Positions 1-64,000 of a DNA stretch of 64,000 bases are shown here, one piece after another. The notes beneath the pieces are model-generated. The model saw only the letters and a program-made list of their open reading frames with translations. It was not told the DNA's origin and searched no databases. Position 1 is the first letter of the stretch. Every line of letters begins with the position of its first letter. The stretch lies in assembly GCA_028283625.1 (NCBI GenBank), contig JAPWKG010000030.1:1-64000 (forward strand), written 5' to 3'. Position numbers and translations under genes: made by a program. The DNA comes from Acidobacteriaceae bacterium. GTDB taxonomy: Bacteria; Acidobacteriota; Terriglobia; Terriglobales; Acidobacteriaceae.

Positions 1-1
1 C

Positions 2-73
2 TTCCTGGTGCTTCTGCTGAGCCTTTGCATCGTGCTGCTCGCATGCGTCCTCTTCTTCGGGATGAAGCATTAA
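2..73 (+). CDS. C-terminal end of a membrane protein (cut by window edge)
   Basis: The frame beginning at base 2 is open and ends with TAA at 71-73. The 23 visible residues are almost wholly hydrophobic (Leu, Val, Ile, Cys, Phe) and end in GMKH, which looks like a final transmembrane helix with a short polar tail. The rest of the gene lies outside the window, so no family can be named. The TAA overlaps the ATG of the next small reading frame (TAATG), a typical translational-coupling arrangement. Confidence 0.4.
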   Translation, partial: FLVLLLSLCIVLLACVLFFGMKH

Positions 74-249
74 TGCAGGAAACGCACGGCGGCGTACAGG
101 AACTGGCTGACCGCATCCGTCTGGAGCGCGAAACGCCACAAAGAACCCGTCGTATAGAAGTAGTTGTCCTGCTACCTTCCCGCGCATCATCCGGACGCAC
201 AGGCATTTCTTGTACACCTCTCATACCTAAGCGCAATCGTGCTGTTTGA
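73..249 (+). CDS. possible small protein coupled to the upstream gene
   Basis: A 58-residue frame whose ATG overlaps the stop of the preceding partial gene (TAATG) and whose TGA at 247-249 sits on the GAGGAG ribosome site of the following dehydratase gene. The first half is charged and amphipathic (ELADRIRLERE), the second half basic. I recognise no family. The tight coupling on both sides is the only support; it may equally be a chance open frame in a spacer. Confidence 0.25.
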   Translation: MQETHGGVQELADRIRLERETPQRTRRIEVVVLLPSRASSGRTGISCTPLIPKRNRAV

Positions 250-258
250 GGAGCTCCG

Positions 259-1260
259 TTGATTCCCTACTCCACCCTTGAAGAAGCACACCAACGCATT
301 CACGGTGTTGCGATCGAAACGCCGCTCACGCGGTTTCGCGACAACCTCCTGCTGAAGGATGAATCGAAGCAGCCGATCGGTGCGTTCAAGCTGCGGGGCG
401 CCTACAACATGGTGGCTCAGCTTACGGCCGATCAACTACAGCACGGCGTCATCACGTTTTCCAGCGGCAACCACGCTCAGGGCGTGGCCTATGCGGCGCG
501 TGCTCTGGGAGCCAAGGCTGTCATCGTCATGCCGTCCAACTCTCCGCAGGTCAAAATCGACGCCACGCGCGCGCTCGGCGCCGAAGTAGTTTTCGTCGGC
601 CCAGCCAGCCTGGAAAGAAAGCTCAAGGCCGAGGCTCTGGCTCGCGAACACGGGTACACCATCATTCCCCCGTACGATGACGAGCGCATCATTGCAGGCC
701 AGGCCACCTGCGGCCTTGAAATTCTGAAACAACTGGGATGGAACGAGCAGAGCAGGTCAGAAGACGCGCTGATTCTCTCGCCGGTCTCCGGCGGCGGACT
801 CCTCTCCGGCGTCTCCACAGGCATCAAGCAAATGTGCGCAGCCCGGCAATGGCAGGCGCCTCCGGTCTGGGGAGTCGAACCAGAGCTCGCCGCCGACGCT
901 GCCGAGTCTTTCCGCACACGAACGCTGGTGGAGTGGCCCGCAGAGAAGACTACCCGCACGCTCGCCGATGGTCTGCGGACGCAATCGCTCGGGCAGAAAA
1001 ACTTTGAGCACATTCTGCGTTTCACAGACGGCATTGTCACCGTGAGCGAAGCTGAACTCCGCCTTGCGCTTGGTCGCATTCTGCGCGAAACGAGCATCGT
1101 TGCAGAGCCTTCAGGCGCGGTCACGCTTGCCGCCGCTCTCTTCCACGGCTCTCAGCTGCCCACTGCGCGGCGAATCGTCGCCATCGTAAGCGGAGGCAAC
1201 ATTGACCCGCAGCTACGTGCAGAGATCCTCGCGGAACCGGCAACCCCAACAACCGTCTAA
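259..1260 (+). CDS. threonine/serine dehydratase, single-domain PLP enzyme
   Basis: A fold-type II PLP enzyme that deaminates threonine (to 2-oxobutanoate) and/or serine (to pyruvate) in the cytoplasm. Visible signatures are the PLP lysine in FKLRGAYN (K44), the SSGNHAQG substrate loop and the glycine-rich phosphate-binding loop SGGGLLSG. At 333 residues it has the length of catabolic TdcB and lacks the C-terminal ACT-like regulatory domain of biosynthetic IlvA, so isoleucine feedback through that domain is not expected. Serine racemase, a close relative, cannot be excluded. The start is TTG, chosen because GAGGAG at 248-253 lies five bases upstream and no ATG fits. Confidence 0.88.
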   Translation: MIPYSTLEEAHQRIHGVAIETPLTRFRDNLLLKDESKQPIGAFKLRGAYNMVAQLTADQLQHGVITFSSGNHAQGVAYAARALGAKAVIVMPSNSPQVKIDATRALGAEVVFVGPASLERKLKAEALAREHGYTIIPPYDDERIIAGQATCGLEILKQLGWNEQSRSEDALILSPVSGGGLLSGVSTGIKQMCAARQWQAPPVWGVEPELAADAAESFRTRTLVEWPAEKTTRTLADGLRTQSLGQKNFEHILRFTDGIVTVSEAELRLALGRILRETSIVAEPSGAVTLAAALFHGSQLPTARRIVAIVSGGNIDPQLRAEILAEPATPTTV

Positions 1261-1311
1261 GCTGATGAGGACACATACGCCCTAAACCTTGCGTGACAGG
1301 AAGGAAGCCCG

Positions 1312-2325
1312 ATGACCAAGAGACGACTTCTGGCTGCGGTAATACTCTGCTGCACCACAGCGCTTGCCCAACAGAAGACGGATCCACGCGATCAGGCGGG
1401 CTATGACCGCGCCAATCGTGCCACCGTCCTGCACGTCGCCAACGTGTATGTCACTGCGGACTCCGGTGCGCCGCCTATCACGCAGGTCACACCCGGTCAC
1501 GAGATTGTCCTCAGCGCGCGCAACGGAAACTGGGTGAACGTCTTTGCCAACACCGACAGCAAGGAAGACGCAGACCCCGACTCCAAGCCAGCGTTCGAAG
1601 ACCCGGAAAATAATCCAGACCCAAGCTCAGGCTGGATTCGTGACAAAGGGATCGTCTCGCCGCAGACGCCACACGGAGACGAGATTCTCTACGGAGCCGC
1701 GGCCGAGATGGAAGCACAGGCCATGCAACCGCATTCGCCCAAGGGGGCCGCTTCAGCCGCACACCTGCTCTATCGCCGCGTAGGCGACTACTTCCCGGAC
1801 TCGCCGTTTGCGGCCGAAGCGGCTTTTCGCTCCGCGGACGTACGCTGGCAGTTGGACAAGCTCGACAGCAGCGACCTGCCCAGCACGCATGAGATGGACG
1901 CGATTCTGCGCCCGCAGCTCTATGAAGGGGAACTGAAGTCCGTCATCAAGCGCTACCCGCACACCCCGCAGGAAGCGCGCGCTGCGTTTGATCTGCTCGA
2001 CAACAAGCTCTGCGGCGACTGGCAGGGGCTGCCGAAGTGCCCCGAGCTTGAAACCGCGCTTTACATGAAGTACGCCGACCGCTACCCCGACGGCCCGAAG
2101 ACCGCCGAGGCCCTCTATGACGCGACGTACCGGCAGGGCGTGCTGGTCACCATGTACGCCGTTGACTCCAACCAGAAACGCGCCGATGCCGCAAAGCGCG
2201 ACTGTCAGGATTTCGCGAATGAGCTCTCCAGACGATTTCCCAAAAGCGACTTCGCCGCGCGCGCGCAGAGCATTGCCTTCCGCGTCGCGCAGAATATCCC
2301 CATCTATGGCAGCGACCGCGATTAG
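1312..2325 (+). CDS. exported SH3-like/TPR-like protein
   Basis: A 337-residue protein with a Sec signal peptide (MTKRRLL, hydrophobic core, cut near ALAQQ). Residues about 35-75 resemble a bacterial SH3-like module (repeated short beta strands around VLSARNGNWVNVFA). The remainder is helical and repeat-like, with paired phrases such as DYFPDSPFAAEAAF, KRYPHTPQEARAAF and DRYPDGPKTAEALY. These are typical of the tetratricopeptide arrays in BamD/YbgF-type envelope proteins. It probably acts as a periplasmic scaffold or peptidoglycan-associated factor. The function is unknown. The ATG follows a strong AGGAAGG site. Confidence 0.7.
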   Translation: MTKRRLLAAVILCCTTALAQQKTDPRDQAGYDRANRATVLHVANVYVTADSGAPPITQVTPGHEIVLSARNGNWVNVFANTDSKEDADPDSKPAFEDPENNPDPSSGWIRDKGIVSPQTPHGDEILYGAAAEMEAQAMQPHSPKGAASAAHLLYRRVGDYFPDSPFAAEAAFRSADVRWQLDKLDSSDLPSTHEMDAILRPQLYEGELKSVIKRYPHTPQEARAAFDLLDNKLCGDWQGLPKCPELETALYMKYADRYPDGPKTAEALYDATYRQGVLVTMYAVDSNQKRADAAKRDCQDFANELSRRFPKSDFAARAQSIAFRVAQNIPIYGSDRD

Positions 2326-2409
2326 TTCTTTTGCTGCGGAACAACCCTCGTTTTCCTGCGTAGCATCGTAGGTATCGTTCTATTTACCCGATCCTGAAGA
2401 ACGAGCCTC

Positions 2410-2415
2410 TACAAT
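2410..2415 (+). promoter_or_regulatory. TACAAT -10 element, likely leaderless uppP start
   Basis: TACAAT ends six bases before the uppP ATG, with no Shine-Dalgarno sequence between. If transcription begins about seven bases after the hexamer, as usual, the mRNA starts at the initiation codon. No good -35 element is visible. Confidence 0.5.
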
Positions 2416-2421
2416 TTCCTT

Positions 2422-3327
2422 ATGCCGCTTCTGAAAGTTCTCGTCCTCGCTGTGGTGCAGGGCCTTGCCGAATTGCTTCCTGTTTCAAGTTCCGCGCACG
2501 TCGTTGTCGCGGAGAAGCTGATGGGACTGGACCCGTCATCCCCCGCGATGACCCTGGTACTGGTCATGCTGCACACCGGAACCATGTTCGCGGTGATCGC
2601 GTACTTCTGGAACCAGTGGAAGCGCGCCTACTTTTCCACCGGAGACGCGTTTGCGCGCTTTGCGATTCGCGCCGTATGGGCCACGGCACTGACCGCGGCC
2701 ATCGGCTACCCGATCATCAAGGTGATTGAAAAGACCGCGTTCAAGGGCATGCCCAAGGCCGAGATCGAGATGCTCTTCTCGCGGCTCGATCTGGTCGGTG
2801 CTGCGCTGCTGGTCGCGGGCCTCCTGATTCTCTTCGCCGGGCTCAAAGAGCGCGACGATGAAAAGCGAACCGTGCTGGCCTACGAGCGCGCCGCATCCCG
2901 CTCCGGAGACAATGTCACCTTTTCGCAAGCCGGATGGATGGGCGCCGTACAGGGGCTCTGCCTTCCCTTCCGCGGATTTTCACGCTCTGGTGCGACGATC
3001 TCCACAGGGATGCTGGCCGGGGCAAACCGGGAACGCGCAGAACGCTTCTCCTTCGCACTGGCAGTGATTCTCACGCCTCCGGTGATCCTGCGCGAAGTCT
3101 TGCGCCTGCTCAAAGCCTCGCACGAGGCGGCAGCAGCCGGGACCCCACTCGATCTGCATGCCAATATCGCCGTATCGCTCATCGGCATGGTGCTTTCCTT
3201 CTTCGCGGGCCTGGCAGCCTTGCGCTGGCTAAGCTCCTGGCTGGAGAACGGACGCTGGTGGCTCTTCGGCGTTTATTGCATGGTCGCCAGCGGCGTCGTC
3301 TTCTTCCTGCATCATCTCGGCTACTAG
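2422..3327 (+). CDS. uppP: undecaprenyl-diphosphatase UppP (BacA)
   Basis: An integral inner-membrane phosphatase that converts undecaprenyl diphosphate to the monophosphate, recycling the lipid carrier for peptidoglycan and other envelope polymers. The family's two motifs are clear: the N-terminal E-L-L-P-V-S-S-S-A-H segment near residue 20 and F-R-G-F-S-R-S-G-A-T in the second half, which together form the active site. It is 301 residues, slightly longer than usual, with multiple hydrophobic helices. It is followed by a hairpin shared with the convergent downstream gene. Overexpression of this family gives bacitracin resistance in other bacteria. Confidence 0.95.
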   Translation: MPLLKVLVLAVVQGLAELLPVSSSAHVVVAEKLMGLDPSSPAMTLVLVMLHTGTMFAVIAYFWNQWKRAYFSTGDAFARFAIRAVWATALTAAIGYPIIKVIEKTAFKGMPKAEIEMLFSRLDLVGAALLVAGLLILFAGLKERDDEKRTVLAYERAASRSGDNVTFSQAGWMGAVQGLCLPFRGFSRSGATISTGMLAGANRERAERFSFALAVILTPPVILREVLRLLKASHEAAAAGTPLDLHANIAVSLIGMVLSFFAGLAALRWLSSWLENGRWWLFGVYCMVASGVVFFLHHLGY

Positions 3328-3354
3328 ACCGCTCCGCTTTTCGCACTTTGCCTA

Positions 3355-3381
3355 TTTGGCTGGCCGCAACGGCCAGCCAAA
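3355..3381. terminator. hairpin between convergent genes
   Basis: A 12-bp perfect inverted repeat (arms 3355-3366 and 3370-3381, GGCTGGCCG core, CAA loop) lies between the convergent uppP and DUF2383-type genes. There is no clean T tail on either strand, so it may act as an mRNA 3'-end hairpin rather than a classical intrinsic terminator. Confidence 0.5.
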
Positions 3382-3424
3382 ATGCTTTTCTGGGCTCTGA
3401 AAACGGAATTTCCCTTTGGAAGGG

Positions 3425-3907
3425 CTAGGCTTCTGTGACTTCTCCAGAGGAGATAAGGTTCTGGCAAACGTAGTCGTGTGAGCTGTTTACATGCGCTTGC
3501 TGCTCAGCCAGCAAATGCCTCACCGGCGAGGGAAGATCCTCTTCGAGCGCATCTTCATAGGCATGGCGAGCGATCTCCTCGCCGTGCTCCGCAGTGCGCA
3601 ACAGGCTTTGGTCGTCAGCCCCAGCCATGGCTTTTATATCGCCCCAGATACGATGCAGCGTTCCGCCCAACGACACCGCGACCCGGACATCCGCTAAGCC
3701 GACACGATGCAACTCATTTTCCAGCTCCGCGCGGAAGTTGGCGCGCTTCAGGCTCTCGGCCAGGAAATAACGCCGAAGCGTCTCATCCTGAAGATGCTCT
3801 CCGATATGAGCCAGCCCATTTTGGGCGTCCTGCAGAGACTGGACGACGTATAAGAGCACCTCGACCATGCTTCTCTGCTTAATGATTCCTTCAACACCAT
3901 CCGTCAT
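3425..3907 (-). CDS. DUF2383/PA2169-type four-helix bundle protein
   Basis: A soluble, mostly helical protein of 160 residues. It resembles the ferritin-like DUF2383/PA2169 family: paired long helices, a SLQDAQNGL opening helix, and the central segment on GTLHRIWGDIK followed by an E-x-x-x-R-H-A-Y-E helix. The family's role is unknown; some members are stress-induced. I chose the ATG at 3907 because GAGGGTGG lies five bases upstream. An in-frame start at 3949 has no such site. Confidence 0.7.
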   Translation of the reverse strand: MTDGVEGIIKQRSMVEVLLYVVQSLQDAQNGLAHIGEHLQDETLRRYFLAESLKRANFRAELENELHRVGLADVRVAVSLGGTLHRIWGDIKAMAGADDQSLLRTAEHGEEIARHAYEDALEEDLPSPVRHLLAEQQAHVNSSHDYVCQNLISSGEVTEA

Positions 3908-4313
3908 TACAACCACCCTCACGGCGAAATGAAACGGTTCTCCACTCACAGGAGACGCGTCGGATGGACCGGAACAACCACAGACCTCCGATCCTTTTCG
4001 CAGCGTCTCAGCGCGTGCCTCTCATCAGCACTTCTGTGCAGTTGCCTTGCTGCTTCCCTAAGAAAGATGCGTCCGCAAAAAGAACGTTTGCCCTTATCCC
4101 TGAGCAGTTTGCCGGGGTTTTGAGCCGATCAAAGCCTGGAAACCAGAATTTCAGCAGGGCGTGTCAAGGCTGGTTCCCGCCCAGAAGCCCACGGGAACCC
4201 CTGCCTTAGCGTGAAAAAATGGAATTGCTCTGGTGGTTTACGAAGTCTGGCGCGCTGCGCTGCTCCTTTGCAGTGACTGCGCCTTTTCGCGTCCTCGCTA
4301 GGAACCTTTGCCC
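3908..4313. other. non-coding stretch upstream of ftsK with a hairpin
   Basis: About 400 bases without a convincing gene. A hairpin is visible at 4166-4207: GGTTCCCG (4172-4179) pairs with CGGGAACC (4192-4199), and AAGGC (4166-4170) with GCCTT (4203-4207), separated by a small internal loop. It could belong to a long ftsK leader or be an older gene remnant. I see no strong -35/-10 pair. Confidence 0.4.
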
Positions 4314-7097
4314 ATGAGACCGCAACGACTTGTCTATGCCCCCACCCGCAGCCGCCGCCTGAACGAGATGTTTGGCCTATGCGTGTTGGCAGCGGCCGGC
4401 CTCCTTCTTCTCGCACTCGCTACCTATACGCCCTCTGACCCCTCCTTCAATACGGTTGGAGGCACGGCGGGACTACACCCGGCACATAACTGGATAGGCA
4501 TTCTCGGTGCCTACACCAGCGACCTGCTGCTGCAGATCTTCGGTGTATCCATCTTCGTTCTGCCCCTTCTTCTCGTCCGTGTCGGCGTGAGCTGGATGCG
4601 CTCCCGGGCAGTTGGGGCATGGCTGGCGAAGTGGGCGGGCCTTCTGCTCTGGCTTCTCTTTGCCCCCACGGCGATCTACCTGCTGCCAGGACATATGCTT
4701 TGGCGCCATGCGCTGCCGCTCTCCGGCGTGGAGGGCCGCATGGTGGCCGATGGGTTGGTGCATCTGCTGAATATGCCCGGCGCCATCACCGTTACCTCGC
4801 TGATGGTGGCGCTCTCGCTCTACCTGTCCACCACGTTTCTGCTCGCCATGGCGCGTGAGTGGTTTCATGAGCACTTCAGCTTTATCGGAAAGTCCCGTAC
4901 CCAGTGGAGTCACTGGCGTGAGCGGCGCAAGAACCCCGGAACCGACAACGCAGACAATGATCTGGAAGCTCGGCGTGGCCGCGTAGCGGACGAGCTGAAG
5001 ACGGAAGAGACAGCCGAGCAGCACGAGAGAAACCGGAACTCGCTCTTTGCCGGATTGATGAATCTCTTCCGCCGCAAAAAGGCGGTGGCAGAAGAGGAAG
5101 AGAACCTCGAAGACCACAACAATAGCCACAACGAGCCGCCTTCGGTATGGGACTCCATGCCGCGCACCATTGCCGACGCGGCTCCGACTACCGCTCTCGG
5201 CGCCGCCGCCGCCGCTGCGGCTCCCTTTGCCGCACAACTGGCCGCAGCCGCCGCGCCAGTGCACGAAGCGGAACTCCCGTTCAGCGACGCCTTCACTCCT
5301 TCCATGAACGAGGAGCAGGAGCCTGTGATCGACGACGGATGGCTGGACGCTCCAGAGCGCGCCAGCTTCGGCCGCAGCATCATGGAGCACATCGATATTC
5401 CTGAGCCGCCTCCGGCACGCATTCCGGTCAGCGAACCACTGCGTCCACAGCTGGTCAAATCGGCCCCGTCCGCAGAAGAGCTCGCCCCACCGCCCCCGCC
5501 GCGCCGCATCGTGGCTGCGCCGGAGCCTCCTCCCATGCCTTCCCCTGTTGCGGATCTGCGTGACCAGAACATCGCCTTTGGCAAACGTGCCGATGCGGAT
5601 GTTCGTTCCATGACGATTCATCCAAAGTCCATCCACGGCTTCAAGCTCCCTCCGAGCTCCCTGCTCTACCACAATGAAGAACAGACCATAGTGCGCGAAG
5701 ATCAGCTTCGAGACGAAGCGCGCATCCTGGTGGAGAAGTGTGCGGAGTTCGGCGTGCAGGGGCACGTAGAACAGATCAACCCCGGCCCTGTCGTCACCAC
5801 GTTTGAGTTCAAGCCGGACTCGGGCGTGAAGTACTCCAAGGTGACCGGACTGGCCGACGATCTCTGTCTTGCCATGGCCGCCGAAAGCGTACTCATCGAA
5901 CGCATGCAGGGCAAAAGCACAGTAGGAATTCAGGTTCCGAACACGCAGCGCGAAACGATCTGGCTGCGCGATGTGGTGGAGTGCGAATCGTTTGCGCAGT
6001 CACGCTCACGGCTCGCGATTGCACTGGGCAAAGACATCAACGGGGCCATTGTGACCGCTGATCTCGCCTCCATGCCGCACGTACTCATCGCAGGCTCAAC
6101 CGGCTCGGGTAAATCGGTTGCGATCAACGCCATGATCATGAGCGTGCTTTTCAAGTCCACGCCCGAGCAGGTGCGCATGATCCTCGTCGATCCCAAGCGT
6201 GTGGAGCTTGGCATGTACGAAGGGATCCCGCACCTCTTCACGCCAATCATCACCGAAGCCAAGCAGGCCGCCAATGCGCTGCGCAATGCGGTCAAGGAGA
6301 TGGAACGCCGCCTGAAGCTGCTGGCCGCAAACCACGTTCGCAATATCGACCAATTCAACAAGCTCTTCGATAGCGGCTCAGAGTACCTGTTTGAAGACGT
6401 CAACCAGGAACCACTGCCCTACATCATGATCATCATCGACGAGCTGGCAGACCTGATGATGCTCGATCGCGCCAACGTGGAAGAGTCCATCACGCGACTG
6501 GCCCAGATGGCGCGTGCCGTCGGCATCCATCTCGTGCTTGCTACGCAGCGCCCATCGGTCGATGTCATCACCGGCCTGATCAAAGCCAACGTGCCTACGC
6601 GTATGAGCTTCCGGCTCGCAACCAAAACGGACTCCCGCACCATCATCGACTCCAACGGCGCGGAAAGCCTGCTGGGTCGGGGCGACATGCTGTACCTCCC
6701 CCCAGGCACCAGCCGCCTGCAGCGAGTACACGCTCCGTTCGTCACCGAGAAGGAGATCTCCGCGGTAACGGAGTTCTGGCGTGCACAGGGCGAAGCGCAG
6801 TACGCAGAAGGGTTCCTCGAAGGCCCCAAGGATGAAAAGGGTGACGGCTCTGGTTCGGCCAATGATGGCGAAGATAGCGATCCAATGTTCGACGATGCGG
6901 TTCGGCTCGTGTACGAGTTCGGCAAAGCATCCACGTCCCTGCTGCAGCGCCGCCTGCGCATTGGGTATGGCCGTGCGGCCCACCTGGTCGACATGATGGA
7001 GCGCGATGGCCTGGTTGGCCCAGCCGACGGCTCAAAACCACGCGAGATTCTCAAGCGCCCGGACTACTTCAACGAAGTAGACTCGGCCATGCACTAA
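4314..7097 (+). CDS. ftsK: DNA translocase FtsK
   Basis: A septum-anchored hexameric DNA pump that clears and resolves the chromosome terminus at division. The N-terminal 180 residues contain about four transmembrane helices. A low-complexity linker rich in Ala, Pro and Glu (to roughly residue 430) includes a run of GCC-encoded alanines. The motor domain has Walker A (GSTGSGKS, near residue 595), Walker B (MIIIDELADLMM, near 710) and the ATQRPSVDVITG segment. The C-terminal gamma winged helix (LLQRRLRIGYGRAA) binds polarity sequences. The ATG at 4314 is preceded by AGGAA at 4300-4304; a TTG six bases earlier is too close to it. A very long hairpin follows. Confidence 0.96.
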   Translation: MRPQRLVYAPTRSRRLNEMFGLCVLAAAGLLLLALATYTPSDPSFNTVGGTAGLHPAHNWIGILGAYTSDLLLQIFGVSIFVLPLLLVRVGVSWMRSRAVGAWLAKWAGLLLWLLFAPTAIYLLPGHMLWRHALPLSGVEGRMVADGLVHLLNMPGAITVTSLMVALSLYLSTTFLLAMAREWFHEHFSFIGKSRTQWSHWRERRKNPGTDNADNDLEARRGRVADELKTEETAEQHERNRNSLFAGLMNLFRRKKAVAEEEENLEDHNNSHNEPPSVWDSMPRTIADAAPTTALGAAAAAAAPFAAQLAAAAAPVHEAELPFSDAFTPSMNEEQEPVIDDGWLDAPERASFGRSIMEHIDIPEPPPARIPVSEPLRPQLVKSAPSAEELAPPPPPRRIVAAPEPPPMPSPVADLRDQNIAFGKRADADVRSMTIHPKSIHGFKLPPSSLLYHNEEQTIVREDQLRDEARILVEKCAEFGVQGHVEQINPGPVVTTFEFKPDSGVKYSKVTGLADDLCLAMAAESVLIERMQGKSTVGIQVPNTQRETIWLRDVVECESFAQSRSRLAIALGKDINGAIVTADLASMPHVLIAGSTGSGKSVAINAMIMSVLFKSTPEQVRMILVDPKRVELGMYEGIPHLFTPIITEAKQAANALRNAVKEMERRLKLLAANHVRNIDQFNKLFDSGSEYLFEDVNQEPLPYIMIIIDELADLMMLDRANVEESITRLAQMARAVGIHLVLATQRPSVDVITGLIKANVPTRMSFRLATKTDSRTIIDSNGAESLLGRGDMLYLPPGTSRLQRVHAPFVTEKEISAVTEFWRAQGEAQYAEGFLEGPKDEKGDGSGSANDGEDSDPMFDDAVRLVYEFGKASTSLLQRRLRIGYGRAAHLVDMMERDGLVGPADGSKPREILKRPDYFNEVDSAMH

Positions 7098-7114
7098 ACG
7101 CCACATCGCACCCC

Positions 7115-7162
7115 CTCTGCAGCAAGGGCTCTGAGATAACTCTCAGAGCCCTTGCTGCAGAG
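7115..7162. terminator. 22-bp perfect hairpin, bidirectional terminator candidate
   Basis: The arms 7115-7136 and 7141-7162 are perfectly complementary over 22 bp with a four-base TAAC loop. It lies between ftsK and the convergent TPR gene, whose stop is ten bases away. There is no T tract, so termination may depend on the stem alone or it may protect both 3' ends. Confidence 0.65.
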
Positions 7163-7171
7163 CAGTGGTCG

Positions 7172-7924
7172 TTACTTCTGTGAGCTCAACCAGCGCCGTA
7201 CGTCGGCACGTAATGTCTCATAGCTGGGTTCCTGCTTGTAATGGCGGACGGTGCCGTGTCCCTTGCCCGTATACCAGTTCAAGGCGAATTCGGTGAAGAG
7301 TGTGTGAGGCGCCGTATCTTTGCCGATGGTCACCTGCTCGTCGCGCTTGAGCGCGGAGGTGGCAGCGGCGGCGGGCTCCAGCGAAATGTACTCCTCCACC
7401 TTGCCCTCCGGCGTAAAGTGCTCGAAGTTGTACCGGGTCTCTGAACGTCCCACGGGAACGTAGTACTCACGCACGAGCCACTGCTTGCCCTTGAGATCGA
7501 AGCTGTCGATCAGATCCGACTCCTGCGGGGTAATGTTCGCCGCGCCACGCTCGCGTGCGCCACGCAGCACGGCCCGCTCGCGATCAAACTCCTCCCAGCG
7601 GCCGAGCTTGGCTTCAATGAGCACAAGATCCTTATGCGCGGGCCACAGATCGGGCTGAATCGCAACGGCTTTACGGTCCTGAATCTCCGCTGCCTCATAA
7701 CGATGCTCCGCAAGGTCTACATTTCCAAGACCGTAAGGCGCACGCGCATCTTCAGGATGCTTGGCCGCATAGTCAGCATACAAAGCGCGAGCCTGCTCAT
7801 ACTGCCGGGCAGAGAGAGCCTCACGCGCTTCAGCCAGAGGCGCAGGCAAAGGGCTCTGCGCCAGCAAGGGCAGCGAGACGAAACCGACAGCAAGGGCACG
7901 GGGAAACAAGGGCATCAGACGCAA
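7172..7924 (-). CDS. exported TPR protein
   Basis: A secreted or periplasmic protein of 250 residues. After a signal peptide (PRALAVGFVSLPLLA, cut near QS) come two or three TPR-like units (ALSARQYEQARALYADYAAKHPED; GNVDLAEHRYEAAE). The C-terminal half is a beta-rich unknown domain (EEYISLEP, HTLFTEFALNWYTG). It lies 54 bases downstream of the DUF3999-like gene and is probably cotranscribed with it. The start is ambiguous: TTG at 7924 has GAGG five bases upstream, whereas ATG at 7915 encodes a cleaner signal peptide but is too far from it. Confidence 0.65.
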   Translation of the reverse strand: MRLMPLFPRALAVGFVSLPLLAQSPLPAPLAEAREALSARQYEQARALYADYAAKHPEDARAPYGLGNVDLAEHRYEAAEIQDRKAVAIQPDLWPAHKDLVLIEAKLGRWEEFDRERAVLRGARERGAANITPQESDLIDSFDLKGKQWLVREYYVPVGRSETRYNFEHFTPEGKVEEYISLEPAAAATSALKRDEQVTIGKDTAPHTLFTEFALNWYTGKGHGTVRHYKQEPSYETLRADVRRWLSSQK

Positions 7925-7978
7925 CACATCCTCTACGTTAGACGATTCCCGCACGAAGAGGTGAACGCAAGCGAACAG

Positions 7979-9304
7979 CTATACCGAAGGATGCGAGAAG
8001 ATGCGCTTGATCGTAGCCAAAGCCGTGGCCCCCGCAAAAGCGACAACCGCCAGCAACATGACCCACAGCACGCCTTGATGACGCTCTCGAAAGCTGCGTT
8101 GGTCCTGCCGGGGTTGGAACGCCGGATTCTGCTGCTCGGCTCCCAGCAACGCCAGCTCGCTCGGCTGCGTGGCTCTAAAGCTTGCGGCGTACTCATAGGA
8201 CGGCGCGGAGAGTCCTGGATCGCCGTATCGCAACACATAGCGGCGCCCCGCCTCTGCGGCAAAACATAGCCGCCGCTCCCGCATAAGAAGCTGTATGGAA
8301 CGCAGAGGCAGCGGAGACAGCGTGCCGTTATGCACCGTGACCTCCACCGTTGCGGGAACGCGCAGATTCGCCCCCATCACCGCATCGACCGAGAGACGTT
8401 GCTGGCTGATGGAAGCAGCTCTCTGCTGCAGCAACGGTGGCAGCGCCATCTTTTCGCGCGAGATCGTGCCGCTGGCACTCTCCACCTCGCCCGTCTTCTT
8501 CGACGAGCCCGCAGGCCATGCGCTCACACTGAGCTCGCGGGCAAAGTTCTCCTGCCTGCCGGTATTGAGCTCGACCGCAACGCGCTCCAACGGAACATGC
8601 GCGGGCAAAGATAGGCGAACCGTCTGATCGTTCCCGCTTCGCTCAATCTGAGAGCTCATACTCACCGGCGTGTAGAGGACCTGCGCTTCGCGGCTGGGCA
8701 GAACACTGGCTCCCTGAACGACCTCTGCAGGCAGATGGAGCACAGCTCCCTGCAATGTCGCAAACTGCAACGCAACGTGCAGCTCCGGCATGGTCGTTTC
8801 CGCAAGCTGCAGTGAAGTCGAACGAGCCTGCTTCCTCGAAGTCAGGTCAAAGAGTGCAAAACTGCCCAGCTTCTCCCACGGTGAGCCTGCATCTCTGCGT
8901 CCGGTCACCTCTGCCACGGCAAAAAAGTCTTTGGCGTCAAGCTGCAGATCCAGCTCGCTGTACGGCCTCGAAGGCATTCCTAGATCAAATGCAACATGGT
9001 CACCCTGCACCGCACGGCCGCGCAGCAGTGCGGGCACAGGCTCCTGCCCCGCACTGGAGTTTTCCGTAAGCGCATAAGGCTGCTCCTGTCCATCGGCAAA
9101 GAGACGAAGGTCCTGCGCGCCACGCGAGTCCGCGTGGGCAAACACTGCGGCGTCCAGCCGCACACAGGCGGTCGTCTCAGCCTGCGCCGGAAGCGTGATG
9201 CTGCGCTCGTAACGAAGAGAGTGCGAAAGCGCATTCTGCGCCACAGGAGGAGCGGAAAACGCCTGCAGAATGGCCACTAAGCCCACCCACCCGAACGTTT
9301 TCAT
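7979..9304 (-). CDS. DUF3999-like exported, membrane-anchored protein
   Basis: A 441-residue protein with an N-terminal signal peptide, a long beta-rich extracytoplasmic region and one C-terminal transmembrane helix (VLWVMLLAVVAFAG) followed by basic residues. The opening RYERSITLP and the late RRYVLRYGDPGL / SELALLG pattern match what I know of DUF3999 proteins, which elsewhere accompany a DUF2339 membrane protein. No DUF2339 partner is present here; the neighbour is an exported TPR protein. The role is unknown, presumably in the cell envelope. Confidence 0.6.
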   Translation of the reverse strand: MKTFGWVGLVAILQAFSAPPVAQNALSHSLRYERSITLPAQAETTACVRLDAAVFAHADSRGAQDLRLFADGQEQPYALTENSSAGQEPVPALLRGRAVQGDHVAFDLGMPSRPYSELDLQLDAKDFFAVAEVTGRRDAGSPWEKLGSFALFDLTSRKQARSTSLQLAETTMPELHVALQFATLQGAVLHLPAEVVQGASVLPSREAQVLYTPVSMSSQIERSGNDQTVRLSLPAHVPLERVAVELNTGRQENFARELSVSAWPAGSSKKTGEVESASGTISREKMALPPLLQQRAASISQQRLSVDAVMGANLRVPATVEVTVHNGTLSPLPLRSIQLLMRERRLCFAAEAGRRYVLRYGDPGLSAPSYEYAASFRATQPSELALLGAEQQNPAFQPRQDQRSFRERHQGVLWVMLLAVVAFAGATALATIKRIFSHPSV

Positions 9305-9427
9305 GCCGACAGCTCCTGCACTTGCGCAGGGCGGCGCGCAGAGAGCGATCGATGAGCCAGGTCCAGCATCTCCCCCTTACTGTACGTGAACAATCCGGTG
9401 CTCCTTCGTCAAAATGTCACACAAAAG

Positions 9428-9456
9428 TTGCACCGTCGCGAGCTAACTCCTATTCT
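9428..9456 (+). promoter_or_regulatory. sigma-70-type promoter, near-leaderless
   Basis: TTGCAC (9428-9433) and TATTCT (9451-9456) are separated by exactly 17 bases. The -10 ends nine bases before the ATG at 9466, so the expected start site is only about three bases upstream of the coding sequence. Confidence 0.6.
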
Positions 9457-9465
9457 CAACAAGAG

Positions 9466-10197
9466 ATGGCTCAACCGCTTCGCATTCTCGTAGTCGATGA
9501 CGACCCGGTCATGCGCGAACTTCTCGACGCGCTGCTGGGCATCGCCGGCCATGTGGTCACCACGCTCGACTCCGGCGACGGTGCCGTGAGCCTACTGGAG
9601 ACGCAGCGTTTCGATGCGGTTTTAACCGATCTGCACATGCCTGGCCTACAGGGCAAGGAACTCGCCGCGAGGCTGCTCAAAGACCGCGCTCCCGGCACGC
9701 TGCTGGTAGGCATGAGCGGCAGTTTCCCCAGCGAAGAGGAAAAGAGGCAGCTTGACTGCTTTCTGCAGAAGCCGTTTACGCCCGAGCAGTTCAACGCTGC
9801 CATTGAAGCCGCACGACGCCGAACAACGCAGCCGCCTGCGCTCAGCCCTCGCACTCCCAGCACCCCGGTCATTCTGGACGACGAGGTCTTTCTCCGCCTG
9901 CGGGAGACTCTGCCCGCCGACTCGCTGGAAGGTCTTTACCAGCTGACTCTGGGCGATGTGCACGAGCGCGTCACGCGCATTCGGGCTGCCGGAGCCTTAC
10001 AGGACACCGAGACCGTCCGCACCGAAGCACACGCGATCAAAGGGGGCTCCGGCATGGTGGGCGCCTCAGAGATCTATCACCTCGCCACGGAACTCGAGCG
10101 TCATCCCGACGCATGGGAGATTCCCCTCACCAAGATGGAGCTGGCCTGCACGCGCTTGAAGGGTATGCTGGACTCCAGACTTCGCACGGAAAGATGA
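9466..10197 (+). CDS. receiver-HPt phosphorelay protein
   Basis: A 243-residue cytoplasmic signalling protein. Residues 1-118 are a CheY-like receiver: acidic pocket DDD at 11-13, phospho-acceptor D55 in LTDLHMPG, switch serine S84, conserved K102 in QKPF. Residues about 135-240 are a histidine phosphotransfer domain with phospho-histidine H189 in AHAIKGGSG. Such fusions receive phosphate from a kinase and pass it through the HPt to a second receiver. The LuxR-type regulator immediately downstream is the obvious candidate. No histidine kinase is encoded nearby. Earlier in-frame starts would place the promoter inside the gene, so ATG 9466 is preferred. Confidence 0.85.
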   Translation: MAQPLRILVVDDDPVMRELLDALLGIAGHVVTTLDSGDGAVSLLETQRFDAVLTDLHMPGLQGKELAARLLKDRAPGTLLVGMSGSFPSEEEKRQLDCFLQKPFTPEQFNAAIEAARRRTTQPPALSPRTPSTPVILDDEVFLRLRETLPADSLEGLYQLTLGDVHERVTRIRAAGALQDTETVRTEAHAIKGGSGMVGASEIYHLATELERHPDAWEIPLTKMELACTRLKGMLDSRLRTER

Positions 10198-10271
10198 TCC
10201 CCCACGCTGCAGGCTCTCGCAGTCTGTTGAGAACATTTAGCCTGAATCGACGAGGAAGACGCTGACCGCTT

Positions 10272-10973
10272 ATGGCGACTGTAAAAAAAAGCACAGGAAA
10301 GACAATCAACTCCACCGTTCGCATTGTCGTGGCAGATGATCATCCTGTCGTCCGTTTTGGCGTGAAGAACATGCTCATGAACGAAGACGGCTTTGAAGTT
10401 GTTGGCGAAGCCGCCGACGGCGAACAGGCGATCACGGAAACGATCGAGCTCGAGCCGGATATTCTTCTTCTCGACATGCAGATGCCCAAGCTGCCCGGGC
10501 TGGAGGCTATGCGTGCGATTATGTCGCGCGCTCCACGCGTCAAGATCGTTCTCCTGACCAGCACCATTACGCCGCAGCAGGTCATCGAAGCCCTGCAGAT
10601 CGGCGCACGCGGTATTGTGCTCAAAGACTCCGTCGCCGCGGACCTTGGCGAAAGCCTGCGCGCGGTGCTCAGCGGCGATTACTGGATCGGCGGCCAGCGC
10701 GTGGCCAACCTGCTGGCTGCGCTGCATGACCTGATGCAGCAGGCTGCCGCCGCTCCCGAGAAGAAGACCTACGGGCTGACACCGCGCGAGCTTGAGGTCG
10801 TGCAATGCATCGTCGAAGGCTGCTCGAACAAGGACATCGCCAAGCAGTTCACGATCTCCGAAGAGACCGTAAAGCGCCACCTGTCCAACATCTTCGATAA
10901 GACCGGTGTCTCGACTCGCTTGGAGCTGGCGTTATTCGCCATCAGCCACAAGCTGGTCGATATCGAAAAGTAA
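10272..10973 (+). CDS. NarL/FixJ-family response regulator
   Basis: A two-domain DNA-binding regulator of 233 residues. The receiver (about 16-135) has acidic pocket ADDH, phospho-acceptor D68 in LLLDMQMP and the K of LKDS. The C-terminal LuxR-type helix-turn-helix (about 165-225) has the family pattern LTPRELEVVQCIVEG followed by NKDIAKQF and SEETVKRHLSNIF. It lies 74 bases after the receiver-HPt gene on the same strand and probably forms its output partner. GAGGAAGA upstream of ATG supports the start. The sensor and target genes are not evident in the window. Confidence 0.9.
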   Translation: MATVKKSTGKTINSTVRIVVADDHPVVRFGVKNMLMNEDGFEVVGEAADGEQAITETIELEPDILLLDMQMPKLPGLEAMRAIMSRAPRVKIVLLTSTITPQQVIEALQIGARGIVLKDSVAADLGESLRAVLSGDYWIGGQRVANLLAALHDLMQQAAAAPEKKTYGLTPRELEVVQCIVEGCSNKDIAKQFTISEETVKRHLSNIFDKTGVSTRLELALFAISHKLVDIEK

Positions 10974-10992
10974 TTCGCCGGGTTCACGCACA

Positions 10993-10998
10993 TACAAT
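10993..10998 (+). promoter_or_regulatory. TACAAT -10 element, likely leaderless ypdA start
   Basis: TACAAT ends exactly six bases before the ypdA ATG, the same geometry as at uppP. No recognisable -35 element is present. Confidence 0.5.
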
Positions 10999-11004
10999 AG
11001 GGGC

Positions 11005-12045
11005 ATGAGTGAAGAACTGCTTGACGTCCTCGTTATCGGTGCCGGCCCTACAGGGATGGCGTGTGCGATCGATGCGCAGAACATGGGTTTCCGTGTAGCG
11101 CTGGTCGATAAGGGCTGTCTAACGAACTCGCTCTTTCACTACCCGGCAAACATGACCTTCTTCACCACGCCGGAACTGCTCGAGATCGGCAACATGCCGT
11201 TTCCTTCGACTAACCAAAAGCCGACGCGCGGCGAAGCTCTTGAGTATTACCGCAAAGTCGCCCAGCACTACAATCTGGACGTTCGCCAGTATGAGCGTGT
11301 CGTGCGGGTTACCGGCAGCGACGGCGACTTTTCCGTGCATACGGTGGACCGCTTTGAGCGCGAACTGGTGCACAGGACACGCAAGCTGATCGTCTCCACC
11401 GGCTACTATGATCTGCCGAACTATCTGAACGTCCCGGGCGAAAAGCTCGCCAAGGTTGCGCACTATTACAACGAGCCACATCCGTTCTACGGTCAGGATG
11501 TCCTGATTGTTGGCGGTAAGAACTCAGCCGCGATTGCAGCGCTTGAGCTCTGGCGCCACGGCGCGCGCGTCACGCTCGTTCATCGCGGGAAAGAGCTGCA
11601 CAACCATATCAAGTACTGGATCAAGCCGGATATCGAAAACCGTATCAAGAACGGCGAAGTGGCAGCGTACTTTGAATCAGTAATTACCGGCATTGGCGAA
11701 GACACCGTGACGCTGCATACGCCGGAAGGCGAAAAGGTGTTGCCGAACAACTTCATCTTTGCGCTGACGGGCTACCGTCCGGACTTCACCTTCCTCGAGT
11801 CTCTCGGCGTCAAACTGGATGCCAACAACGCACGCTGCCCGGAGTGCAGCCGCGAAACGCTGGAGTCCAACGTGCCCGGCCTTTACCTCGCAGGCGTCGT
11901 GGTGGCCGGCGAACGCACCAATGAAGTCTTTATCGAGAACGGCCGTTTTCATGGTGCGCTGATCGCAGCCGACCTAGCGGCGAAGCTCGGGAACCGCAAC
12001 GTCGAGAAGCCCGTAGCTCCCGCCTATACGGTAGCCGCAGAGTAA
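11005..12045 (+). CDS. ypdA: YpdA family bacillithiol disulfide reductase
   Basis: An FAD/NADPH-dependent oxidoreductase of 346 residues. It has the N-terminal dinucleotide fold GAGPTGMACA, a second nucleotide fold VGGKNSAAIAALEL and the closing GLYLAGVVVAG / EVFIENGRFHG segments typical of YpdA. In bacilli YpdA reduces oxidised bacillithiol, so its presence suggests bacillithiol-based thiol chemistry; bsh genes are not in the window. The canonical thioredoxin-reductase CxxC pair is absent, as in YpdA. ATG 11005 is favoured; a longer frame from 10906 would run through the preceding regulator gene and the -10 element. Confidence 0.88.
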   Translation: MSEELLDVLVIGAGPTGMACAIDAQNMGFRVALVDKGCLTNSLFHYPANMTFFTTPELLEIGNMPFPSTNQKPTRGEALEYYRKVAQHYNLDVRQYERVVRVTGSDGDFSVHTVDRFERELVHRTRKLIVSTGYYDLPNYLNVPGEKLAKVAHYYNEPHPFYGQDVLIVGGKNSAAIAALELWRHGARVTLVHRGKELHNHIKYWIKPDIENRIKNGEVAAYFESVITGIGEDTVTLHTPEGEKVLPNNFIFALTGYRPDFTFLESLGVKLDANNARCPECSRETLESNVPGLYLAGVVVAGERTNEVFIENGRFHGALIAADLAAKLGNRNVEKPVAPAYTVAAE

Positions 12046-12123
12046 GTTGGACGATGATCGGCAACGTGCGCGCTCTGAACCGCCGTTGCCGAATTACCAT
12101 GGATGCCGAAGGAAACCGCCTCC

Positions 12124-13671
12124 ATGACCACCATTCAACAGGACGACTTCATCGAGAGTGTACGAGCTGCGCTCCAGTACATCAGCTTCTACCACCCGGT
12201 CGATTACATCGAGAACCTGACTCGAGCCTACGAGCTGGAGCAGTCGCCTTCTGCCAAGGATGCCATCAAGCAGATCCTGGTCAACTCGCGCATGTGCGCT
12301 GAGGGCCATCGTCCGATCTGTCAGGACACTGGCATCGTGACCGTCTTCATCAAGCTCGGCATGGAGTGCCACTTCGCCAAAGGCGAAGCCCCCGCAACCA
12401 TGACGCTACAGGAGATGTGCGATCAGGGCGTGCGCGAGGCGTGGCTCGACCCCGATAACAAGCTCCGCGGCTCAATCCTTGCCGACCCGGCCTTCTCGCG
12501 CAAGAATACGCGCGACAATACCCCCTGCGTCGTCGAAGTCTCGCTTGTGCAGGGCAATACGGTAGACATTACGGTTGCAGCAAAGGGCGGCGGTTCAGAG
12601 GCCAAGTCCAAATTCGCCATGCTGAACCCCTCCGACTCGATTGTGGATTGGGTGCTGAAAACCGTTCCGACAATGGGCGCAGGCTGGTGCCCACCGGGCA
12701 TGCTCGGCATCGGCATTGGCGGCACGGCGGAGAAAGCCATGCTGCTGGCCAAGCAGGCCTTGATGGACCCGATCGACATGCAGGAGCTCAAAGCTCGCGG
12801 TCCGAAGAACAACCTTGAGAAGTTGCGCATCGAGCTCTATGACAAGGTAAACGCACTTGGCATCGGAGCTCAGGGGCTCGGGGGCTTGACCACCGTTCTC
12901 GATGTAAAGATTCTCGATTGGCCCTCGCATGCAGCGAATCTCCCCGTCGCCATGATTCCGAACTGCGCCGCAACACGCCATGCGCACTTCGTGCTGAAAG
13001 GCGAGGGACCGGTGTATATCGATCCGCCTTCGCTCGAACACTGGCCATCCATGACCTATGAAGCCCACGGCGGTAAGCGTGTAAACCTGGACACTCTAAC
13101 GCACGAAGAGATCAAGAGCTGGAAGCCGGGCGATGTCCTGCTCCTGAACGGCAAGCTCCTCACGGGACGCGATGCCGCGCATAAGCGCCTTACCGAGATG
13201 CTTTCCCGTGGCGAAACACTTCCCGTCGACTTCACCAACAAGCTCATCTACTACGTTGGTCCGGTCGACCCGGTACACGGCGAGGTAGTCGGCCCCGCGG
13301 GCCCGACCACGGCTACGCGCATGGACAAGTTCACGCGTCAGATGCTGGAGCAAACCGGACTGCTCGGCATGGTGGGCAAGGCGGAGCGCGGCGAGCAGGC
13401 TATCGAGGCCATTCGTGACAATCAGGCCATCTACCTGATTGCGATCGGAGGTGCCGCCTACCTCGTCTCCAAGGCGATCAAGCACTCCCGGCTCATGGCG
13501 TTTGAAGATCTCGGCATGGAAGCCATCTACGAGTTTGATGTTGTCGATATGCCCGTCACCGTCGCCGTGGATACGAAGGGCGACAGCGTTCACATTACAG
13601 GTCCAGCAGAATGGAAAGAAAAGATCGCTCACTCCATGGCGCTGGGTGAAGTCGCCATACTGAATCAGTAG
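12124..13671 (+). CDS. fumA: class I fumarate hydratase ([4Fe-4S])
   Basis: An iron-sulfur fumarase of the TCA cycle, interconverting fumarate and malate. It is 515 residues, combining the alpha and beta regions that are separate subunits in some bacteria. Visible hallmarks are the cysteine segment ICQDTGIV, KGGGSEAKS, GIGGTAEKAM, PNCAATRH (cluster cysteine), and the C-terminal GPTTATRMD and GGAAYLVSKAIK stretches. As an oxygen-sensitive type it differs from the class II FumC. The start at 12124 is preferred because AAGGAA lies nine bases upstream. A terminator follows at 13709. Confidence 0.92.
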   Translation: MTTIQQDDFIESVRAALQYISFYHPVDYIENLTRAYELEQSPSAKDAIKQILVNSRMCAEGHRPICQDTGIVTVFIKLGMECHFAKGEAPATMTLQEMCDQGVREAWLDPDNKLRGSILADPAFSRKNTRDNTPCVVEVSLVQGNTVDITVAAKGGGSEAKSKFAMLNPSDSIVDWVLKTVPTMGAGWCPPGMLGIGIGGTAEKAMLLAKQALMDPIDMQELKARGPKNNLEKLRIELYDKVNALGIGAQGLGGLTTVLDVKILDWPSHAANLPVAMIPNCAATRHAHFVLKGEGPVYIDPPSLEHWPSMTYEAHGGKRVNLDTLTHEEIKSWKPGDVLLLNGKLLTGRDAAHKRLTEMLSRGETLPVDFTNKLIYYVGPVDPVHGEVVGPAGPTTATRMDKFTRQMLEQTGLLGMVGKAERGEQAIEAIRDNQAIYLIAIGGAAYLVSKAIKHSRLMAFEDLGMEAIYEFDVVDMPVTVAVDTKGDSVHITGPAEWKEKIAHSMALGEVAILNQ

Positions 13672-13708
13672 CAAGCCTTTCTAATAGTGAACTTTGCACC
13701 AAAAGGTT

Positions 13709-13740
13709 GCCCGCGAAGAAGATTCTTTCGCGGGCATCGT
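13709..13740 (+). terminator. intrinsic terminator after fumarase
   Basis: GCCCGCGAA (13709-13717) pairs with TTCGCGGGC (13727-13735), followed by a T-rich stretch (atcgttttgtttg). Confidence 0.65.
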
Positions 13741-13850
13741 TTTGTTTGCAGCACCGCATCCATGTCTGATACGTGACTGTGCGCCTGCCCACGATCCACG
13801 ATCAGCAAGCCCATTCGCGCTAACACCCGTTTTCGTCAGGAGAAAACACC

Positions 13851-15383
13851 ATGAAGCTCCGTACGACCCAACGCGCTGCGATGACTCTTTCCGCGGCCGC
13901 GCTCTTCTCTCTCTTCCCTGTTCTCGCTCACTCTCAGGAAGCCAACCCGACCACGATCGCTCCCGGCGCCCAACAAGGCACGGTCATCGCTCAGGGTAAG
14001 GATGGCCTATACATCTACCATGTGAAGGTCGTGGAACGCGATCTCGATGCGGTGAACTATCTCAACCGCTCCGGCGCCACAAAGATCGGCTTCGACGGCA
14101 CGAACCTTATGCCGAACGCACACGGCGAAGCCAAGGTAGATGCGGTCACCGGCAAGACGAATATCTCCGTGAGCTTCAAGGGCCTTACCCCGGCCAATGG
14201 CTTCGGAGCGGAGTACCTGACCTATGTTCTGTGGGCAATCTCCGCGGACGGACGACCGCAGAACCTGGGCGAGCTTGAACTTTCCGGCGACAAAGCCAGC
14301 CTGAACGTCAGCACCTCATTCCAGTCCTTCGGCCTCATCGTTACGGCGGAGCCTTACTTTGCTGTTTCGCAGCCGAGCGATGTCGTTGTGCTGCAAAACG
14401 TCTTTACCGACAAGACGCAGGGCATCCTGCAGCATGTAAATATCCACTACTCGCTGCTGCCCAAGGGGCTATACGCCAACACCAACGGCGCGAAGAGCGT
14501 CGAAGATCCGATCACAGATCGAGAGCACTACCCTCTGGCGTTGTATGAGGCTCATAACGCCGCTCGCATCGCGCTGGCCGCAGGCGCAGAGCAATACGCA
14601 CCGGACATCGTAAAACGTATGCAGGTGAACCTGAAGAATGCAGACGACATGCAGCATGCCAAGAGCCGCGATGTAAAGATGATCTTTACCGAAGCGCGCG
14701 AAGCAACGCAGCGCGCAGAGGATGCGCGTCTTGTAACGCTGCGCAAGCAAGCAGCGGAACGGCAGCAGGCGGATCGCGATGCACGCGCGAACGCTGAAGC
14801 ACAGGCAAACGCGGCACAGGCGCAGGCAGATGCCGCCGCAGCGGCAAAGGCCCAGGCCGATGCAGACCGTGCCCGAGCCGAAGCAGAGGCCGCCAAGGCT
14901 CAGGCTCAGGCAGATGCCGCACGCCAGGATGCGGCCTCCACGCGCGAAAAGCTTCGCTCGCAGCTCAACTCCGTTCTGGCCACCAGCGAAAACGCGCGCG
15001 GCCTGATCGTGAACATGGATGACGTGCTGTTTGATACCGGCAAGTACACACTGAAGCCCGCAACGCAGGTCTCGCTGGCCAAGGTGGCGACGATTCTGCA
15101 GCTCTATCCCGATCTGAAGGTACACGTGGAGGGCTATACCGACTCCGTTGGAAGCGATCAGTACAACCAGACGCTGAGCGAAAATCGCGCAAACGCCGTG
15201 AAAGACTTCCTGACGCAGAACGGTGTTCCAGCAGATAACGTCACCTCGCAGGGCTATGGCAAAACCCACCCTGTTGACGACAACTCCACCGCTGCGGGTC
15301 GTGCAAAGAACCGACGCGTCAATCTGGTCGTCTCCGGCGATGCGATTGGCGTAAAGGAATCGACACCCGACGATCAGCAATAA
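13851..15383 (+). CDS. OmpA-family outer membrane protein with Ala-rich coiled coil
   Basis: A 510-residue envelope protein. A Sec signal peptide (to about 27) precedes an N-terminal beta-rich domain of unknown type (about 40-200). A long helix rich in Ala, Gln, Asp and Arg (about 270-370) probably forms a periplasm-spanning coiled coil. The C-terminal OmpA/MotB peptidoglycan-binding domain has the motifs DVLFDTGKYTLKP, VEGYTDSVGSDQYN and LSENRANAVKDFL. It probably tethers the outer membrane or a surface complex to the wall, as in YiaD or Pal-like proteins. A strong terminator follows, so it is likely monocistronic. Confidence 0.85.
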   Translation: MKLRTTQRAAMTLSAAALFSLFPVLAHSQEANPTTIAPGAQQGTVIAQGKDGLYIYHVKVVERDLDAVNYLNRSGATKIGFDGTNLMPNAHGEAKVDAVTGKTNISVSFKGLTPANGFGAEYLTYVLWAISADGRPQNLGELELSGDKASLNVSTSFQSFGLIVTAEPYFAVSQPSDVVVLQNVFTDKTQGILQHVNIHYSLLPKGLYANTNGAKSVEDPITDREHYPLALYEAHNAARIALAAGAEQYAPDIVKRMQVNLKNADDMQHAKSRDVKMIFTEAREATQRAEDARLVTLRKQAAERQQADRDARANAEAQANAAQAQADAAAAAKAQADADRARAEAEAAKAQAQADAARQDAASTREKLRSQLNSVLATSENARGLIVNMDDVLFDTGKYTLKPATQVSLAKVATILQLYPDLKVHVEGYTDSVGSDQYNQTLSENRANAVKDFLTQNGVPADNVTSQGYGKTHPVDDNSTAAGRAKNRRVNLVVSGDAIGVKESTPDDQQ

Positions 15384-15419
15384 ACTTGCTGGTTCCGGCA
15401 TTCGGAGGAACAATAAAAG

Positions 15420-15444
15420 GGCTGCACTTCGGTGCAGCCTTTTT
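15420..15444 (+). terminator. intrinsic terminator after the OmpA-family gene
   Basis: GGCTGCAC (15420-15427), TTCG tetraloop, GTGCAGCC (15432-15439), then five T residues: a textbook intrinsic terminator. Confidence 0.9.
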
Positions 15445-15479
15445 ATCTCAGAAGATCTCTTTCAAGGATTGGAACGAGC

Positions 15480-16256
15480 GTGGGAATTTCTCTCAAGGGC
15501 AAGCGAGTATTTGTGACCGGCGCCAGCGCCGGTATCGGTGAAGCAACAGCAAAGGAGTTCGCCAAGCAGGGAGCGAGCATTCTGCTCTGTGCCCGGCGCC
15601 TCGATCGCCTCAAAACCATGGAGCCCGAGCTGCGAGCTCTAGGCGCACCAGACGTATATAGCTTCGAGCTCGACGTAACCGACCGCGACAAGGTGGAAAG
15701 CTCGCTGACCTCTCTGCCGGGGCAATGGGGCGAGATCGATGTTCTGGTCAATAACGCCGGCCTGAGCCGCGGCCTGAACAAGATCTACGAAGACGACATC
15801 GATAACTGGGAAGAGATGATCAACACCAACGTCAAGGGTCTGCTGTATGTGACGCGCGCCGTTGTTCCCGGCATGGTGGCACGCGGTCGCGGACATGTCA
15901 TCAGCCTCGGCTCAATCGCAGGCCAGCAGGCTTACCCCGGCGGCGGTGTGTACTGCGCAACCAAAGTCGCGGAGCGCTTCATCTCCGACGGCTTGCGGAT
16001 CGACCTGAACGGTACTGACATTCGCGTTACAACGGTTGATCCTGGCATGGTCGAAACCGAGTTCAGCAAAGTGCGTTTCCACGGGGACGAGCAGCGTGCG
16101 GCAAAAACCTATGCCAACATTCAACCGTTGCTCGCTGAAGATATTGCCGACGCCATCGTCTGGGCGGCCACTCGTCCCGCTCACGTTTGCGTGCAATCCA
16201 TTCTGCTCTGCCCCAACGCACAGGCCAACACCTACGTCGTTTCACGCAAGGCGTAA
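15480..16256 (+). CDS. SDR oxidoreductase, YdfG-like
   Basis: A 258-residue NAD(P)-dependent short-chain dehydrogenase. It shows the cofactor motif TGASAGIGEATA, NNAGLSRG, the catalytic serine in ISLGSIAGQ and the Y-x-x-x-K pair in YCATKVAERF. The C-terminal stretch VETEFSKVRFHGD closely matches E. coli YdfG (3-hydroxy acid dehydrogenase / malonic semialdehyde reductase), the likeliest activity. The start is GTG: the gene begins 36 bases after the preceding terminator and no ATG is available. The upstream Shine-Dalgarno site is weak. Confidence 0.83.
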   Translation: MGISLKGKRVFVTGASAGIGEATAKEFAKQGASILLCARRLDRLKTMEPELRALGAPDVYSFELDVTDRDKVESSLTSLPGQWGEIDVLVNNAGLSRGLNKIYEDDIDNWEEMINTNVKGLLYVTRAVVPGMVARGRGHVISLGSIAGQQAYPGGGVYCATKVAERFISDGLRIDLNGTDIRVTTVDPGMVETEFSKVRFHGDEQRAAKTYANIQPLLAEDIADAIVWAATRPAHVCVQSILLCPNAQANTYVVSRKA

Positions 16257-16270
16257 GCTACGCCTGCACA

Positions 16271-16310
16271 AAAAACGCGATCCGAAGCCGGAGCTTCGGA
16301 TCGCGTTTTT
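16271..16310. terminator. bidirectional terminator
   Basis: Perfect 18-bp stem (16271-16288 with 16293-16310), CGGA loop, A5 on one side and T5 on the other, between the convergent SDR and RidA genes. It fits intrinsic termination on both strands. Confidence 0.92.
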
Positions 16311-16328
16311 CTGTACAGCGAAAAGTGC

Positions 16329-16814
16329 TCACTTGCTCCGCACGGCAATCACTTCCACTTCCAGCAAGCCCCAGGGGACAACCAGTCCTGCAACCTGCAC
16401 GGCAGAACGTGCAGGCTTATTGGGCTGCTCCGCCGTTCCGAAGAAACGGGTATAACTTGCCTGCAAGCCGGGGAAGTCCATCTTGCCGCCCTTCGCAGGG
16501 TCACCCACAAGAAAAACCGTCATCTTCACGACATCCTTCATCTCCAACCCCTGCGCACGCAGCGATGCCTGAATTTTCGTGAAGACACTCAGCGCCTGCG
16601 CCTGCGTGTCGCCATACACAGGTGCGGCACCTTTGGCCACAGCGTCAGCGTTCGCAGGGCTCGCGACCTGACCGGAAAGGTAATAAGTATCCCCGGCCCA
16701 GACACCGGTCGCAATCGGCATCTTCTCATCCGGCTGAATATGCTTGACCGTGGTCTGTGCGCCTGCGCTTGCAGCCAGTAACGGCAGGCAGAGTATCCAT
16801 GCGGCGATTTTCAT
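16329..16814 (-). CDS. exported RidA-family imine/enamine deaminase
   Basis: RidA proteins hydrolyse reactive 2-aminoacrylate and other imines released by PLP enzymes and amino-acid oxidases. This 161-residue member has a Sec signal peptide (MKIAAWILCLPLLAASAGA) and the YjgF fold. The conserved arginine needed for deaminase activity is retained (R136 in KPARSAVQV). It lies 33 bases after the amine-oxidase gene on the same strand, with a strong GGAGGAGGAAG ribosome site. A periplasmic RidA beside a Tat-exported oxidase suggests the pair handles imino products outside the cytoplasm. Confidence 0.85.
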   Translation of the reverse strand: MKIAAWILCLPLLAASAGAQTTVKHIQPDEKMPIATGVWAGDTYYLSGQVASPANADAVAKGAAPVYGDTQAQALSVFTKIQASLRAQGLEMKDVVKMTVFLVGDPAKGGKMDFPGLQASYTRFFGTAEQPNKPARSAVQVAGLVVPWGLLEVEVIAVRSK

Positions 16815-16847
16815 TCTTCCTCCTCCTTTGATCGGTACGTGGTGCGT

Positions 16848-18488
16848 CTACCCTTGCTTCCCGGCAGAACGAGTCTTCTGCACCCGCTCATTCAACAAGG
16901 CAATTACGCGATGCGAGCTCTCCGCAGCTCCCTCCTGCCAACCAACGATGTGGCTCAGGTGGTCCCCAGAAAAATAGATCGGCCCATCGGGCTGCAACAG
17001 CTGCTCGTAATTCGGATTGCCTTTATGAATCAGGCGCGGCGCTGAAGAGGCGGCGCCCTGCGAGACAGCCGATGCATTGCGAAGCTGGCCAGCACCGTAG
17101 CTGTCGATCCACGAGCCTTCGTTGTAGCGGACAAGGCCCCAGTTCACATACATCGGTTTTTCCAGCTCGATGCCATATCCCGGATGCAGGCGCTCAATCG
17201 TCTTACGGCTCTCTTCAAACTTCTGCGAAAGCGTCATCGTCTTCAACGGCGTCACGTGCTCTTCCGTGTACCCGGAGACAAAAACTCCGCGCTCTGAGAA
17301 GAATCCTTCCGAAGGAAACCAGACCGGGCTGCAGCCCTGGCTGACGAACTCCAGGCCACCATAGATGTTGAAGTCCTGCTCCCAGAAACGACGGCTCTCC
17401 CAGGCGATCTTGTACGCATCCCCGTATGTGCTCTGCTCGATGACGCTTTTAAACTCAGGGCTGAAATCGTTATTCGTTTTCTTCAACACGGAAAGCGGCA
17501 TGGTACAGATGCAGTAATCCGCCTCGACCTGCTGGGCAGCGCTGTGTTGCGTATATTCCACACGAACACCGTTGGCAGTCTTGCGGATCGCCGTCACCGG
17601 CGCTTCAAAACGAACCAGGTCTCCCAACGCCTTTGCAAAGGCATAGGGGATGCGATCCATGCCTCCCACCGGCTGGAACATCGTCGCCTGCCAATCAAAG
17701 GTCTCCTCAAAGAGCATGCCGTTCCAGAAATTCGCATCCAGCAGCGTGTGCATGTCCAGCGGCTGCGAGAGTTCACCCTCTACATCGCCTGCGCCAGGAG
17801 CGACCTTGTAGCCTGCGCGATCGGAGCCGACATACTTGTCGGCAGAGTCCAGCGGCCCGTAAAGACGCAGAAACTCCAGCATGCGCTCGCGATCCTGCTT
17901 GGAAAGCTCCTGATCGAGTGCACCGCCACGAATACTCTTCGAGAGCAGCTCCGAGACATGGCCACGCGTATCATTAATCGCCTGACGCTGCACCACCGGC
18001 CTTCCGCCATTGGCCTGATCGTTCTGCAAGAAACTGGAGCGCGTCGTATTGACCTCTACCTGCAGCGGAACGCCAAGCTTCTTGCAGTAATCCAGCATCA
18101 ACTTATGGACGGAGGGCAGGCGGGCCGGGCCAAAGTTCTGATAATGCCCCTCGTCCCAATCACAGTGCTGCACACTGCCATCCAGCAGCTCGACGGTATC
18201 GCCACCGCGCACGGTCCAGTTTCTGCCGCCCGGGCGCGAACGAGCCTCAAGCAGAACGCACTCATATCCCAGCGCACGGAGTTCGTAAGCAGCCACCAGA
18301 CCAGCGATACCGCCGCCAAGGATAACGACGCGTACGCCTTTGCCAACTCCCGGAGGAGCACTCGGCCTCGGCTCAGCCAAAGCTGAACGCGTGGGGAACA
18401 AACCTAAACCCTGCATGGCGACTACAGCTGCGCTGAAGCCACCCGCCTGACCGACACGCGTGAGAAACGTGCGACGAGTGAGACCCAT
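16848..18488 (-). CDS. Tat-exported flavin amine oxidase
   Basis: A 546-residue FAD amine oxidase of the monoamine / L-amino-acid oxidase family. These enzymes oxidise amines or amino acids to imines with release of hydrogen peroxide. The twin-arginine signal is TRRTFL (R5-R6) followed by a hydrophobic stretch. The FAD fold is GGGIAGLVAAYELRALG (about 55-71), with E-A-R-S-R-P-G-G-R-N downstream. The C-terminal segment PIYFSGDHLSHIVGWQEGA is the FAD-contact block of this family. The start has AGGACAGG upstream. The substrate is not predictable. The exported RidA follows in the same unit. Confidence 0.85.
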   Translation of the reverse strand: MGLTRRTFLTRVGQAGGFSAAVVAMQGLGLFPTRSALAEPRPSAPPGVGKGVRVVILGGGIAGLVAAYELRALGYECVLLEARSRPGGRNWTVRGGDTVELLDGSVQHCDWDEGHYQNFGPARLPSVHKLMLDYCKKLGVPLQVEVNTTRSSFLQNDQANGGRPVVQRQAINDTRGHVSELLSKSIRGGALDQELSKQDRERMLEFLRLYGPLDSADKYVGSDRAGYKVAPGAGDVEGELSQPLDMHTLLDANFWNGMLFEETFDWQATMFQPVGGMDRIPYAFAKALGDLVRFEAPVTAIRKTANGVRVEYTQHSAAQQVEADYCICTMPLSVLKKTNNDFSPEFKSVIEQSTYGDAYKIAWESRRFWEQDFNIYGGLEFVSQGCSPVWFPSEGFFSERGVFVSGYTEEHVTPLKTMTLSQKFEESRKTIERLHPGYGIELEKPMYVNWGLVRYNEGSWIDSYGAGQLRNASAVSQGAASSAPRLIHKGNPNYEQLLQPDGPIYFSGDHLSHIVGWQEGAAESSHRVIALLNERVQKTRSAGKQG

Positions 18489-18587
18489 CGATGTACCTGT
18501 CCTTATGATGAGGAACCTGAAGTGCTCGTGTATGTGTTGGGGGCCGAAACGAGGGAACTTCTCTCACTCTACAACATGAATTTGCGA

Positions 18588-20708
<2,121 letters not shown>

Positions 20709-20710
20709 TC

Positions 20711-20754
20711 AGTATAGGACGCCGCGAACAGGTAGAATGGTGATCGACAAGGAG
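20711..20754. promoter_or_regulatory. divergent ligA/yggX promoter region
   Basis: On the minus strand TATACT (20711-20716) ends 11 bases before the ligA ATG. On the plus strand TAGAAT (20733-20738) lies upstream of yggX, whose leader carries AAGGAG (20749-20754) 11 bases before ATG. The two -10 elements are only 16 bases apart, so the promoters must interfere or share flanking sequence. Confidence 0.5.
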
Positions 20755-20765
20755 ACAAGAAAACA

Positions 20766-21038
20766 ATGGCGCACATGGTGTTCTGCACGAAGTACAAAGC
20801 TGAGCTGGAAGGGCTGGATGAACCGCCGTTCGACTCCGACTTCGGCCAGAAGATCTACAAAAACGTGTCGAAAAAGGCGTGGGACGAGTGGATCGAGCGC
20901 CAGAAGATGCTGCTGAACGAGTATCGTCTGCAGCCCTGGACACGTGAAGCCCAGGAGTTTCTCGTCGAGCAGATGAACGAGTTTTTCTTCGGCACCGGCG
21001 GCGAACTTCCGAAGGAATACGTCGCTCCGACACACTAG
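20766..21038 (+). CDS. yggX: YggX family Fe(II)-trafficking protein
   Basis: A 90-residue cytoplasmic protein matching the YggX family in length and in its invariant features: N-terminal VFCTKYKAELEGLD with the redox-active cysteine (C7), GQKIYKNVSKKAWDEW, QKMLLNEYRL, and the hydrophobic closing helix. In enterobacteria YggX protects iron-sulfur clusters and limits Fenton chemistry. The start has an AAGGAG site. It is followed by a tRNA gene. Confidence 0.93.
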   Translation: MAHMVFCTKYKAELEGLDEPPFDSDFGQKIYKNVSKKAWDEWIERQKMLLNEYRLQPWTREAQEFLVEQMNEFFFGTGGELPKEYVAPTH

Positions 21039-21065
21039 GGCTGTCGAATCATCGGCTTTGCGTAG

Positions 21066-21071
21066 TACACT
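21066..21071 (+). promoter_or_regulatory. -10 element of tRNA-Pro
   Basis: TACACT lies 11 bases before the first base of the tRNA; the -35 region is weak. Confidence 0.45.
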
Positions 21072-21082
21072 AGAAAACGAGT

Positions 21083-21159
21083 CGGGACGTGGCTCAGCCT
21101 GGTAGAGCGCACCCTTGGGGTGGGTGAGGTCGCTAGTTCGAATCTAGTCGTCCCGACCA
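21083..21159 (+). tRNA. tRNA-Pro (anticodon GGG)
   Basis: A complete cloverleaf of 77 bases including an encoded CCA end. The acceptor stem is CGGGACG (21083-21089) with CGTCCCG (21149-21155). The anticodon stem CACCC/GGGTG encloses loop TTGGGGT (21115-21121), with GGG as anticodon at 21117-21119. The T arm contains TTCGAAT. GGG decodes CCC and CCU proline codons. Confidence 0.96.
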
Positions 21160-21180
21160 TTTACATTTCTGCTGAAAAGC

Positions 21181-21206
21181 AAAGGCCCGCCGAAGCGGGC
21201 CTTTTT
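21181..21206. terminator. intrinsic terminator after tRNA-Pro
   Basis: AAAGGCCCGC (21181-21190), CGAA loop, GCGGGCCTTT (21195-21204) plus further T residues. The flanking A and T tracts allow it to serve the convergent beta-barrel gene too. Confidence 0.9.
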
Positions 21207-21232
21207 CACTTCCCGGAAAGACTCCGGTCCGG

Positions 21233-22231
21233 TTAGAAACGTACGCCGAACTTTACCGGCAGGTAGGTCGTGCGGTTGGAGTTTGCCGGGAAGAAGTTGG
21301 TGGTATAGTCCGTTTCCTGGTTTACGGTCGCAGGGGTGATGCCGTAGCGCTGCGAGTTTAGCGTGACAACATAACGGATTTCCGTATACAGACGCGTGTT
21401 GGAAAAGTGCGACATCTTGTACGTGAAGCCGATACCGCCGTTGAAGCCAGGAGCGTTCGAGGTGTAGCTGTCGATCGGCTGGTTGGCGACGTACTGATAG
21501 CAGAAGCCATAGTATGGGTCGCAGTAGACTCCGGTGCCTGGCAGTGTGAAGGTTGTGGTCTTGTGGTAGAAACCAACGCCACCGGTGATATACGCGCCAA
21601 GGCCTTCATGCACGGGAATGTAGTAGGTCGGATCAACCGAGAATGACCAGACGTGCGCATAACCGTCCAGCACATTCTGCTGATAGATTCCCTGAGAGCC
21701 ATCCGGATCGTATACATAAGCCTGGTTGTAGAGCGTCTTGCCCGTCAGGCCCAGGTTGTCCCAGTTGAACTCGACGTTCACGCCGAAGTGCTTGTTGAAG
21801 TTGCGGCCCGCACCTACCTGGAAGCTCCAGCTAGGGTTGTAGTAGGACTGAGTATTGCCTACCGGCTTGGTGAAACCAGCGCCACCAAAGAACTCATACT
21901 TGTTTGAGCCGTCCGAGTTGGTGTTTCCGCCGCGATAACGCGGGCGACCATAGCGGCTGCGGCCACCATACTGCATGGCGTTCATCGAGCCTGCGAAGTC
22001 GAACTTATTTTCCGCAACAGCCACTTCATTCTGCTCGGAACTCGAAGAGAAGGTGGCCTCATCTGCGGATGCAGTCTTGGGAACTGCCAAATCCAACGTT
22101 CGGTTGGTGGCAGCGGCGGACTGCACTGCAGCCGGAGCGGTTGAGGTTTGGGCGTGCATCATCGCAAAGCTGCTGCCGACAAAAGCAGCAATAGCCAGAA
22201 ACCGGCGTCCTGAAAAAGGTAAAACCTGCAT
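21233..22231 (-). CDS. outer-membrane beta-barrel protein
   Basis: A 332-residue protein with a Sec signal peptide (GRRFLAIAAFVGSSFAMMHAQ). A variable linker (to about 120) precedes a region of alternating polar/hydrophobic strands rich in Tyr, Gly and Asn (YEFFGGAGFTKPVG, WSFQVGAGRNFNKHFG, YITGGVGFYHK, GGIGFTYKMSHF). It ends in phenylalanine (KFGVRF), the usual BAM recognition signal. This is an OmpA-like 8-strand barrel type; the ligand is unknown. Cysteines in YCDPYYGFCY may form a loop disulfide. ATG at 22231 is preceded by AAGGAG and an A-rich spacer. Confidence 0.82.
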   Translation of the reverse strand: MQVLPFSGRRFLAIAAFVGSSFAMMHAQTSTAPAAVQSAAATNRTLDLAVPKTASADEATFSSSSEQNEVAVAENKFDFAGSMNAMQYGGRSRYGRPRYRGGNTNSDGSNKYEFFGGAGFTKPVGNTQSYYNPSWSFQVGAGRNFNKHFGVNVEFNWDNLGLTGKTLYNQAYVYDPDGSQGIYQQNVLDGYAHVWSFSVDPTYYIPVHEGLGAYITGGVGFYHKTTTFTLPGTGVYCDPYYGFCYQYVANQPIDSYTSNAPGFNGGIGFTYKMSHFSNTRLYTEIRYVVTLNSQRYGITPATVNQETDYTTNFFPANSNRTTYLPVKFGVRF

Positions 22232-22250
22232 TTTTTTTAACTCCTTTATG

Positions 22251-22269
22251 CAATGGGGAAGCCCCATTG
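22251..22269 (-). promoter_or_regulatory. 5'-UTR hairpin next to the ribosome site of the beta-barrel gene
   Basis: CAATGGGG and CCCCATTG (8-bp perfect stem, three-base loop) end only four bases upstream of the AAGGAG ribosome site (22241-22246) in the transcript. It could stabilise the mRNA 5' end or tune translation. Confidence 0.45.
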
Positions 22270-22492
22270 GCTCCAAACACGATACGGAGATGAATGTCGC
22301 GTCCGTACCATCGTAAAATAGGCTCTCCTCATATAGCGTAGGACGGCAAAACGGCACTTTCGGATGCAAGTTCTGTCATTTCTGAACAAGACGTTGTAAC
22401 CCACAGCATCTAAACTGGATGAGTAGGCTCGTGAACGCTTTTGAGCGCTCCCTGTTCCAAGGTCCTGCAAACCAGGAAGGTACCTTTCGATC

Positions 22493-23482
22493 TTGCCGAA
22501 ACTTCTGTATTCTTCTGCCGCGCTGACCGCTCTGCTCTTCAGCTCTCTACGGCTTAGCGCCCAACAGGCGTCTCCTACTCTTCTCGCAGAGGCCCTCGAG
22601 AAAGCGCACGCTCCGCTGTTTCAACCACTTGCGCCCGCCGCAACCCCAGACGCGGCTTCGAGCTCCAGCACCGACTCGTCTCTGCCGGACGCGCCCAGCG
22701 AGATTCTCTTTCCGCAACAGCCTCAACAACCAAGTGCGCCTGCCGCTTCGCCGGAGAAATCCATCCGCGGTTGCGAAGGCTGTGGTGTTGACTCCCACGG
22801 AAACGCAATCCCGCTGGAGCGCCAGCAACCCAAGCGCATTCTTGGATTTATGCCGAACTTCCGCTCTGTTTCGGCAGGCGCGGCCCCGCCACCTCCCGGA
22901 TGGAAGTACAACTTCAAGGTCGCGACACATCAGGCGTTCGACTATTCGTCCTTCCTGTTTCTCGGCCTGACCTCCATCACCGCTGAGGGCATGAATTCGC
23001 ATCCCGTACTGGGCAAAGGAGTTGATGGATTCTGGGCCTACACCTGGCGCGGTTTCCTGGATAAAACCGATGGGACCTATCTGTCGGCGTGGCTTCTACC
23101 CTCGCTGCTGCACGAAGATACACGCTATTACCCGATGGGCTCGGGGCATTCGGTGATGATGCGGTCGCTCTACATCATCTCGCGCCAGGGAGTAGCCCGT
23201 ACCTACAGCGGACATGACACCCCGAATATCGCAGGCCTCGGCGGGAAAGCACTCACACAGATCATCTCGCGCAGCTACTATCCCAGCGGGGCGACCGACT
23301 TCGGCACCCTTGCGACCAAGTTCGGCTACTCGATCATGCGCGATGTGGGCTTCTCTGCCGTTCGCGAGTTCTATCCCGATATCGCCGCGCATTACGTGCG
23401 GAAACACCGCGCCAAGGTTGCGGCGCAGGCGGCACAGGATGCAGAAGACGCCGCAGGAACGCATCCCAGCACGCAACAGTAG
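22493..23482 (+). CDS. exported protein of an acidobacterial-type conserved family
   Basis: A 329-residue secreted or outer-membrane protein: signal peptide to about LSAQQ, then a Pro/Ser/Ala-rich linker, a small CEGCG motif (about 93-97), and QQPKRILGFMPNFRSVS near residue 115. This last motif is one I associate with exported proteins in Acidobacteria. The C-terminal 200 residues contain hydrophobic and aromatic stretches (FLFLGLTSITAEG, YTWRGFLDKTDGTYLSAWLLPSLLHEDTRY) and an Ala-rich end. No function is known. The start is TTG with AGGAAGG rather far upstream (about 13 bases). Confidence 0.65.
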   Translation: MPKLLYSSAALTALLFSSLRLSAQQASPTLLAEALEKAHAPLFQPLAPAATPDAASSSSTDSSLPDAPSEILFPQQPQQPSAPAASPEKSIRGCEGCGVDSHGNAIPLERQQPKRILGFMPNFRSVSAGAAPPPPGWKYNFKVATHQAFDYSSFLFLGLTSITAEGMNSHPVLGKGVDGFWAYTWRGFLDKTDGTYLSAWLLPSLLHEDTRYYPMGSGHSVMMRSLYIISRQGVARTYSGHDTPNIAGLGGKALTQIISRSYYPSGATDFGTLATKFGYSIMRDVGFSAVREFYPDIAAHYVRKHRAKVAAQAAQDAEDAAGTHPSTQQ

Positions 23483-23536
23483 TCCCGGGCGGACAGAACA
23501 ACGTCAGCCCCGGTACACTACAGAGCAAGTTAAGCC

Positions 23537-24232
23537 GTGAGTACAATTCGCAAGAACCTGGAACGAGTACGGAATCAGATGGAAGAAGCCTGCCACCGCG
23601 CAGGCCGCCCGTCGCAGCAAGTCCGTCTGATGGCGGTCTCCAAAACACATCCTGCCGACGCACTCCTCGAAGCCATGGAGGCCGGGCAGCATCTCTTTGG
23701 CGAAAACCGGGTACAGGAGTGGCAGACCAAGCAGGAAGCTCTGGCCGGGAAACAGGTGGAGATGCACCTGATCGGCCCGCTGCAATCGAACAAAACCACG
23801 CGCGCGGTAGAGACTTTCTCTGCGATTGACTCGCTCGACTCCCTGAGAATCGCGGCAAGGCTTGAGAGCACGGCAGCTTCACTGGATAAGTTTCTGCCCG
23901 TGCTGATCGAGGTCAAGCTTTCGCACGAGACATCCAAACACGGGCTGTCTCCGGACGCCCTTCCTTCCCTGCTCTCCGGCCTCAAAGACTTTCCGCACCT
24001 GCAGGCATGCGGGCTGATGACCGTGCCGCCCTACAGCGAGGACCCCGCGGATGCTCGTCCCTACTTTGCTCGTCTGCGCGCGCTGCGCGATCAGAACCTT
24101 GCCACTTCCCCGAAGCTTACGGAACTCTCCATGGGAATGAGCCACGACTTTGCCGTCGCCATTGAAGAAGGCTCCACCTGCATTCGCATCGGCACTGCCA
24201 TCTTCGGTAACCGGAGCTACCCGCAACCATGA
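23537..24232 (+). CDS. yggS: YggS/PROSC family PLP homeostasis protein
   Basis: A single-domain PLP-binding protein (alanine racemase N-terminal fold, no catalytic partner domain) that buffers pyridoxal phosphate and affects amino-acid and keto-acid balance. The PLP lysine is K36 in AVSKTHP. FGENRVQE, HLIGPLQSNK, the GLMTVPP loop and the C-terminal LSMGMSHDFAVAIEEGSTCIRIGTAIFG phosphate-binding block are characteristic. It starts with GTG. Its TGA overlaps the ATG of the following membrane gene (ATGA), indicating coupled translation. Confidence 0.93.
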   Translation: MSTIRKNLERVRNQMEEACHRAGRPSQQVRLMAVSKTHPADALLEAMEAGQHLFGENRVQEWQTKQEALAGKQVEMHLIGPLQSNKTTRAVETFSAIDSLDSLRIAARLESTAASLDKFLPVLIEVKLSHETSKHGLSPDALPSLLSGLKDFPHLQACGLMTVPPYSEDPADARPYFARLRALRDQNLATSPKLTELSMGMSHDFAVAIEEGSTCIRIGTAIFGNRSYPQP

Positions 24233-24639
24233 AGCCCTTTCTGGTCTACCTTGTCCGCATCACCGTGTGCTGGACGGTACTGCTCTCTCTGCTACGCACG
24301 CAATACCCTAAGGCGTCGTATGAAGAAGCAGGCTTCCCCCATCAGTACGCGATCACCGCAGCCTGCCTGACCGGCTTCGCGATTGTCGGCTGGGTACTGC
24401 GCTCTGATCAATCCAAAGGGATCGGTATGGCGACCTCTGCCTTCATCGCGTTTCTCTTCAGCATGGGCGTCTGCTATGCGATCCATGCTGCGGGGCTGGT
24501 GACCGGCACACCATGGGAGCAGTTCTATCGCGAAGATACGGCACTTGGCTTTCTCGTGCTTGCCCCGCTGGTTGTAAGCTTTCTCTCCAGCGTACTGAGT
24601 CTGCTGCCGGATCGCGTGACAAAAGACTTTGAGGCCTAA
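24229..24639 (+). CDS. small integral membrane protein
   Basis: A 136-residue protein with four predicted membrane helices (about 5-23, 42-58, 68-88, 107-125) and short charged loops. It overlaps yggS by four bases (ATGA). In other bacteria yggS is often followed by the YggT membrane family. This protein is a different length and I do not see YggT repeats, so I leave it unassigned. Confidence 0.7.
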   Translation: MKPFLVYLVRITVCWTVLLSLLRTQYPKASYEEAGFPHQYAITAACLTGFAIVGWVLRSDQSKGIGMATSAFIAFLFSMGVCYAIHAAGLVTGTPWEQFYREDTALGFLVLAPLVVSFLSSVLSLLPDRVTKDFEA

Positions 24640-24654
24640 TGCCTGGAGCGGTAG

Positions 24655-24855
24655 CTAACGGCGCGAAAGACTCAATACGCCGAAGACCGTAACCCCGGCC
24701 GCAGCACCGCAAAATAGACCCGCCATACGCGAAGCCAACTGCACCTGTTCTTGGGGGGTGCCAATGTAGTGGCCGTTACTAATCTTCTTGAGCGCCCACT
24801 GCCCGACGAGCAGCGCAACAACAAACGCAATGGCTAAGCGAAGCGCAACTCTCAT
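24655..24855 (-). CDS. small membrane protein coupled to the GH28 gene
   Basis: A 66-residue protein with two hydrophobic helices (LAIAFVVALLVGQWAL and GLFCGAAAGVTVFGVLSL) joined by a polar loop. Its ATG overlaps the TGA of the pectinase gene (ATGA), so it is expressed with it. No family is recognised. Confidence 0.6.
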   Translation of the reverse strand: MRVALRLAIAFVVALLVGQWALKKISNGHYIGTPQEQVQLASRMAGLFCGAAAGVTVFGVLSLSRR

Positions 24856-26126
24856 GGTTTCTCCTGCTTTCCTTCTTCAACTTGCGCCGAAGCAGCAATC
24901 TGCACTCCTTCACCGCCCTGCGGCAGCGCAATCCGAACATCCTCAAACGAGGCCTTAGCGTACGCCACGCGCATCGGGCGCAGAGCCTTCACCTGCACAT
25001 GCTGCAAACGGATGTTCTCAACCGGCGCTTCCGGCAAACCGACGATCATGCCACCGTCGGTGGAGCCTGTCGCGACGATCTGATCGAAAAGAATGTCATG
25101 CATGTGCGGCGTCAGGCGCTGTACCGGCGCCGCCACAACCGTCCCTTCAGGAAAAGCCTTCGGATAGTAGGCACTGACGAGAATCGGCACGGCCACACCG
25201 CTCATCGTGACATCGCGAAAGACAATCTTTGCAATCTCGCCGCCACGGTCGCGATTCGCTTTAATGCGTAGACCGTTCGCCGTACCCTGAAAGCGAACGT
25301 GCTCTATATCAATGTTGTTGGCTCCGCCGGAAAGCTCACTCCCGATCGAAAGACCGTGGCCATGCAGCATGTGGCAGTTGCGAATCACAACATGCGAGGT
25401 CGGAGCATCCGGTCCCGGTGAGTTCACCATACCGCTCTTGATCGCGATATTGTCATCACCGACATCAATGGTTGCGTTATCAATCACAACATTCGTCGAC
25501 GAAAAGGGGTCAATACCGTCCGTGTTGGGAGAGTGCGGATCGGCAAACACCCTAACGTTGTGAATGAAGACGTCCTTGGAGTAATACGGCACAATCTGCC
25601 AGTAAGCAGAGTTCTGCACCGTCACATTCTCAATGCGGACGTGCTGCACGTGGTCCAGCACCAGACCGCGCGGGCGCGTGTTGCTGCTCCCGAGCACTCC
25701 CGCGTCCTTCGTGCCGCGCGCCTGATCCCACCAGCTTTTGCCGTTTCCATCCAGCACACCGCCACCTGTAATGACGATGTGTTGCGCATCCGTTGCCGAG
25801 ACGAAGGCCTGATACCCGGGAGCGCGAAATTGCTCCTTGCGCGGGTAATCCCTGTGATCCGGTGACGCCAACAGCACAGCATCGGGCTCAACGTCGAGCG
25901 TGATGTTGGACCGCAGCACGATCGGAGCAACAAGGAACGTGCCTCCGGCAAGCCGCACCATGCCTCCACCTGGCCTTTCGGCGCAGACATCGATCGCATG
26001 CTGTACCGCTGCCGTATCTTTCGTCACGCCATCTGCGCGTGCTCCAAAGGTACGTGGATCGCAAACAGACTGCGCCCGGGAAAGCGGCGCAAGCAACGCG
26101 AGAGAAAGAAGAACGGCAGCGCGCAT
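24852..26126 (-). CDS. glycoside hydrolase family 28 (polygalacturonase-type)
   Basis: A secreted right-handed beta-helix enzyme of 424 residues that cleaves galacturonan-type linkages in pectin. The signal peptide is MRAAVLLSLALLAPLSRAQS. GH28 signatures in order are NTDGID (first catalytic Asp), GDDNIAIKSG (Asp pair), GHGLSIGSELSGG and LRIKANRDRGG (R-I-K substrate site). ATG 26126 follows AGGAG. It fits with the kduI/kduD genes elsewhere in the window, which process pectin-derived uronates. It lies 53 bases downstream of guaA, perhaps read through from it. Confidence 0.9.
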   Translation of the reverse strand: MRAAVLLSLALLAPLSRAQSVCDPRTFGARADGVTKDTAAVQHAIDVCAERPGGGMVRLAGGTFLVAPIVLRSNITLDVEPDAVLLASPDHRDYPRKEQFRAPGYQAFVSATDAQHIVITGGGVLDGNGKSWWDQARGTKDAGVLGSSNTRPRGLVLDHVQHVRIENVTVQNSAYWQIVPYYSKDVFIHNVRVFADPHSPNTDGIDPFSSTNVVIDNATIDVGDDNIAIKSGMVNSPGPDAPTSHVVIRNCHMLHGHGLSIGSELSGGANNIDIEHVRFQGTANGLRIKANRDRGGEIAKIVFRDVTMSGVAVPILVSAYYPKAFPEGTVVAAPVQRLTPHMHDILFDQIVATGSTDGGMIVGLPEAPVENIRLQHVQVKALRPMRVAYAKASFEDVRIALPQGGEGVQIAASAQVEEGKQEKP

Positions 26127-26179
26127 GGATTCAACTCCTGGCAAAAACAACGGTGCGCAGACAGGCTGAGCCTGTCCGC

Positions 26180-27751
<1,572 letters not shown>

Positions 27752-27757
27752 GTATCC

Positions 27758-27763
27758 AGTTTA
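27758..27763 (-). promoter_or_regulatory. TAAACT -10 element, likely leaderless guaA start
   Basis: On the minus strand TAAACT ends six bases before the guaA GTG, matching the geometry seen at uppP, ypdA and the two tetR genes. Confidence 0.45.
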
Positions 27764-27810
27764 TCCGGTCAGTGAGCACGTTGTGCACTCCCCCGCGGGG
27801 AAGACTTCGC

Positions 27811-28719
27811 CTATGCTCGGGGCATTTCGCAGAACAAGCGCAGCAGACTCACGAAACGAACCGTATGGAAGTAATCTGACGCCGCGCAATAAAGCACGAT
27901 CACTCCACCCCACCACCCCATCAGGAAGGGCTCTGTTGCGTGGTTGGAGAAGGGCAAAGGCGATGCAGAAAGAGTCATTGCCAGGACCAACAGCGCTATT
28001 TTCACGATGCAGAGCACAAGGCCGATCTCCAAAGCCGCCGCGCTGGCCTCTCTACGACGAACCGCCGTGCGCAGGCTGGCGAGCACTCCAAGACCATCCT
28101 GTGCATGCGCAGCAATCGCCAGTGAAAACGGCCAGCTCAAGGCAGCCCATCCGACAAAGAGCGTGAGCGAGAGAAGAATCACAATCGCCAGAAACAGCAG
28201 CACGTTCGGCTCCGCCCCCAGCATCGCGGAGGTTCTGAGAGTGCGGCGCGCGGCAAATAAGGTAAGGTCGCCCCAGAGACTCCACACCGCCAACAGACAG
28301 AAAGAACGCATCAGACGCAGACCATAGGTCACAGCGAAGCGAGGCCGGCTTGCGGGGGAAAATCGACGCACGAGCCTCATTTGCCCGAGCGTTCCTACAG
28401 CGGTCCACCAAAACAGGGCAACCGGCACGAACACAACCAGAGCACCGCGAGCCATCAACAATAGCCGCGCGCTTGCATTGCCAAGTGTAGCGGCCATCCG
28501 GTCCGGATGGAAAAAGGTAAGCTGCGACAGCTCCTCTGCCAGAGACAGCAAAGCGACCCGATGCTCCCACCCCCAAAACAGGATCGCGAGCAGAAGCGGC
28601 GCGCCGGCCAGCCAGCGCCAGCCGATTTCAAGCGCAGTGAGCGTAGGCCGTCGCCAAACACGCGCCATGACAGCTACAAGAGACTGCGTATTGCGCGTGT
28701 TTGGCGTTTGAGCGACCAC
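27811..28719 (-). CDS. polytopic membrane protein coupled to leuS
   Basis: A 302-residue inner-membrane protein with about six hydrophobic helices (LLLAILFWGWEH, ALVVFVPVALFWW, FCLLAVWSLWGDL, LLFLAIVILLSLTLFVGW, IGLVLCIVKIALLVLAM, GVIVLYCAASDYF). No catalytic motif or known family is recognisable. Its GTG overlaps the leuS TAG by one base (TAGTG), implying translational coupling. An internal ATG at 28668 is an alternative start. Confidence 0.65.
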   Translation of the reverse strand: MVAQTPNTRNTQSLVAVMARVWRRPTLTALEIGWRWLAGAPLLLAILFWGWEHRVALLSLAEELSQLTFFHPDRMAATLGNASARLLLMARGALVVFVPVALFWWTAVGTLGQMRLVRRFSPASRPRFAVTYGLRLMRSFCLLAVWSLWGDLTLFAARRTLRTSAMLGAEPNVLLFLAIVILLSLTLFVGWAALSWPFSLAIAAHAQDGLGVLASLRTAVRRREASAAALEIGLVLCIVKIALLVLAMTLSASPLPFSNHATEPFLMGWWGGVIVLYCAASDYFHTVRFVSLLRLFCEMPRA

Positions 28720-31286
28720 TACTTCACGACGAGATTCACCAGCTTACCCTTAATCACGAGCGTTTTGACCAGCTGCTTTCCTTCGAGACGTTGCTGTACT
28801 TTCTCGTCCGCAAGCGCAGCGGCCTTAATGGCTTCCTCATCCGCATCAGCCGGCACCTTCACCACGACGACCAGCTTACCGTTGGCCTGCACCGGGATCT
28901 CCAGCTCGCTTTCCTTGGCAAGCTCCGGGTTCGCCACCGGCCAGGCCGCATCCAGGATGAGGCCATGGCCACCAAGCATCTCCCAGAGCTCTGCGGCCAG
29001 AAACGGGGAGAACGGAGCGATCAGCAGCGTCAGCGTGTGGAAGATCTCCGCCACGGTGACCGGAGCGACCTCGCCTGCCTCCATCGCGGGCTCTGCAGCC
29101 GCAACCTCGTTGACCAGAATCATGATGGCAGCGATGCAGGTATTGAAGTGCCAGCGCCCAGCGAAGTCTTCCGTGATCTTCGCAATGGTCTGATGCAGGG
29201 TGCGCAGCAGCTTCGCACCTTGCTCCGTCTGCCCGGCAAACGCAGCCGGAGAGATCTCATCGCCCTTCACCTTCTCCACGGACTTGACCAGCGGAGCGAA
29301 CTTGACCGCGAGCCGGTAGACACGCGCGAGGAAGCGCGAGACGCCTGCGACACCTTCCTCCTGCCACTCCAGATCGCGATCCGGAGGAGCAGCAAACAGG
29401 GCGTACATGCGCGTTGCATCCGCGCCGTAACGGCCGATCATATCGTCCGGGGAAACTACATTGCCCTTGGACTTGGACATCTTGGCGCCGTCCTTGATGA
29501 CCATGCCCTGCGTGAAGAGCCTCTCGGCCGGCTCATCGTTCTTGATGAGGCCGAGGTCACGCATCACCTTGGTCCAGAAGCGCGAGTAAATGAGGTGCAG
29601 AATCGCATGTTCAACACCGCCGATGTACTGATCGATCGGGAACCAGTAGTTTGCCTTTTCGCTGGAGAACGGTGCGGCATCGTTATGCGCATCCGTGTAA
29701 CGGTAGAAGTACCAGCTGGAATCGACAAAGGTGTCCATCGTGTCGGTTTCCCGGCGCGCGGGCTTGCCGCAGGTCGGGCACACCACGTTGACGAACTCTT
29801 CGACCTTACCGAGCGGCGAACCGCCTTCCTGCGTGATCTGCACATTCTCCGGCAGCAGCACCGGCAGCTGCGACTCCGGAACGGCCACCGCACCGTGCTC
29901 TTCGCAGTAGATGATCGGGATCGGCGTGCCCCAGTAGCGCTGACGGCTAACACCCCAATCCTTCAACCGGAAGGTTGTCGTACGCTTGCCAAACCCCTTC
30001 TCTTCAGCAAACTTGCCCATCTTCTCCTGCGCTTCGAGCGAGGCTTCCCCGCTCCAGTCGCCGGAGTCAATCAGAACAGCTTCCTCTTCTGCGGTGTACG
30101 GCAGAGCCAGGTCGCCACTCTCATCCTGCGCACCGCCACTGCTGGCAGGCGCCAGCACGCGCTTGATCGGCAAACCGTACTTGGTCGCAAACTCAAAGTC
30201 GCGCTCGTCATGCGCAGGAACGCTCATGATCGCGCCTGTGCCGTAGTCCGCCAGAATGTAATTGGCAACCCATACGGGCACGGTCTGTCCGGTGAACGGA
30301 TTCACCGCATGCTTTCCGGTGAAGACGCCGTGCTTCTCAATGTTGCCGATGTCTCCAGCTTCCTTAGCGGCCTGCTGCTGCGCCACCATCTCATCCACCG
30401 CGGCAGCGAGAGCAGCATCGGTCTCAGCCCACTGCTTCACCAGAGCGTGCTCGGGGGCAAGCTGCAAAGAGGTTGCTCCAAAGATCGTGTCCACGCGCGT
30501 CGTGAAGACCGTAGCCGAAGCGCCGCCCTCCACCGCGAAGACAACCTCCGTGCCATCGCTGCGGCCGATCCAGTTCCGCTGCATGGTACGGACCTTCTCG
30601 GGCCAGCCGGGCAGCTTATCCAAACCGTCGAGCAGCTCTTCGGCATACGCGGTAATGCGCAGGAACCACTGCTGCATCTCGCGCTGCTCCACCAGCGTAT
30701 CCTCGTGGCGCCAGCAGCAACCACCCACAACCTGCTCATTGGCAAGCACGGTAGCGCACTTAGGACACCAGTTCAGCTTGGCCGATTTCTTATAAGCCAA
30801 GCCGCGCTCATACATCTTCAAAAAGAACCATTGGTTCCAGCGGTAGTACTCCGGCAGGCAGGTCGCCACCTCGGTATCAGCCCAGTCAAAACTCAGGCCG
30901 AGCCGTCCCATCTGCACCTTCATCTGTGCAATGTTCTTGATCGTCCACTCGCGCGGCGGCGTGCTGTTCTTCAGCGCGGCGTTCTCAGCAGGCAGACCAA
31001 AGGCGTCCCACCCCATCGGGTGCAGAACATTGAAGCCCTTCATGCGCATATAACGCGCCAGCGAATCGCCGATCGAGTAGTTGCGAACATGCCCGATATG
31101 CAACTGCCCCGACGGATACGGCAGCATCGAAAGGCAGTAGTACTTGGGCTTGGGCGAGGTCATCGGCTCGGCACGGTACAGCGCGGGATCAGCGTCCCAG
31201 CGCGCCTGCCAGCGCGGTTCAATCTCGGCGGGGTTATAGCGGACTTCGTCGGCGCGCACAGGCGCATTGCTTTCAGCGGAGCTCAT
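28719..31286 (-). CDS. leuS: leucyl-tRNA synthetase
   Basis: A class I aminoacyl-tRNA synthetase charging leucine. It is 855 residues with the HIGH-type signature PYPSGQLHIGH near residue 55, the CP1 editing domain (TRVDTIFGAT and the conserved DERD segment), a zinc-binding CP region (CPTCGKPARRE), KMSKSKGN near 620, the anticodon-binding domain and the C-terminal domain. The upstream TACAAT element (31296-31301) lies in the 31-base spacer after nfo. It suggests leuS has its own promoter with a minimal leader. Confidence 0.97.
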   Translation of the reverse strand: MSSAESNAPVRADEVRYNPAEIEPRWQARWDADPALYRAEPMTSPKPKYYCLSMLPYPSGQLHIGHVRNYSIGDSLARYMRMKGFNVLHPMGWDAFGLPAENAALKNSTPPREWTIKNIAQMKVQMGRLGLSFDWADTEVATCLPEYYRWNQWFFLKMYERGLAYKKSAKLNWCPKCATVLANEQVVGGCCWRHEDTLVEQREMQQWFLRITAYAEELLDGLDKLPGWPEKVRTMQRNWIGRSDGTEVVFAVEGGASATVFTTRVDTIFGATSLQLAPEHALVKQWAETDAALAAAVDEMVAQQQAAKEAGDIGNIEKHGVFTGKHAVNPFTGQTVPVWVANYILADYGTGAIMSVPAHDERDFEFATKYGLPIKRVLAPASSGGAQDESGDLALPYTAEEEAVLIDSGDWSGEASLEAQEKMGKFAEEKGFGKRTTTFRLKDWGVSRQRYWGTPIPIIYCEEHGAVAVPESQLPVLLPENVQITQEGGSPLGKVEEFVNVVCPTCGKPARRETDTMDTFVDSSWYFYRYTDAHNDAAPFSSEKANYWFPIDQYIGGVEHAILHLIYSRFWTKVMRDLGLIKNDEPAERLFTQGMVIKDGAKMSKSKGNVVSPDDMIGRYGADATRMYALFAAPPDRDLEWQEEGVAGVSRFLARVYRLAVKFAPLVKSVEKVKGDEISPAAFAGQTEQGAKLLRTLHQTIAKITEDFAGRWHFNTCIAAIMILVNEVAAAEPAMEAGEVAPVTVAEIFHTLTLLIAPFSPFLAAELWEMLGGHGLILDAAWPVANPELAKESELEIPVQANGKLVVVVKVPADADEEAIKAAALADEKVQQRLEGKQLVKTLVIKGKLVNLVVK

Positions 31287-31295
31287 ACTCTTCCT

Positions 31296-31301
31296 ATTGT
31301 A
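31296..31301 (-). promoter_or_regulatory. TACAAT -10 element of leuS
   Basis: On the minus strand TACAAT ends nine bases before the leuS ATG; AGGA lies in between but would be at the extreme 5' end of the transcript. Confidence 0.45.
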
Positions 31302-31317
31302 CGGACGTGCGCAAGCC

Positions 31318-32178
31318 TCAGCTTGCGCTCAAAACCCGCAACGTCATCACGTTGCGCTCGTTATCGCCTTCCTCATCCGCGGGGGTTTCCGCGATAAAGG
31401 CGCAGTGGGCAAACCGCTCGTCCTGCAGCAAACGGCGAAAGGCTTCGGCTCCGATGGTTCCTTCGCCGATATGCTCGTGGCGGTCGAGACGAGAGCCACG
31501 CGGCGCTTTCGCGTCGTTGCAGTGCCAGACCTTGACCGCATCCAGACCAACCGTTGCGGCAATCTGCGCCACTGTATCTTCATAGCCTTCGGCGGAAACA
31601 AGATCGTAGCCCGCAACGTGCATGTGGCAGGTATCAAGGCAAACAGCCATAGGAGCGCACGGAGCCAGACGCTCCACCATCTCCGCAACCTGCTCCAGCG
31701 AGCCGCCGAGCGAAAACTCCGCTCCAGCCATGCTTTCCACCAGAATCTGGAGCGGTTCGCCCTTCCACTCAATACCGGCCACCGCGCGCTCCACCCCCTC
31801 CACAGCAAACTGGAGGCCTTCTTCACGCGAAAGCCCCTTCCACGAGCCAGGATGAAGCACCAGATACTCTGCTCCCAGAGCCAGCCCCTGCAGCACTTCA
31901 GCCCGCAACGCGTCGACAGAAGACTCCCGCACGCTCGGGGTCTGCGAGCAAAGATTGATCAGAAAGCTCGCATGGATCGCCATGGGGCCGACATCCTGCT
32001 GTTGGCGCGCGGTGCGCAGCTTCGCGGCATCTTCGGGCCGTACCATCGTACTTTTCCACGTCCGAGGACTTGAGCTAAAGATCTGCAGGGTATTCGCACC
32101 GGCAGCTACAGCACGATCGACAGCCTTCCAGACACCACCGGTGGTGGAAAAATGTGCACCAATTCTCTTTTTTGCCAT
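31318..32178 (-). CDS. nfo: endonuclease IV (AP endonuclease)
   Basis: A TIM-barrel, zinc-dependent AP endonuclease of base-excision repair, 286 residues. It has the family opening RIGAHFSTTGGVWKAV, the metal-binding segments AIHASFLINL, LVLHPGSWKG, VCLDTCHMHVAGYD, VWHCNDAK and HEHIGEG, and the closing FIAETPADEEGDNERN. The ATG lies nine bases after TACGCT, another candidate minimal-leader start. It diverges from the conserved hypothetical at 32250. Confidence 0.94.
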   Translation of the reverse strand: MAKKRIGAHFSTTGGVWKAVDRAVAAGANTLQIFSSSPRTWKSTMVRPEDAAKLRTARQQQDVGPMAIHASFLINLCSQTPSVRESSVDALRAEVLQGLALGAEYLVLHPGSWKGLSREEGLQFAVEGVERAVAGIEWKGEPLQILVESMAGAEFSLGGSLEQVAEMVERLAPCAPMAVCLDTCHMHVAGYDLVSAEGYEDTVAQIAATVGLDAVKVWHCNDAKAPRGSRLDRHEHIGEGTIGAEAFRRLLQDERFAHCAFIAETPADEEGDNERNVMTLRVLSAS

Positions 32179-32249
32179 ACCTGATCCAGCGTACCGTAAG
32201 CTACAGCCGCGCGACGATCGTCTATCTGCTGCATCTAACGGAAATCCCG

Positions 32250-32765
32250 ATGAACGAACTCGTCACCGTCCACAACTCGATGCAACGCGACTATAGTTAC
32301 CGTCGCACCCGGCGCCCTGGGGATACGAACGACCATCCTGAGTTCGAACCGGTCTACACCCCCTTGCAAATGCTAAAAATGGGAGTTTTCGAAGGCCGTT
32401 ACCTCGACCCGAAGAGCGATGAGTTTCCCGCGTCCTGGAGACCCTACCAGCACAATGCCTCGAATGTGGTGCATAACTACTTCGGCGTAAAGTCGCGCAG
32501 CAGCCTTCCGGAGTGGCGCGCCAAGGGATGGATCCACGAGGACGATCCGCGTGGCTGGTTTGAATGGTTTTGCCGCTTCTACATGGGCCGGCGCCATGAA
32601 GATGACTCCCGCCAAATCGCACGCTGGAAAAGCTTCGGCGCGCGGCACTCCGCGCAGGTGCGCAAGCACACCCCCGCCTTCGGGAACCCTGACAACCCCA
32701 ACGTAAAGCGTCGTACGCGACAGCGTCAGGGATTGCTACAGTGGTCACACGACCCCTTCGCCTAA
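32250..32765 (+). CDS. conserved protein with GVFEGRY and FYMGRR motifs, unknown function
   Basis: A 171-residue soluble, strongly charged protein. It contains GVFEGRYLD, EFPASW, NYFGVKSR, WRAKGWIHEDDPRGWFEWFCRFYMGRRHEDDSRQI and a basic C terminus ending LLQWSHDPFA. I recall a widely spread uncharacterised family with this same motif order (EGKY ... FGVK ... GWI..DDPRGWFQWYCRYYMGRR ... RQRQ-LL-W) in bacteria, fungi and plants. The dense Trp/Arg/Asp motif resembles a catalytic or nucleic-acid-binding core, but nothing is established. ATG 32250 is the only sensible start; the ribosome site is weak. Confidence 0.7.
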   Translation: MNELVTVHNSMQRDYSYRRTRRPGDTNDHPEFEPVYTPLQMLKMGVFEGRYLDPKSDEFPASWRPYQHNASNVVHNYFGVKSRSSLPEWRAKGWIHEDDPRGWFEWFCRFYMGRRHEDDSRQIARWKSFGARHSAQVRKHTPAFGNPDNPNVKRRTRQRQGLLQWSHDPFA

Positions 32766-32804
32766 AGCCTGCTTCCAACCACTCTCCTGCAAAAAGGATC
32801 GACT

Positions 32805-33245
32805 ATGCCCGCAGAACAAAGCTTTCAAAACCACACCAAATGGGATCCGCTCTCTCATTTTTTCCTCACCCCTGTATTCCTGCTGAACCTTCTCTTTACC
32901 GGGGCCTGGGCGTACAAGCACTTTCGCCAGGCGCCTTTCTGCTGCATCTGGCTGATCATTCTTGCCTTTGCCCTGCTGCTGCTCACGGCAAAGATGCGCG
33001 TCTACGCGTTGGGGAATCAGAACCGTCTGATCCGCCTGGAGGAGCGTTTGCGGCTTCAGACGCTTTGTCCGCCTGCAGAGCTCGCCGAACTGGAGTCCCT
33101 CACCACAGCTCAGCTCATCGCGCTACGCTTCGCCTCCAACCCGGAGCTGCCCGCACTGGCTCGCCGTGCCGTACGCGAAAAGATGGCCCCGAAGCAGATC
33201 AAGGCTTCAATCCAAAGCTGGCGCGCCGACCACCAACGCGTTTAG
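32805..33245 (+). CDS. DUF6526-like small membrane protein
   Basis: A 146-residue protein: a short polar N terminus (QNHTKWDPLSHFFLTP), two membrane helices (VFLLNLLFTGAWAY and CCIWLIILAFALLLL) and a helical cytoplasmic tail (NRLIRLEERLRLQTL, ELPALARRAVREKMAPKQIKASIQSW). This order matches what I know of DUF6526. No function is established. A long terminator hairpin follows. Confidence 0.7.
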   Translation: MPAEQSFQNHTKWDPLSHFFLTPVFLLNLLFTGAWAYKHFRQAPFCCIWLIILAFALLLLTAKMRVYALGNQNRLIRLEERLRLQTLCPPAELAELESLTTAQLIALRFASNPELPALARRAVREKMAPKQIKASIQSWRADHQRV

Positions 33246-33255
33246 CGCTGAACTC

Positions 33256-33307
33256 CAGGCAAAAGAGAAAGGGCGCGGCTAAAGCCGTGCCCTTTCTCTT
33301 TTGCCTG
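33256..33307. terminator. 24-bp hairpin, bidirectional terminator
   Basis: Arms 33256-33279 and 33284-33307 pair over 24 bp with one G-T pair and a TAAA loop. A-rich and T-rich flanks lie inside the stem. It separates the convergent DUF6526-like and reductase genes. Confidence 0.8.
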
Positions 33308-33318
33308 AAAGCCGTCGT

Positions 33319-34503
33319 TTAGTAGACGTCGCGCTGATAGCGCTTGGCCTTCTTCATATTGGTGAGATACTCCTGCGCATGCTCCAGCGTGGAGTTTGCT
33401 CCCTTGGCAATTGCATCGAGAAGTGCCGTTTCTACGTCCTTTGCCATACGAGAAGCATCGCCGCAGACATAGAAGTACGCACCTTCTTCAAGCCACTTAT
33501 ACAGCTCGTCCGCGTTCTCCTGCATACGATCCTGCACGTAGACCTTCTTGCCCTGATCACGCGAGAACGCCGTGTCCAGACGCGTCAACGAGCCGTCCGT
33601 CAGCATTCCATTCCACTGATCCTCGTACAGGAAGTCCGAAACGCGGCGCTGCTCACCGAAGATGAGCCAGTTTTTACCCTTCTCACCAAGCGTCTGACGA
33701 TGCTCCAGGAAGGCGCGGAAGGGAGCGATACCCGTTCCGGGGCCGATCATAATCACCGGGGCGTTCGTATCTTCCGGCAACCGGAAAGCATTGTTTTCGT
33801 GCAGGAAGATCGGCATGGTCGCGCCCACGGGAGCACGCTCGCCCAGATGGCCGGAACAAACTCCCTGACGATCCGCATCATGTGCGTGATAACGGATCAC
33901 ACGGACGGTGGTATGCACCTGACCGGGATGAGCTGCCTGCGAGGACGCAATCGAGTACATGCGCGGCGTCAAGCGCTGCAGCACATTGAACAGCTCCTGC
34001 GGGTTCTGCACCGCACCGGGAAACTGCTTCACCAGATCAACAAACTCACGGCCCCAGACATACTCTTCCGCAGCCAGCTTGTTTTCCTGACCAAGCAGCC
34101 CCTTCAGAGCTTCCGGTACGTTTTCGCCGAAGAGCTTGGCAAACTGGTTCACGCTGCCGCGCGCCAGTTTACCGATGCCGAGACGTGTTGTGAGCGCCTC
34201 GTGCAGCGAAATCTCTACCTTGTAGTGGTCCAGAACGCGCTCGGTTCCGTTGAACCCGAGAGCCTTCAGATTCTCTTCCACCTGAGCTTCGCGATTGGTC
34301 GGCACAATACCGACGGCGTCGCCCGGCGTGTAGGTCATACCCTCTTCGAGCTCGAGCTCGATGTGAATCGTTTCCTTTTCGGACTCCGGCCCGGTCAGGC
34401 GATCATTCACCAGTACTCGCGACTGGTAGGGCTGATTGCGGGTGTATTTGCTGTGCGCCTTAGCGGAAGCTGCCGCCGGCGCGGGAGTGGCGGTTTCAGT
34501 CAT
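33319..34503 (-). CDS. CysJ-like FAD/NADPH reductase lacking the flavodoxin domain
   Basis: A 394-residue diflavin-reductase relative. It contains the connecting and FAD-binding domain (YTPGDAVGIVP; RMYSIASS, FAD pocket; GVCSGHLGE) and the NADPH domain (IGPGTGIAPFRAF; FGEQRR; YFYVCGDASRMAKDVETAL; C-terminal aromatic Y). In sulfite reductase flavoprotein CysJ an FMN flavodoxin domain precedes these. Here the N terminus is only a short Ala/Pro-rich segment, so electrons must leave to a separate FMN or heme/siroheme protein. No sulfite reductase hemoprotein is in the window. ATG 34503 is chosen because the TACAAT promoter element lies just upstream. Confidence 0.85.
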   Translation of the reverse strand: MTETATPAPAAASAKAHSKYTRNQPYQSRVLVNDRLTGPESEKETIHIELELEEGMTYTPGDAVGIVPTNREAQVEENLKALGFNGTERVLDHYKVEISLHEALTTRLGIGKLARGSVNQFAKLFGENVPEALKGLLGQENKLAAEEYVWGREFVDLVKQFPGAVQNPQELFNVLQRLTPRMYSIASSQAAHPGQVHTTVRVIRYHAHDADRQGVCSGHLGERAPVGATMPIFLHENNAFRLPEDTNAPVIMIGPGTGIAPFRAFLEHRQTLGEKGKNWLIFGEQRRVSDFLYEDQWNGMLTDGSLTRLDTAFSRDQGKKVYVQDRMQENADELYKWLEEGAYFYVCGDASRMAKDVETALLDAIAKGANSTLEHAQEYLTNMKKAKRYQRDVY

Positions 34504-34512
34504 CGTGCCTTT

Positions 34513-34518
34513 TATTGT
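34513..34518 (-). promoter_or_regulatory. TACAAT -10 element of the reductase gene
   Basis: On the minus strand TACAAT ends nine bases before the ATG at 34503, again leaving at most a two- or three-base leader. Confidence 0.45.
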
Positions 34519-34669
34519 AAATGGCAGCAAACCATCGGCTCTATGCGTTCAGAGCACTCATAAGCCCTTTTCATACGTATATTCGGGCACAAAGACGTCG
34601 CAAAGGCCGAAGGAACGTAGTCGGCAGCGCTTACTCCGCCCTTTCCGCCATTCCTTTAGAGGGGAAATC

Positions 34670-35281
34670 CTACGCCGGATCAACCGCGAGAATGCGATTC
34701 ACCACATCCACCGTGTCCCGAACCGCCCGCTGCTTGGTTAGATCGTAGGTACGGGGGTGAGCAATCAGCAGTGCCGCAGTCCCATGCAAACACGTTAGTA
34801 TCTGACGCAACTTCGTATTTGTAACCGCTGCCGAAGTTCCCGGCGGCATGAGCTTTTTGACAAGCGCATGGATATCTTCAAGAAATCGCTGCCCCAGTTG
34901 CTCGCGTTCCGCAATCACCTCCGGGTCCGTATGCCGGATGAGGAAGATCTGCGAGTAGTGGTCGGGGTAGGCCACGGCAAAATCCATCAGCGTTGCGATG
35001 AAGATGTGGACCTGCTTGATTGGGTCGGCGGTCACTCGCATCTGGCTGAGCATGCGGGTGGCAAAGTCGGAGTAAAGAATCGCGCACAGATGCTGCGTCA
35101 GCGCCTCTTTGTTTGCAAAGTGCCGGTACGCTGCCATCTGGCTGCAACCCGCACTCTGCGCTACCCGCCTCATCGAAAAGTTGCCGTAGCCCTCTTCGAC
35201 AAAGATCTTCTCCGCGGCCTCGATGATTCTTCGCCGCAGATCCGGGCTTTCCTTGGCCGCCGATGCGCGCTGAACTGCCAC
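34670..35281 (-). CDS. TetR-family repressor of the mdt-type efflux operon
   Basis: A 203-residue regulator. The N-terminal TetR helix-turn-helix (about 15-60) reads RIIEAAEKIFVEEGYGNFSMRRVAQSAGCSQMAAYRHFANKEAL. The C-terminal ligand and dimer domain contains the tail DVVNRILAVDPA. It diverges from the TolC-YtcA-HlyD-FUSC operon across an 83-base gap holding three near-identical 15-bp palindromes. This is the usual arrangement for a drug-responsive autorepressor. The GTG start lies six bases after TATAGT, so the transcript may be leaderless. Confidence 0.9.
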   Translation of the reverse strand: MAVQRASAAKESPDLRRRIIEAAEKIFVEEGYGNFSMRRVAQSAGCSQMAAYRHFANKEALTQHLCAILYSDFATRMLSQMRVTADPIKQVHIFIATLMDFAVAYPDHYSQIFLIRHTDPEVIAEREQLGQRFLEDIHALVKKLMPPGTSAAVTNTKLRQILTCLHGTAALLIAHPRTYDLTKQRAVRDTVDVVNRILAVDPA

Positions 35282-35287
35282 AACCTC

Positions 35288-35293
35288 ACTATA
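35288..35293 (-). promoter_or_regulatory. TATAGT -10 element of tetR
   Basis: On the minus strand TATAGT ends six bases before the tetR GTG. Operator copy 1 (35301-35315) lies directly upstream in the -35/spacer zone, consistent with autorepression. Confidence 0.5.
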
Positions 35294-35300
35294 GCAAAAA

Positions 35301-35361
35301 GTTTACGCTGTACACAGGCCAAGTTTACGGCGTATACTTCAATCGTGTTTACGGCGTACAC
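35301..35361. promoter_or_regulatory. three tandem TetR operator copies
   Basis: Three 15-bp sites: GTTTACGCTGTACAC (35301-35315), GTTTACGGCGTATAC (35323-35337) and GTTTACGGCGTACAC (35347-35361). Each is an imperfect palindrome of the form GTWTAC-N3-GTANAC, and their starts are 22 and 24 bases apart, about two helical turns. Copy 2 overlaps a TATACT -10 (35333-35338) for the efflux operon; copy 3 ends three bases before its ATG. Assignment to the adjacent TetR is inference from position. Confidence 0.8.
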
Positions 35362-35364
35362 GTC

Positions 35365-36882
35365 ATGACCACTGACCAGAACTCATCTCTTCGACCGCTC
35401 GCCTCTATAGCGGCACTTGCGCTCCTGCTCGGTCCTTGGACCAGCATTCGAGCACAACAACCCGCAGACCAAGGCCTTTCAAGCTCGGCCCCGCAGCCGA
35501 ACCGCAGCCAACCGGACTGCAGCTTTGTCACAACCGCACACCAGGCGTCAAAATGCATCGGTGCCACGCACGCAAATGGCCCGATACCAAAGATCGATCC
35601 CGAGCATGAGTACACACTGCCGGAGTTGATCGACATTGCGGAAAGCGCCAACCCCGAAACCCGCATCGCCTGGGCACAGGCCAAGCGTTCCATGGAGGCT
35701 TCCGGCGTTACGCGCGCGGAGTATCTTCCCTTGCTAACGCTTGTGGGCACCGGCAGCGACAACCGCTTCATCTTCCCCTTCCCGAAACCGATCGCGCCTC
35801 GTGGCTACGTTACAGCGGAAGAGCCTACCGCCGACGCTCAGGTGCAGCTGCAATATACGTTGCTGGATTTCGGACGCGGGGCTCGCCTGAAGGGGAGCAA
35901 AGCGCTTGAGATCGCCGCAACGCTACGCATGGGACGCATGCACCAGCAGGTGGCGTTCACCACGGCAACGGACTTTTATCGCGTGCAGGAAGTAGAGGGG
36001 CAGCTCGAAGCGGCAAAAGCCGTGCTGCAAACCGCCCAGACGCTGTACTCCAACGCGCAGTCACAGTTTGACAACGGGCGCGCGACACTACCCGATGTGC
36101 AGAACGCCGAAGCCGGCGCAGCGGAAGCGCAGTATGAACTCGCCGATGCCGAGGGCGCGGTCAAGAAAGCCAAGCTCGCCCTCACCGAAACGATCGGTGT
36201 CGAACCCTCCGACGAAATCGAGGTAAGCCGCGCGGACAACATGCGCCCGGATGCGGAGGCCACGAGCGTAGAGGACCTGGTGCATCAGGCCTGGGCTTCC
36301 CGCCCGGATCTACTGGCCAAGGTGCAGGACTATGAACACGCAAAGCAGGAAGTGAAGTCTGCACACTCGGCATACCTTCCCACCGTGAAGCTCAACGGCT
36401 CCGGCGGTCAAACGAACATGTGGCCCACCGCCGACTGGGGTCAGCTGGGTCCCGCGAACGTTTCTACCTGGGCGGCCTCGGCGCAGCTACGCTGGGACAT
36501 CTTCAACGGAGCACGCAAGCATCAGCTGGAGGCAGCAAAGGCCGAGCAGCAGTCCGCCGCAGAAGAGCAGCGCGCGACACAGGATGCGGTAACGCGTCAG
36601 GTGTGGGACTCCTACGTGGAGTATGAGACAGCGCTCGAGCAGGAACGCGCAGCCCAGACCTACCTCAACTCCGCGCAGACCTCGTACGACTCCTCGCTCG
36701 ACGCCTTTAAATACGGCGTCCGTTCGCTGGTCGACGTCGTTCAATCCGAGCGTCTACTTGCTCAGGCTCGCTTTGCGACCGTCCGAGCACGCTCACGCCG
36801 TCAGCAGAGCGCCGCATCGCTCAGCTACGCCGTCGGAAACTCTTCCGCCACCTCAGCCATCGCTGCTGGAGCACGCCCATGA
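35365..36882 (+). CDS. TolC/MdtP-type outer membrane efflux channel
   Basis: A 505-residue outer-membrane factor. After an N-terminal signal region (IAALALLLGPWTSIRAQQ) come two homologous OEP halves. These have the long alpha-helices typical of TolC (AAKAVLQTAQTLYSNAQSQFDNGRATLPDVQNAEA and AQTYLNSAQTSYDSSLDAFKYGVRSLVDVVQSERLL), each with the turn motif before its coupling Val/Asp. It forms the exit duct for the tripartite pump encoded downstream. Its TGA overlaps ytcA (ATGA). A longer frame starting at 35263 would translate the operator repeats and is rejected. Confidence 0.92.
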   Translation: MTTDQNSSLRPLASIAALALLLGPWTSIRAQQPADQGLSSSAPQPNRSQPDCSFVTTAHQASKCIGATHANGPIPKIDPEHEYTLPELIDIAESANPETRIAWAQAKRSMEASGVTRAEYLPLLTLVGTGSDNRFIFPFPKPIAPRGYVTAEEPTADAQVQLQYTLLDFGRGARLKGSKALEIAATLRMGRMHQQVAFTTATDFYRVQEVEGQLEAAKAVLQTAQTLYSNAQSQFDNGRATLPDVQNAEAGAAEAQYELADAEGAVKKAKLALTETIGVEPSDEIEVSRADNMRPDAEATSVEDLVHQAWASRPDLLAKVQDYEHAKQEVKSAHSAYLPTVKLNGSGGQTNMWPTADWGQLGPANVSTWAASAQLRWDIFNGARKHQLEAAKAEQQSAAEEQRATQDAVTRQVWDSYVEYETALEQERAAQTYLNSAQTSYDSSLDAFKYGVRSLVDVVQSERLLAQARFATVRARSRRQQSAASLSYAVGNSSATSAIAAGARP

Positions 36883-37139
36883 AATTCTTCTCGCTTCGTC
36901 TAGGACTTCTGCCTTTGCTCTTCGCCACCGGCTGCAGCCGCAACCCCAACGTGGAGATCGTGGGATCGTACTTTCCCGGGTGGATGATCTCGCTAGCCTG
37001 CGGTGTTGTGCTGACGGCCTGCTCACACACGTTCCTGCGCCGGCGCGGCTTGCTGCACTCTGCAGGACATCCGGCGGTGATCTATCCCGCCATGACGGTG
37101 TTGTATACCTGCCTGCTTTGGCTTTGCTTTTTCGCATAG
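36879..37139 (+). CDS. ytcA: YtcA-family small lipoprotein
   Basis: An 86-residue protein with a lipoprotein signal ending LLFATGC (lipidated Cys19), then NPNVEIVGSYFPGWMISLACGVVLTAC and a second hydrophobic segment near the C terminus. The P-N-x-x-x-x-G-S-Y-F-P-x-W core is the YtcA signature. In E. coli ytcA precedes mdtN-mdtO-mdtP, and the same company is found here in a different order. Its function within the pump is unknown. Confidence 0.85.
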   Translation: MKFFSLRLGLLPLLFATGCSRNPNVEIVGSYFPGWMISLACGVVLTACSHTFLRRRGLLHSAGHPAVIYPAMTVLYTCLLWLCFFA

Positions 37140-37157
37140 AGGAATTCAGGAGCTGAC

Positions 37158-38348
37158 ATGAACGCTCAAGACAAGAAGTACAACTCGGGCCGCCTGATTG
37201 GAGTTGCCATCGTCGTGCTGGCCATCGTCGCGCTGGCCATCGCGGTCCTGCAGGTGGACCACCACCCGCGCACCGATGACGCAACCATCCGCGCCAATAC
37301 CATTGCGTTCGCTCCGGAGGTCGAAGGCCGACTCGTTGAGCTGAACGTGAAAGACAACCAACTCGTCCACAAAGGCGATGTTCTTTTCGTCATCGATCCG
37401 CGACCCTATCAATATGCTCTGGAACAGGCCAAGGCTGACCAGGCGATGCTCGAAGGTCAGATTAATGACGAGCGCCGCCGCATCGCTACGGAAAAGAGTG
37501 CGGTCGGTGCGGCACAGGCCGGAATTCTGAGTTCAAAGAGTGGCATCAGCTCGTCTGAAGCCAACTACGAGGCCTCGGAAGCCGCCGTGGAACACGCCAA
37601 GGCAGCACAGACCTCAGCCAATGCACAGCTGCAGTTTGCACAGAACGACTACAACCGCATCGCGCCTCTGCTCGCCAAGCACTATGTCACGACACAGCAG
37701 GTCGATCAGGCGCAAACTGTGCTTCGAGTTGCGCAGGAAGCCTCGCGACAGGCAGCAAGCCAGCTCCTGCAGGCACAGGCGCAGCAGTCAATGGCGCTCT
37801 CCGCCAAGCAGAGCGCAGAAGCCGGACTGCAGGCATCGCACGCAAAGTTAGGGGAAGCGATCCATACGGTGGACACGCTTGAAACGCTGATGGCACAGCG
37901 CCCGAACCGTGCAGCGAAGATCGAGCAAGCGCAGCTGAATCTCAACTGGACTGAAGTGCGCGCTCCGTTCGATGGCTACGTGGTGAACATGAATATCTCG
38001 CAGGGTGAGTACGCTCATCCCGGCACAGCCATGTTTACCCTCGTCGACACCAGCACATGGTGGGTTCTCTCGAACTACCGCGAGTCGAAGCTGAAGTACA
38101 TTCAGCCCGGCATGCACGTAGAGGTCTACCTGATGGAGCACCCGACCCGCCGCTTCGACGGCGTTGTCGACAGCGTGGGACGCGGCATCTTCCCGGAGGA
38201 TGGTGGAACGGCGGCCGGACTACCGAACATTGATCGCACCCTGAACTGGGTCCATCTGTCCGCGCGTTTCCCCGTTCGTATCCGCGTCCTGAACCCTGAC
38301 CCCGCTCTGTTCCGTGTTGGCGGTACAGCCATCACAATCGTCCGCTAA
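37158..38348 (+). CDS. HlyD/MdtN-type periplasmic adaptor
   Basis: A 396-residue membrane-fusion protein bridging the inner-membrane FUSC partner and the TolC-like channel. It has one N-terminal transmembrane helix (about 12-33), a biotinyl-lipoyl-like domain (TIRANTIAFAPEVEGRLVELNVKDNQLVHKGDVLFVIDPRPY), a long alpha-helical hairpin, and a beta-barrel domain with the family phrase NLNWTEVRAPFDGYVVN. The start has AGGAG. This is the EmrA/MdtN subclass. Confidence 0.93.
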   Translation: MNAQDKKYNSGRLIGVAIVVLAIVALAIAVLQVDHHPRTDDATIRANTIAFAPEVEGRLVELNVKDNQLVHKGDVLFVIDPRPYQYALEQAKADQAMLEGQINDERRRIATEKSAVGAAQAGILSSKSGISSSEANYEASEAAVEHAKAAQTSANAQLQFAQNDYNRIAPLLAKHYVTTQQVDQAQTVLRVAQEASRQAASQLLQAQAQQSMALSAKQSAEAGLQASHAKLGEAIHTVDTLETLMAQRPNRAAKIEQAQLNLNWTEVRAPFDGYVVNMNISQGEYAHPGTAMFTLVDTSTWWVLSNYRESKLKYIQPGMHVEVYLMEHPTRRFDGVVDSVGRGIFPEDGGTAAGLPNIDRTLNWVHLSARFPVRIRVLNPDPALFRVGGTAITIVR

Positions 38349-38357
38349 GAAGGCTCT

Positions 38358-40157
38358 ATGGTGAAGCTGTCCAGCGATAACGAGGTGCTGAAAACCCTGC
38401 GTACGGAACTGATGCCGTACCCCGGGCGCCTGGCGGGAAGCGCACGCGATATGCTTGCGCTCATCCTAGCCATCGTTCTGGCCGAGACCCTCAGGGTGCC
38501 CAGCATCTCGCTTTCCGCAGCGCTGCTGCTGCTCATTCAGCGAGAGCGCCCGGGGTTGATGCTGAAGGCAGGCATTCAGGTTCTGCTGGGCTGCGCCTTA
38601 GCGTCTGCCGCCAGCCTGACCTGGGTACAAGCAACCGACGGCACCGCCGCAGCGCGCTTTCTCGGTGTGCTGCTGGGCATCTTTATCGCAGCCTTCTGCA
38701 TGGCAGGCACAACCCTTCCGCTTTTCTGGACCATCTTCGGCTTCTATGGGTTTGTCGATTTAGCGTTCTGGGACGGCCACCACTCCGACGATGCCGGAGT
38801 ACGCTACTGCCTCTACAACATTGTCTCTTTTGCTCTGGTGCTGGCCTGCGGCGCAGCCGTGGAGTACATCTTCGGCACGCGGCATCCGGGCGTAGAACTC
38901 CAAACCGAGATGAAGCGCCGCATCAGTGCATTGGAAGAGTTCTATAGCGCGGCTGCAACGCAGGATCTGAAGACGCACCCACAACGCCTTCGTCTGGCGC
39001 AGCAAAAGCTGCTCACGCTGGTCCATGCAGGCGACTTCCGGTTGAACGAACTGCACGATCAGCTGCGCGATACCAGCGCGGATCGAACGTCCGTGCCTGT
39101 TGGCCTGCAATACCGTATCGGCATCCTGAGCCGCGTACTGCAAAAGAGTGTGGCCTTCGGCTTTGCACCGCCTTCCGACGAAGAACGCCAGATCTTCCAG
39201 GCCATCGCAGAACAATGCCGGGAGATGGACGTTCCCCGCCAGGAGTATCCGGCTCCCCCTGTAGAAATCAAACGTCCTGCATTGCGCGAGGTCTTCTTCG
39301 ACCTCCAGCAGTACGCCTCCGTCTCTCGCACAGCAGAAGCCACGCAAGAGCAGCTCAAAAAGCCAAGCTCCGGCCCGGCGCACTTTCAGTTCTTCGTGCC
39401 TGGCGTTTTCGAAACTCCGGACACCGTGCTCTACGCCCTGAAGCTCACGCTTTCGGCCATCACCTGCTACACCCTCTATAACGCCTTTGCGTGGCCGGGC
39501 ATCCTCACCTGTGTCGTTACGGTGCTCTTCACGGGCCTGAATACCACCGGTGCCATGAAGCAGAAGCAGCTCTACCGTTTCTCGGGCGCGTTTATTGGCG
39601 GCACAATCGGCATCTTTACCGTATCGGTGTTCTTTCCGAACATGGATTCGATTACGTCGTTTGTCGTGCTGCTTGCACCCGTGATGTTTCTTGCCGGATG
39701 GGTCATGCGCAGCCCTCGCATCGGTTACGTCGGCGTACAGATCGCCTTTGCCTTCTCGCTCACCACGCTGCCCGGCTTTGGCCCTTCGACGGAGATCTCT
39801 CCTGCGCGTGACCGCCTCTTCGGCATCTCTCTGGGCATCGCGGTTCTTTGGCTCATCTTCGATCAGCTATGGCCTCGACGCGCCAGCGACGTTTTGCAAA
39901 AAGCGCTGATACAAATTGAAAAAGCGACGCAGCAGCTTGGACGCACCTCTTCCGGAAGAACTGCAGAGGTCGATTATCTGCGCGCTCTGGTCTCGCAGGA
40001 GCTGGCCAATGTGCAACAGCTTGAAAGCGCTTCGCTCTTCGATATCGGCCGGCACCGCAAACGCGAGATGACGCGCACGCGCCACATCGCGCGTCAGATC
40101 GAAGCTGCCGCCGCAGACTTCTACCAAACGCTTGAACTCAAGCTGGGCAGCGCGTAG
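38358..40157 (+). CDS. FUSC-family inner membrane protein (MdtO-like)
   Basis: A 599-residue aromatic-acid-exporter-type protein. Two blocks of about five or six transmembrane helices (about 25-160 and 345-490) flank a soluble helical region, and a cytoplasmic helical tail follows. The pattern is that of MdtO/YdhK/AaeB transporters. With the adaptor, channel and YtcA it completes a pump like E. coli MdtNOP, which is linked to resistance to dyes, detergents and puromycin. It follows mdtN by nine bases. Substrates here are unknown. Confidence 0.88.
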   Translation: MVKLSSDNEVLKTLRTELMPYPGRLAGSARDMLALILAIVLAETLRVPSISLSAALLLLIQRERPGLMLKAGIQVLLGCALASAASLTWVQATDGTAAARFLGVLLGIFIAAFCMAGTTLPLFWTIFGFYGFVDLAFWDGHHSDDAGVRYCLYNIVSFALVLACGAAVEYIFGTRHPGVELQTEMKRRISALEEFYSAAATQDLKTHPQRLRLAQQKLLTLVHAGDFRLNELHDQLRDTSADRTSVPVGLQYRIGILSRVLQKSVAFGFAPPSDEERQIFQAIAEQCREMDVPRQEYPAPPVEIKRPALREVFFDLQQYASVSRTAEATQEQLKKPSSGPAHFQFFVPGVFETPDTVLYALKLTLSAITCYTLYNAFAWPGILTCVVTVLFTGLNTTGAMKQKQLYRFSGAFIGGTIGIFTVSVFFPNMDSITSFVVLLAPVMFLAGWVMRSPRIGYVGVQIAFAFSLTTLPGFGPSTEISPARDRLFGISLGIAVLWLIFDQLWPRRASDVLQKALIQIEKATQQLGRTSSGRTAEVDYLRALVSQELANVQQLESASLFDIGRHRKREMTRTRHIARQIEAAAADFYQTLELKLGSA

Positions 40158-40251
40158 AAACTTTGAGCCACACACCTGAACGTGTTGCAGGCAGGCCGTG
40201 ACATATCATGGAGCTTCCAGCCTCGGCACAGGCCGGGCTTCAGGAGCAGCG

Positions 40252-41232
40252 ATGTCCTGCAACACCCCATCTTCGGTCAAGAAGGCCTGCTGCACTCCAT
40301 CGGCAGAGCGAGAGCGCATCGAACCAGTGCTCTCGGTAGCGCATCGAGCCGACAGAGTCCGGCCCGAGCTGGCGCAGGAGATGATCACCCTCCCTGCAAG
40401 CAGCTTTCTGATGGGAACAGATTACGCCGAAGCCTTTCTGGCCGATGGAGAAGGCCCGGTACGCGAAGTCTCTCTCTCGGCCTTCCGCATCGACCGGACC
40501 CCGGTCACCAATGACACCTTCGCTCGCTTTGTTGAGCAAACTGGCTATACCACCGAAGCAGAACGCTACGGCTGGTCCTTCGTCTTCTGGCAAAGCATCC
40601 CGGAAGATCGCTGGGCAGAGCTGGTGGAAGATACCGTAGCGTCCACGCCGTGGTGGTGCAAGGTATCAGGCGCGAGCTGGAAGCACCCTGAAGGCCCAGG
40701 CTCTGACATCGAGAATCGCTCCAACCATCCGGTCGTTCATCTCTCGTGGAATGACACGCAGGCCTACTGCGAGTGGTCCGGCCAACGACTCCCGACCGAG
40801 GCCGAGTGGGAGTTTGCCGCACGAGGTGGTCTGGTGCAAAAGCTTTACCCCTGGGGCGACCAGTTACGCGACAAAGGCAAGCACCTTTGCAACATATGGC
40901 AAGGCGAGTTCCCGAACGTTGACACCGGCGAAGATGGCTACCAAGGCACCTGTCCGGTAGAGGCGTTCCCAGCCAACGGCTACGGGCTGTACTCCGCCAC
41001 CGGCAACACCTGGGAGTGGTGCGCGGACTGGTTTGATCCCGCGTATCACCGCGCAGCCACGCGCATTGACCCGCACGGACCGCCCGAGGGCCAGGCAAGG
41101 GTGATGAAAGGCGGCTCCTTTCTCTGCCACAAGTCTTATTGCAACCGGTACCGCGTTGCAGCCCGCAGCTCCAACACTCCGGACAGCTCAACAGCCCACA
41201 TCGGTTTTCGCTGCGCGGCAGACCTTGCCTGA
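40252..41232 (+). CDS. formylglycine-generating enzyme (SUMF1/FGE)
   Basis: A 326-residue copper-dependent oxidase that converts a cysteine in a C-x-P-x-R sulfatase motif to formylglycine. It follows true FGE rather than just the generic FGE-sulfatase fold. The C terminus has GGSFLCHKSYCNRYRVAARS with the catalytic cysteine pair (C292 and C297), then NTPDSST and GFRCAAD. Calcium/tryptophan motifs (TNDTFARFVEQTGY; RLPTEAEWEFAARGG; GNTWEWCADWFD) are present. No sulfatase is encoded in the window, so its client is elsewhere. AGGAG five bases upstream fixes ATG 40252. Confidence 0.9.
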   Translation: MSCNTPSSVKKACCTPSAERERIEPVLSVAHRADRVRPELAQEMITLPASSFLMGTDYAEAFLADGEGPVREVSLSAFRIDRTPVTNDTFARFVEQTGYTTEAERYGWSFVFWQSIPEDRWAELVEDTVASTPWWCKVSGASWKHPEGPGSDIENRSNHPVVHLSWNDTQAYCEWSGQRLPTEAEWEFAARGGLVQKLYPWGDQLRDKGKHLCNIWQGEFPNVDTGEDGYQGTCPVEAFPANGYGLYSATGNTWEWCADWFDPAYHRAATRIDPHGPPEGQARVMKGGSFLCHKSYCNRYRVAARSSNTPDSSTAHIGFRCAADLA

Positions 41233-41414
41233 TTCAAACAAGCCCAGCCTGCAGCATTCTCTGTAGAATGGCTCCGTTCCCAGGCGGCCGTTCCTGTAGG
41301 GTTCGATCAAGCAACACGTAAACGTGGGCTTCAGTCTGCGCTCTTACGCTCGCCCCCTGCGCGACCACGGCACTCTTCCGGTATACCGAGACGCACTCAG
41401 CAGGTCCGAATTCT

Positions 41415-43793
41415 ATGAAGACGATGCTCCTTCTCTCCTTGAGCCTTTCCCTTCTCAGCGCAGCAACCAGTCCTGCGCAGCAGCAGCCAGCGGTTGCCGC
41501 TCCGGCCGCTCCCCTCCCGCGCATCCAGCGCAATGCTGCTACCGGTGACCTGACGATGCAGATCCGCGGTTTTGACCACGCCGGGCGTACGCCGGAGATG
41601 CTTTATTTACGCTCTCTCCCGCAAGGGGATCCTGCAACCGATTCATCCCTAGGCCTACGTATTCCTTCAAAACAGACAATCGTCTATTTCGAACACACCG
41701 GCAAGAGCGTTCTGCTGATCTCGTCCGCGGAAAAAGCGAAGGTGATTCTTTGGCGGTTCGACGCAAAGACAACCGCGCCTGCGGCATCGGCCATTACGGT
41801 TGAAGCTACCCAGTTTTTCCTGCGGGACGCACAAGGCATCGCTACCCAACTTTCTTCGTCAAGCGGAGGAGCGCAGCAGTACACCTATGACGGTACGCGC
41901 TCGCTCACAACAGCCAACGCGGTCAGCCGTTTCCCCGGCAGCACCTCGGTCACCGCCGAGCTAACCTTTGCTGCGCAGACACCGGCCGCATCCTTAGCCG
42001 AGGTGCCGCAGACGCTCACCCTTGCGGCAGAGCAAGCTTTCCTCGCCCTGCCGCCCGAGGAAAACAACTTCCCGCCACGCGTCTTCGATCCCCGCTCCGG
42101 CTTTCGCTTTCTCACCACCCCGTTAGAACCATCGCTTCCGGGGGCTCCTGCAACACGAAACGTGATCCTGCGGCAGCGATTGCAAAAGCAGTTTGCCGCC
42201 TGCTTTTCTGCCTGTCAGGCAGAAAAGCCGATCGTCTTCTGGCTGGACTCGAGCGTCCCGGCACCGCTGCGTGCGGCCATCCTCGAAGGTGTGAGCTGGT
42301 GGGACGCGGCGTTCGTACAGGCGGGATGGGCGCAAGGAACTCTTCGCGCCCAAACACTTCCTGCCGATGCCGTGGAGGGTGACCCTCGTTATGCCAACCG
42401 CATCTTCTGGTCGCAGGACACCACTCAGCCAGGCAGCGTGGATCTTGTGGTTGATCCACGCACCGGGGCAGTGCTGCGCAGCACGATCGTGTTGAGTCGC
42501 GCCGGCGCGGAAGAGAACTACCATCTGGCGGAAGCACTTCTGCTTCCCTACGACAACAACCGCGTACTCGCTGAGAATAATCCGATGCAGGCCTTTGCGC
42601 TTGCCTGGATTCGTCATGACACCGCGCACCAGATTGGCAAGGCACTGGGGCTGGAGAACAACCCCGCCGCATCCAGCATCGCCTGGGATGAAAGTGTCAT
42701 GGATGAGGCCTTTCCCTTCCTCGCGCTCAACGCAGAGGGGAGCGTCGACCTCTCTCATGCCTACCCGCAGAGTATCGGCCCGTGGGATAAGCTCGCCATC
42801 AGCTATGGATACCGCAGCTTTCGCTCCAAGAACGAGGAGGCCGCGGCGCTCCAAGCACTACTCGCCGACGCAGATCGCTCCGGCCAGTTCTATATCGAGG
42901 ACAAAGACGCGACCGGTAACGGCTCTGCGCATCCGTTTGCGCATGCCCGCGACAATGGCCATGATGCAGCCGGCGCACTCACCCACATACTGCAGGTTCG
43001 TGCTGCTGCGCTTGCCCGGCTGAACCAACAGGCGATCCCCTATGGGGCTCCACTTTCCAGGCTGCAGGAGGCGGTAACAACGCTTTACCTTCTCCATCGC
43101 GACCAAACTCTGGCCACGGCGAAGCAGGTTGGCTCCTTGAACTACCGTTACGCCGTTCGTGGAGCAACGGAGACTGTACCGGAAATTTACGATGCAGACG
43201 AGCAGGTAAGAGCGCTTCACGCTGTGCTCTCAGCACTCAGCCCCGCAACCCTCACCCTTCCGGAGTCGGCTCTGCGGCTCTTAGCCCCCGAGGCACCAGG
43301 TAGCCCCAGAGACAGCGTACAGATGATTTCGCATACCGGGGAAACTTTCGACCCGATCGGCGCCGCCGAGACAGCGGCCGAGGTTCCTCTTGCGGTACTG
43401 CTCGATCCGGAACGCGCTTCACGCATGATCGAATACCACATGCGATCGCCGAAATCGCCGAGCTTTCGCGCCGTGCTGGAAGGCATCTCCCACACCACCG
43501 CGGAACGGCCCGAAGGCGGACATAGCATGAGCTCTGAAGTCGAGCGCGCCGTGGAAACACTGGCCCTTCAGCGCATGATGAGCCTTGCGGTCGACCCAAA
43601 AGCCTCTAGCCAGGCACGCGCCATCACATGCTCTCATCTTCAGGATGTGCTGGATCAGCTCACCCGAGATCCAATGCCCGACGATACCGCCGAAGCGATC
43701 CATCGGCGTGCTCTGCTGGATATGCTCCATCGGTTTGAGCACGATCCTGCAGCTTTTCTTCCGAAGAACAGGAGCGAACACGCAGCCTTCTGA
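41415..43793 (+). CDS. exported DUF5117/DUF4953 metalloprotease-like protein with degenerate zinc site
   Basis: A 792-residue secreted protein with a signal peptide (LLLSLSLSLLSAATSPA) and the architecture of the large zincin-like DUF5117-DUF4953 family: N-terminal beta domain, a peptidase-like core, a C-terminal helical region. In active relatives the core carries H-E-x-x-H-x-x-G-x-x-L-G-L-x-H-N. Here the corresponding segment, residues 401-416, reads HDTAHQIGKALGLENN. The catalytic Glu is Asp and the expected third ligand His is Asn. It may therefore be a binding or structural pseudo-protease. No Shine-Dalgarno site is obvious. Confidence 0.78.
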   Translation: MKTMLLLSLSLSLLSAATSPAQQQPAVAAPAAPLPRIQRNAATGDLTMQIRGFDHAGRTPEMLYLRSLPQGDPATDSSLGLRIPSKQTIVYFEHTGKSVLLISSAEKAKVILWRFDAKTTAPAASAITVEATQFFLRDAQGIATQLSSSSGGAQQYTYDGTRSLTTANAVSRFPGSTSVTAELTFAAQTPAASLAEVPQTLTLAAEQAFLALPPEENNFPPRVFDPRSGFRFLTTPLEPSLPGAPATRNVILRQRLQKQFAACFSACQAEKPIVFWLDSSVPAPLRAAILEGVSWWDAAFVQAGWAQGTLRAQTLPADAVEGDPRYANRIFWSQDTTQPGSVDLVVDPRTGAVLRSTIVLSRAGAEENYHLAEALLLPYDNNRVLAENNPMQAFALAWIRHDTAHQIGKALGLENNPAASSIAWDESVMDEAFPFLALNAEGSVDLSHAYPQSIGPWDKLAISYGYRSFRSKNEEAAALQALLADADRSGQFYIEDKDATGNGSAHPFAHARDNGHDAAGALTHILQVRAAALARLNQQAIPYGAPLSRLQEAVTTLYLLHRDQTLATAKQVGSLNYRYAVRGATETVPEIYDADEQVRALHAVLSALSPATLTLPESALRLLAPEAPGSPRDSVQMISHTGETFDPIGAAETAAEVPLAVLLDPERASRMIEYHMRSPKSPSFRAVLEGISHTTAERPEGGHSMSSEVERAVETLALQRMMSLAVDPKASSQARAITCSHLQDVLDQLTRDPMPDDTAEAIHRRALLDMLHRFEHDPAAFLPKNRSEHAAF

Positions 43794-43817
43794 AACGCAT
43801 AGGGTCGGCTCTTCCTC

Positions 43818-44618
43818 TCAACGCCCGAGCCAACCGCCATCCACGTTAAACACTCCTCCGGTGATGTACGCTCCGGCCCTTGAAGCCAGCAACACAGCGA
43901 GCCCGGATAGATCCTCAGGCTCTCCCCAGCGACCTGCCGGAATGCGCTCAAGGATTTGCCGGTTACGTGTTTCATCCTGCTGCAACGCTGCCGTGTTTTC
44001 CGTGCGGATATACCCCGGCGCGATCGCGTTCACCGTAACGCCGCGCGCTGCCCACTCGTTTGCCAACGCCTTGGTGAGCTGCGCGACGCCTCCCTTGGAA
44101 GCGGCATAGGCCGGAACGCGAATGCCCCCTTGAAACGACAGCAGGCTTGCAATATTGAGAATGCGCCCAAAGCCCTTTGCCAGCATTGGCCTTGCCGCCA
44201 ACTGCGATAGCTGAAAAACGCTGGTCAGATTTACCTGCAGCACCTTCGACCAATCTTCGAGCGGGTACTCTTCTGCATCATGACGAAGAATCATCCCTGC
44301 ATTGTTGATCAGGATATCAACGGCTCCATGCGCGGCCTCGACCTTCTCCATCAGATGCGGAGCGCCGCTCTCTTCCTCCAGATTCTGTTGCACGCTCGAC
44401 GCTTTCCAGCCCTGCCCTCTCAGGTCTGCAGCCGTCGCTTCGGCCGGCTTGCTGTTGCCGTGGCAAATGACCTCCGCTCCGGCCTCTGCCAGAGCACGTG
44501 CCAGTGATGCTCCAATACCGCTCGAAGCTCCTGTAACCAAAGCCTTCTTGCCGGAAAGCGAGAAGGACTCCAGAATCCCTTCTCTCCAAGATGCAACGTG
44601 CTCAGAGTTGCCCGTCAT
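43818..44618 (-). CDS. kduD: KduD-like 2-dehydro-3-deoxy-D-gluconate 5-dehydrogenase (SDR)
   Basis: A 266-residue SDR: cofactor loop TGASSGIGASLARAL, NNAGMI, catalytic Ser in IASLLSFQGG, Y-x-x-x-K in YAASKGG, then the APGYIRTENT and FNVDGGW segments. This is the KduD / gluconate 5-dehydrogenase subfamily. In pectin or alginate breakdown KduD reduces 2,5-diketo-3-deoxygluconate to KDG. kduI lies 0.6 kb away across a divergent promoter region, strongly supporting this role. ATG 44618 has AGGGGCG upstream; a TTG six bases earlier is less likely. Confidence 0.85.
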   Translation of the reverse strand: MTGNSEHVASWREGILESFSLSGKKALVTGASSGIGASLARALAEAGAEVICHGNSKPAEATAADLRGQGWKASSVQQNLEEESGAPHLMEKVEAAHGAVDILINNAGMILRHDAEEYPLEDWSKVLQVNLTSVFQLSQLAARPMLAKGFGRILNIASLLSFQGGIRVPAYAASKGGVAQLTKALANEWAARGVTVNAIAPGYIRTENTAALQQDETRNRQILERIPAGRWGEPEDLSGLAVLLASRAGAYITGGVFNVDGGWLGR

Positions 44619-44663
44619 ACACAACGCCCCTTTTTCCGTTTTGTTGCATTCCCCAAAAGCCAG

Positions 44664-44693
44664 TTGCCTGCCACACCTCCGAAGAACTATAAG
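44664..44693 (+). promoter_or_regulatory. putative promoter of the cupin-kduI unit
   Basis: TTGCCT (44664-44669) and TATAAG (44688-44693) are 18 bases apart, upstream of the cupin gene, which has AGGAG before its ATG. The pectin-response regulator and its operator were not identified. Confidence 0.45.
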
Positions 44694-44737
44694 AGCTGTT
44701 CTTCAAGAATCTATGCCTCGCAGGAGCCTGAAAGATC

Positions 44738-45226
44738 ATGTTGCGCAACACTCTCTTACCTCTGGCAGTGATCGCCTGCGTCTTGCCGGCGCAAGCACAG
44801 CAACCCGCAGAGCCTGTAAAAACTGAGGTCGCCAATATCGCGGATTTAACCCAGCAAGCGCAAGGCCTGCTTGCAAAAGCACGCGCGGAAAGCGGTAGTG
44901 AAGGCATCACACTCGGCCTCTACAACCATCACAAAACCATGTTGACGGCACGCGCTCACAGCGGAGGCGCCGAGCTTCATGCCCACTTCGCCGACTTCCT
45001 GCTGGTGCTCGATGGAGAAGGCACCGAGCTAATCGGCGGGACGATACTCAATCGCACCGATGGCCCCGACGGCGAAAGCAAAGGCACACAGCTTGAAGGG
45101 GCAGTGCCGCATCCGCTGCGCAAAGGCGATATTCTGCACATTCCAGCCGGTACTCCTCATCAAGCAATTGAGGCACCGGGACAATCCATTGCCCTCTACG
45201 TCATCAAAGTGCAGGAATCGAACTAA
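44738..45226 (+). CDS. exported cupin protein
   Basis: A 162-residue periplasmic protein: signal peptide (LLPLAVIACVLPAQAQQ), a short helix, then one cupin barrel with the metal-ligand motifs AELHAHFADFLLVLDGEG and GDILHIPAGTPHQAI. It sits 23 bases before kduI and is probably cotranscribed. It could bind or isomerise an extracytoplasmic uronate, but cupins are functionally diverse and this is only inferred from context. Confidence 0.8.
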   Translation: MLRNTLLPLAVIACVLPAQAQQPAEPVKTEVANIADLTQQAQGLLAKARAESGSEGITLGLYNHHKTMLTARAHSGGAELHAHFADFLLVLDGEGTELIGGTILNRTDGPDGESKGTQLEGAVPHPLRKGDILHIPAGTPHQAIEAPGQSIALYVIKVQESN

Positions 45227-45249
45227 CCGAACACAATTTGGGAGTAGTC

Positions 45250-46080
45250 ATGAAGTTTCTTCACACAGCAGATGCGATTCGCTACCCACGCATGACGACC
45301 GCAGAGCTACGCGAATCCTTTCTGCTCGACACGCTCTTTCACGACGGCGCGGTCACGCTGGCTTATACCGATCAGGACCGCGCGGTGATCGGAGGTACGA
45401 TTCCTGTCTCCGCCCCACTTGAGCTGAAAGCACAGCCCGAGCTACGGTCAGAGTACTTCTGCGAACGAAGAGAGCTAGGCGTGCTCAATCTCGGCGGCGC
45501 TGGCGCAATCACTGTAGACGGCGCAGAGTATTCGCTCGAAAAGCTGGACTGCCTCTACATAGGTCGCGGCGCCAAGGAGATCAGCTTCGCCAGCGAGGAC
45601 GCAAACCAGCCCGCGGCATACTACCTGCTGAGCTATCCGGCACACGCGTCGCATCCCACCCGGCTGGCACGCTTTGCCGAACTGCAGCCCGTCACTCTTG
45701 GATCGTACGAAACATGTAATCGGCGATCCATCTACAAAGCCATTTACAAAGAGGGCATACAGTCCTGCCAACTCGTCATGGGCTTTACCCTGCTCGCGGC
45801 AGGTTCGAACTGGAATACGATGCCGGCCCACACGCACATGCGGCGCAGTGAGGTCTACTGCTACTTCGACCTCGATCCAGCGCAACGTGTGGTTCATCTG
45901 ATGGGACCGCCGCAGGAAACACGCCACCTGCTGATGGCCAATCGCGAGGTCGTCATCTCCCCGGGCTGGAGTATTCATGCCGGTGTTGGCACAACCGCCT
46001 ATGGCTTTTGCTGGGGCATGGGTGGAGAGAATCAGGTGTATGACGATATGGACGCGGTAAACATTACAGAGCTTCTTTAG
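45250..46080 (+). CDS. kduI: 5-dehydro-4-deoxy-D-glucuronate isomerase KduI
   Basis: A 276-residue cupin-fold zinc isomerase converting 5-keto-4-deoxyuronate (from pectin or glycosaminoglycan lyases) to 2,5-diketo-3-deoxygluconate. The family motifs are complete: ESFLLDTLF, EYFCERRELGVLNLGG, LYIGRGAKEISFAS, the zinc-binding MPAHTHMRRSEVYCYFD and SIHAGVGTTAYGFCWGMGGENQ. ATG 45250 is preceded by GGGAG. Its product is the substrate of the adjacent KduD. Confidence 0.95.
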   Translation: MKFLHTADAIRYPRMTTAELRESFLLDTLFHDGAVTLAYTDQDRAVIGGTIPVSAPLELKAQPELRSEYFCERRELGVLNLGGAGAITVDGAEYSLEKLDCLYIGRGAKEISFASEDANQPAAYYLLSYPAHASHPTRLARFAELQPVTLGSYETCNRRSIYKAIYKEGIQSCQLVMGFTLLAAGSNWNTMPAHTHMRRSEVYCYFDLDPAQRVVHLMGPPQETRHLLMANREVVISPGWSIHAGVGTTAYGFCWGMGGENQVYDDMDAVNITELL

Positions 46081-46142
46081 CAGCCAACGCTCTTGTGCCT
46101 CATATTGCGGGTTGGCCGCTATCGAAAATCCGCAATCCACGA

Positions 46143-46169
46143 AGAGCAGTCTTCTAAAAAGACTGCTCT
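46143..46169. terminator. hairpin over the end of the sugar porter gene
   Basis: AGAGCAGTCTT (46143-46153) and AAGACTGCTCT (46159-46169) form a perfect 11-bp stem spanning the transporter stop codon (46154-46156), between the convergent kduI and transporter genes. Confidence 0.5.
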
Positions 46170-47818
46170 ATCTCTTCCAGAGTTTTCCCTTTTGTTTCCG
46201 GTAGGAAAAAGATCGCGGTACACAGGTATACGACCGCGCAGGCAGCCCAAAGCCAGAACATGGTGAAGTATCCATAGCGCCCGACAACGGATAGAAAGAC
46301 GCCTGCGAGAAGGGTAGAAATCCCCTGATTGATCAGCAGCCCAACGCCCATTCCGTTGGAGCGAATTCTCGTCGGCATCAGCTCAGAGAGAGCCAGCCAC
46401 ACCACAACCCCGGGCCCTGCGGCGAACGCGGCAATAAATAAAGCCAGGCACGCGGCAATTCCCCACCCCATGCGCTCACTCGGAGCAGGAGCCCAGTACG
46501 CATGCTGCAGCACAAGCGTGCCCTTCTCAGAAGGCTCCGGGACGATCCGCAAAACGGCATCAGCATCCGTTGACCGCGCGGCCACGACCTTATCGCCTGC
46601 GCCATAGCTATAAAGCACGCTCAGGGACATTGGCTCCGAGCCGTCCGCAGCCGACAGCGCCTGTACAGGCACGACCAGCCGATTGTCCCGTACCTGCTGC
46701 CGGAGCTGTGGCGCGAGATCCACCCGCTTTGCCTCAAAGCTATGAAAGAGCAGGCCCGCGGCGACCAAGGCCACCAGCATGCCGGAACTGCCAAGAATCA
46801 GCAGGAACTTTCTCCCCTTACGGTCCACGAGCGCAACCGCAAGCAACGTCATCACCACGTTCAGCACTTTGACCGCGGCATCGCCCTGCGTTGCGTGATC
46901 CGCACTCATGCCAGCCTGACGCAGAATCAGTACTAAGTACGCCAGAATCGAGTTGATGCCTGTAGCCTGATTGCAGGCCAAAATGACACAGGCCAGGAAA
47001 AATGGCACAACATAGCGGCGCTGCAGCAGCGATCCCGAAGCACCTTGCTGCTTGCCTGCGCTCGCCGCATGCGCCAGCTCTTCCATCTCGTCATACTGGC
47101 GACGCGCTTCTGCCGGATCAACAACGCGCAACAGCTCCGCGAGCGCTTTTTCAGGACGCGCCTTGCGATACAGCCACCGTGGCGTTTCCCCAAGCAGAAA
47201 TGCGCCCAGAAAGAAAACCGCTCCCGGATAAACAACGGCGAGGAACATGCTTCGCCATGCGTGATTGGAAGCCGCAAAAAGAACGGCCGCGCTCCCCGGA
47301 GCCGCGTGAATGATCCTCTCAGCCTGCTGCGTGTAATACCAACCGACAAAGGCCGCAATGGCGATGCCGACCGTCAGCATGAGCTGAAAGATGGCCGAAC
47401 CCCGCCCCCGCGAAGCGGCTGGAAGGCACTCCGCCAGATACAGCGGAACAACAACCGCAATGAGCCCACCGCTCATCCCTTGCAGTAACCTGCCGACGAA
47501 CAGAGACGCAAAGCCCTGCGAAAGCACAATCAAACCAACGCTGGCGAGAAAACAAAAGCCGCTGAAGATCATCAGGCGGCGCCGTCCCAACCAGTCAGCC
47601 AACACGCCCGCCACAAGTGACGACAACATACTGCCGCCAAGGACAGCCGCAACGATGATGGAGGTCTGCTGCTGGCTCAGGTGAACCGTGCGCCCCAGAT
47701 ACAGCAGAGCTGCCGCAATGATGCCCACATCAATGCCGTAAAGCAGGCCTCCCATGCCCGCGATAAAAAGAAGCAGCTTGCGATACACCGCACCAGACAA
47801 CGTAGGCGCTACGGGCAT
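46154..47818 (-). CDS. MFS sugar porter with a long inserted periplasmic loop
   Basis: A 554-residue sugar-porter-family transporter (GLUT/XylE-like). Family marks: YGIDVGIIAAAL in helix 1, DWLGRRRLM loop, GRLLQGMSGGLIAVVVPLYLAE, DRKGRKFLLI, LSELMPTRIRSNGMG and FLPETKGKTLEE at the C terminus. Between two late helices (after VALVAAGLLFHSFEA and before GWGIAACLALF) there is a polar insert of about 90 residues where relatives have a short loop. Gene context suggests uptake of a pectin-derived sugar acid or sugar. AGGAG precedes ATG; A+T-rich sequence lies upstream. Confidence 0.88.
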   Translation of the reverse strand: MPVAPTLSGAVYRKLLLFIAGMGGLLYGIDVGIIAAALLYLGRTVHLSQQQTSIIVAAVLGGSMLSSLVAGVLADWLGRRRLMIFSGFCFLASVGLIVLSQGFASLFVGRLLQGMSGGLIAVVVPLYLAECLPAASRGRGSAIFQLMLTVGIAIAAFVGWYYTQQAERIIHAAPGSAAVLFAASNHAWRSMFLAVVYPGAVFFLGAFLLGETPRWLYRKARPEKALAELLRVVDPAEARRQYDEMEELAHAASAGKQQGASGSLLQRRYVVPFFLACVILACNQATGINSILAYLVLILRQAGMSADHATQGDAAVKVLNVVMTLLAVALVDRKGRKFLLILGSSGMLVALVAAGLLFHSFEAKRVDLAPQLRQQVRDNRLVVPVQALSAADGSEPMSLSVLYSYGAGDKVVAARSTDADAVLRIVPEPSEKGTLVLQHAYWAPAPSERMGWGIAACLALFIAAFAAGPGVVVWLALSELMPTRIRSNGMGVGLLINQGISTLLAGVFLSVVGRYGYFTMFWLWAACAVVYLCTAIFFLPETKGKTLEEIEQSF

Positions 47819-48047
47819 TCACTCTTTCTCCTGCGTGTTTCTTCAAACTATATAGTCGCGCAAAGCAAAGCAATAGCTAATAAAAAGAAATAACACGATA
47901 TAAAACCAGTTACCACGAAAAGCATTCAAAAGCTGGAAATTCCTCTTGAACATATGCTTTCAGCGCCGGATTCTTCTCGCGAGAGAAGCAAAACGCTAGG
48001 AAAAGAAAGTAGGCATTTACCGCCAGGCGCGTGGGCGTGGGATCAGA

Positions 48048-48704
48048 CTATTCCGGCAAGCGCAGAAGAGCCCAAACGCCCTCCACCGCGAACTCGCGTT
48101 CGCGCTCCTGCGGCAAACGCCTGCCCAGCGGGCCTGCAGCGCGTAGCGTCACCACGCCGTGCAGAAACGACCAGAGCGAAACGGCCCGCTCGGAAACCTC
48201 CTGCTCTGCCAACTGCGGGTGGAAGTGCAGAATCGCGCGACAGACATAGTCGAAGCTCAGATCAGCCGCAGCTCGGAGCTCCGGCACATCGCGCAGGGCG
48301 CAGACCTCCGGCAGGAACATGGCGCAGTAGTAGCCTCTCTGCTCATACGCAAAGTCAAGATACGCCAAGGTCAACTTCTCGACCACCGAATCGTCGCGGC
48401 CGGCGGCCTCCGCGGTTTGGCTCATGCTTGCGTGCAAACAATGAAAGCCATCGATTGCGAGGCTCACCAGGAGATCGGCTCGGTCTTTGAAGTGATGATA
48501 CGGAGCAGCTGTGGTTACCCCAAGCCGGCGCGCTAGCTCTCGAAAGGAGAGCAGATGAGCGTCAGGCCCGGCCAGTACCTCCAGCGCAACCTCCTTGAGC
48601 GCCTGCCGTAGATCGCCATGATGGTAGGCAGAGCTGCTTGAAGTACGCCCCTTCGGCCGTCCTGGCGAGGAGCCCCGGTTGATGGATTTCGCTTGCGCGG
48701 CCAC
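48048..48704 (-). CDS. TetR-family transcriptional regulator
   Basis: A 218-residue regulator with an N-terminal basic tail (GSSPGRPKGR), a TetR helix-turn-helix (about 28-72: YHHGDLRQALKEVALEVL, LSFRELARRLGVTTAAPYHHFKDRADLL) and a C-terminal ligand domain of the WHG type (LSFDYVCRAILHFHP ... WSFLHGVVTLRAAG). The target is unknown; neighbours are the sugar porter downstream and the tail-collar operon upstream. The GTG start lies six bases after TAGGAT. Confidence 0.85.
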   Translation of the reverse strand: MAAQAKSINRGSSPGRPKGRTSSSSAYHHGDLRQALKEVALEVLAGPDAHLLSFRELARRLGVTTAAPYHHFKDRADLLVSLAIDGFHCLHASMSQTAEAAGRDDSVVEKLTLAYLDFAYEQRGYYCAMFLPEVCALRDVPELRAAADLSFDYVCRAILHFHPQLAEQEVSERAVSLWSFLHGVVTLRAAGPLGRRLPQEREREFAVEGVWALLRLPE

Positions 48705-48710
48705 TTTCTC

Positions 48711-48716
48711 ATCCTA
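48711..48716 (-). promoter_or_regulatory. TAGGAT -10-like element of tetR2
   Basis: On the minus strand a TANNNT hexamer ends six bases before the GTG; an overlapping TATAGG is two bases further up. Confidence 0.35.
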
Positions 48717-48789
48717 TACGGTCTAAGCACCGCTCAGATAGGCGGCCGGCACGTTGAACCTGCTTGATACCTCATCCGGGGAGCCCACC

Positions 48790-48990
48790 ATGACACAAAC
48801 TCTCGTTCTTTGGATCGTTCGCGGATTCAGCCTGGAGGTACCCAGCTTCACCCTTGAAGCCGGAGATCTTCTTAACCAGCGCACGCGTTCGCTGGTTGCG
48901 CGGTCCAACACTACGGCACGCCCTTCCGCGCAACGCCAGAAAAACTTGCTGCGCTGGCATCTTGCAGTTTCCGTACAGAACGAGATTTGA
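48790..48990 (+). CDS. possible 66-residue protein, uncertain
   Basis: An open frame starting at ATG 48790 with GGAG six bases upstream. The product begins MTQTLVLWIVRGFSLEVPSF and ends basic. Codon choice resembles neighbouring genes, but no family is recognised. An 8-bp hairpin (48874-48881 with 48890-48897) lies inside. The stop codon is embedded in the -35 element of the next promoter. The remainder of the 350-base gap shows nothing else. Confidence 0.25.
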   Translation: MTQTLVLWIVRGFSLEVPSFTLEAGDLLNQRTRSLVARSNTTARPSAQRQKNLLRWHLAVSVQNEI

Positions 48991-49015
48991 CAGAGAAGGA
49001 CTGGCCTGCCATTCT
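48987..49015 (+). promoter_or_regulatory. promoter of the tail-collar/hydroxylase/sulfotransferase operon
   Basis: TTGACA (48987-48992), 17-base spacer, CATTCT (49010-49015). The predicted start near 49022 leaves a leader of about 33 bases containing GAGG (49046-49049) before the ATG at 49055. Confidence 0.65.
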
Positions 49016-49054
49016 CGGGTTGAATAGCTGCAAGTCTTACGTTCTGAGGTTTCT

Positions 49055-49606
49055 ATGTCACAGCCGCTTCTAGGCACTATTGCATTGTTTGCCGGTAACT
49101 TTGCCCCGAAAGGCTGGGCTCTGTGCGCTGGCCAGCTCCTCCCGATCGCACAAAACGCCGCGCTTTTTAGCATTCTTGGAACGACCTATGGAGGGAATGG
49201 CAGCTCGACCTTTGCCCTTCCCAATCTCTGCGGCCGTGCGCCCGTAGGCGCGGGGCAAAGCACCACCGGCACCTCCTACACGCTTGGGCAGTCCTTCGGA
49301 GCGGAATCCGTTACCCTGAACGCGAATCAGCTCCCCGCCCACATGCATGTCGTCGCTCCGCCTGTTTCCTCCTCGATTGGAACTCAGGTGACCCCCTCCG
49401 GTGGATATCCTGCACAGGTCAACCCTGGCGGCTCTCGCGGCTCCTCTGCGTCCAGCTACAACGCCTACGCTTCTGTCAGTAATGCGCAAGCGGCTGCCTA
49501 CAATACCGCGAGTACCGGAAACAATCTGGCCGTTAGCATTCTGAGCCCAAGTCTTGTTGTGAACTACATCATCGCGCTCCAAGGCATCTTTCCATCGCGC
49601 AACTGA
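49055..49606 (+). CDS. tail-collar domain (microcystin-dependent-type) protein
   Basis: A 183-residue protein of the Tail_Collar / MdpB family, related to the collar region of phage tail fibres but common as stand-alone bacterial genes. The domain is at the N terminus: GTIALFAGNFAPKGWALCAGQLLPIAQNAALFSILGTTYGGNGSSTFALPNL then GRAPVGAGQ. The C-terminal part is low-complexity (Ser, Ala, Tyr, Asn), ending in the family's VVNYIIALQGIFPSRN. It has no signal peptide. No phage genes surround it. It is the first gene of a unit with a hydroxylase and sulfotransferase, so it is the obvious candidate substrate. Its TGA overlaps the next ATG. Confidence 0.88.
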   Translation: MSQPLLGTIALFAGNFAPKGWALCAGQLLPIAQNAALFSILGTTYGGNGSSTFALPNLCGRAPVGAGQSTTGTSYTLGQSFGAESVTLNANQLPAHMHVVAPPVSSSIGTQVTPSGGYPAQVNPGGSRGSSASSYNAYASVSNAQAAAYNTASTGNNLAVSILSPSLVVNYIIALQGIFPSRN

Positions 49607-50418
49607 TGTACCCCGTCATGTATCCCCGTTGGCAAAAACTCCCGCTGTTCTTCCCTCCTGATGCCCTGATCCGCGAGGTTCAGGCAATTCCTGAAGAACA
49701 GTGGGTTCCCCACTTCAACACACAGGATTACGAAGGGCATTGGAGCAGCCTCGCGCTGTGCTCTGCTTCGGGGCGCACCGAAGACATCTTCCCGTCGTCC
49801 TCCAACACCAGCTTCTACAACACACCGCTTTATGCCGAGATGCCAGCGCTGCGTGCTGTTCTTGAGCACTTCCGCTTCCCGCTGAAATCGGTTCGGCTTC
49901 TGCGCCTTCAAAGCGAATCGACGGTACGCGAGCACCGCGACAGGGATCTTTCCCTGCGGGACGGAGAGCTACGCCTGCATGTTCCAATCATGACCAACGA
50001 GCAGGTTGAGTTCATCGTCGCCAACCGGCAGCTTCCTTTGCGCGCAGGAGAGGCGTGGTTTATCGACTTCTCGCAGCCACATCGTATCTACAACAGAAGC
50101 TCCTCGCCGCGCGTGCATCTGGTGATCGACGGCTCGCTGAATGAGTGGGCAAAAGAGCTTCTGGAGCGCGCTCAGCGAGAGGTCGTGACAGAGACCTTCC
50201 CCGCAAGAGGCATCATCGAATTTGAACGCTTCTGCGCAACCGCATGGCAAGATCAAGCGCTGATGGATCGCCTGCGGGGCATAACAGCTCCCCAGGCACT
50301 ACTCGAAGCCGTAACGCGCGAAGGCCAGCTGCGCGGCTTTCACTTTGTCCAGGAGGATGCCGCATCCATCCTTCGGGAAAACCGCGAGGCCTGGAACCTC
50401 CGCACGATGAATCTATGA
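49606..50418 (+). CDS. aspartyl/asparaginyl beta-hydroxylase-like 2OG oxygenase
   Basis: A 270-residue Fe(II)/2-oxoglutarate oxygenase of the AspH-like family. Residues about 85-185 carry the cupin core: VRLLRLQSESTVREHRDRD (first His/Asp ligands), LRLHVPIMTNEQVEFIV (2OG-binding Arg), LRAGEAWFIDFSQPHRIYNRS (second His). The C-terminal 85 residues are helical and unknown. Family members hydroxylate Asp/Asn side chains in proteins, and related enzymes act on small molecules. Start ATG overlaps the upstream stop (TGATG) and its own stop overlaps the sulfotransferase start (ATGA), so all three are translationally coupled. Confidence 0.85.
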   Translation: MYPVMYPRWQKLPLFFPPDALIREVQAIPEEQWVPHFNTQDYEGHWSSLALCSASGRTEDIFPSSSNTSFYNTPLYAEMPALRAVLEHFRFPLKSVRLLRLQSESTVREHRDRDLSLRDGELRLHVPIMTNEQVEFIVANRQLPLRAGEAWFIDFSQPHRIYNRSSSPRVHLVIDGSLNEWAKELLERAQREVVTETFPARGIIEFERFCATAWQDQALMDRLRGITAPQALLEAVTREGQLRGFHFVQEDAASILRENREAWNLRTMNL

Positions 50419-51398
50419 CCATGACAGGCTGGATCCCCTATCAGATCTCCTTGGCTGAGGACCACCCCTCTGTACGCTGGACACAACTTGGGACAACTCG
50501 CCTGCTCGAGCCTTTTTTTGAAGAAACGTTGCAGAAGCAGCTGAACCAGCCGTTCCACCAGCTTTTCGCTCGCCAAACAAGCATGGATGTCTTGCTGGAG
50601 CTTGCTGAGACGCGTTCCTCGCTCCCTCTGCGCGGCATCGTGCTGCACATGTCTCGCTGTGGTTCGACGCTTCTTTCGCAGATGCTTGCCGCGTCGCCGC
50701 GAAACGTTGTCGCCTCGGAGCCCTCTCCGCTGGACGCGATCCTGCGTGCGCAGAGCACGTATCCTCAACTCGATCATGCGACGCACATTCGCTGGATACG
50801 CGCAATGGCTCACGCCCTGGCACAACCGCGCACGGGACAGGAAGACGCGTTCTATCTCAAGCTCGACTGCTGGCACCTGAATCAGCTGGCTCTGCTGCGT
50901 GAAGCCTTCCCCGAAGCTCCGCTGCTCTTCCTCTATCGTGAGCCGCTCGAAGTCATGGTCTCTCACGCCCGCATGCCCGCAGCCTGGAGTATCCCAGGCA
51001 TTCTTCACCCTTTGGCGCTTTCGTTAAAGCATGAGGACTGGGAGCCGCAGCATCTGGAACGGTATGCGGCAAAAGCTTTGGCAAACTTCTGCCGAAACGG
51101 ATTGCTGGCAGCAGAGGCCTGCAACGCACTGCTGGTGAACTTCACGCAACTGCCTGTAGCCGTCTTCGGATCGATAGCGCAGCACTTCTCCCTGCGATTG
51201 GAAGACTACCCCGCCATGCTGGCGCAGTCTCAACGCGATGCCAAGCGCCCCTATCAACCGTTTACCCCGGATAGCGAACAAAAACGCGCAGAGGCATCGC
51301 CTCAAGTGCAAGAGGCCACGGAACTGCTGTTGCGCGAGCTGTACCAGCAGCTCGAGGCAGCGCGTGAGGCACAGGAAAGAACCGTCACCGCTCTCTAG
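50415..51398 (+). CDS. sulfotransferase family protein
   Basis: A 327-residue PAPS-dependent sulfotransferase. The 5'-phosphosulfate loop is MSRCGSTLLSQML (about residues 78-90), and the 3'-phosphate-binding region contains FLYREPLEVMVSHAR near 180. The N-terminal 70 residues are extra and unassigned. Protein, glycan or lipid could be the acceptor. It is coupled to the hydroxylase gene (ATGA) and ends in a four-base convergent overlap with APS kinase, the enzyme that makes its donor. The start is fixed by the ATGA overlap. Confidence 0.85.
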   Translation: MTMTGWIPYQISLAEDHPSVRWTQLGTTRLLEPFFEETLQKQLNQPFHQLFARQTSMDVLLELAETRSSLPLRGIVLHMSRCGSTLLSQMLAASPRNVVASEPSPLDAILRAQSTYPQLDHATHIRWIRAMAHALAQPRTGQEDAFYLKLDCWHLNQLALLREAFPEAPLLFLYREPLEVMVSHARMPAAWSIPGILHPLALSLKHEDWEPQHLERYAAKALANFCRNGLLAAEACNALLVNFTQLPVAVFGSIAQHFSLRLEDYPAMLAQSQRDAKRPYQPFTPDSEQKRAEASPQVQEATELLLRELYQQLEAAREAQERTVTAL

Positions 51399-51925
51399 GG
51401 TCTTTCCAGCCGGGCCAACACCGTACACACGCACTCCTCTACACTCGCCACTCCCGTAAGACAGTGGATCGCGGGCTGCAGTGGAGGTTCGTAAAGGTCG
51501 TCAATCCCCGTCATGTTCTGCAGCTGCCCGGCTCGAGCTCTCCGGTAAAGACCTTTCGGATCGCGCTCTTCGCAAAGAGCCAGAGGGGCATCGACAAAGA
51601 CCTCAAAAAACGGTACCGGTGCTGCCTGCTGCAATGCCGCTCGAACAGCACGAAAAGGGCTGATTGCAGCAACCAGCACACAAGTGCCCTGCTCTGCGGC
51701 TTGGAACGCAATGGCAGCAATCCGGTGTTGATGCTCGACACGGTCTTGCCGGCTAAAGCCAAGATCGCGAGAGTGAGTTTGTCGCAGCTCGTCGCCGTCC
51801 AACAACAAAACCTGCCGCCCGCGCTGTTGCAGAAGCGCAGCTACAGCACGGCTCAAGGTCGTCTTTCCAGAACCGCTTAGACCGGTAAACCACAGGATGA
51901 CACCACCAGCGGTTACTTCTGACAC
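51395..51925 (-). CDS. cysC: adenylyl-sulfate (APS) kinase
   Basis: A 176-residue kinase that phosphorylates APS to PAPS. P-loop GLSGSGKTTLSRAV, then LLDGDELRQTHSRDLGFSRQDRVEHQHRIA, the ISPFRAVRAAL segment and DPKGLYRRARAGQLQNMTGIDDLYEPP, all canonical for CysC. The start is uncertain: GTG 51925 has GAGAG upstream and gives a protein beginning just before the P-loop strand, as usual. No sulfate adenylyltransferase (CysD/CysN) is adjacent, so this appears to be a dedicated PAPS supply for the neighbouring sulfotransferase. The TAG stops of both genes share the palindrome CTAG. Confidence 0.92.
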   Translation of the reverse strand: MSEVTAGGVILWFTGLSGSGKTTLSRAVAALLQQRGRQVLLLDGDELRQTHSRDLGFSRQDRVEHQHRIAAIAFQAAEQGTCVLVAAISPFRAVRAALQQAAPVPFFEVFVDAPLALCEERDPKGLYRRARAGQLQNMTGIDDLYEPPLQPAIHCLTGVASVEECVCTVLARLERP

Positions 51926-51962
51926 GAAAACTCTCTCTCCCACTTCTTCATACCGGAATGAT

Positions 51963-52526
51963 ATGAGTAAGATAAAACTCGCCCTCATGAAGAACCTCAT
52001 GCCAACACGCCGCAAGTTCCTGTCCCTCTCCGTCGCTGCCGCTGGCACCCTCGCTCTTCCACGGACGATTCTTGCCTCCGACAACGAAATCAATAGCCCC
52101 TACTCCAACGCAGCGCTCGGAGCCTATACCCAGGGGCTGATGAACGCGGAGTATCTGACCACGCTTGTTGGCACCAGCTTCACCGTCTTCCTTACAGACG
52201 GCAGCTATTCTTCCATGGTTCTGAGCAAGGTCACGGTAATGGACAATACCCCTGCCTCCACGGAGGGCAAACGCGTTGCCCCTCCGGGCGCGGACCTCAC
52301 CGCATTACGCTCACCACTGCAACCCACATGCTTCACGCTGTGCTTCAACGTTACCGGCCAGAGTTTTGCAGAAGGCACCTATCTGCTCGATAGCGGCCTT
52401 CTGGGCAGAGTCTCCATGTTCCTTTCGCCGAGTACTGCAGGCAAGTGTGTTGCAAGCTTCAGTGCGTTCCCGCAGCGCACGATGAGGCCAGTTACCTCAC
52501 CAGTCAAAGGACGGCTCACGCTCTAA
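51963..52526 (+). CDS. Tat-exported protein with a DUF6916-like domain
   Basis: A 187-residue protein with a twin-arginine signal (TRRKFLSLSVAAAGTLALPRTILA). It has a C-terminal beta domain of about 110 residues: TLVGTSFTVFLTDGSYSSMVLSKV ... CFTLCFNVTGQSFAEGTYLLDSGLLGRVSMFLSPS. This layout is DUF6916-like, a domain of unknown function that I associate with tail-collar gene neighbourhoods. It diverges from cysC with a 37-base gap and converges on the GNAT gene. ATG 51963 has GGAAT upstream; later ATGs at 51987 and 51999 also preserve the signal. Confidence 0.65.
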   Translation: MSKIKLALMKNLMPTRRKFLSLSVAAAGTLALPRTILASDNEINSPYSNAALGAYTQGLMNAEYLTTLVGTSFTVFLTDGSYSSMVLSKVTVMDNTPASTEGKRVAPPGADLTALRSPLQPTCFTLCFNVTGQSFAEGTYLLDSGLLGRVSMFLSPSTAGKCVASFSAFPQRTMRPVTSPVKGRLTL

Positions 52527-52538
52527 CTATCATTCTGC

Positions 52539-53384
52539 TCATCCCATGCGGTTGAACAGAATGTTGTATTCAACCCCTTCTTCGCAATATCCGACGGGGG
52601 AGAGAAAGAGCGGGAATCGCTCCCCTGTCGGCACCATAAGCTCAACGGTGTCCTGAGACAGAAGCGGCTCACGCGGACCATACAGCTTGAGCTCGAAACT
52701 ATCTCCAGCCCGGATCCCCGCATTGCGAAACAGCGCAGAAGCGGTAAGGCTATTTACCTCCACCAGCTTCAACGGTACAGACGGCACGTTCTCAGAACAG
52801 GCAAGCAACGTCTGACCGATCCGCTCCTTGAAGTAACGCGACGACTGACCGGGAAGGTTCGCTTGCGACGCCGCCTCTTCCTCCTCTGGAGTCTCTTTCA
52901 GGCTCTCGCCCTGCTGCCAGCTCATCTCCAGCGAAACACCGTCGCCACGGCTCTGCACAACGAATCCGGCACGTTCATATAGCCGCTTTGCCGGGTTGTT
53001 GTAACGCACGGAAAGGCACAGCGGCAGCTGAGCTACCTCTGCTTGCTGCTTGCAGAACTGCAACAGATCTCCACCGACGCCTTGCCCGCGATATGACTCC
53101 AGCAAGGCAAGATCGACGATCCGCATTTCCGTCGTGGAGCGCGCAAGCATAAGCCGACCTGCGCGCTGATCATCCACCCACACGATGCAGTCCTTAGCAT
53201 TCGGAAAGATCGAAGCATAGCCTTGCTGTTGATTCTGGTACTGCATCTCCAGCAACTCGGTCAACACCTCGGGCTGCAGTTGCAGTGGAGCAAACTCTAA
53301 GGCCTTCACCGCAAAGAAGAGTTCACGCAAAAACACATCATCGTCCGCAACCCTGCTGCGTACTTCAAATCGTACGGAAGCCAC
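52539..53384 (-). CDS. GNAT acetyltransferase fused to a DUF6916-like domain
   Basis: A 281-residue two-domain protein. Residues about 3-155 are a GNAT N-acetyltransferase (acetyl-CoA loop SYRGQGVGGDLL, then LCLSVRYNNPAKRLYERAGF). After an acidic linker, residues about 183-281 form a beta domain (RIGQTLLACSENVPSVPLKLVEV ... FELKLYGPREPLLSQDTVELM ... FPLFLSPVG) with the same strand order as the Tat protein opposite. The GTG start has GAGGAGAGG upstream, 20 bases after the TMTC-type gene stop, so both are likely one operon. Confidence 0.75.
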   Translation of the reverse strand: MASVRFEVRSRVADDDVFLRELFFAVKALEFAPLQLQPEVLTELLEMQYQNQQQGYASIFPNAKDCIVWVDDQRAGRLMLARSTTEMRIVDLALLESYRGQGVGGDLLQFCKQQAEVAQLPLCLSVRYNNPAKRLYERAGFVVQSRGDGVSLEMSWQQGESLKETPEEEEAASQANLPGQSSRYFKERIGQTLLACSENVPSVPLKLVEVNSLTASALFRNAGIRAGDSFELKLYGPREPLLSQDTVELMVPTGERFPLFLSPVGYCEEGVEYNILFNRMG

Positions 53385-53404
53385 CTTTTTGAAAACCTCT
53401 CCTC

Positions 53405-55705
53405 TTAGTGAGCGTTGGCGCGCTTCTGCGACTCCGACCAGGCAAGATTATTTTTTGCCAACACGTACTCCGGACGGATCGCCAACGCATGCTGCGCCGC
53501 AGCAATCGCCTCATCCCAACGCTGCAAGGACTCATACCCTGCAGCGATATTATTCCAGGCCTCAGCAGAGCGAGGGTCCAGCTGCAACGCCTTGCGGGCC
53601 GCCAGGATAGACTCCTCATACTTTGCCTCTTGATTCAACATCAGAGAGCGATTGATGTACTCCGCTGCTGTAGCAGGAGCCCTCGATGCTTCCAGCTTCG
53701 CTTTCCTGTACCAGGCCAGATTATTCTGAGCGATGGGAAAGCCCGGGCGAAGCTCCAACGCCTTTTGCTCAAAACGAATTGCCTCGCCCCATTGCTGCAT
53801 GGCTCCATAGGCGGCGCCGATGTTGTTGCACGCCTCGGCAGAGTGCGGATCCAGTTGCAAGGCCTTCTGCGCCGACGCCAAAGAGTCAGCGTACAAGCCC
53901 GCGCGCGACTGCGCCAGGGATCGATTGATCCAGAAGGCGGCGTCCTGCTGTACAGGGTGCTGCAGCTCCTCTTCAGCAGCGACATCTCCGGGAAAAGCTG
54001 AGGCCGTTGCAGCGGCGAGCTGATGAGCCTCCTGCATCTCTCCCGTTGCAACATAGGCGCGGATAAGGAGATCACGCTGAAAACTACGCGCAGGATTCAA
54101 CAGCATGGCCTGCTTCAACTGTGCAATCGCTTCCTCTGCCGAACCGTGCTCCAGCAACCAGCGACCATAGTACGCATGGGTTGTGTCATCTTCCGGGGCG
54201 AGCGCGATTGCTCGCTCAAAGTGACGTACCGCCTGCGCAGAGCGAGGAGTGTCTCCGGCATCGGCCAAAGCACCGCAATCAACCCCCAGGTTGATTTCCA
54301 GCGTTGCGTAATTTGGGGTGTAAACCAGCGCTCGCTCAAAGTAATCCAACGCCTCGGCATAGTGGCCGTGCCCCATCAACGTGAGCCCATAGGTCATCAG
54401 ACCGCGTCCGTTGCGAGGGCTCTTCTGCACGTCGTCCAGCCAGAGCGAGTCTTCATCGTGCCACACCACATTGCGTAGATGGGCTCCGTAGGCGTAGCCG
54501 GACAATGCGAGCAGAGAGCACACGATCAGCGCCCTACGCGTAGCCACTTGTGCAGCACAATGCTGCCACAGCTTCCAGCCGCACCAGAGCACCGCCAGCA
54601 TGAGCCCGGGGAAGGAGAAAAACATGCGATGGTCGTTTTCCACCTCGCTCAAGGCATAAAGCGAAGTAGGCAGTTGTGTCAGCACAAACCACAACAGCCC
54701 ATAACTTACCGGTCGCCAGCTCTCCTTCTTCCAACACCATGCGATCGCCGCAAACAATGCGAGAAGAAAGACCAGACCAAGCTGCACCGCTGGATCGCTC
54801 GCCGATGATGCCTTCAGGTCCGTATCCACGTTGAGGTGGAGCGGCAGCAACAACTCGCCAACGTAGCGCGCCCACACGAGAGGCTGCGTGACGCGATACG
54901 ACCAAGGATCAAGGATAGAGGGCGCGAAACTCTTCGGCGTCATCGCGCTTTGCAGCTTCATCAGCGCTGCCGTTGTGAGCAGAGACGGCAATGCAGACAA
55001 GGCACTCCGCTTCCAGCGAGCAGAGGCAGGAAGCATCGCGGCCTCCCCAAAGAAGTACTCCCAGAAAAGCAGCAGCAGCGGGAAAACAGCGGCTGGAGGC
55101 TTGGAAAGCAACGCAGCAATCAAAGGAAGAAGGTACACACCATAGCGGCGCTGCTTCGGCCAGCCCACCCACAGACACAAAGCGGCAACGCAGCCAAGCG
55201 TACAGTACAGATCTCCGCGCTGAATAACGTAGTTGACCGTCTCCGCCATTGCAGGATGCAGTCCAAACCACGCAGCCCCCAGCAGCGCTGGCCAGAAATG
55301 ATCCACGCCGTTCTGCGCACGGTCCATCGTCTGCCGGAAAAGCTGCAGCAGGAGAAGCATCAGGAGAAGAAAACAGATCATGGTTCCGAGATGGAACCAG
55401 AACAGCTTGTAACCATGGCCTAAGGCATAGTCCAGCGCTAACGATGCGGAGACCAGCGGGCGATAGGTCCGATTAGCTGGATAAATGCTGAAGGTGGAGG
55501 TATCCGTAAAAAAGCGGGGAAGGTTGTGAAGACTCCTGATTGCGGGGTTTTCCAACACCGTGTGGTAGTCATCAAAATGAAACGAATTGCCGAAAGAATT
55601 GCTGTACGTTGCAAGCACCAAGGCAAGCAACAAAACAACGGCAGGCGTCCTTCCCCGGACAGCGGCAGGCAAGAACGGCGAAGCGCTGTTTTTCTCCTTA
55701 GTCAT
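53405..55705 (-). CDS. TMTC-type membrane glycosyltransferase with TPR domain
   Basis: A protein of 766 residues. The N-terminal ~400 residues are a multi-spanning GT-C-like domain with the family's DD motif (FHFDDYHTVLENPAIRSL), YRPLVSASLALDYALG, GLHPAMAETVNYVIQRGDL and LSKPPAAVFPLLLLFWEY. These mirror eukaryotic TMTC O-mannosyltransferases and their bacterial relatives. The C-terminal ~330 residues are TPRs, including two nearly identical units (SLASAQKALQLDPHSAEACNNIGAAYGAMQQWGEAI and SILAARKALQLDPRSAEAWNNIAAGYESLQRWDEAI) that probably capture acceptor protein. It diverges from the collagen-like gene. Alternative starts GTG 55714 and TTG 55723 exist; none has a clear ribosome site. Confidence 0.82.
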   Translation of the reverse strand: MTKEKNSASPFLPAAVRGRTPAVVLLLALVLATYSNSFGNSFHFDDYHTVLENPAIRSLHNLPRFFTDTSTFSIYPANRTYRPLVSASLALDYALGHGYKLFWFHLGTMICFLLLMLLLLQLFRQTMDRAQNGVDHFWPALLGAAWFGLHPAMAETVNYVIQRGDLYCTLGCVAALCLWVGWPKQRRYGVYLLPLIAALLSKPPAAVFPLLLLFWEYFFGEAAMLPASARWKRSALSALPSLLTTAALMKLQSAMTPKSFAPSILDPWSYRVTQPLVWARYVGELLLPLHLNVDTDLKASSASDPAVQLGLVFLLALFAAIAWCWKKESWRPVSYGLLWFVLTQLPTSLYALSEVENDHRMFFSFPGLMLAVLWCGWKLWQHCAAQVATRRALIVCSLLALSGYAYGAHLRNVVWHDEDSLWLDDVQKSPRNGRGLMTYGLTLMGHGHYAEALDYFERALVYTPNYATLEINLGVDCGALADAGDTPRSAQAVRHFERAIALAPEDDTTHAYYGRWLLEHGSAEEAIAQLKQAMLLNPARSFQRDLLIRAYVATGEMQEAHQLAAATASAFPGDVAAEEELQHPVQQDAAFWINRSLAQSRAGLYADSLASAQKALQLDPHSAEACNNIGAAYGAMQQWGEAIRFEQKALELRPGFPIAQNNLAWYRKAKLEASRAPATAAEYINRSLMLNQEAKYEESILAARKALQLDPRSAEAWNNIAAGYESLQRWDEAIAAAQHALAIRPEYVLAKNNLAWSESQKRANAH

Positions 55706-55730
55706 CTGCGTCACGGTTACCAAAACTATT

Positions 55731-55759
55731 TTGACAGAAGCAAGGACACGCTATACTGT
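55731..55759 (+). promoter_or_regulatory. promoter of the collagen-like operon
   Basis: A consensus TTGACA (55731-55736) is followed after 17 bases by TACTGT (55754-55759), overlapping a better hexamer TATACT (55752-55757) at 15-base spacing. This is the strongest -35 match in the window. Confidence 0.6.
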
Positions 55760-55929
55760 ACCCCCGTAACCAAAAGGTACTTTTTGACGCCAGCATAGCC
55801 GATCGAGAGCCATGCGTCGTGCATTGTTTCTACCTTTCATAAGAACTTCTTCCACCTGCCTTACTACCCAGTTTTTTTGAGCACGCTGATCGAGTTTTTG
55901 CGATGCGGCTATTGTCCTTGAGGAGTCCC
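55760..55929 (+). other. long untranslated leader of the collagen-like gene
   Basis: Roughly 160 bases between the predicted transcription start and the GTG start hold no gene. They contain a T/C-rich tract, a second TTGACG-like sequence and an imperfect palindrome around GTAACCAAAAGGTAC near 55766. A leader of this length is unusual here, where many genes look leaderless, and could carry post-transcriptional control. Confidence 0.35.
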
Positions 55930-57675
55930 GTGTTCCCTATCCGCTTACTTCAGCGAAAACTGACTGGCCTGTTCGCCCTTCAGCTTGCTTGCTTCGCCCT
56001 TCTGCTTTCCGCAACGAACTCAGCGCATGCAGCCGATCTGCCCGTTGCACAGGACGCACACGTTAGCTCTTCGAGAAGCAGCGCCAACTTCGGCTATATG
56101 TCGAACCTGTATGTCGGTAACGGCAACACGGCGCTTCTGCAGTTCGATCTCTCTTCTCTGCCTCCGGGCATCACGGCTTCGCAGATCTCTCATGCGGCCG
56201 TCACGCTGTTCGTGAACCGGATTCTTTCCCCGGGAGCGATCACGGTTGCCCCGGTGACTTCGGCCTGGACGGAAAGCGCCGTCACCTATGCGACGCAGCC
56301 GTCGCTCGGATCAGCGATCGTGTCGTTCACTCCAGGGGCCTCAGGCGTGTATGTCACCATCGACATCACCTCGTTGCTTCAGGGATGGATCAGCAATCCC
56401 ACGACAAACTTCGGACTCGCCCTGACCTCTTCCGGAGGCGAATATCTCTTCGACTCCAAGGAAAACGACCAGACGGGTCATGCGGCAGGCGTTAGCGTCA
56501 CCGTGGTAAGCATGGGTGCAACGGGAGCAACCGGAGCAACAGGAGCCCAGGGCCCACAAGGCATTCCCGGTGTAGCTGGCCCACAAGGACTAGCGGGCCC
56601 CGCAGGAGCGGCCGGCACCGCAGGAGCACAAGGAATTCAAGGCCCGATCGGTCCGGTAGGTGCTACCGGTGCTACCGGTGCCGCAGGGGCAGCTGGACCG
56701 ACAGGCGCAACGGGAGCTCCGGGAGCCAAGGGAGACGTCGGGCCGCAGGGAGCTCAGGGAATCCAGGGTATTCAGGGTGTTACAGGAGCTGTGGGTGCCA
56801 CCGGAGCAGCCGGGGCAGCTGGACCGACTGGAGCAACAGGGGCAGCTGGAGCAACAGGAGCCGCGGGAGCAACAGGAGCAGCTGGAGCCACAGGAGCACA
56901 AGGAATTCAAGGCGCTACAGGCCCAACAGGAGCCAAAGGAAGCACCGGCCCGCAGGGTATCCAGGGCATTCAGGGTGTTACAGGAGCTGTGGGTGCCACC
57001 GGAACAGCAGGGGTAGCTGGACCAGCTGGAGCCGCTGGGGCCACGGGACCACAAGGGGTCCAGGGCATTCAGGGAACGACCGGGGCAATCGGCGCTACAG
57101 GCAGCACTGGAGTAACCGGTACGACTGGAGCTACAGGTATCCAAGGAATACAGGGCATTCAGGGCGCTACAGGCGCAACTGGAGCTACGGGAGCCACAGG
57201 TGCGGCCGGCGCAGGCAGCGTAAGCTCAAACGGCTTATTGCAGGTGTATGACTCACTCGTCAATCCTGGAAGCAGCCCGTACTACATCGGTACAACCGCA
57301 GCCTCAAACGGCAATGGCTTTTCCCCAGATTTCCTTACGGTGGCTCCCTTCGGCTGCACGCTGAGCGGCTTCCACGTGCAGGGGACAACGATCTATGCCG
57401 GCGCAGCAGAGACACTCAAAGTTGAAGTCTTCAAGAACCCCACGATTACAACCACCGTCTCAGCAACAACAACCAGCTACAGCCTCACGCCCCCATCTTC
57501 AGCAATTTTGAGCTGTACGCTCAATGTTCCCGCAGCCAACAATTCGGCGGCTTCATGCTCGTCCTCCAGCACGGCTACCCTAAACGCGGGCGATACGTTC
57601 TATGTCTATGGCACAGAATCCGACGCGTCGAATAGTGCGTACTTTAAATATGCGGTCAGCATAAGCTGCCAGTAG
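55930..57675 (+). CDS. secreted collagen-like protein with DNRLRE-type domain
   Basis: A 581-residue exported protein. After a signal peptide (ending SAHA) comes a beta-sandwich of the DNRLRE/CBM-like type (about 35-190: [25 protein letters not shown] ... [15 protein letters not shown]). Next is a collagen-like rod of 78 uninterrupted Gly-X-Y triplets rich in GAT, GPT, GIQ and GPQ, then a C-terminal beta domain of about 150 residues with Cys-containing strands, perhaps the trimerisation head. Thr often occupies the Y position, where bacterial collagens such as BclA are O-glycosylated. GTG 55930 is chosen because TTGAGGAG precedes it; ATG 55903 lacks a site. Confidence 0.87.
56515..57216 (+). 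repeat. collagen triplet repeat region
   Basis: A 702-base tract encoding 78 consecutive Gly-X-Y triplets, with nine-base periodicity and longer duplicated blocks (for example the [15 protein letters not shown] unit occurs twice, near 56761 and 56957). It is prone to length variation by slippage or recombination. Confidence 0.92.
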
Positions 57676-57696
57676 TTTGTGGACAGGAAACGGTTG

Positions 57697-58242
57697 ATGC
57701 AGAAGCAACGGACATACGTTCCACTCCTGATCGGGCTGCTTGCGAGCACCATGACAGCGCAAACCGCAGGCGCGCAGCGGCAACGAGGAACCGCAGGCAA
57801 AGCGGTTGCATTGACAACCGCCTCCTGCCCCATCGTTGCCGACGGCGATCTGGTGACGTTTTCCTGGAACCCTGTGTTTGAACACGCGTCTTCCGTAACC
57901 GGCGTCCAGAGTTTCGAGCTGCAGTTTGCCCGGGAGCAGGACAAAGCGATCACCTCCCGAACGGGAGCACCACTCATCCTGCTCGCCGCTCCACGCGTTC
58001 ACGGCGAAGTGCCCAGCGCACGGAACAAAGAAATCGAGCCAGGAACAAACGGCGTTTACGATCTTCGGTTCCATCTGCATCTGCATGAGCTTGCTGCCGG
58101 CGAGTACCGCTTGGTCAAGGCCACAGCGATGGCAAAAACGGATGGCACATTCTCTCCGGACGAAGCGACCATGACCAATTCGCCCATGCAATTGCCGTAC
58201 TGCCTGACGATTGCGGGCTCAGCGGCAGGAACGAATCGCTAG
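57697..58242 (+). CDS. exported protein of unknown function
   Basis: A 181-residue protein with a Sec signal peptide (YVPLLIGLLASTMTAQTAGA). The mature part is predicted beta-rich (GDLVTFSWNPVF, VQSFELQFAREQ, YDLRFHLHLHELAAGEYRLVKATA) and has two cysteines (SCPIVAD, PYCLTI) that could pair. It lies 21 bases after the collagen-like gene, with AGGAAACGG before ATG 57697. It may be an accessory or cap protein of the collagen fibre, but this is only contextual. Confidence 0.65.
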   Translation: MQKQRTYVPLLIGLLASTMTAQTAGAQRQRGTAGKAVALTTASCPIVADGDLVTFSWNPVFEHASSVTGVQSFELQFAREQDKAITSRTGAPLILLAAPRVHGEVPSARNKEIEPGTNGVYDLRFHLHLHELAAGEYRLVKATAMAKTDGTFSPDEATMTNSPMQLPYCLTIAGSAAGTNR

Positions 58243-58277
58243 CGTCCATGTCTTTTGAATTCGAGGAGCTTTCTCTT

Positions 58278-60554
58278 TTGCACAATCATGCACGCCATCT
58301 GACCGACTTCCTCAAAACCGGGCTGCGACCTGCTCGCAAGGTGCCTTGTGCTCTGAGCTTACTCTCCGCAGTAGGCTTACTTGCGGTCGCGGCACCGCAG
58401 TCCACGCAAGCGCAGGGCCTGCTCTCTGTCACTCCGGGACGAAGCATCGCTACCAGTGCAGGCACCGGTAGCCTCGGTTACTCCGGCGACGGCTCTTCAG
58501 CGACCGCAGCCACACTTGCCAGCCCCAGTGCGGTGGCGTATGACTCGCAGGGAAATCTCTATCTCGCAGACGCAGCCAACCACGTCATTCGTGAAGTGGT
58601 AAAAACTTCCGGCGTAGTAGAAACGATTGCGGGCACTGGAACAGCAGGCTTTGCCGGAGACGGCGGTGCAGCCACCGCAGCGCAGCTCGATACTCCCACC
58701 GGAATCAGCGTCGACAGCAACGGCAACCTGTATATTGCCGACAGTCATAACAACCGCATTCGCCGCGTCACCAGCGACGGCAAAATCTCGACGATTGCGG
58801 GCACCGGCACGGCAGGCTTTGCCGGAGACGGCGCCGCCGCAACCGCTGCGATGCTCGACCTGCCTTCCGCGCTAACGGTCGATGCCAGCGGAAATCTTTT
58901 CTTCGCCGACACGAACAATCAGCGCATTCGCCGCATCTCTTCCTCTGGCACCATCTCCACGATCGCAGGGTCGGGAGTTCAGGGCTATGCTGGCGACGGA
59001 GCAGCTGCTGTCAGTGCCGATCTCGACACACCGGTCGGCGTTGCCGTCGATAGCGCTGGCAATGTGTATCTGGCCGATAGCCACAATCACCGCATTCGGG
59101 AAGTCAGCACCAGTGGAACGATTGCGACCGTAGCAGGAGCCGGAGCTCCCAGCTTCGCTGGAGGTTTTGCAGGCGATGGAACAGCCTCCACGGCCGCATC
59201 CCTCTCCAAGCCAACGGGTGTCAGCATCGACAGCGCTGGCAACGTGTATATCGCCGACACGAATAACCAACGCATTCGCCAACTGGGCGGTGGAGTCATC
59301 GCAACCATTGCAGGCACAGGGGACCAGGGCTTCGGCGCAGATGGGTCCTCCGCCACGCAGGGGGTACTCAACGCACCGCGAGCCGTTGCGCCGGACGCGA
59401 ACGGCAATCTTTCTGTTGCGGACACGCAAAACCAGCGCATCCGCTCAGGTCAGCTTCCCACACTCGCTTACACGGACCAGCCGATCGGTGTGGCGAGCAG
59501 CGGTCAGCTTGTAACCGTCGCGAATACGGGAACAGCAGCGATTACGGTCAGCAATATCGTCTTTGCGGGACCATTTGCTCTGGCCAGCGGAGGCTCCTGC
59601 TCTTCCGCCCCCATCACGCTTGCGGCTGGCGGAAGCTGCACGGAACAAATTGCCTTTACTCCTGCCGCAATCGGTGCCAGCAGTGGGTCTGTTGTTTTTG
59701 GTGGCACGGGCGTGCTCAACCAAAAAATACTGCTGACCGGCAACGGTACGCAGGCCGCAACCTCCACAACCGTAACGGTAAACTCCGCCGACGTCTTTGC
59801 GGGACAATCCGCCACCTTCACAGCACAGGTTGCTCCAGCGGGCGCAGGAACGCCGACCGGTACCATACAGTTCTACTCCAACGGTACGGCGCTTGGTTCT
59901 CCCATCACACTGCTCGCGTCTGGCGTAGCCGCGCTCACCACGAGCTTTGCCTCAGCGGGTAGTTACAGCATCACAGCAGCGTACTCGGGCGATGCCAGCT
60001 TCCTTGCCAGCACTTCGTCGGCAAGCACCGAAGGCGTTCACGACTTCACCCTGCAAAATACCAGCGCGCTTTCTCAGGTTGTGCTTCCGGCCGCAACCGC
60101 TAGCTATAGCTTTGCGTTGACTCCGCTGAACGGTTCCTTCTCATACCCCATCACCTTCACGGCGACAGGCGCTCCTGCCGGCACCAAGATTACCTTTACG
60201 CCGCAGTCTGTTACACCAGGAACCTCAACAGCAAACGTCTCCGTATCGCTTACGCCTCCGCTCCAGAAGTCCATGCTGCAGCACTACGCGTTCCCGGCGG
60301 GAGGAAGCGTTGCTCTTGCGTTGCTTCTGCTCCCCTTCGGAAGGCGGTTCCGTCGTAGCGGTCGAACCGCTCGTTGGGCGCTTCTCTGTTGCACCACGTT
60401 TGGGAGCCTTAGTGTCCTTTCAATCTCAGGTTGCGGCTCCGGGTTCCTGACGCAGCCGCAAACCAGCTACACGGTTACGATTACCGCGACAGCGACGGGA
60501 TCAAACGGAGAGACGCTGCAGCATACCGGTACCGTCACTCTTGTTGTCGAATAA
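58278..60554 (+). CDS. secreted NHL-repeat/Ig-like protein
   Basis: A 758-residue exported protein. A signal region (CALSLLSAVGLLAVAAPQSTQAQG) is followed by about six NHL repeats (GTGTAGFAGDGGAATAAQLDTP ... VDSNGNLYIADSHNNRIRRV) forming a beta-propeller. An anchor-type domain (GSCSSAPITLAAGGSCTEQIAFTPA) and a bacterial Ig-like domain 3 (TVTVNSADVFAGQSATFTAQV ... GSYSITAAYSGDASFLAS) follow. Near the C terminus come a hydrophobic segment with basic residues and GCGSGF. TTG 58278 follows GAGGAG by nine bases; ATG 58248, in frame and directly after the upstream stop, has no ribosome site. Confidence 0.82.
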   Translation: MHNHARHLTDFLKTGLRPARKVPCALSLLSAVGLLAVAAPQSTQAQGLLSVTPGRSIATSAGTGSLGYSGDGSSATAATLASPSAVAYDSQGNLYLADAANHVIREVVKTSGVVETIAGTGTAGFAGDGGAATAAQLDTPTGISVDSNGNLYIADSHNNRIRRVTSDGKISTIAGTGTAGFAGDGAAATAAMLDLPSALTVDASGNLFFADTNNQRIRRISSSGTISTIAGSGVQGYAGDGAAAVSADLDTPVGVAVDSAGNVYLADSHNHRIREVSTSGTIATVAGAGAPSFAGGFAGDGTASTAASLSKPTGVSIDSAGNVYIADTNNQRIRQLGGGVIATIAGTGDQGFGADGSSATQGVLNAPRAVAPDANGNLSVADTQNQRIRSGQLPTLAYTDQPIGVASSGQLVTVANTGTAAITVSNIVFAGPFALASGGSCSSAPITLAAGGSCTEQIAFTPAAIGASSGSVVFGGTGVLNQKILLTGNGTQAATSTTVTVNSADVFAGQSATFTAQVAPAGAGTPTGTIQFYSNGTALGSPITLLASGVAALTTSFASAGSYSITAAYSGDASFLASTSSASTEGVHDFTLQNTSALSQVVLPAATASYSFALTPLNGSFSYPITFTATGAPAGTKITFTPQSVTPGTSTANVSVSLTPPLQKSMLQHYAFPAGGSVALALLLLPFGRRFRRSGRTARWALLCCTTFGSLSVLSISGCGSGFLTQPQTSYTVTITATATGSNGETLQHTGTVTLVVE

Positions 60555-60589
60555 TGCGCAAAGAGATTGCCGCAAAAGGAAGAAACACT

Positions 60590-61162
60590 TTGCAGAAACG
60601 AAGCAGAAAATTTGTCGCAATACTGCTTACCCTTATGCCTGCGCTTTGCCTGCATGCACAAGGGACGAAGGCACAGCCGCTCGATCTGGGCCTGACCTAT
60701 CAGGCGCAGCGCGCATTGAGCGTAAACTCAGGACAAAGTTTCTGGCTGCAAGGGGGCAATGCAGAGCTCGGCGCCGATGCTTGGCATGGTCTCGGTGCCG
60801 CCTTTTCCCTCTCCGGAAGCCATACCACCATGGGCAGCAGCTCTGTGCCGCTCTCCATGGTGGTGTGGACCGCAGGGCCTCGCTACCGTTGGCATAATGG
60901 CCATCGTCTCTCTCTTTACGCTGAGGCACTGGGTGGCGAAGCAAATGGCTTTGACAGCGTTTTTCCAGCGTCTCGCGGAGCTCAATCCGAAGCCAACAGC
61001 TTTGCCTTCCGTACAGGATTCGGAGTGGACTACCGAGTACGCACTCACCTGGCTCTTCGGCTACTCGATGCCAGCTACCTCCGCACGGGATTTTCCAACG
61101 CTACAAACAACACTCAACACATCTTCCAGGTAGGCGCAGGCGTCGTTGTGCGCTTCCACTAA
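60590..61162 (+). CDS. small outer-membrane beta-barrel protein
   Basis: A 190-residue protein with a Sec signal peptide (SRKFVAILLTLMPALCLHAQG) and an eight-strand-like barrel pattern (LDLGLTYQAQRAL, WHGLGAAFSLSGSH, LSMVVWTAGPRYRWHNG, HRLSLYAEALGGEANGF, SFAFRTGFGVDYRV, HIFQVGAGVVVRFH). The terminal segment is aromatic-rich, ending FH. TTG 60590 preceded by AAGGA gives the clean signal peptide; an ATG at 60554 overlapping the previous stop is the alternative. It may be the outer-membrane element of the collagen/NHL unit. Confidence 0.75.
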   Translation: MQKRSRKFVAILLTLMPALCLHAQGTKAQPLDLGLTYQAQRALSVNSGQSFWLQGGNAELGADAWHGLGAAFSLSGSHTTMGSSSVPLSMVVWTAGPRYRWHNGHRLSLYAEALGGEANGFDSVFPASRGAQSEANSFAFRTGFGVDYRVRTHLALRLLDASYLRTGFSNATNNTQHIFQVGAGVVVRFH

Positions 61163-61180
61163 ATTGGAGTGAAGTGAAGG

Positions 61181-62221
61181 ATGAACGAACTGCAAACGAT
61201 CGCGGTGCTCATCCCCGCATGGCATCCTGAGCCAGTTCTCGTGTCGATCGTGCAGGCACTGCAGGAATCAGGCTGCGGGGCCATCCTCGTCGTGGATGAT
61301 GGGAACAAGGGGCGATCAGAAGAGATCCTGAAGGAAGCCGAACGCTCAGGCGCACTGATTCTGCGGCACGCGGTGAATCTCGGAAAGGGACGCGCGCTCA
61401 AGACCGGCTTCAATGCCTTCCTGAAAAACTTTCCTCACTTTACAGGCCTCGTTACAGCAGACGCAGATGGACAGCACAGTATCGCGGATATTCTCGCTGT
61501 AGCTCGAGCACACCACGCATCCCCTCATCGCGCGGTGCTCGGTTGCCGCAGCTTCGGTAAGGATGTTCCGCTACGAAGCCGCCTTGGCAACAGACTGACA
61601 CGCTGGATCTTTCGTTGGGCGAATGGTTCCGGCGTCACGGACACGCAGACGGGGCTACGCGCACTCCCCGGCCCGCTACTGCCAACGCTGATGCAACTCG
61701 AAGGAGAACGTTACGAGTATGAAATGCGGATGCTCGCGCACATCTGCCGGCATCATCACCGCCCACTTGAAATTCCCATCACAACGATTTACCTCGAAGG
61801 CAACCGATCCTCGCACTTCGATCCGATCCGCGACTCCATGCGCATCTACTTCGTGCTGCTGCGCTTTTACTCCTCCTCGCTCTTAGCAGCAGCCGTGGAT
61901 CTTCTCGTTTTCTCGCTTGCATACTTCGTTTCCGGAAATCTGCTGATCAGCGTCATCATTGGGAGGCTCAGCTCCCTGCTGAACTTCACGCTTAATCGAC
62001 ATTTTGTTTTTCGCAACAAGGACTCGTTTGCTGTCTCGCTTGGACGATACTATTTGCTGGCAGTCACCCTGGGAGGAATAAGCTATCTGCTTCTTTCTCT
62101 TGCGCACTCTCACCTGCGCTTTCCCGTGCTCCCGGCAAAAATTCTTATCGAAGTCCTGCTAAGCCTTATTAGTTTTGCGGTGCAGCGCACCTTCGTCTTT
62201 CGTCGCTCGAACGAGCTTTGA
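61181..62221 (+). CDS. GT2-GtrA fusion, polyprenyl-phosphate sugar synthase type
   Basis: A 346-residue bifunctional protein. Residues 1-215 are a family 2 glycosyltransferase of the DPM1/GtrB type: VLIPAWHPEPVL, LVVDDGNKG, TADADGQHS (D-x-D), DTQTGLRALP, and the membrane-proximal YEYEMRML. Residues 225-346 are a GtrA-like four-helix membrane domain ending in LNRHFVFRNK and QRTFVFRR motifs. Such enzymes load a sugar onto undecaprenyl/polyprenyl phosphate and help flip it. This would provide the donor for a GT-C enzyme such as the TMTC-type protein 5.5 kb upstream. Confidence 0.88.
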   Translation: MNELQTIAVLIPAWHPEPVLVSIVQALQESGCGAILVVDDGNKGRSEEILKEAERSGALILRHAVNLGKGRALKTGFNAFLKNFPHFTGLVTADADGQHSIADILAVARAHHASPHRAVLGCRSFGKDVPLRSRLGNRLTRWIFRWANGSGVTDTQTGLRALPGPLLPTLMQLEGERYEYEMRMLAHICRHHHRPLEIPITTIYLEGNRSSHFDPIRDSMRIYFVLLRFYSSSLLAAAVDLLVFSLAYFVSGNLLISVIIGRLSSLLNFTLNRHFVFRNKDSFAVSLGRYYLLAVTLGGISYLLLSLAHSHLRFPVLPAKILIEVLLSLISFAVQRTFVFRRSNEL

Positions 62222-62246
62222 TTACGCTCATCGCGAGAAATTCTTT

Positions 62247-63968
62247 ATGCTGGAATCAGCATGCAGGATGTGGAATACAACGATCTCCATCCATGCATGT
62301 CAACGCACAACCTCTCAGACCAGCATCGGGCAAAAGCCCCACTACCAGGAGGTGACTCTGCACCTAACGCGTTGGCGAGTTCTTCTCGCGCCACTCTCGT
62401 TGCTTGTCGTCGTTACTCTGATCGGCCTTTGGGCCCACGACACTGTGCAGCGAAGACAGAGAGCAGCAGCCAGCTCGTCACAGGATCAGAGCACCGTTGT
62501 TGTTGCGCAGAGCTCCGACCTTGAAACCCTGGAATCCGACAATCTGAACTCTGCCAGTTCGTTCAGTATCGCCGCGCTGCTTTGGGGAAGGCTGTTGAAC
62601 ATTACGCCCGCCGGCGCAATCGTGCCCTCCATGGCCGATTCCTACAGCTGGAACGATGCTGGCAACGAAATCACCTTTCATCTTCATCCCGGGCTTAAAT
62701 GCCAGGACGGCTCAGCGTTTACGGCACGGGATGTCGCCTACACCTTCAACCGGGCAGCAAACCCGAAGTTCGGCTTCTATGGAAACCTGCCGGCGTTTGT
62801 TTACTCAGCAATCGGTTTCCGAGGAGCCCGCGCCGATAGCGATCTCGATGCAACGGTACGCGTGCAGGCATACTCCTCCCAGGTTCCGGGCATGCTCTCT
62901 CAAGCGTTCATGCTGTGTCGCGCAAGCTACGAGCCACTTTCGCAGGCAGCAGCCGCATCGCACGCATATGCAACAGGGCCATACAAGCTGGCTGGCTGGC
63001 AGCACGATGACCGCCTTGTGCTCGAACGCAATCCCGAGTACACCCTGGCACACGCTCCGTATGAACATGTTATCTTTCGCATTATTCCGGAGCCCAGCAC
63101 GCGCGTAGCAGAGCTGCTCGCAGGCAATGTTGACGTTATCTCCAACGTCCCTCCGGATCAAGTGGACGCAATCGAAGCCTCTCGCACTGCGACGGTGCAA
63201 TCGGTCTCTGGAACGAGGCGCATTTTCATCGGCTTCAACTTTGCGCCCAAGTACGCTGCGACCGCCGGAGGAGCGGCGATTCAACATAAAGCCGTACGTC
63301 AGGCGCTTGAGTATGCAGTCGATGTGCCGACGATCTGCTCTCAACTGTTGCAGCGCCCCTGCGAACGCATGGCAAGTCCTGTGCAGCCCGACCACTTCAA
63401 GCTCACCCCCTACCCCTACGATCCGGATAAAGCGGAGCGCATGCTGGACGCAGCCGGGTACCCACGCAAAGCCAACGGCGTACGCTTTCATCTGACGCTG
63501 CAAACGCCCCGATCACGCTACCTTGAAGATGTAAACGTAGCGCAGGCGGTCAGTCAGTATCTAAGCGACATCGGCGTACAAACCGACGTCGACGCCATGG
63601 ACTTCAACAGCGTCTTTGCACCGCGCGCGCGGCAGCATGAAGTAGGCGAGCTGTTCCTTTCCGGCAACGGCGGAGCACTCTGGAGTCCACTCTTTGACAT
63701 CTCGCTCTTTCCCACACGCGAAGCAAACACCAACACCGGCATGTGGTATGACCCCGCATGGCAAGAAGGCTTGCACTCGCTGGAAAACGTTCGCGATCCG
63801 GAGAAGGAGAAAGTCATCGTGCAGGGGATGCTCGAAGTCTTTCGCGACGATGCGCCGTGGCTCTTTCTCTACTTTCAGCCGGACTTCTACGCCTCAGGCC
63901 CTCACGTGGATTTCCACCCGCGCCGCGATGAGCTCATCGATGTAATGGCGATGCGTCCAAAGCCGTAA
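62247..63968 (+). CDS. family 5 (oligopeptide/nickel-type) extracellular solute-binding protein
   Basis: A 573-residue binding protein of ABC uptake family 5: LLWGRLLNITPAGAIVPSMADSYSWNDAGNEITFHLHPGLKCQDGSAFTARDVAYTFNR is the classic N-terminal block, and YPYDPDKAERMLDAAGYP the family's C-terminal marker. The N terminus carries a hydrophobic helix (RVLLAPLSLLVVVTLIGLWA) instead of a lipobox, so it may be membrane-anchored. No permease or ATPase gene follows; the next gene is on the other strand. The start is unclear: a perfect AGGAGGTGA at 62347-62355 is not followed by ATG/GTG/TTG in frame. ATG 62247 and ATG 62268 are candidates. Confidence 0.8.
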   Translation: MLESACRMWNTTISIHACQRTTSQTSIGQKPHYQEVTLHLTRWRVLLAPLSLLVVVTLIGLWAHDTVQRRQRAAASSSQDQSTVVVAQSSDLETLESDNLNSASSFSIAALLWGRLLNITPAGAIVPSMADSYSWNDAGNEITFHLHPGLKCQDGSAFTARDVAYTFNRAANPKFGFYGNLPAFVYSAIGFRGARADSDLDATVRVQAYSSQVPGMLSQAFMLCRASYEPLSQAAAASHAYATGPYKLAGWQHDDRLVLERNPEYTLAHAPYEHVIFRIIPEPSTRVAELLAGNVDVISNVPPDQVDAIEASRTATVQSVSGTRRIFIGFNFAPKYAATAGGAAIQHKAVRQALEYAVDVPTICSQLLQRPCERMASPVQPDHFKLTPYPYDPDKAERMLDAAGYPRKANGVRFHLTLQTPRSRYLEDVNVAQAVSQYLSDIGVQTDVDAMDFNSVFAPRARQHEVGELFLSGNGGALWSPLFDISLFPTREANTNTGMWYDPAWQEGLHSLENVRDPEKEKVIVQGMLEVFRDDAPWLFLYFQPDFYASGPHVDFHPRRDELIDVMAMRPKP

Positions 63969-63970
63969 GG

Positions 63971-64000
63971 CTACTCGCGCACGCCGTCGAGCATATCGAA
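63971..64000 (-). CDS. C-terminal end of a gene on the minus strand (cut by window edge)
   Basis: On the minus strand an open frame enters the window and ends with TAG at 63971-63973; the last residues are FDMLDGVRE. Too little is visible to name it. It lies two bases from the stop of the binding-protein gene, a convergent arrangement. Confidence 0.3.
   Translation of the reverse strand, partial: FDMLDGVRE

Follow-up and report, generated by a model that had tools for sequence, protein, structure and literature searches.

AspH hydroxylates Asp and Asn residues in proteins, its targets being internal residues of EGF-like domains. The L-proline hydroxylases combine an HxD...H iron site and a 2-oxoglutarate (2OG)-binding Arg with a pair of arginines to which contact with the substrate carboxylate is ascribed, an assignment made for proline 3-hydroxylase (P3H) from docking on a model (PMC9968057). 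PflC and PosC are HEXXH enzymes reported to carry out 2OG-dependent β-hydroxylation of side-chain amides (Gln) in peptides and to read a C-terminal motif (PMC12636437). Nif11-type RiPP systems place a Nif11-like domain alongside tailoring enzymes, and the tyrosylprotein sulfotransferase TPST1 shares with the sulfotransferase described below a PAPS loop and, in an equivalent place, a Glu. Here we analyze a locus from an Acidobacteriaceae bacterium in which a standalone collar protein (COL), a predicted hydroxylase (HYD) and a predicted sulfotransferase (SULT) are encoded side by side. The window, the whole 64,000-nucleotide stretch of DNA analyzed, contains the following features:

49055..49606, plus strand: COL, standalone collar protein of 183 aa (PF07484 Collar, 1.1e-26; PHROGs tail families), candidate substrate
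49601..49603, plus strand: codon of COL Asn183, the C-terminal residue (...GIFPSRN), proposed modification site; Asn here tracks HYD presence
49606..50418, plus strand: HYD, predicted Fe(II)/2OG hydroxylase of 270 aa (PF05118)
50206..50379, plus strand: Nif11-like helical tail of HYD, approximately residues 201-258 (profile match to 9zn4; model helices)
50415..51398, plus strand: SULT, predicted sulfotransferase of 327 aa (PF13469)
51395..51943, minus strand: APS kinase (CysC-like), possible PAPS supply (PF01583, 1.7e-53)
51999..52526, plus strand: DUF6916 protein with a twin-Arg N-terminus (PF21880, 6.6e-7; Tat signal judged by eye)
52539..53384, minus strand: GNAT acetyltransferase-DUF6916 fusion (PF13508, 3.9e-11; PF21880, 3.4e-13)
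53405..55723, minus strand: TPR protein, hydrophobic over a long N-terminal stretch and conserved within the block (TPR matches; syntenic in L016 and L019)
55903..57675, plus strand: collagen-like protein with a CBM96/DNRLRE domain (PF01391, 1.6e-35; PF24517, 2e-21; syntenic)
57679..58242, plus strand: P58, small conserved protein 3' of the collagen-like gene (no Pfam match; syntenic in L016 and L019)

The overlaps that the first-pass annotation had read between COL, HYD and SULT are borne out, with TGATG at 49604-49608 joining COL to HYD and ATGA at 50415-50418 joining HYD to SULT. The APS kinase does overlap the end of SULT, at 51395-51398, as had also been read, but the two genes meet tail to tail and, because the APS kinase lies on the minus strand, it is not co-transcribed with SULT. 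Its reading frame extends to 52093, with the GTG at 51943 as one likely start, and its product scores 194.8 bits against TIGR00455 (apsK; cut-off 138.7). The DUF6916-like protein and the GNAT-DUF6916 fusion follow as previously described. Two further genomes of the same genus preserve the order of nine genes, COL-HYD-SULT-APSK-DUF6916-GNAT6916-TPR-collagen-like-P58, with each protein approximately 36-65% identical between same-genus genomes and the APS kinase of the second genome identified by Pfam. None of nine neighbouring proteins of COL scanned with Pfam is another phage structural protein, in agreement with the earlier reading, and these neighbours give no support to a phage tail or prophage remnant.

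HYD matched PF05118 with 62.3 bits (curated cut-off 22.6; E 6.4e-17) and was modelled by AF2 with a pLDDT of 93.0. The iron site H110-x-D112...H159 and the 2OG-binding R169 are conserved in 35/35 sequences, as are R97, R123 and H125. HYD had been called AspH-like, which holds for its Pfam family and fold (Foldseek 1.7e-8), but AspH is further off than the closest solved relatives, L-proline cis-4-hydroxylase 4p7w/4p7x (sequence 1.2e-21; Foldseek to 4p7x 4.6e-13) and proline 3-hydroxylase 1e5r (sequence 2.4e-7; Foldseek 2.0e-9). HYD R97 and R123 align with the substrate-carboxylate arginines of 4p7w/1e5r, and a third carboxylate arginine of P3H, R97, has no Arg counterpart in HYD. Unlike proline 3-hydroxylase, HYD does not conserve the amine-facing Glu (P3H E112), whose register is ambiguous between position 114 (N10 G6 A5 D4 E4 R3 and others, n=35) and position 115 (L in 31/35). 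An enzyme that lacks the amine-facing Glu and has the carboxylate arginines would fit a protein C-terminus as its substrate. HYD further differs from the L-proline hydroxylases in its Nif11-like tail, its linkage or fusion to a sulfotransferase and its co-occurrence with COL, and from AspH in being closer to enzymes of free amino acids and in its proposed site, a C-terminal Asn. PflC and PosC resemble the proposed HYD in being 2OG-dependent, in β-hydroxylating side-chain amides and in using a C-terminal motif; they differ in being named as another enzyme class, in cleaving the tail and in acting on small RiPP precursors, and the text consulted mentions no sulfotransferase (PMC12636437).

SULT scored 36.7 bits against PF13469 (cut-off 27; E 7.1e-9), and both its PAPS loop, RCGST, and E101 are conserved in 24/24 sequences. 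Among solved structures, SULT had no significant relative of known substrate. Within a non-significant match to TPST1 (5wrj; E 0.38), E101 aligns with the catalytic Glu of TPST. Unlike that of TPST1, the proposed acceptor of SULT is a hydroxylated C-terminal residue rather than Tyr.

The HYD profile also matches the solved Nif11 protein 9zn4 (E 4.7e-4), and the HYD tail is helical in the AF2 model. Pfam Nif11 is found in 3/11 relatives and not in HYD of the window itself. Whereas the Nif11-like domain is the tail of HYD in the window, at other loci it is a small protein of its own or the linker of HYD-SULT fusions. Unlike in Nif11-type RiPP systems, no core peptide follows the domain in the separate Nif11-like ORFs listed, which stop directly behind it, and elsewhere it lies within the enzyme; we rejected a role for it as a RiPP precursor.

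Strong HYD and strong SULT matches occurred in the same 5/41 relatives, where three others had weak HYD matches only (E 2e-9 to 1e-4), and in the same 9/399 genomes of the class, where the weak-only extras numbered one for HYD and six for SULT. HYD adjoins SULT at 27/34 named HYD loci, SULT being absent from the fetched stretch at the other seven and likewise from that of a Pseudoalteromonas HYD locus, and the pair recurs jointly in several phyla. Eight distinct genomes hold HYD and SULT in a single frame with Pfam support, counted from 12 ORFs of which four are duplicates and one is cut by a contig end; GNAT and HYD share a frame at 3/34 loci, with Pfam support for one. The neighbourhood search suggested in the first-pass annotation, for collar, AspH, sulfotransferase and CysC, thus recovered SULT and also COL, the latter within the fetched stretch at 15/34 loci, whereas an APS kinase was present at 1/34. 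Of the 19 loci without a local COL, 17 genomes were searched (L079 and L084 were left out), and 16 of these carried COL elsewhere. In draws that each contain the HYD+ genome used as centre, COL was carried by 9/9 HYD+ versus 49/390 HYD- genomes of the class, 23/24 versus 47/103 Myxococcales, and 4/5 versus 39/195 Burkholderiales, collar-domain proteins being found overall in 58/399, 70/127 and 43/200 genomes, respectively. HYD, SULT and COL do co-occur in other genomes, as the earlier reading required. A family of 182-aa ORFs without a Pfam match is also found at six HYD loci.

Plasmids gave 26 records with HYD matches and, of the three examined (Pseudoalteromonas, Asticcacaulis and Diaphorobacter), only that of Pseudoalteromonas had an adjacent COL. 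Pseudoalteromonas NC201, examined later, has the order HYD-GNAT-COLx3, with the tails PSRN, PPRN and PPRN (3/3 Asn), in line with a link between HYD and a terminal Asn of COL. Viral contigs yielded 11 matching loci at identities of at most 30%, and phage records for HYD were limited to two records of one phage covering 29% of the query. The synteny, the shared genome sets and the 34-locus neighbourhoods led us to reject chance adjacency of HYD, SULT and COL: the association of HYD with SULT is real, and the genes form a conserved system. Since 15/34 loci have a local COL and HYD genomes nearly always carry one, COL is the likeliest partner of HYD and SULT.

The C-terminus of COL was compared between genomes classed as HYD+, by a strong match to the HYD profile or a locus from the HYD scan, and HYD- genomes; 11 'mid' genomes with weak or other-subfamily HYD matches were counted separately, and had a PSRN COL in 2/11 and an Asn-ended COL in 3/11. 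Counting fetched full-length COLs, which leaves aside weaker or longer collar matches and the COLs of some HYD- genomes (19/39 HYD- Burkholderiales with a collar match yielded a full-length COL), 77/82 COLs from HYD+ genomes end in Asn versus 24/95 from HYD- genomes. All such COLs end in Asn in 51/55 HYD+ and 3/50 HYD- genomes, the HYD+ genomes coming partly from the HYD scan rather than an even draw and the HYD- set including incomplete assemblies. As not full length, 17/211 COLs had been dropped (seven HYD+, nine HYD-, one mid); four of the HYD+ ones are Asn-ended (three PSRN of Nevskia and one fragment) and three are not (G432, G431 and G442), while 2/9 of the HYD- ones are. Counting these short rows too gives 49/56 HYD+ versus 5/58 HYD- genomes.

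The C-terminal residue was the strongest HYD-linked column and the best of 466 residue tests, which used 57 HYD+ entries, two genomes being entered twice (55 in the final C-terminal counts). With tree correction, the link between C-terminal Asn and HYD was backed by 5.9 of 8 independent pairs and opposed by 0.0 (p ~0.03); with single-COL genomes only, five pairs remained (p 0.06). The nine other top columns had median p values of 0.25 to 1, such that of the ten checked only the C-terminal residue held. At least one Asn-ended COL is found in 18/50 HYD- genomes and in 11/19 HYD- Burkholderiales, and because Asn also occurs without HYD it is no proof of modification. A later genome-level check of Burkholderiales, Pseudoalteromonas included, was non-significant (4/4 versus 11/19, p 0.26); of the three HYD+ genomes that it added, two carry further COLs without a terminal Asn. 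The structure prediction for COL had a pLDDT of 49.8.

Taken together, these analyses lead us to propose, tentatively and at a little under an even chance, that COL-HYD-SULT is a system for C-terminal modification of the collar protein, in which HYD hydroxylates the terminal Asn and the resulting hydroxyl is sulfated by SULT. With O2 and 2OG, HYD would act on the last Asn of COL, in the simplest case at the β carbon, with R97 and R123 gripping the C-terminal carboxylate; SULT would move sulfate from PAPS onto the new hydroxyl; the APS kinase could raise PAPS; and the Nif11-like domain may dock COL or pass it between the enzymes. More doubtful, in our view, is the broader form of the model, in which collar proteins of several phyla would have their C-terminal Asn hydroxylated and then O-sulfated by a bacterial enzyme pair, sometimes one polypeptide, the Nif11-like domain serving as substrate carrier and a GNAT acting in the same pathway.

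Another reading of the same genes, which we consider unlikely, is that HYD and SULT modify COL at another residue, HYD reading the C-terminal Asn merely as a recognition tag. The GIFPSR stretch before the last residue is largely common to COLs with or without HYD, the last residue, as the strongest HYD-linked change, suits a tag no less than a target, and the Nif11-like domain could serve as a docking module. Once corrected for the tree, however, the nine other top columns all fail to track HYD, and HYD has kept carboxylate arginines for which there would be no need if the target were an internal residue, Asp and Glu apart. We also think it improbable that the product of HYD and SULT is a small molecule or a modified free amino acid, with COL a separate passenger gene of the island. 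The closest solved relatives of HYD are titled as acting on free L-proline or L-pipecolate, and HYD weakly matches TIGR04531, the model of a putative hydroxylase for nonproteinogenic amino acids (2.9e-8; 33 bits, cut-off 300). Nevertheless, nearly every HYD genome has COL, adjacent or not, a passenger role would not explain its C-terminus, and among the identified families of the neighbourhood clustering, a minority of the recurring ORF families, many of which are shadow frames, none for small-molecule biosynthesis was recognised as recurring across lineages.

The first-pass annotation had placed the modification in the low-complexity Ser/Tyr/Asn tail of COL, on tyrosines or new hydroxyls. COL is the linked protein and SULT E101 has its TPST1 counterpart in that non-significant alignment, but the region varies in length and sequence and has no invariant Tyr among 25 aligned COLs, and it is the C-terminal Asn that tracks HYD instead; we regard this target as very unlikely. 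Prolyl hydroxylation and sulfation of the repeats of the collagen-like protein would suit the kinship of HYD with proline hydroxylases, and collagen-like ORFs were clustered at 13/39 HYD loci, a figure inflated by low-complexity matches and duplicate loci. In the window protein, however, Pro occupies Y in 2/78 GXY triplets, collagen-like genes adjoin COL also where strong HYD is lacking (L040, L044 and L045), and no collagen-like ORF clustered at the seven Myxococcota HYD loci. We rejected the collagen-like protein as the target on these grounds, its chance of being the substrate being slight.

In the literature listings searched, no function was offered for standalone collar proteins, a search partly blurred by an unrelated abbreviation, and hydroxylation followed by sulfation of a protein C-terminal residue was not found. 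The preferred reading, C-terminal hydroxylation and sulfation of COL, would, if true, name a specific mark on the collar-domain proteins, which are common in the groups covered, and would extend the role of Nif11-like domains beyond peptide natural products. If confirmed by experiments, this would represent a new kind of protein modification.

The window belongs to contig 9 of the genome. We assigned the genes of the block to families with Pfam and NCBIfam; three consecutive genes lie on the forward strand:

49055-49606, plus strand, standalone collar protein (PF07484; COL)
49606-50418, plus strand, Fe(II)/2-oxoglutarate hydroxylase (PF05118; HYD)
50415-51398, plus strand, sulfotransferase (PF13469; SULT)

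As the first-pass annotation described, the three genes are joined in the window sequence by TGATG and ATGA overlaps. The APS kinase gene, also described there as overlapping the end of SULT, does share its last bases, but only those, and lies on the opposite, minus strand. Beyond it follow, in order, a twin-Arg DUF6916 protein, a GNAT-DUF6916 fusion (GNAT6916; minus strand), a TPR protein (minus strand), a collagen-like protein and the small conserved protein P58. This nine-gene order is retained in two genomes of the same genus (L016 and L019), while L017, a 7.4-kb contig, carries HYD, SULT, DUF6916, GNAT6916 and the collagen-like gene, and L018 has HYD and SULT, with the other block genes absent. 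By Pfam, 51897-53384 holds two adjacent DUF6916 copies, one on the twin-Arg-start protein and the other fused to GNAT. The TPR protein (53405-55723, minus strand) has a long hydrophobic N-terminus, which we take to be reminiscent of TMTC-type O-mannosyltransferases, and in the adjoining collagen-like protein 30 of the 78 Y positions are Thr, which would fit O-glycosylation.

The collar-hydroxylase-sulfotransferase grouping singled out by the first-pass annotation is genuine and unusually strong. SULT was found in 5 of 41 relatives searched, the same five with a strong HYD match; three further relatives had weak HYD matches, and COL occurred in 11, including all five strong-HYD genomes. Among 399 genomes drawn from the class, 15 had SULT matches, of which nine were strong with HYD adjoining, and these nine were the strong-HYD genomes (a tenth HYD genome, G314, was weak). 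The choice of COL as the partner protein also looks well founded, with COL present in 9/9 strong-HYD class genomes versus 49 of the other 390. In Myxococcales (n=127; any HYD match in 37, strong in 24) a collar match was found in 23/24 strong-HYD genomes (exception G521) versus 47/103 others, and in Burkholderiales (n=200; HYD in five) in 4/5 (exception G688) versus 39/195, the centre genomes G430 and G441 belonging to their own draws by construction. A scan of named genomes yielded 34 HYD loci; by record name these belong to Acidobacteria, Myxococcales, Verrucomicrobia, Betaproteobacteria, Nevskia, Lysobacterales, Anaerolineae, Scalindua, SAR324 and Bacteroidetes. Within the sequence fetched for each locus, which in some cases was a short contig, SULT adjoined HYD at 27 loci, COL was present at 15, GNAT at 13 and APS kinase at one. 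COL was found in 19 of 20 named HYD genomes searched, including 16 of the 17 lacking a local COL. An APS kinase gene was seen in one stretch together with HYD and SULT in the window and at L016, L019, L066, L109 and L308; PAPS supply is thus a recurrent yet minority feature. A full-text literature search, read mostly from listings, found no description of a COL-HYD-SULT system.

Collar genes can also adjoin GNAT, collagen-like and TPR genes at L040, L044 and L045, and P58 at L040. As these genomes are without strong HYD, such neighbours look like older COL partners. At the three-copy COL loci L041-L043 the sole block matches, DUF6916 or GNAT6916, lie ~6 kb off. A family of 182-aa ORFs without a Pfam match occurs at six acidobacterial HYD loci (L097 6099-6647, minus strand, and five others), at least two of them duplicates.

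HYD and SULT also occur in one open frame, in 12 ORFs representing eight distinct genomes without duplicates, one ORF being cut by a contig end. Of two fusions scanned, L098 had both domains above Pfam cut-offs and in L090 the sulfotransferase domain reached only E 0.051. A second SULT homologue lies near the fusion at L093 (3572-4507) and L090 (6440-7390). GNAT and HYD share a single frame at three Verrucomicrobia loci (Pfam scan made for L085). Between HYD and SULT sits a helical Nif11-like domain, found as the HYD tail in the window, as a small standalone ORF in Myxococcota and others, and as the linker of HYD-SULT fusions; in Verrucomicrobia the small ORF lies upstream of SULT, on the opposite strand from HYD. 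The HYD profile matched a solved Nif11 protein at 4.7e-4, a Pfam Nif11 search of the window HYD tail gave no match, and of four standalone ORFs L088 and L107 scored above the cut-off, L099 just below and L091 weakly. The standalone ORFs terminate directly after the domain and are thus without a core peptide.

The first-pass annotation had placed the modification in the low-complexity tail region of COL. This is probably wrong; the residue that tracks HYD is a C-terminal Asn. Full-length COLs that had been fetched were sorted by the HYD status of their genomes and their last residues compared, with two twice-entered genomes removed. This revealed that 77/82 COLs from HYD-positive genomes end in Asn versus 24/95 from HYD-negative ones, that an exact PSRN ending occurs on one or more COLs in 55/55 versus 10/50 genomes, and that every COL is Asn-ended in 51/55 versus 3/50 (49/56 versus 5/58 with dropped rows included). 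Genomes with weak HYD matches followed the HYD-negative pattern (PSRN in 2/11). The split holds inside clades, with all COLs Asn-ended in 11/12 versus 0/34 acidobacterial and 26/26 versus 3/16 Myxococcota genomes; the remaining 17 HYD-positive genomes (14 all Asn) have no HYD-negative counterpart in the set. With duplicate genomes still included, last-position Asn was the strongest of 466 residue tests across the alignment (4.6e-22; runner-up 6.0e-11), and the preceding GIFPSR was largely common to both groups. To control for shared descent, independent pairs were counted on a tree built without the last four COL residues: 5.9 of 8 pairs agreed with an Asn-HYD association and 0.0 opposed it (median p 0.031), versus p 0.25 to 1 for the nine other top columns, and single-COL genomes gave 4.9/5 pairs (p 0.06). 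The tree-corrected sequence association is supportive, not overwhelming.

Two further checks were made after the C-terminal idea had formed. Among Burkholderiales, all four HYD-positive genomes with usable COLs, one of which (G441) was already in the first set, had an Arg-Asn-ended COL (PSRN in 3/4), versus an Asn-ended COL in 11/19 HYD-negative genomes (PSRN in 9/19). Pseudoalteromonas NC201 encodes HYD, GNAT and three COLs inside 5 kb, the COLs ending in PSRN, PPRN and PPRN (3/3 Asn), with SULT not found in the 14.5 kb fetched. With Pseudoalteromonas added, the genome-level test was not significant (p 0.26), while Asn ends at the level of individual COLs were 7/10 versus 12/48 (p 0.01), three of the seven coming from the Pseudoalteromonas locus, pooled by post hoc choice. 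On these comparisons, C-terminal Asn is close to necessary for HYD, yet also present without it, and it tracks HYD rather than SULT.

The nearest solved relative of HYD is L-proline cis-4-hydroxylase (profile 1.2e-21; Foldseek 4.6e-13, HYD model pLDDT 93.0), and proline 3-hydroxylase is also closer than AspH by both methods. For proline 3-hydroxylase, model-based docking together with partial mutagenesis assigned the substrate carboxylate to R95, R97 and R122, 2OG to R168 and H124, and the amine side to E112 (PMC9968057). HYD R97 and R123, the counterparts of R95 and R122, are kept in 35/35 HYDs, as are those of the iron and 2OG ligands, whereas the E112 equivalent is variable or Leu, depending on alignment register. 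By analogy, HYD would grip an alpha-carboxylate without an alpha-amine, as expected for a protein's last residue, making that residue a plausible substrate. AspH uses the equivalent arginine for a side-chain carboxylate, and for this reason an Asp elsewhere may instead be the HYD target. In SULT the PAPS loop and E101 are invariant (24/24), and E101 lines up with a Glu in TPST1, in an alignment that does not reach significance. That SULT acts on the HYD product is suggested mainly by its linkage and fusion to HYD.

PF05118 enzymes and sulfotransferases are also paired on plasmids. In Asticcacaulis (L325, 3817-8767) a sulfotransferase, an AspH-like hydroxylase and another sulfotransferase come, in that order, after a TonB receptor, with an additional frame carrying both HYD- and SULT-like parts; a collar protein is absent from this stretch, which is a different hydroxylase-sulfotransferase setting. 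In Diaphorobacter (L326, 6920-8812) an annotated 'sulfotransferase' of ~630 aa contains a HYD-like domain; its gene and that of an IPTL-CTERM sorting-domain protein are arranged head to head. Given these other settings, the pairing of a PF05118 enzyme with a sulfotransferase may be broader than COL.
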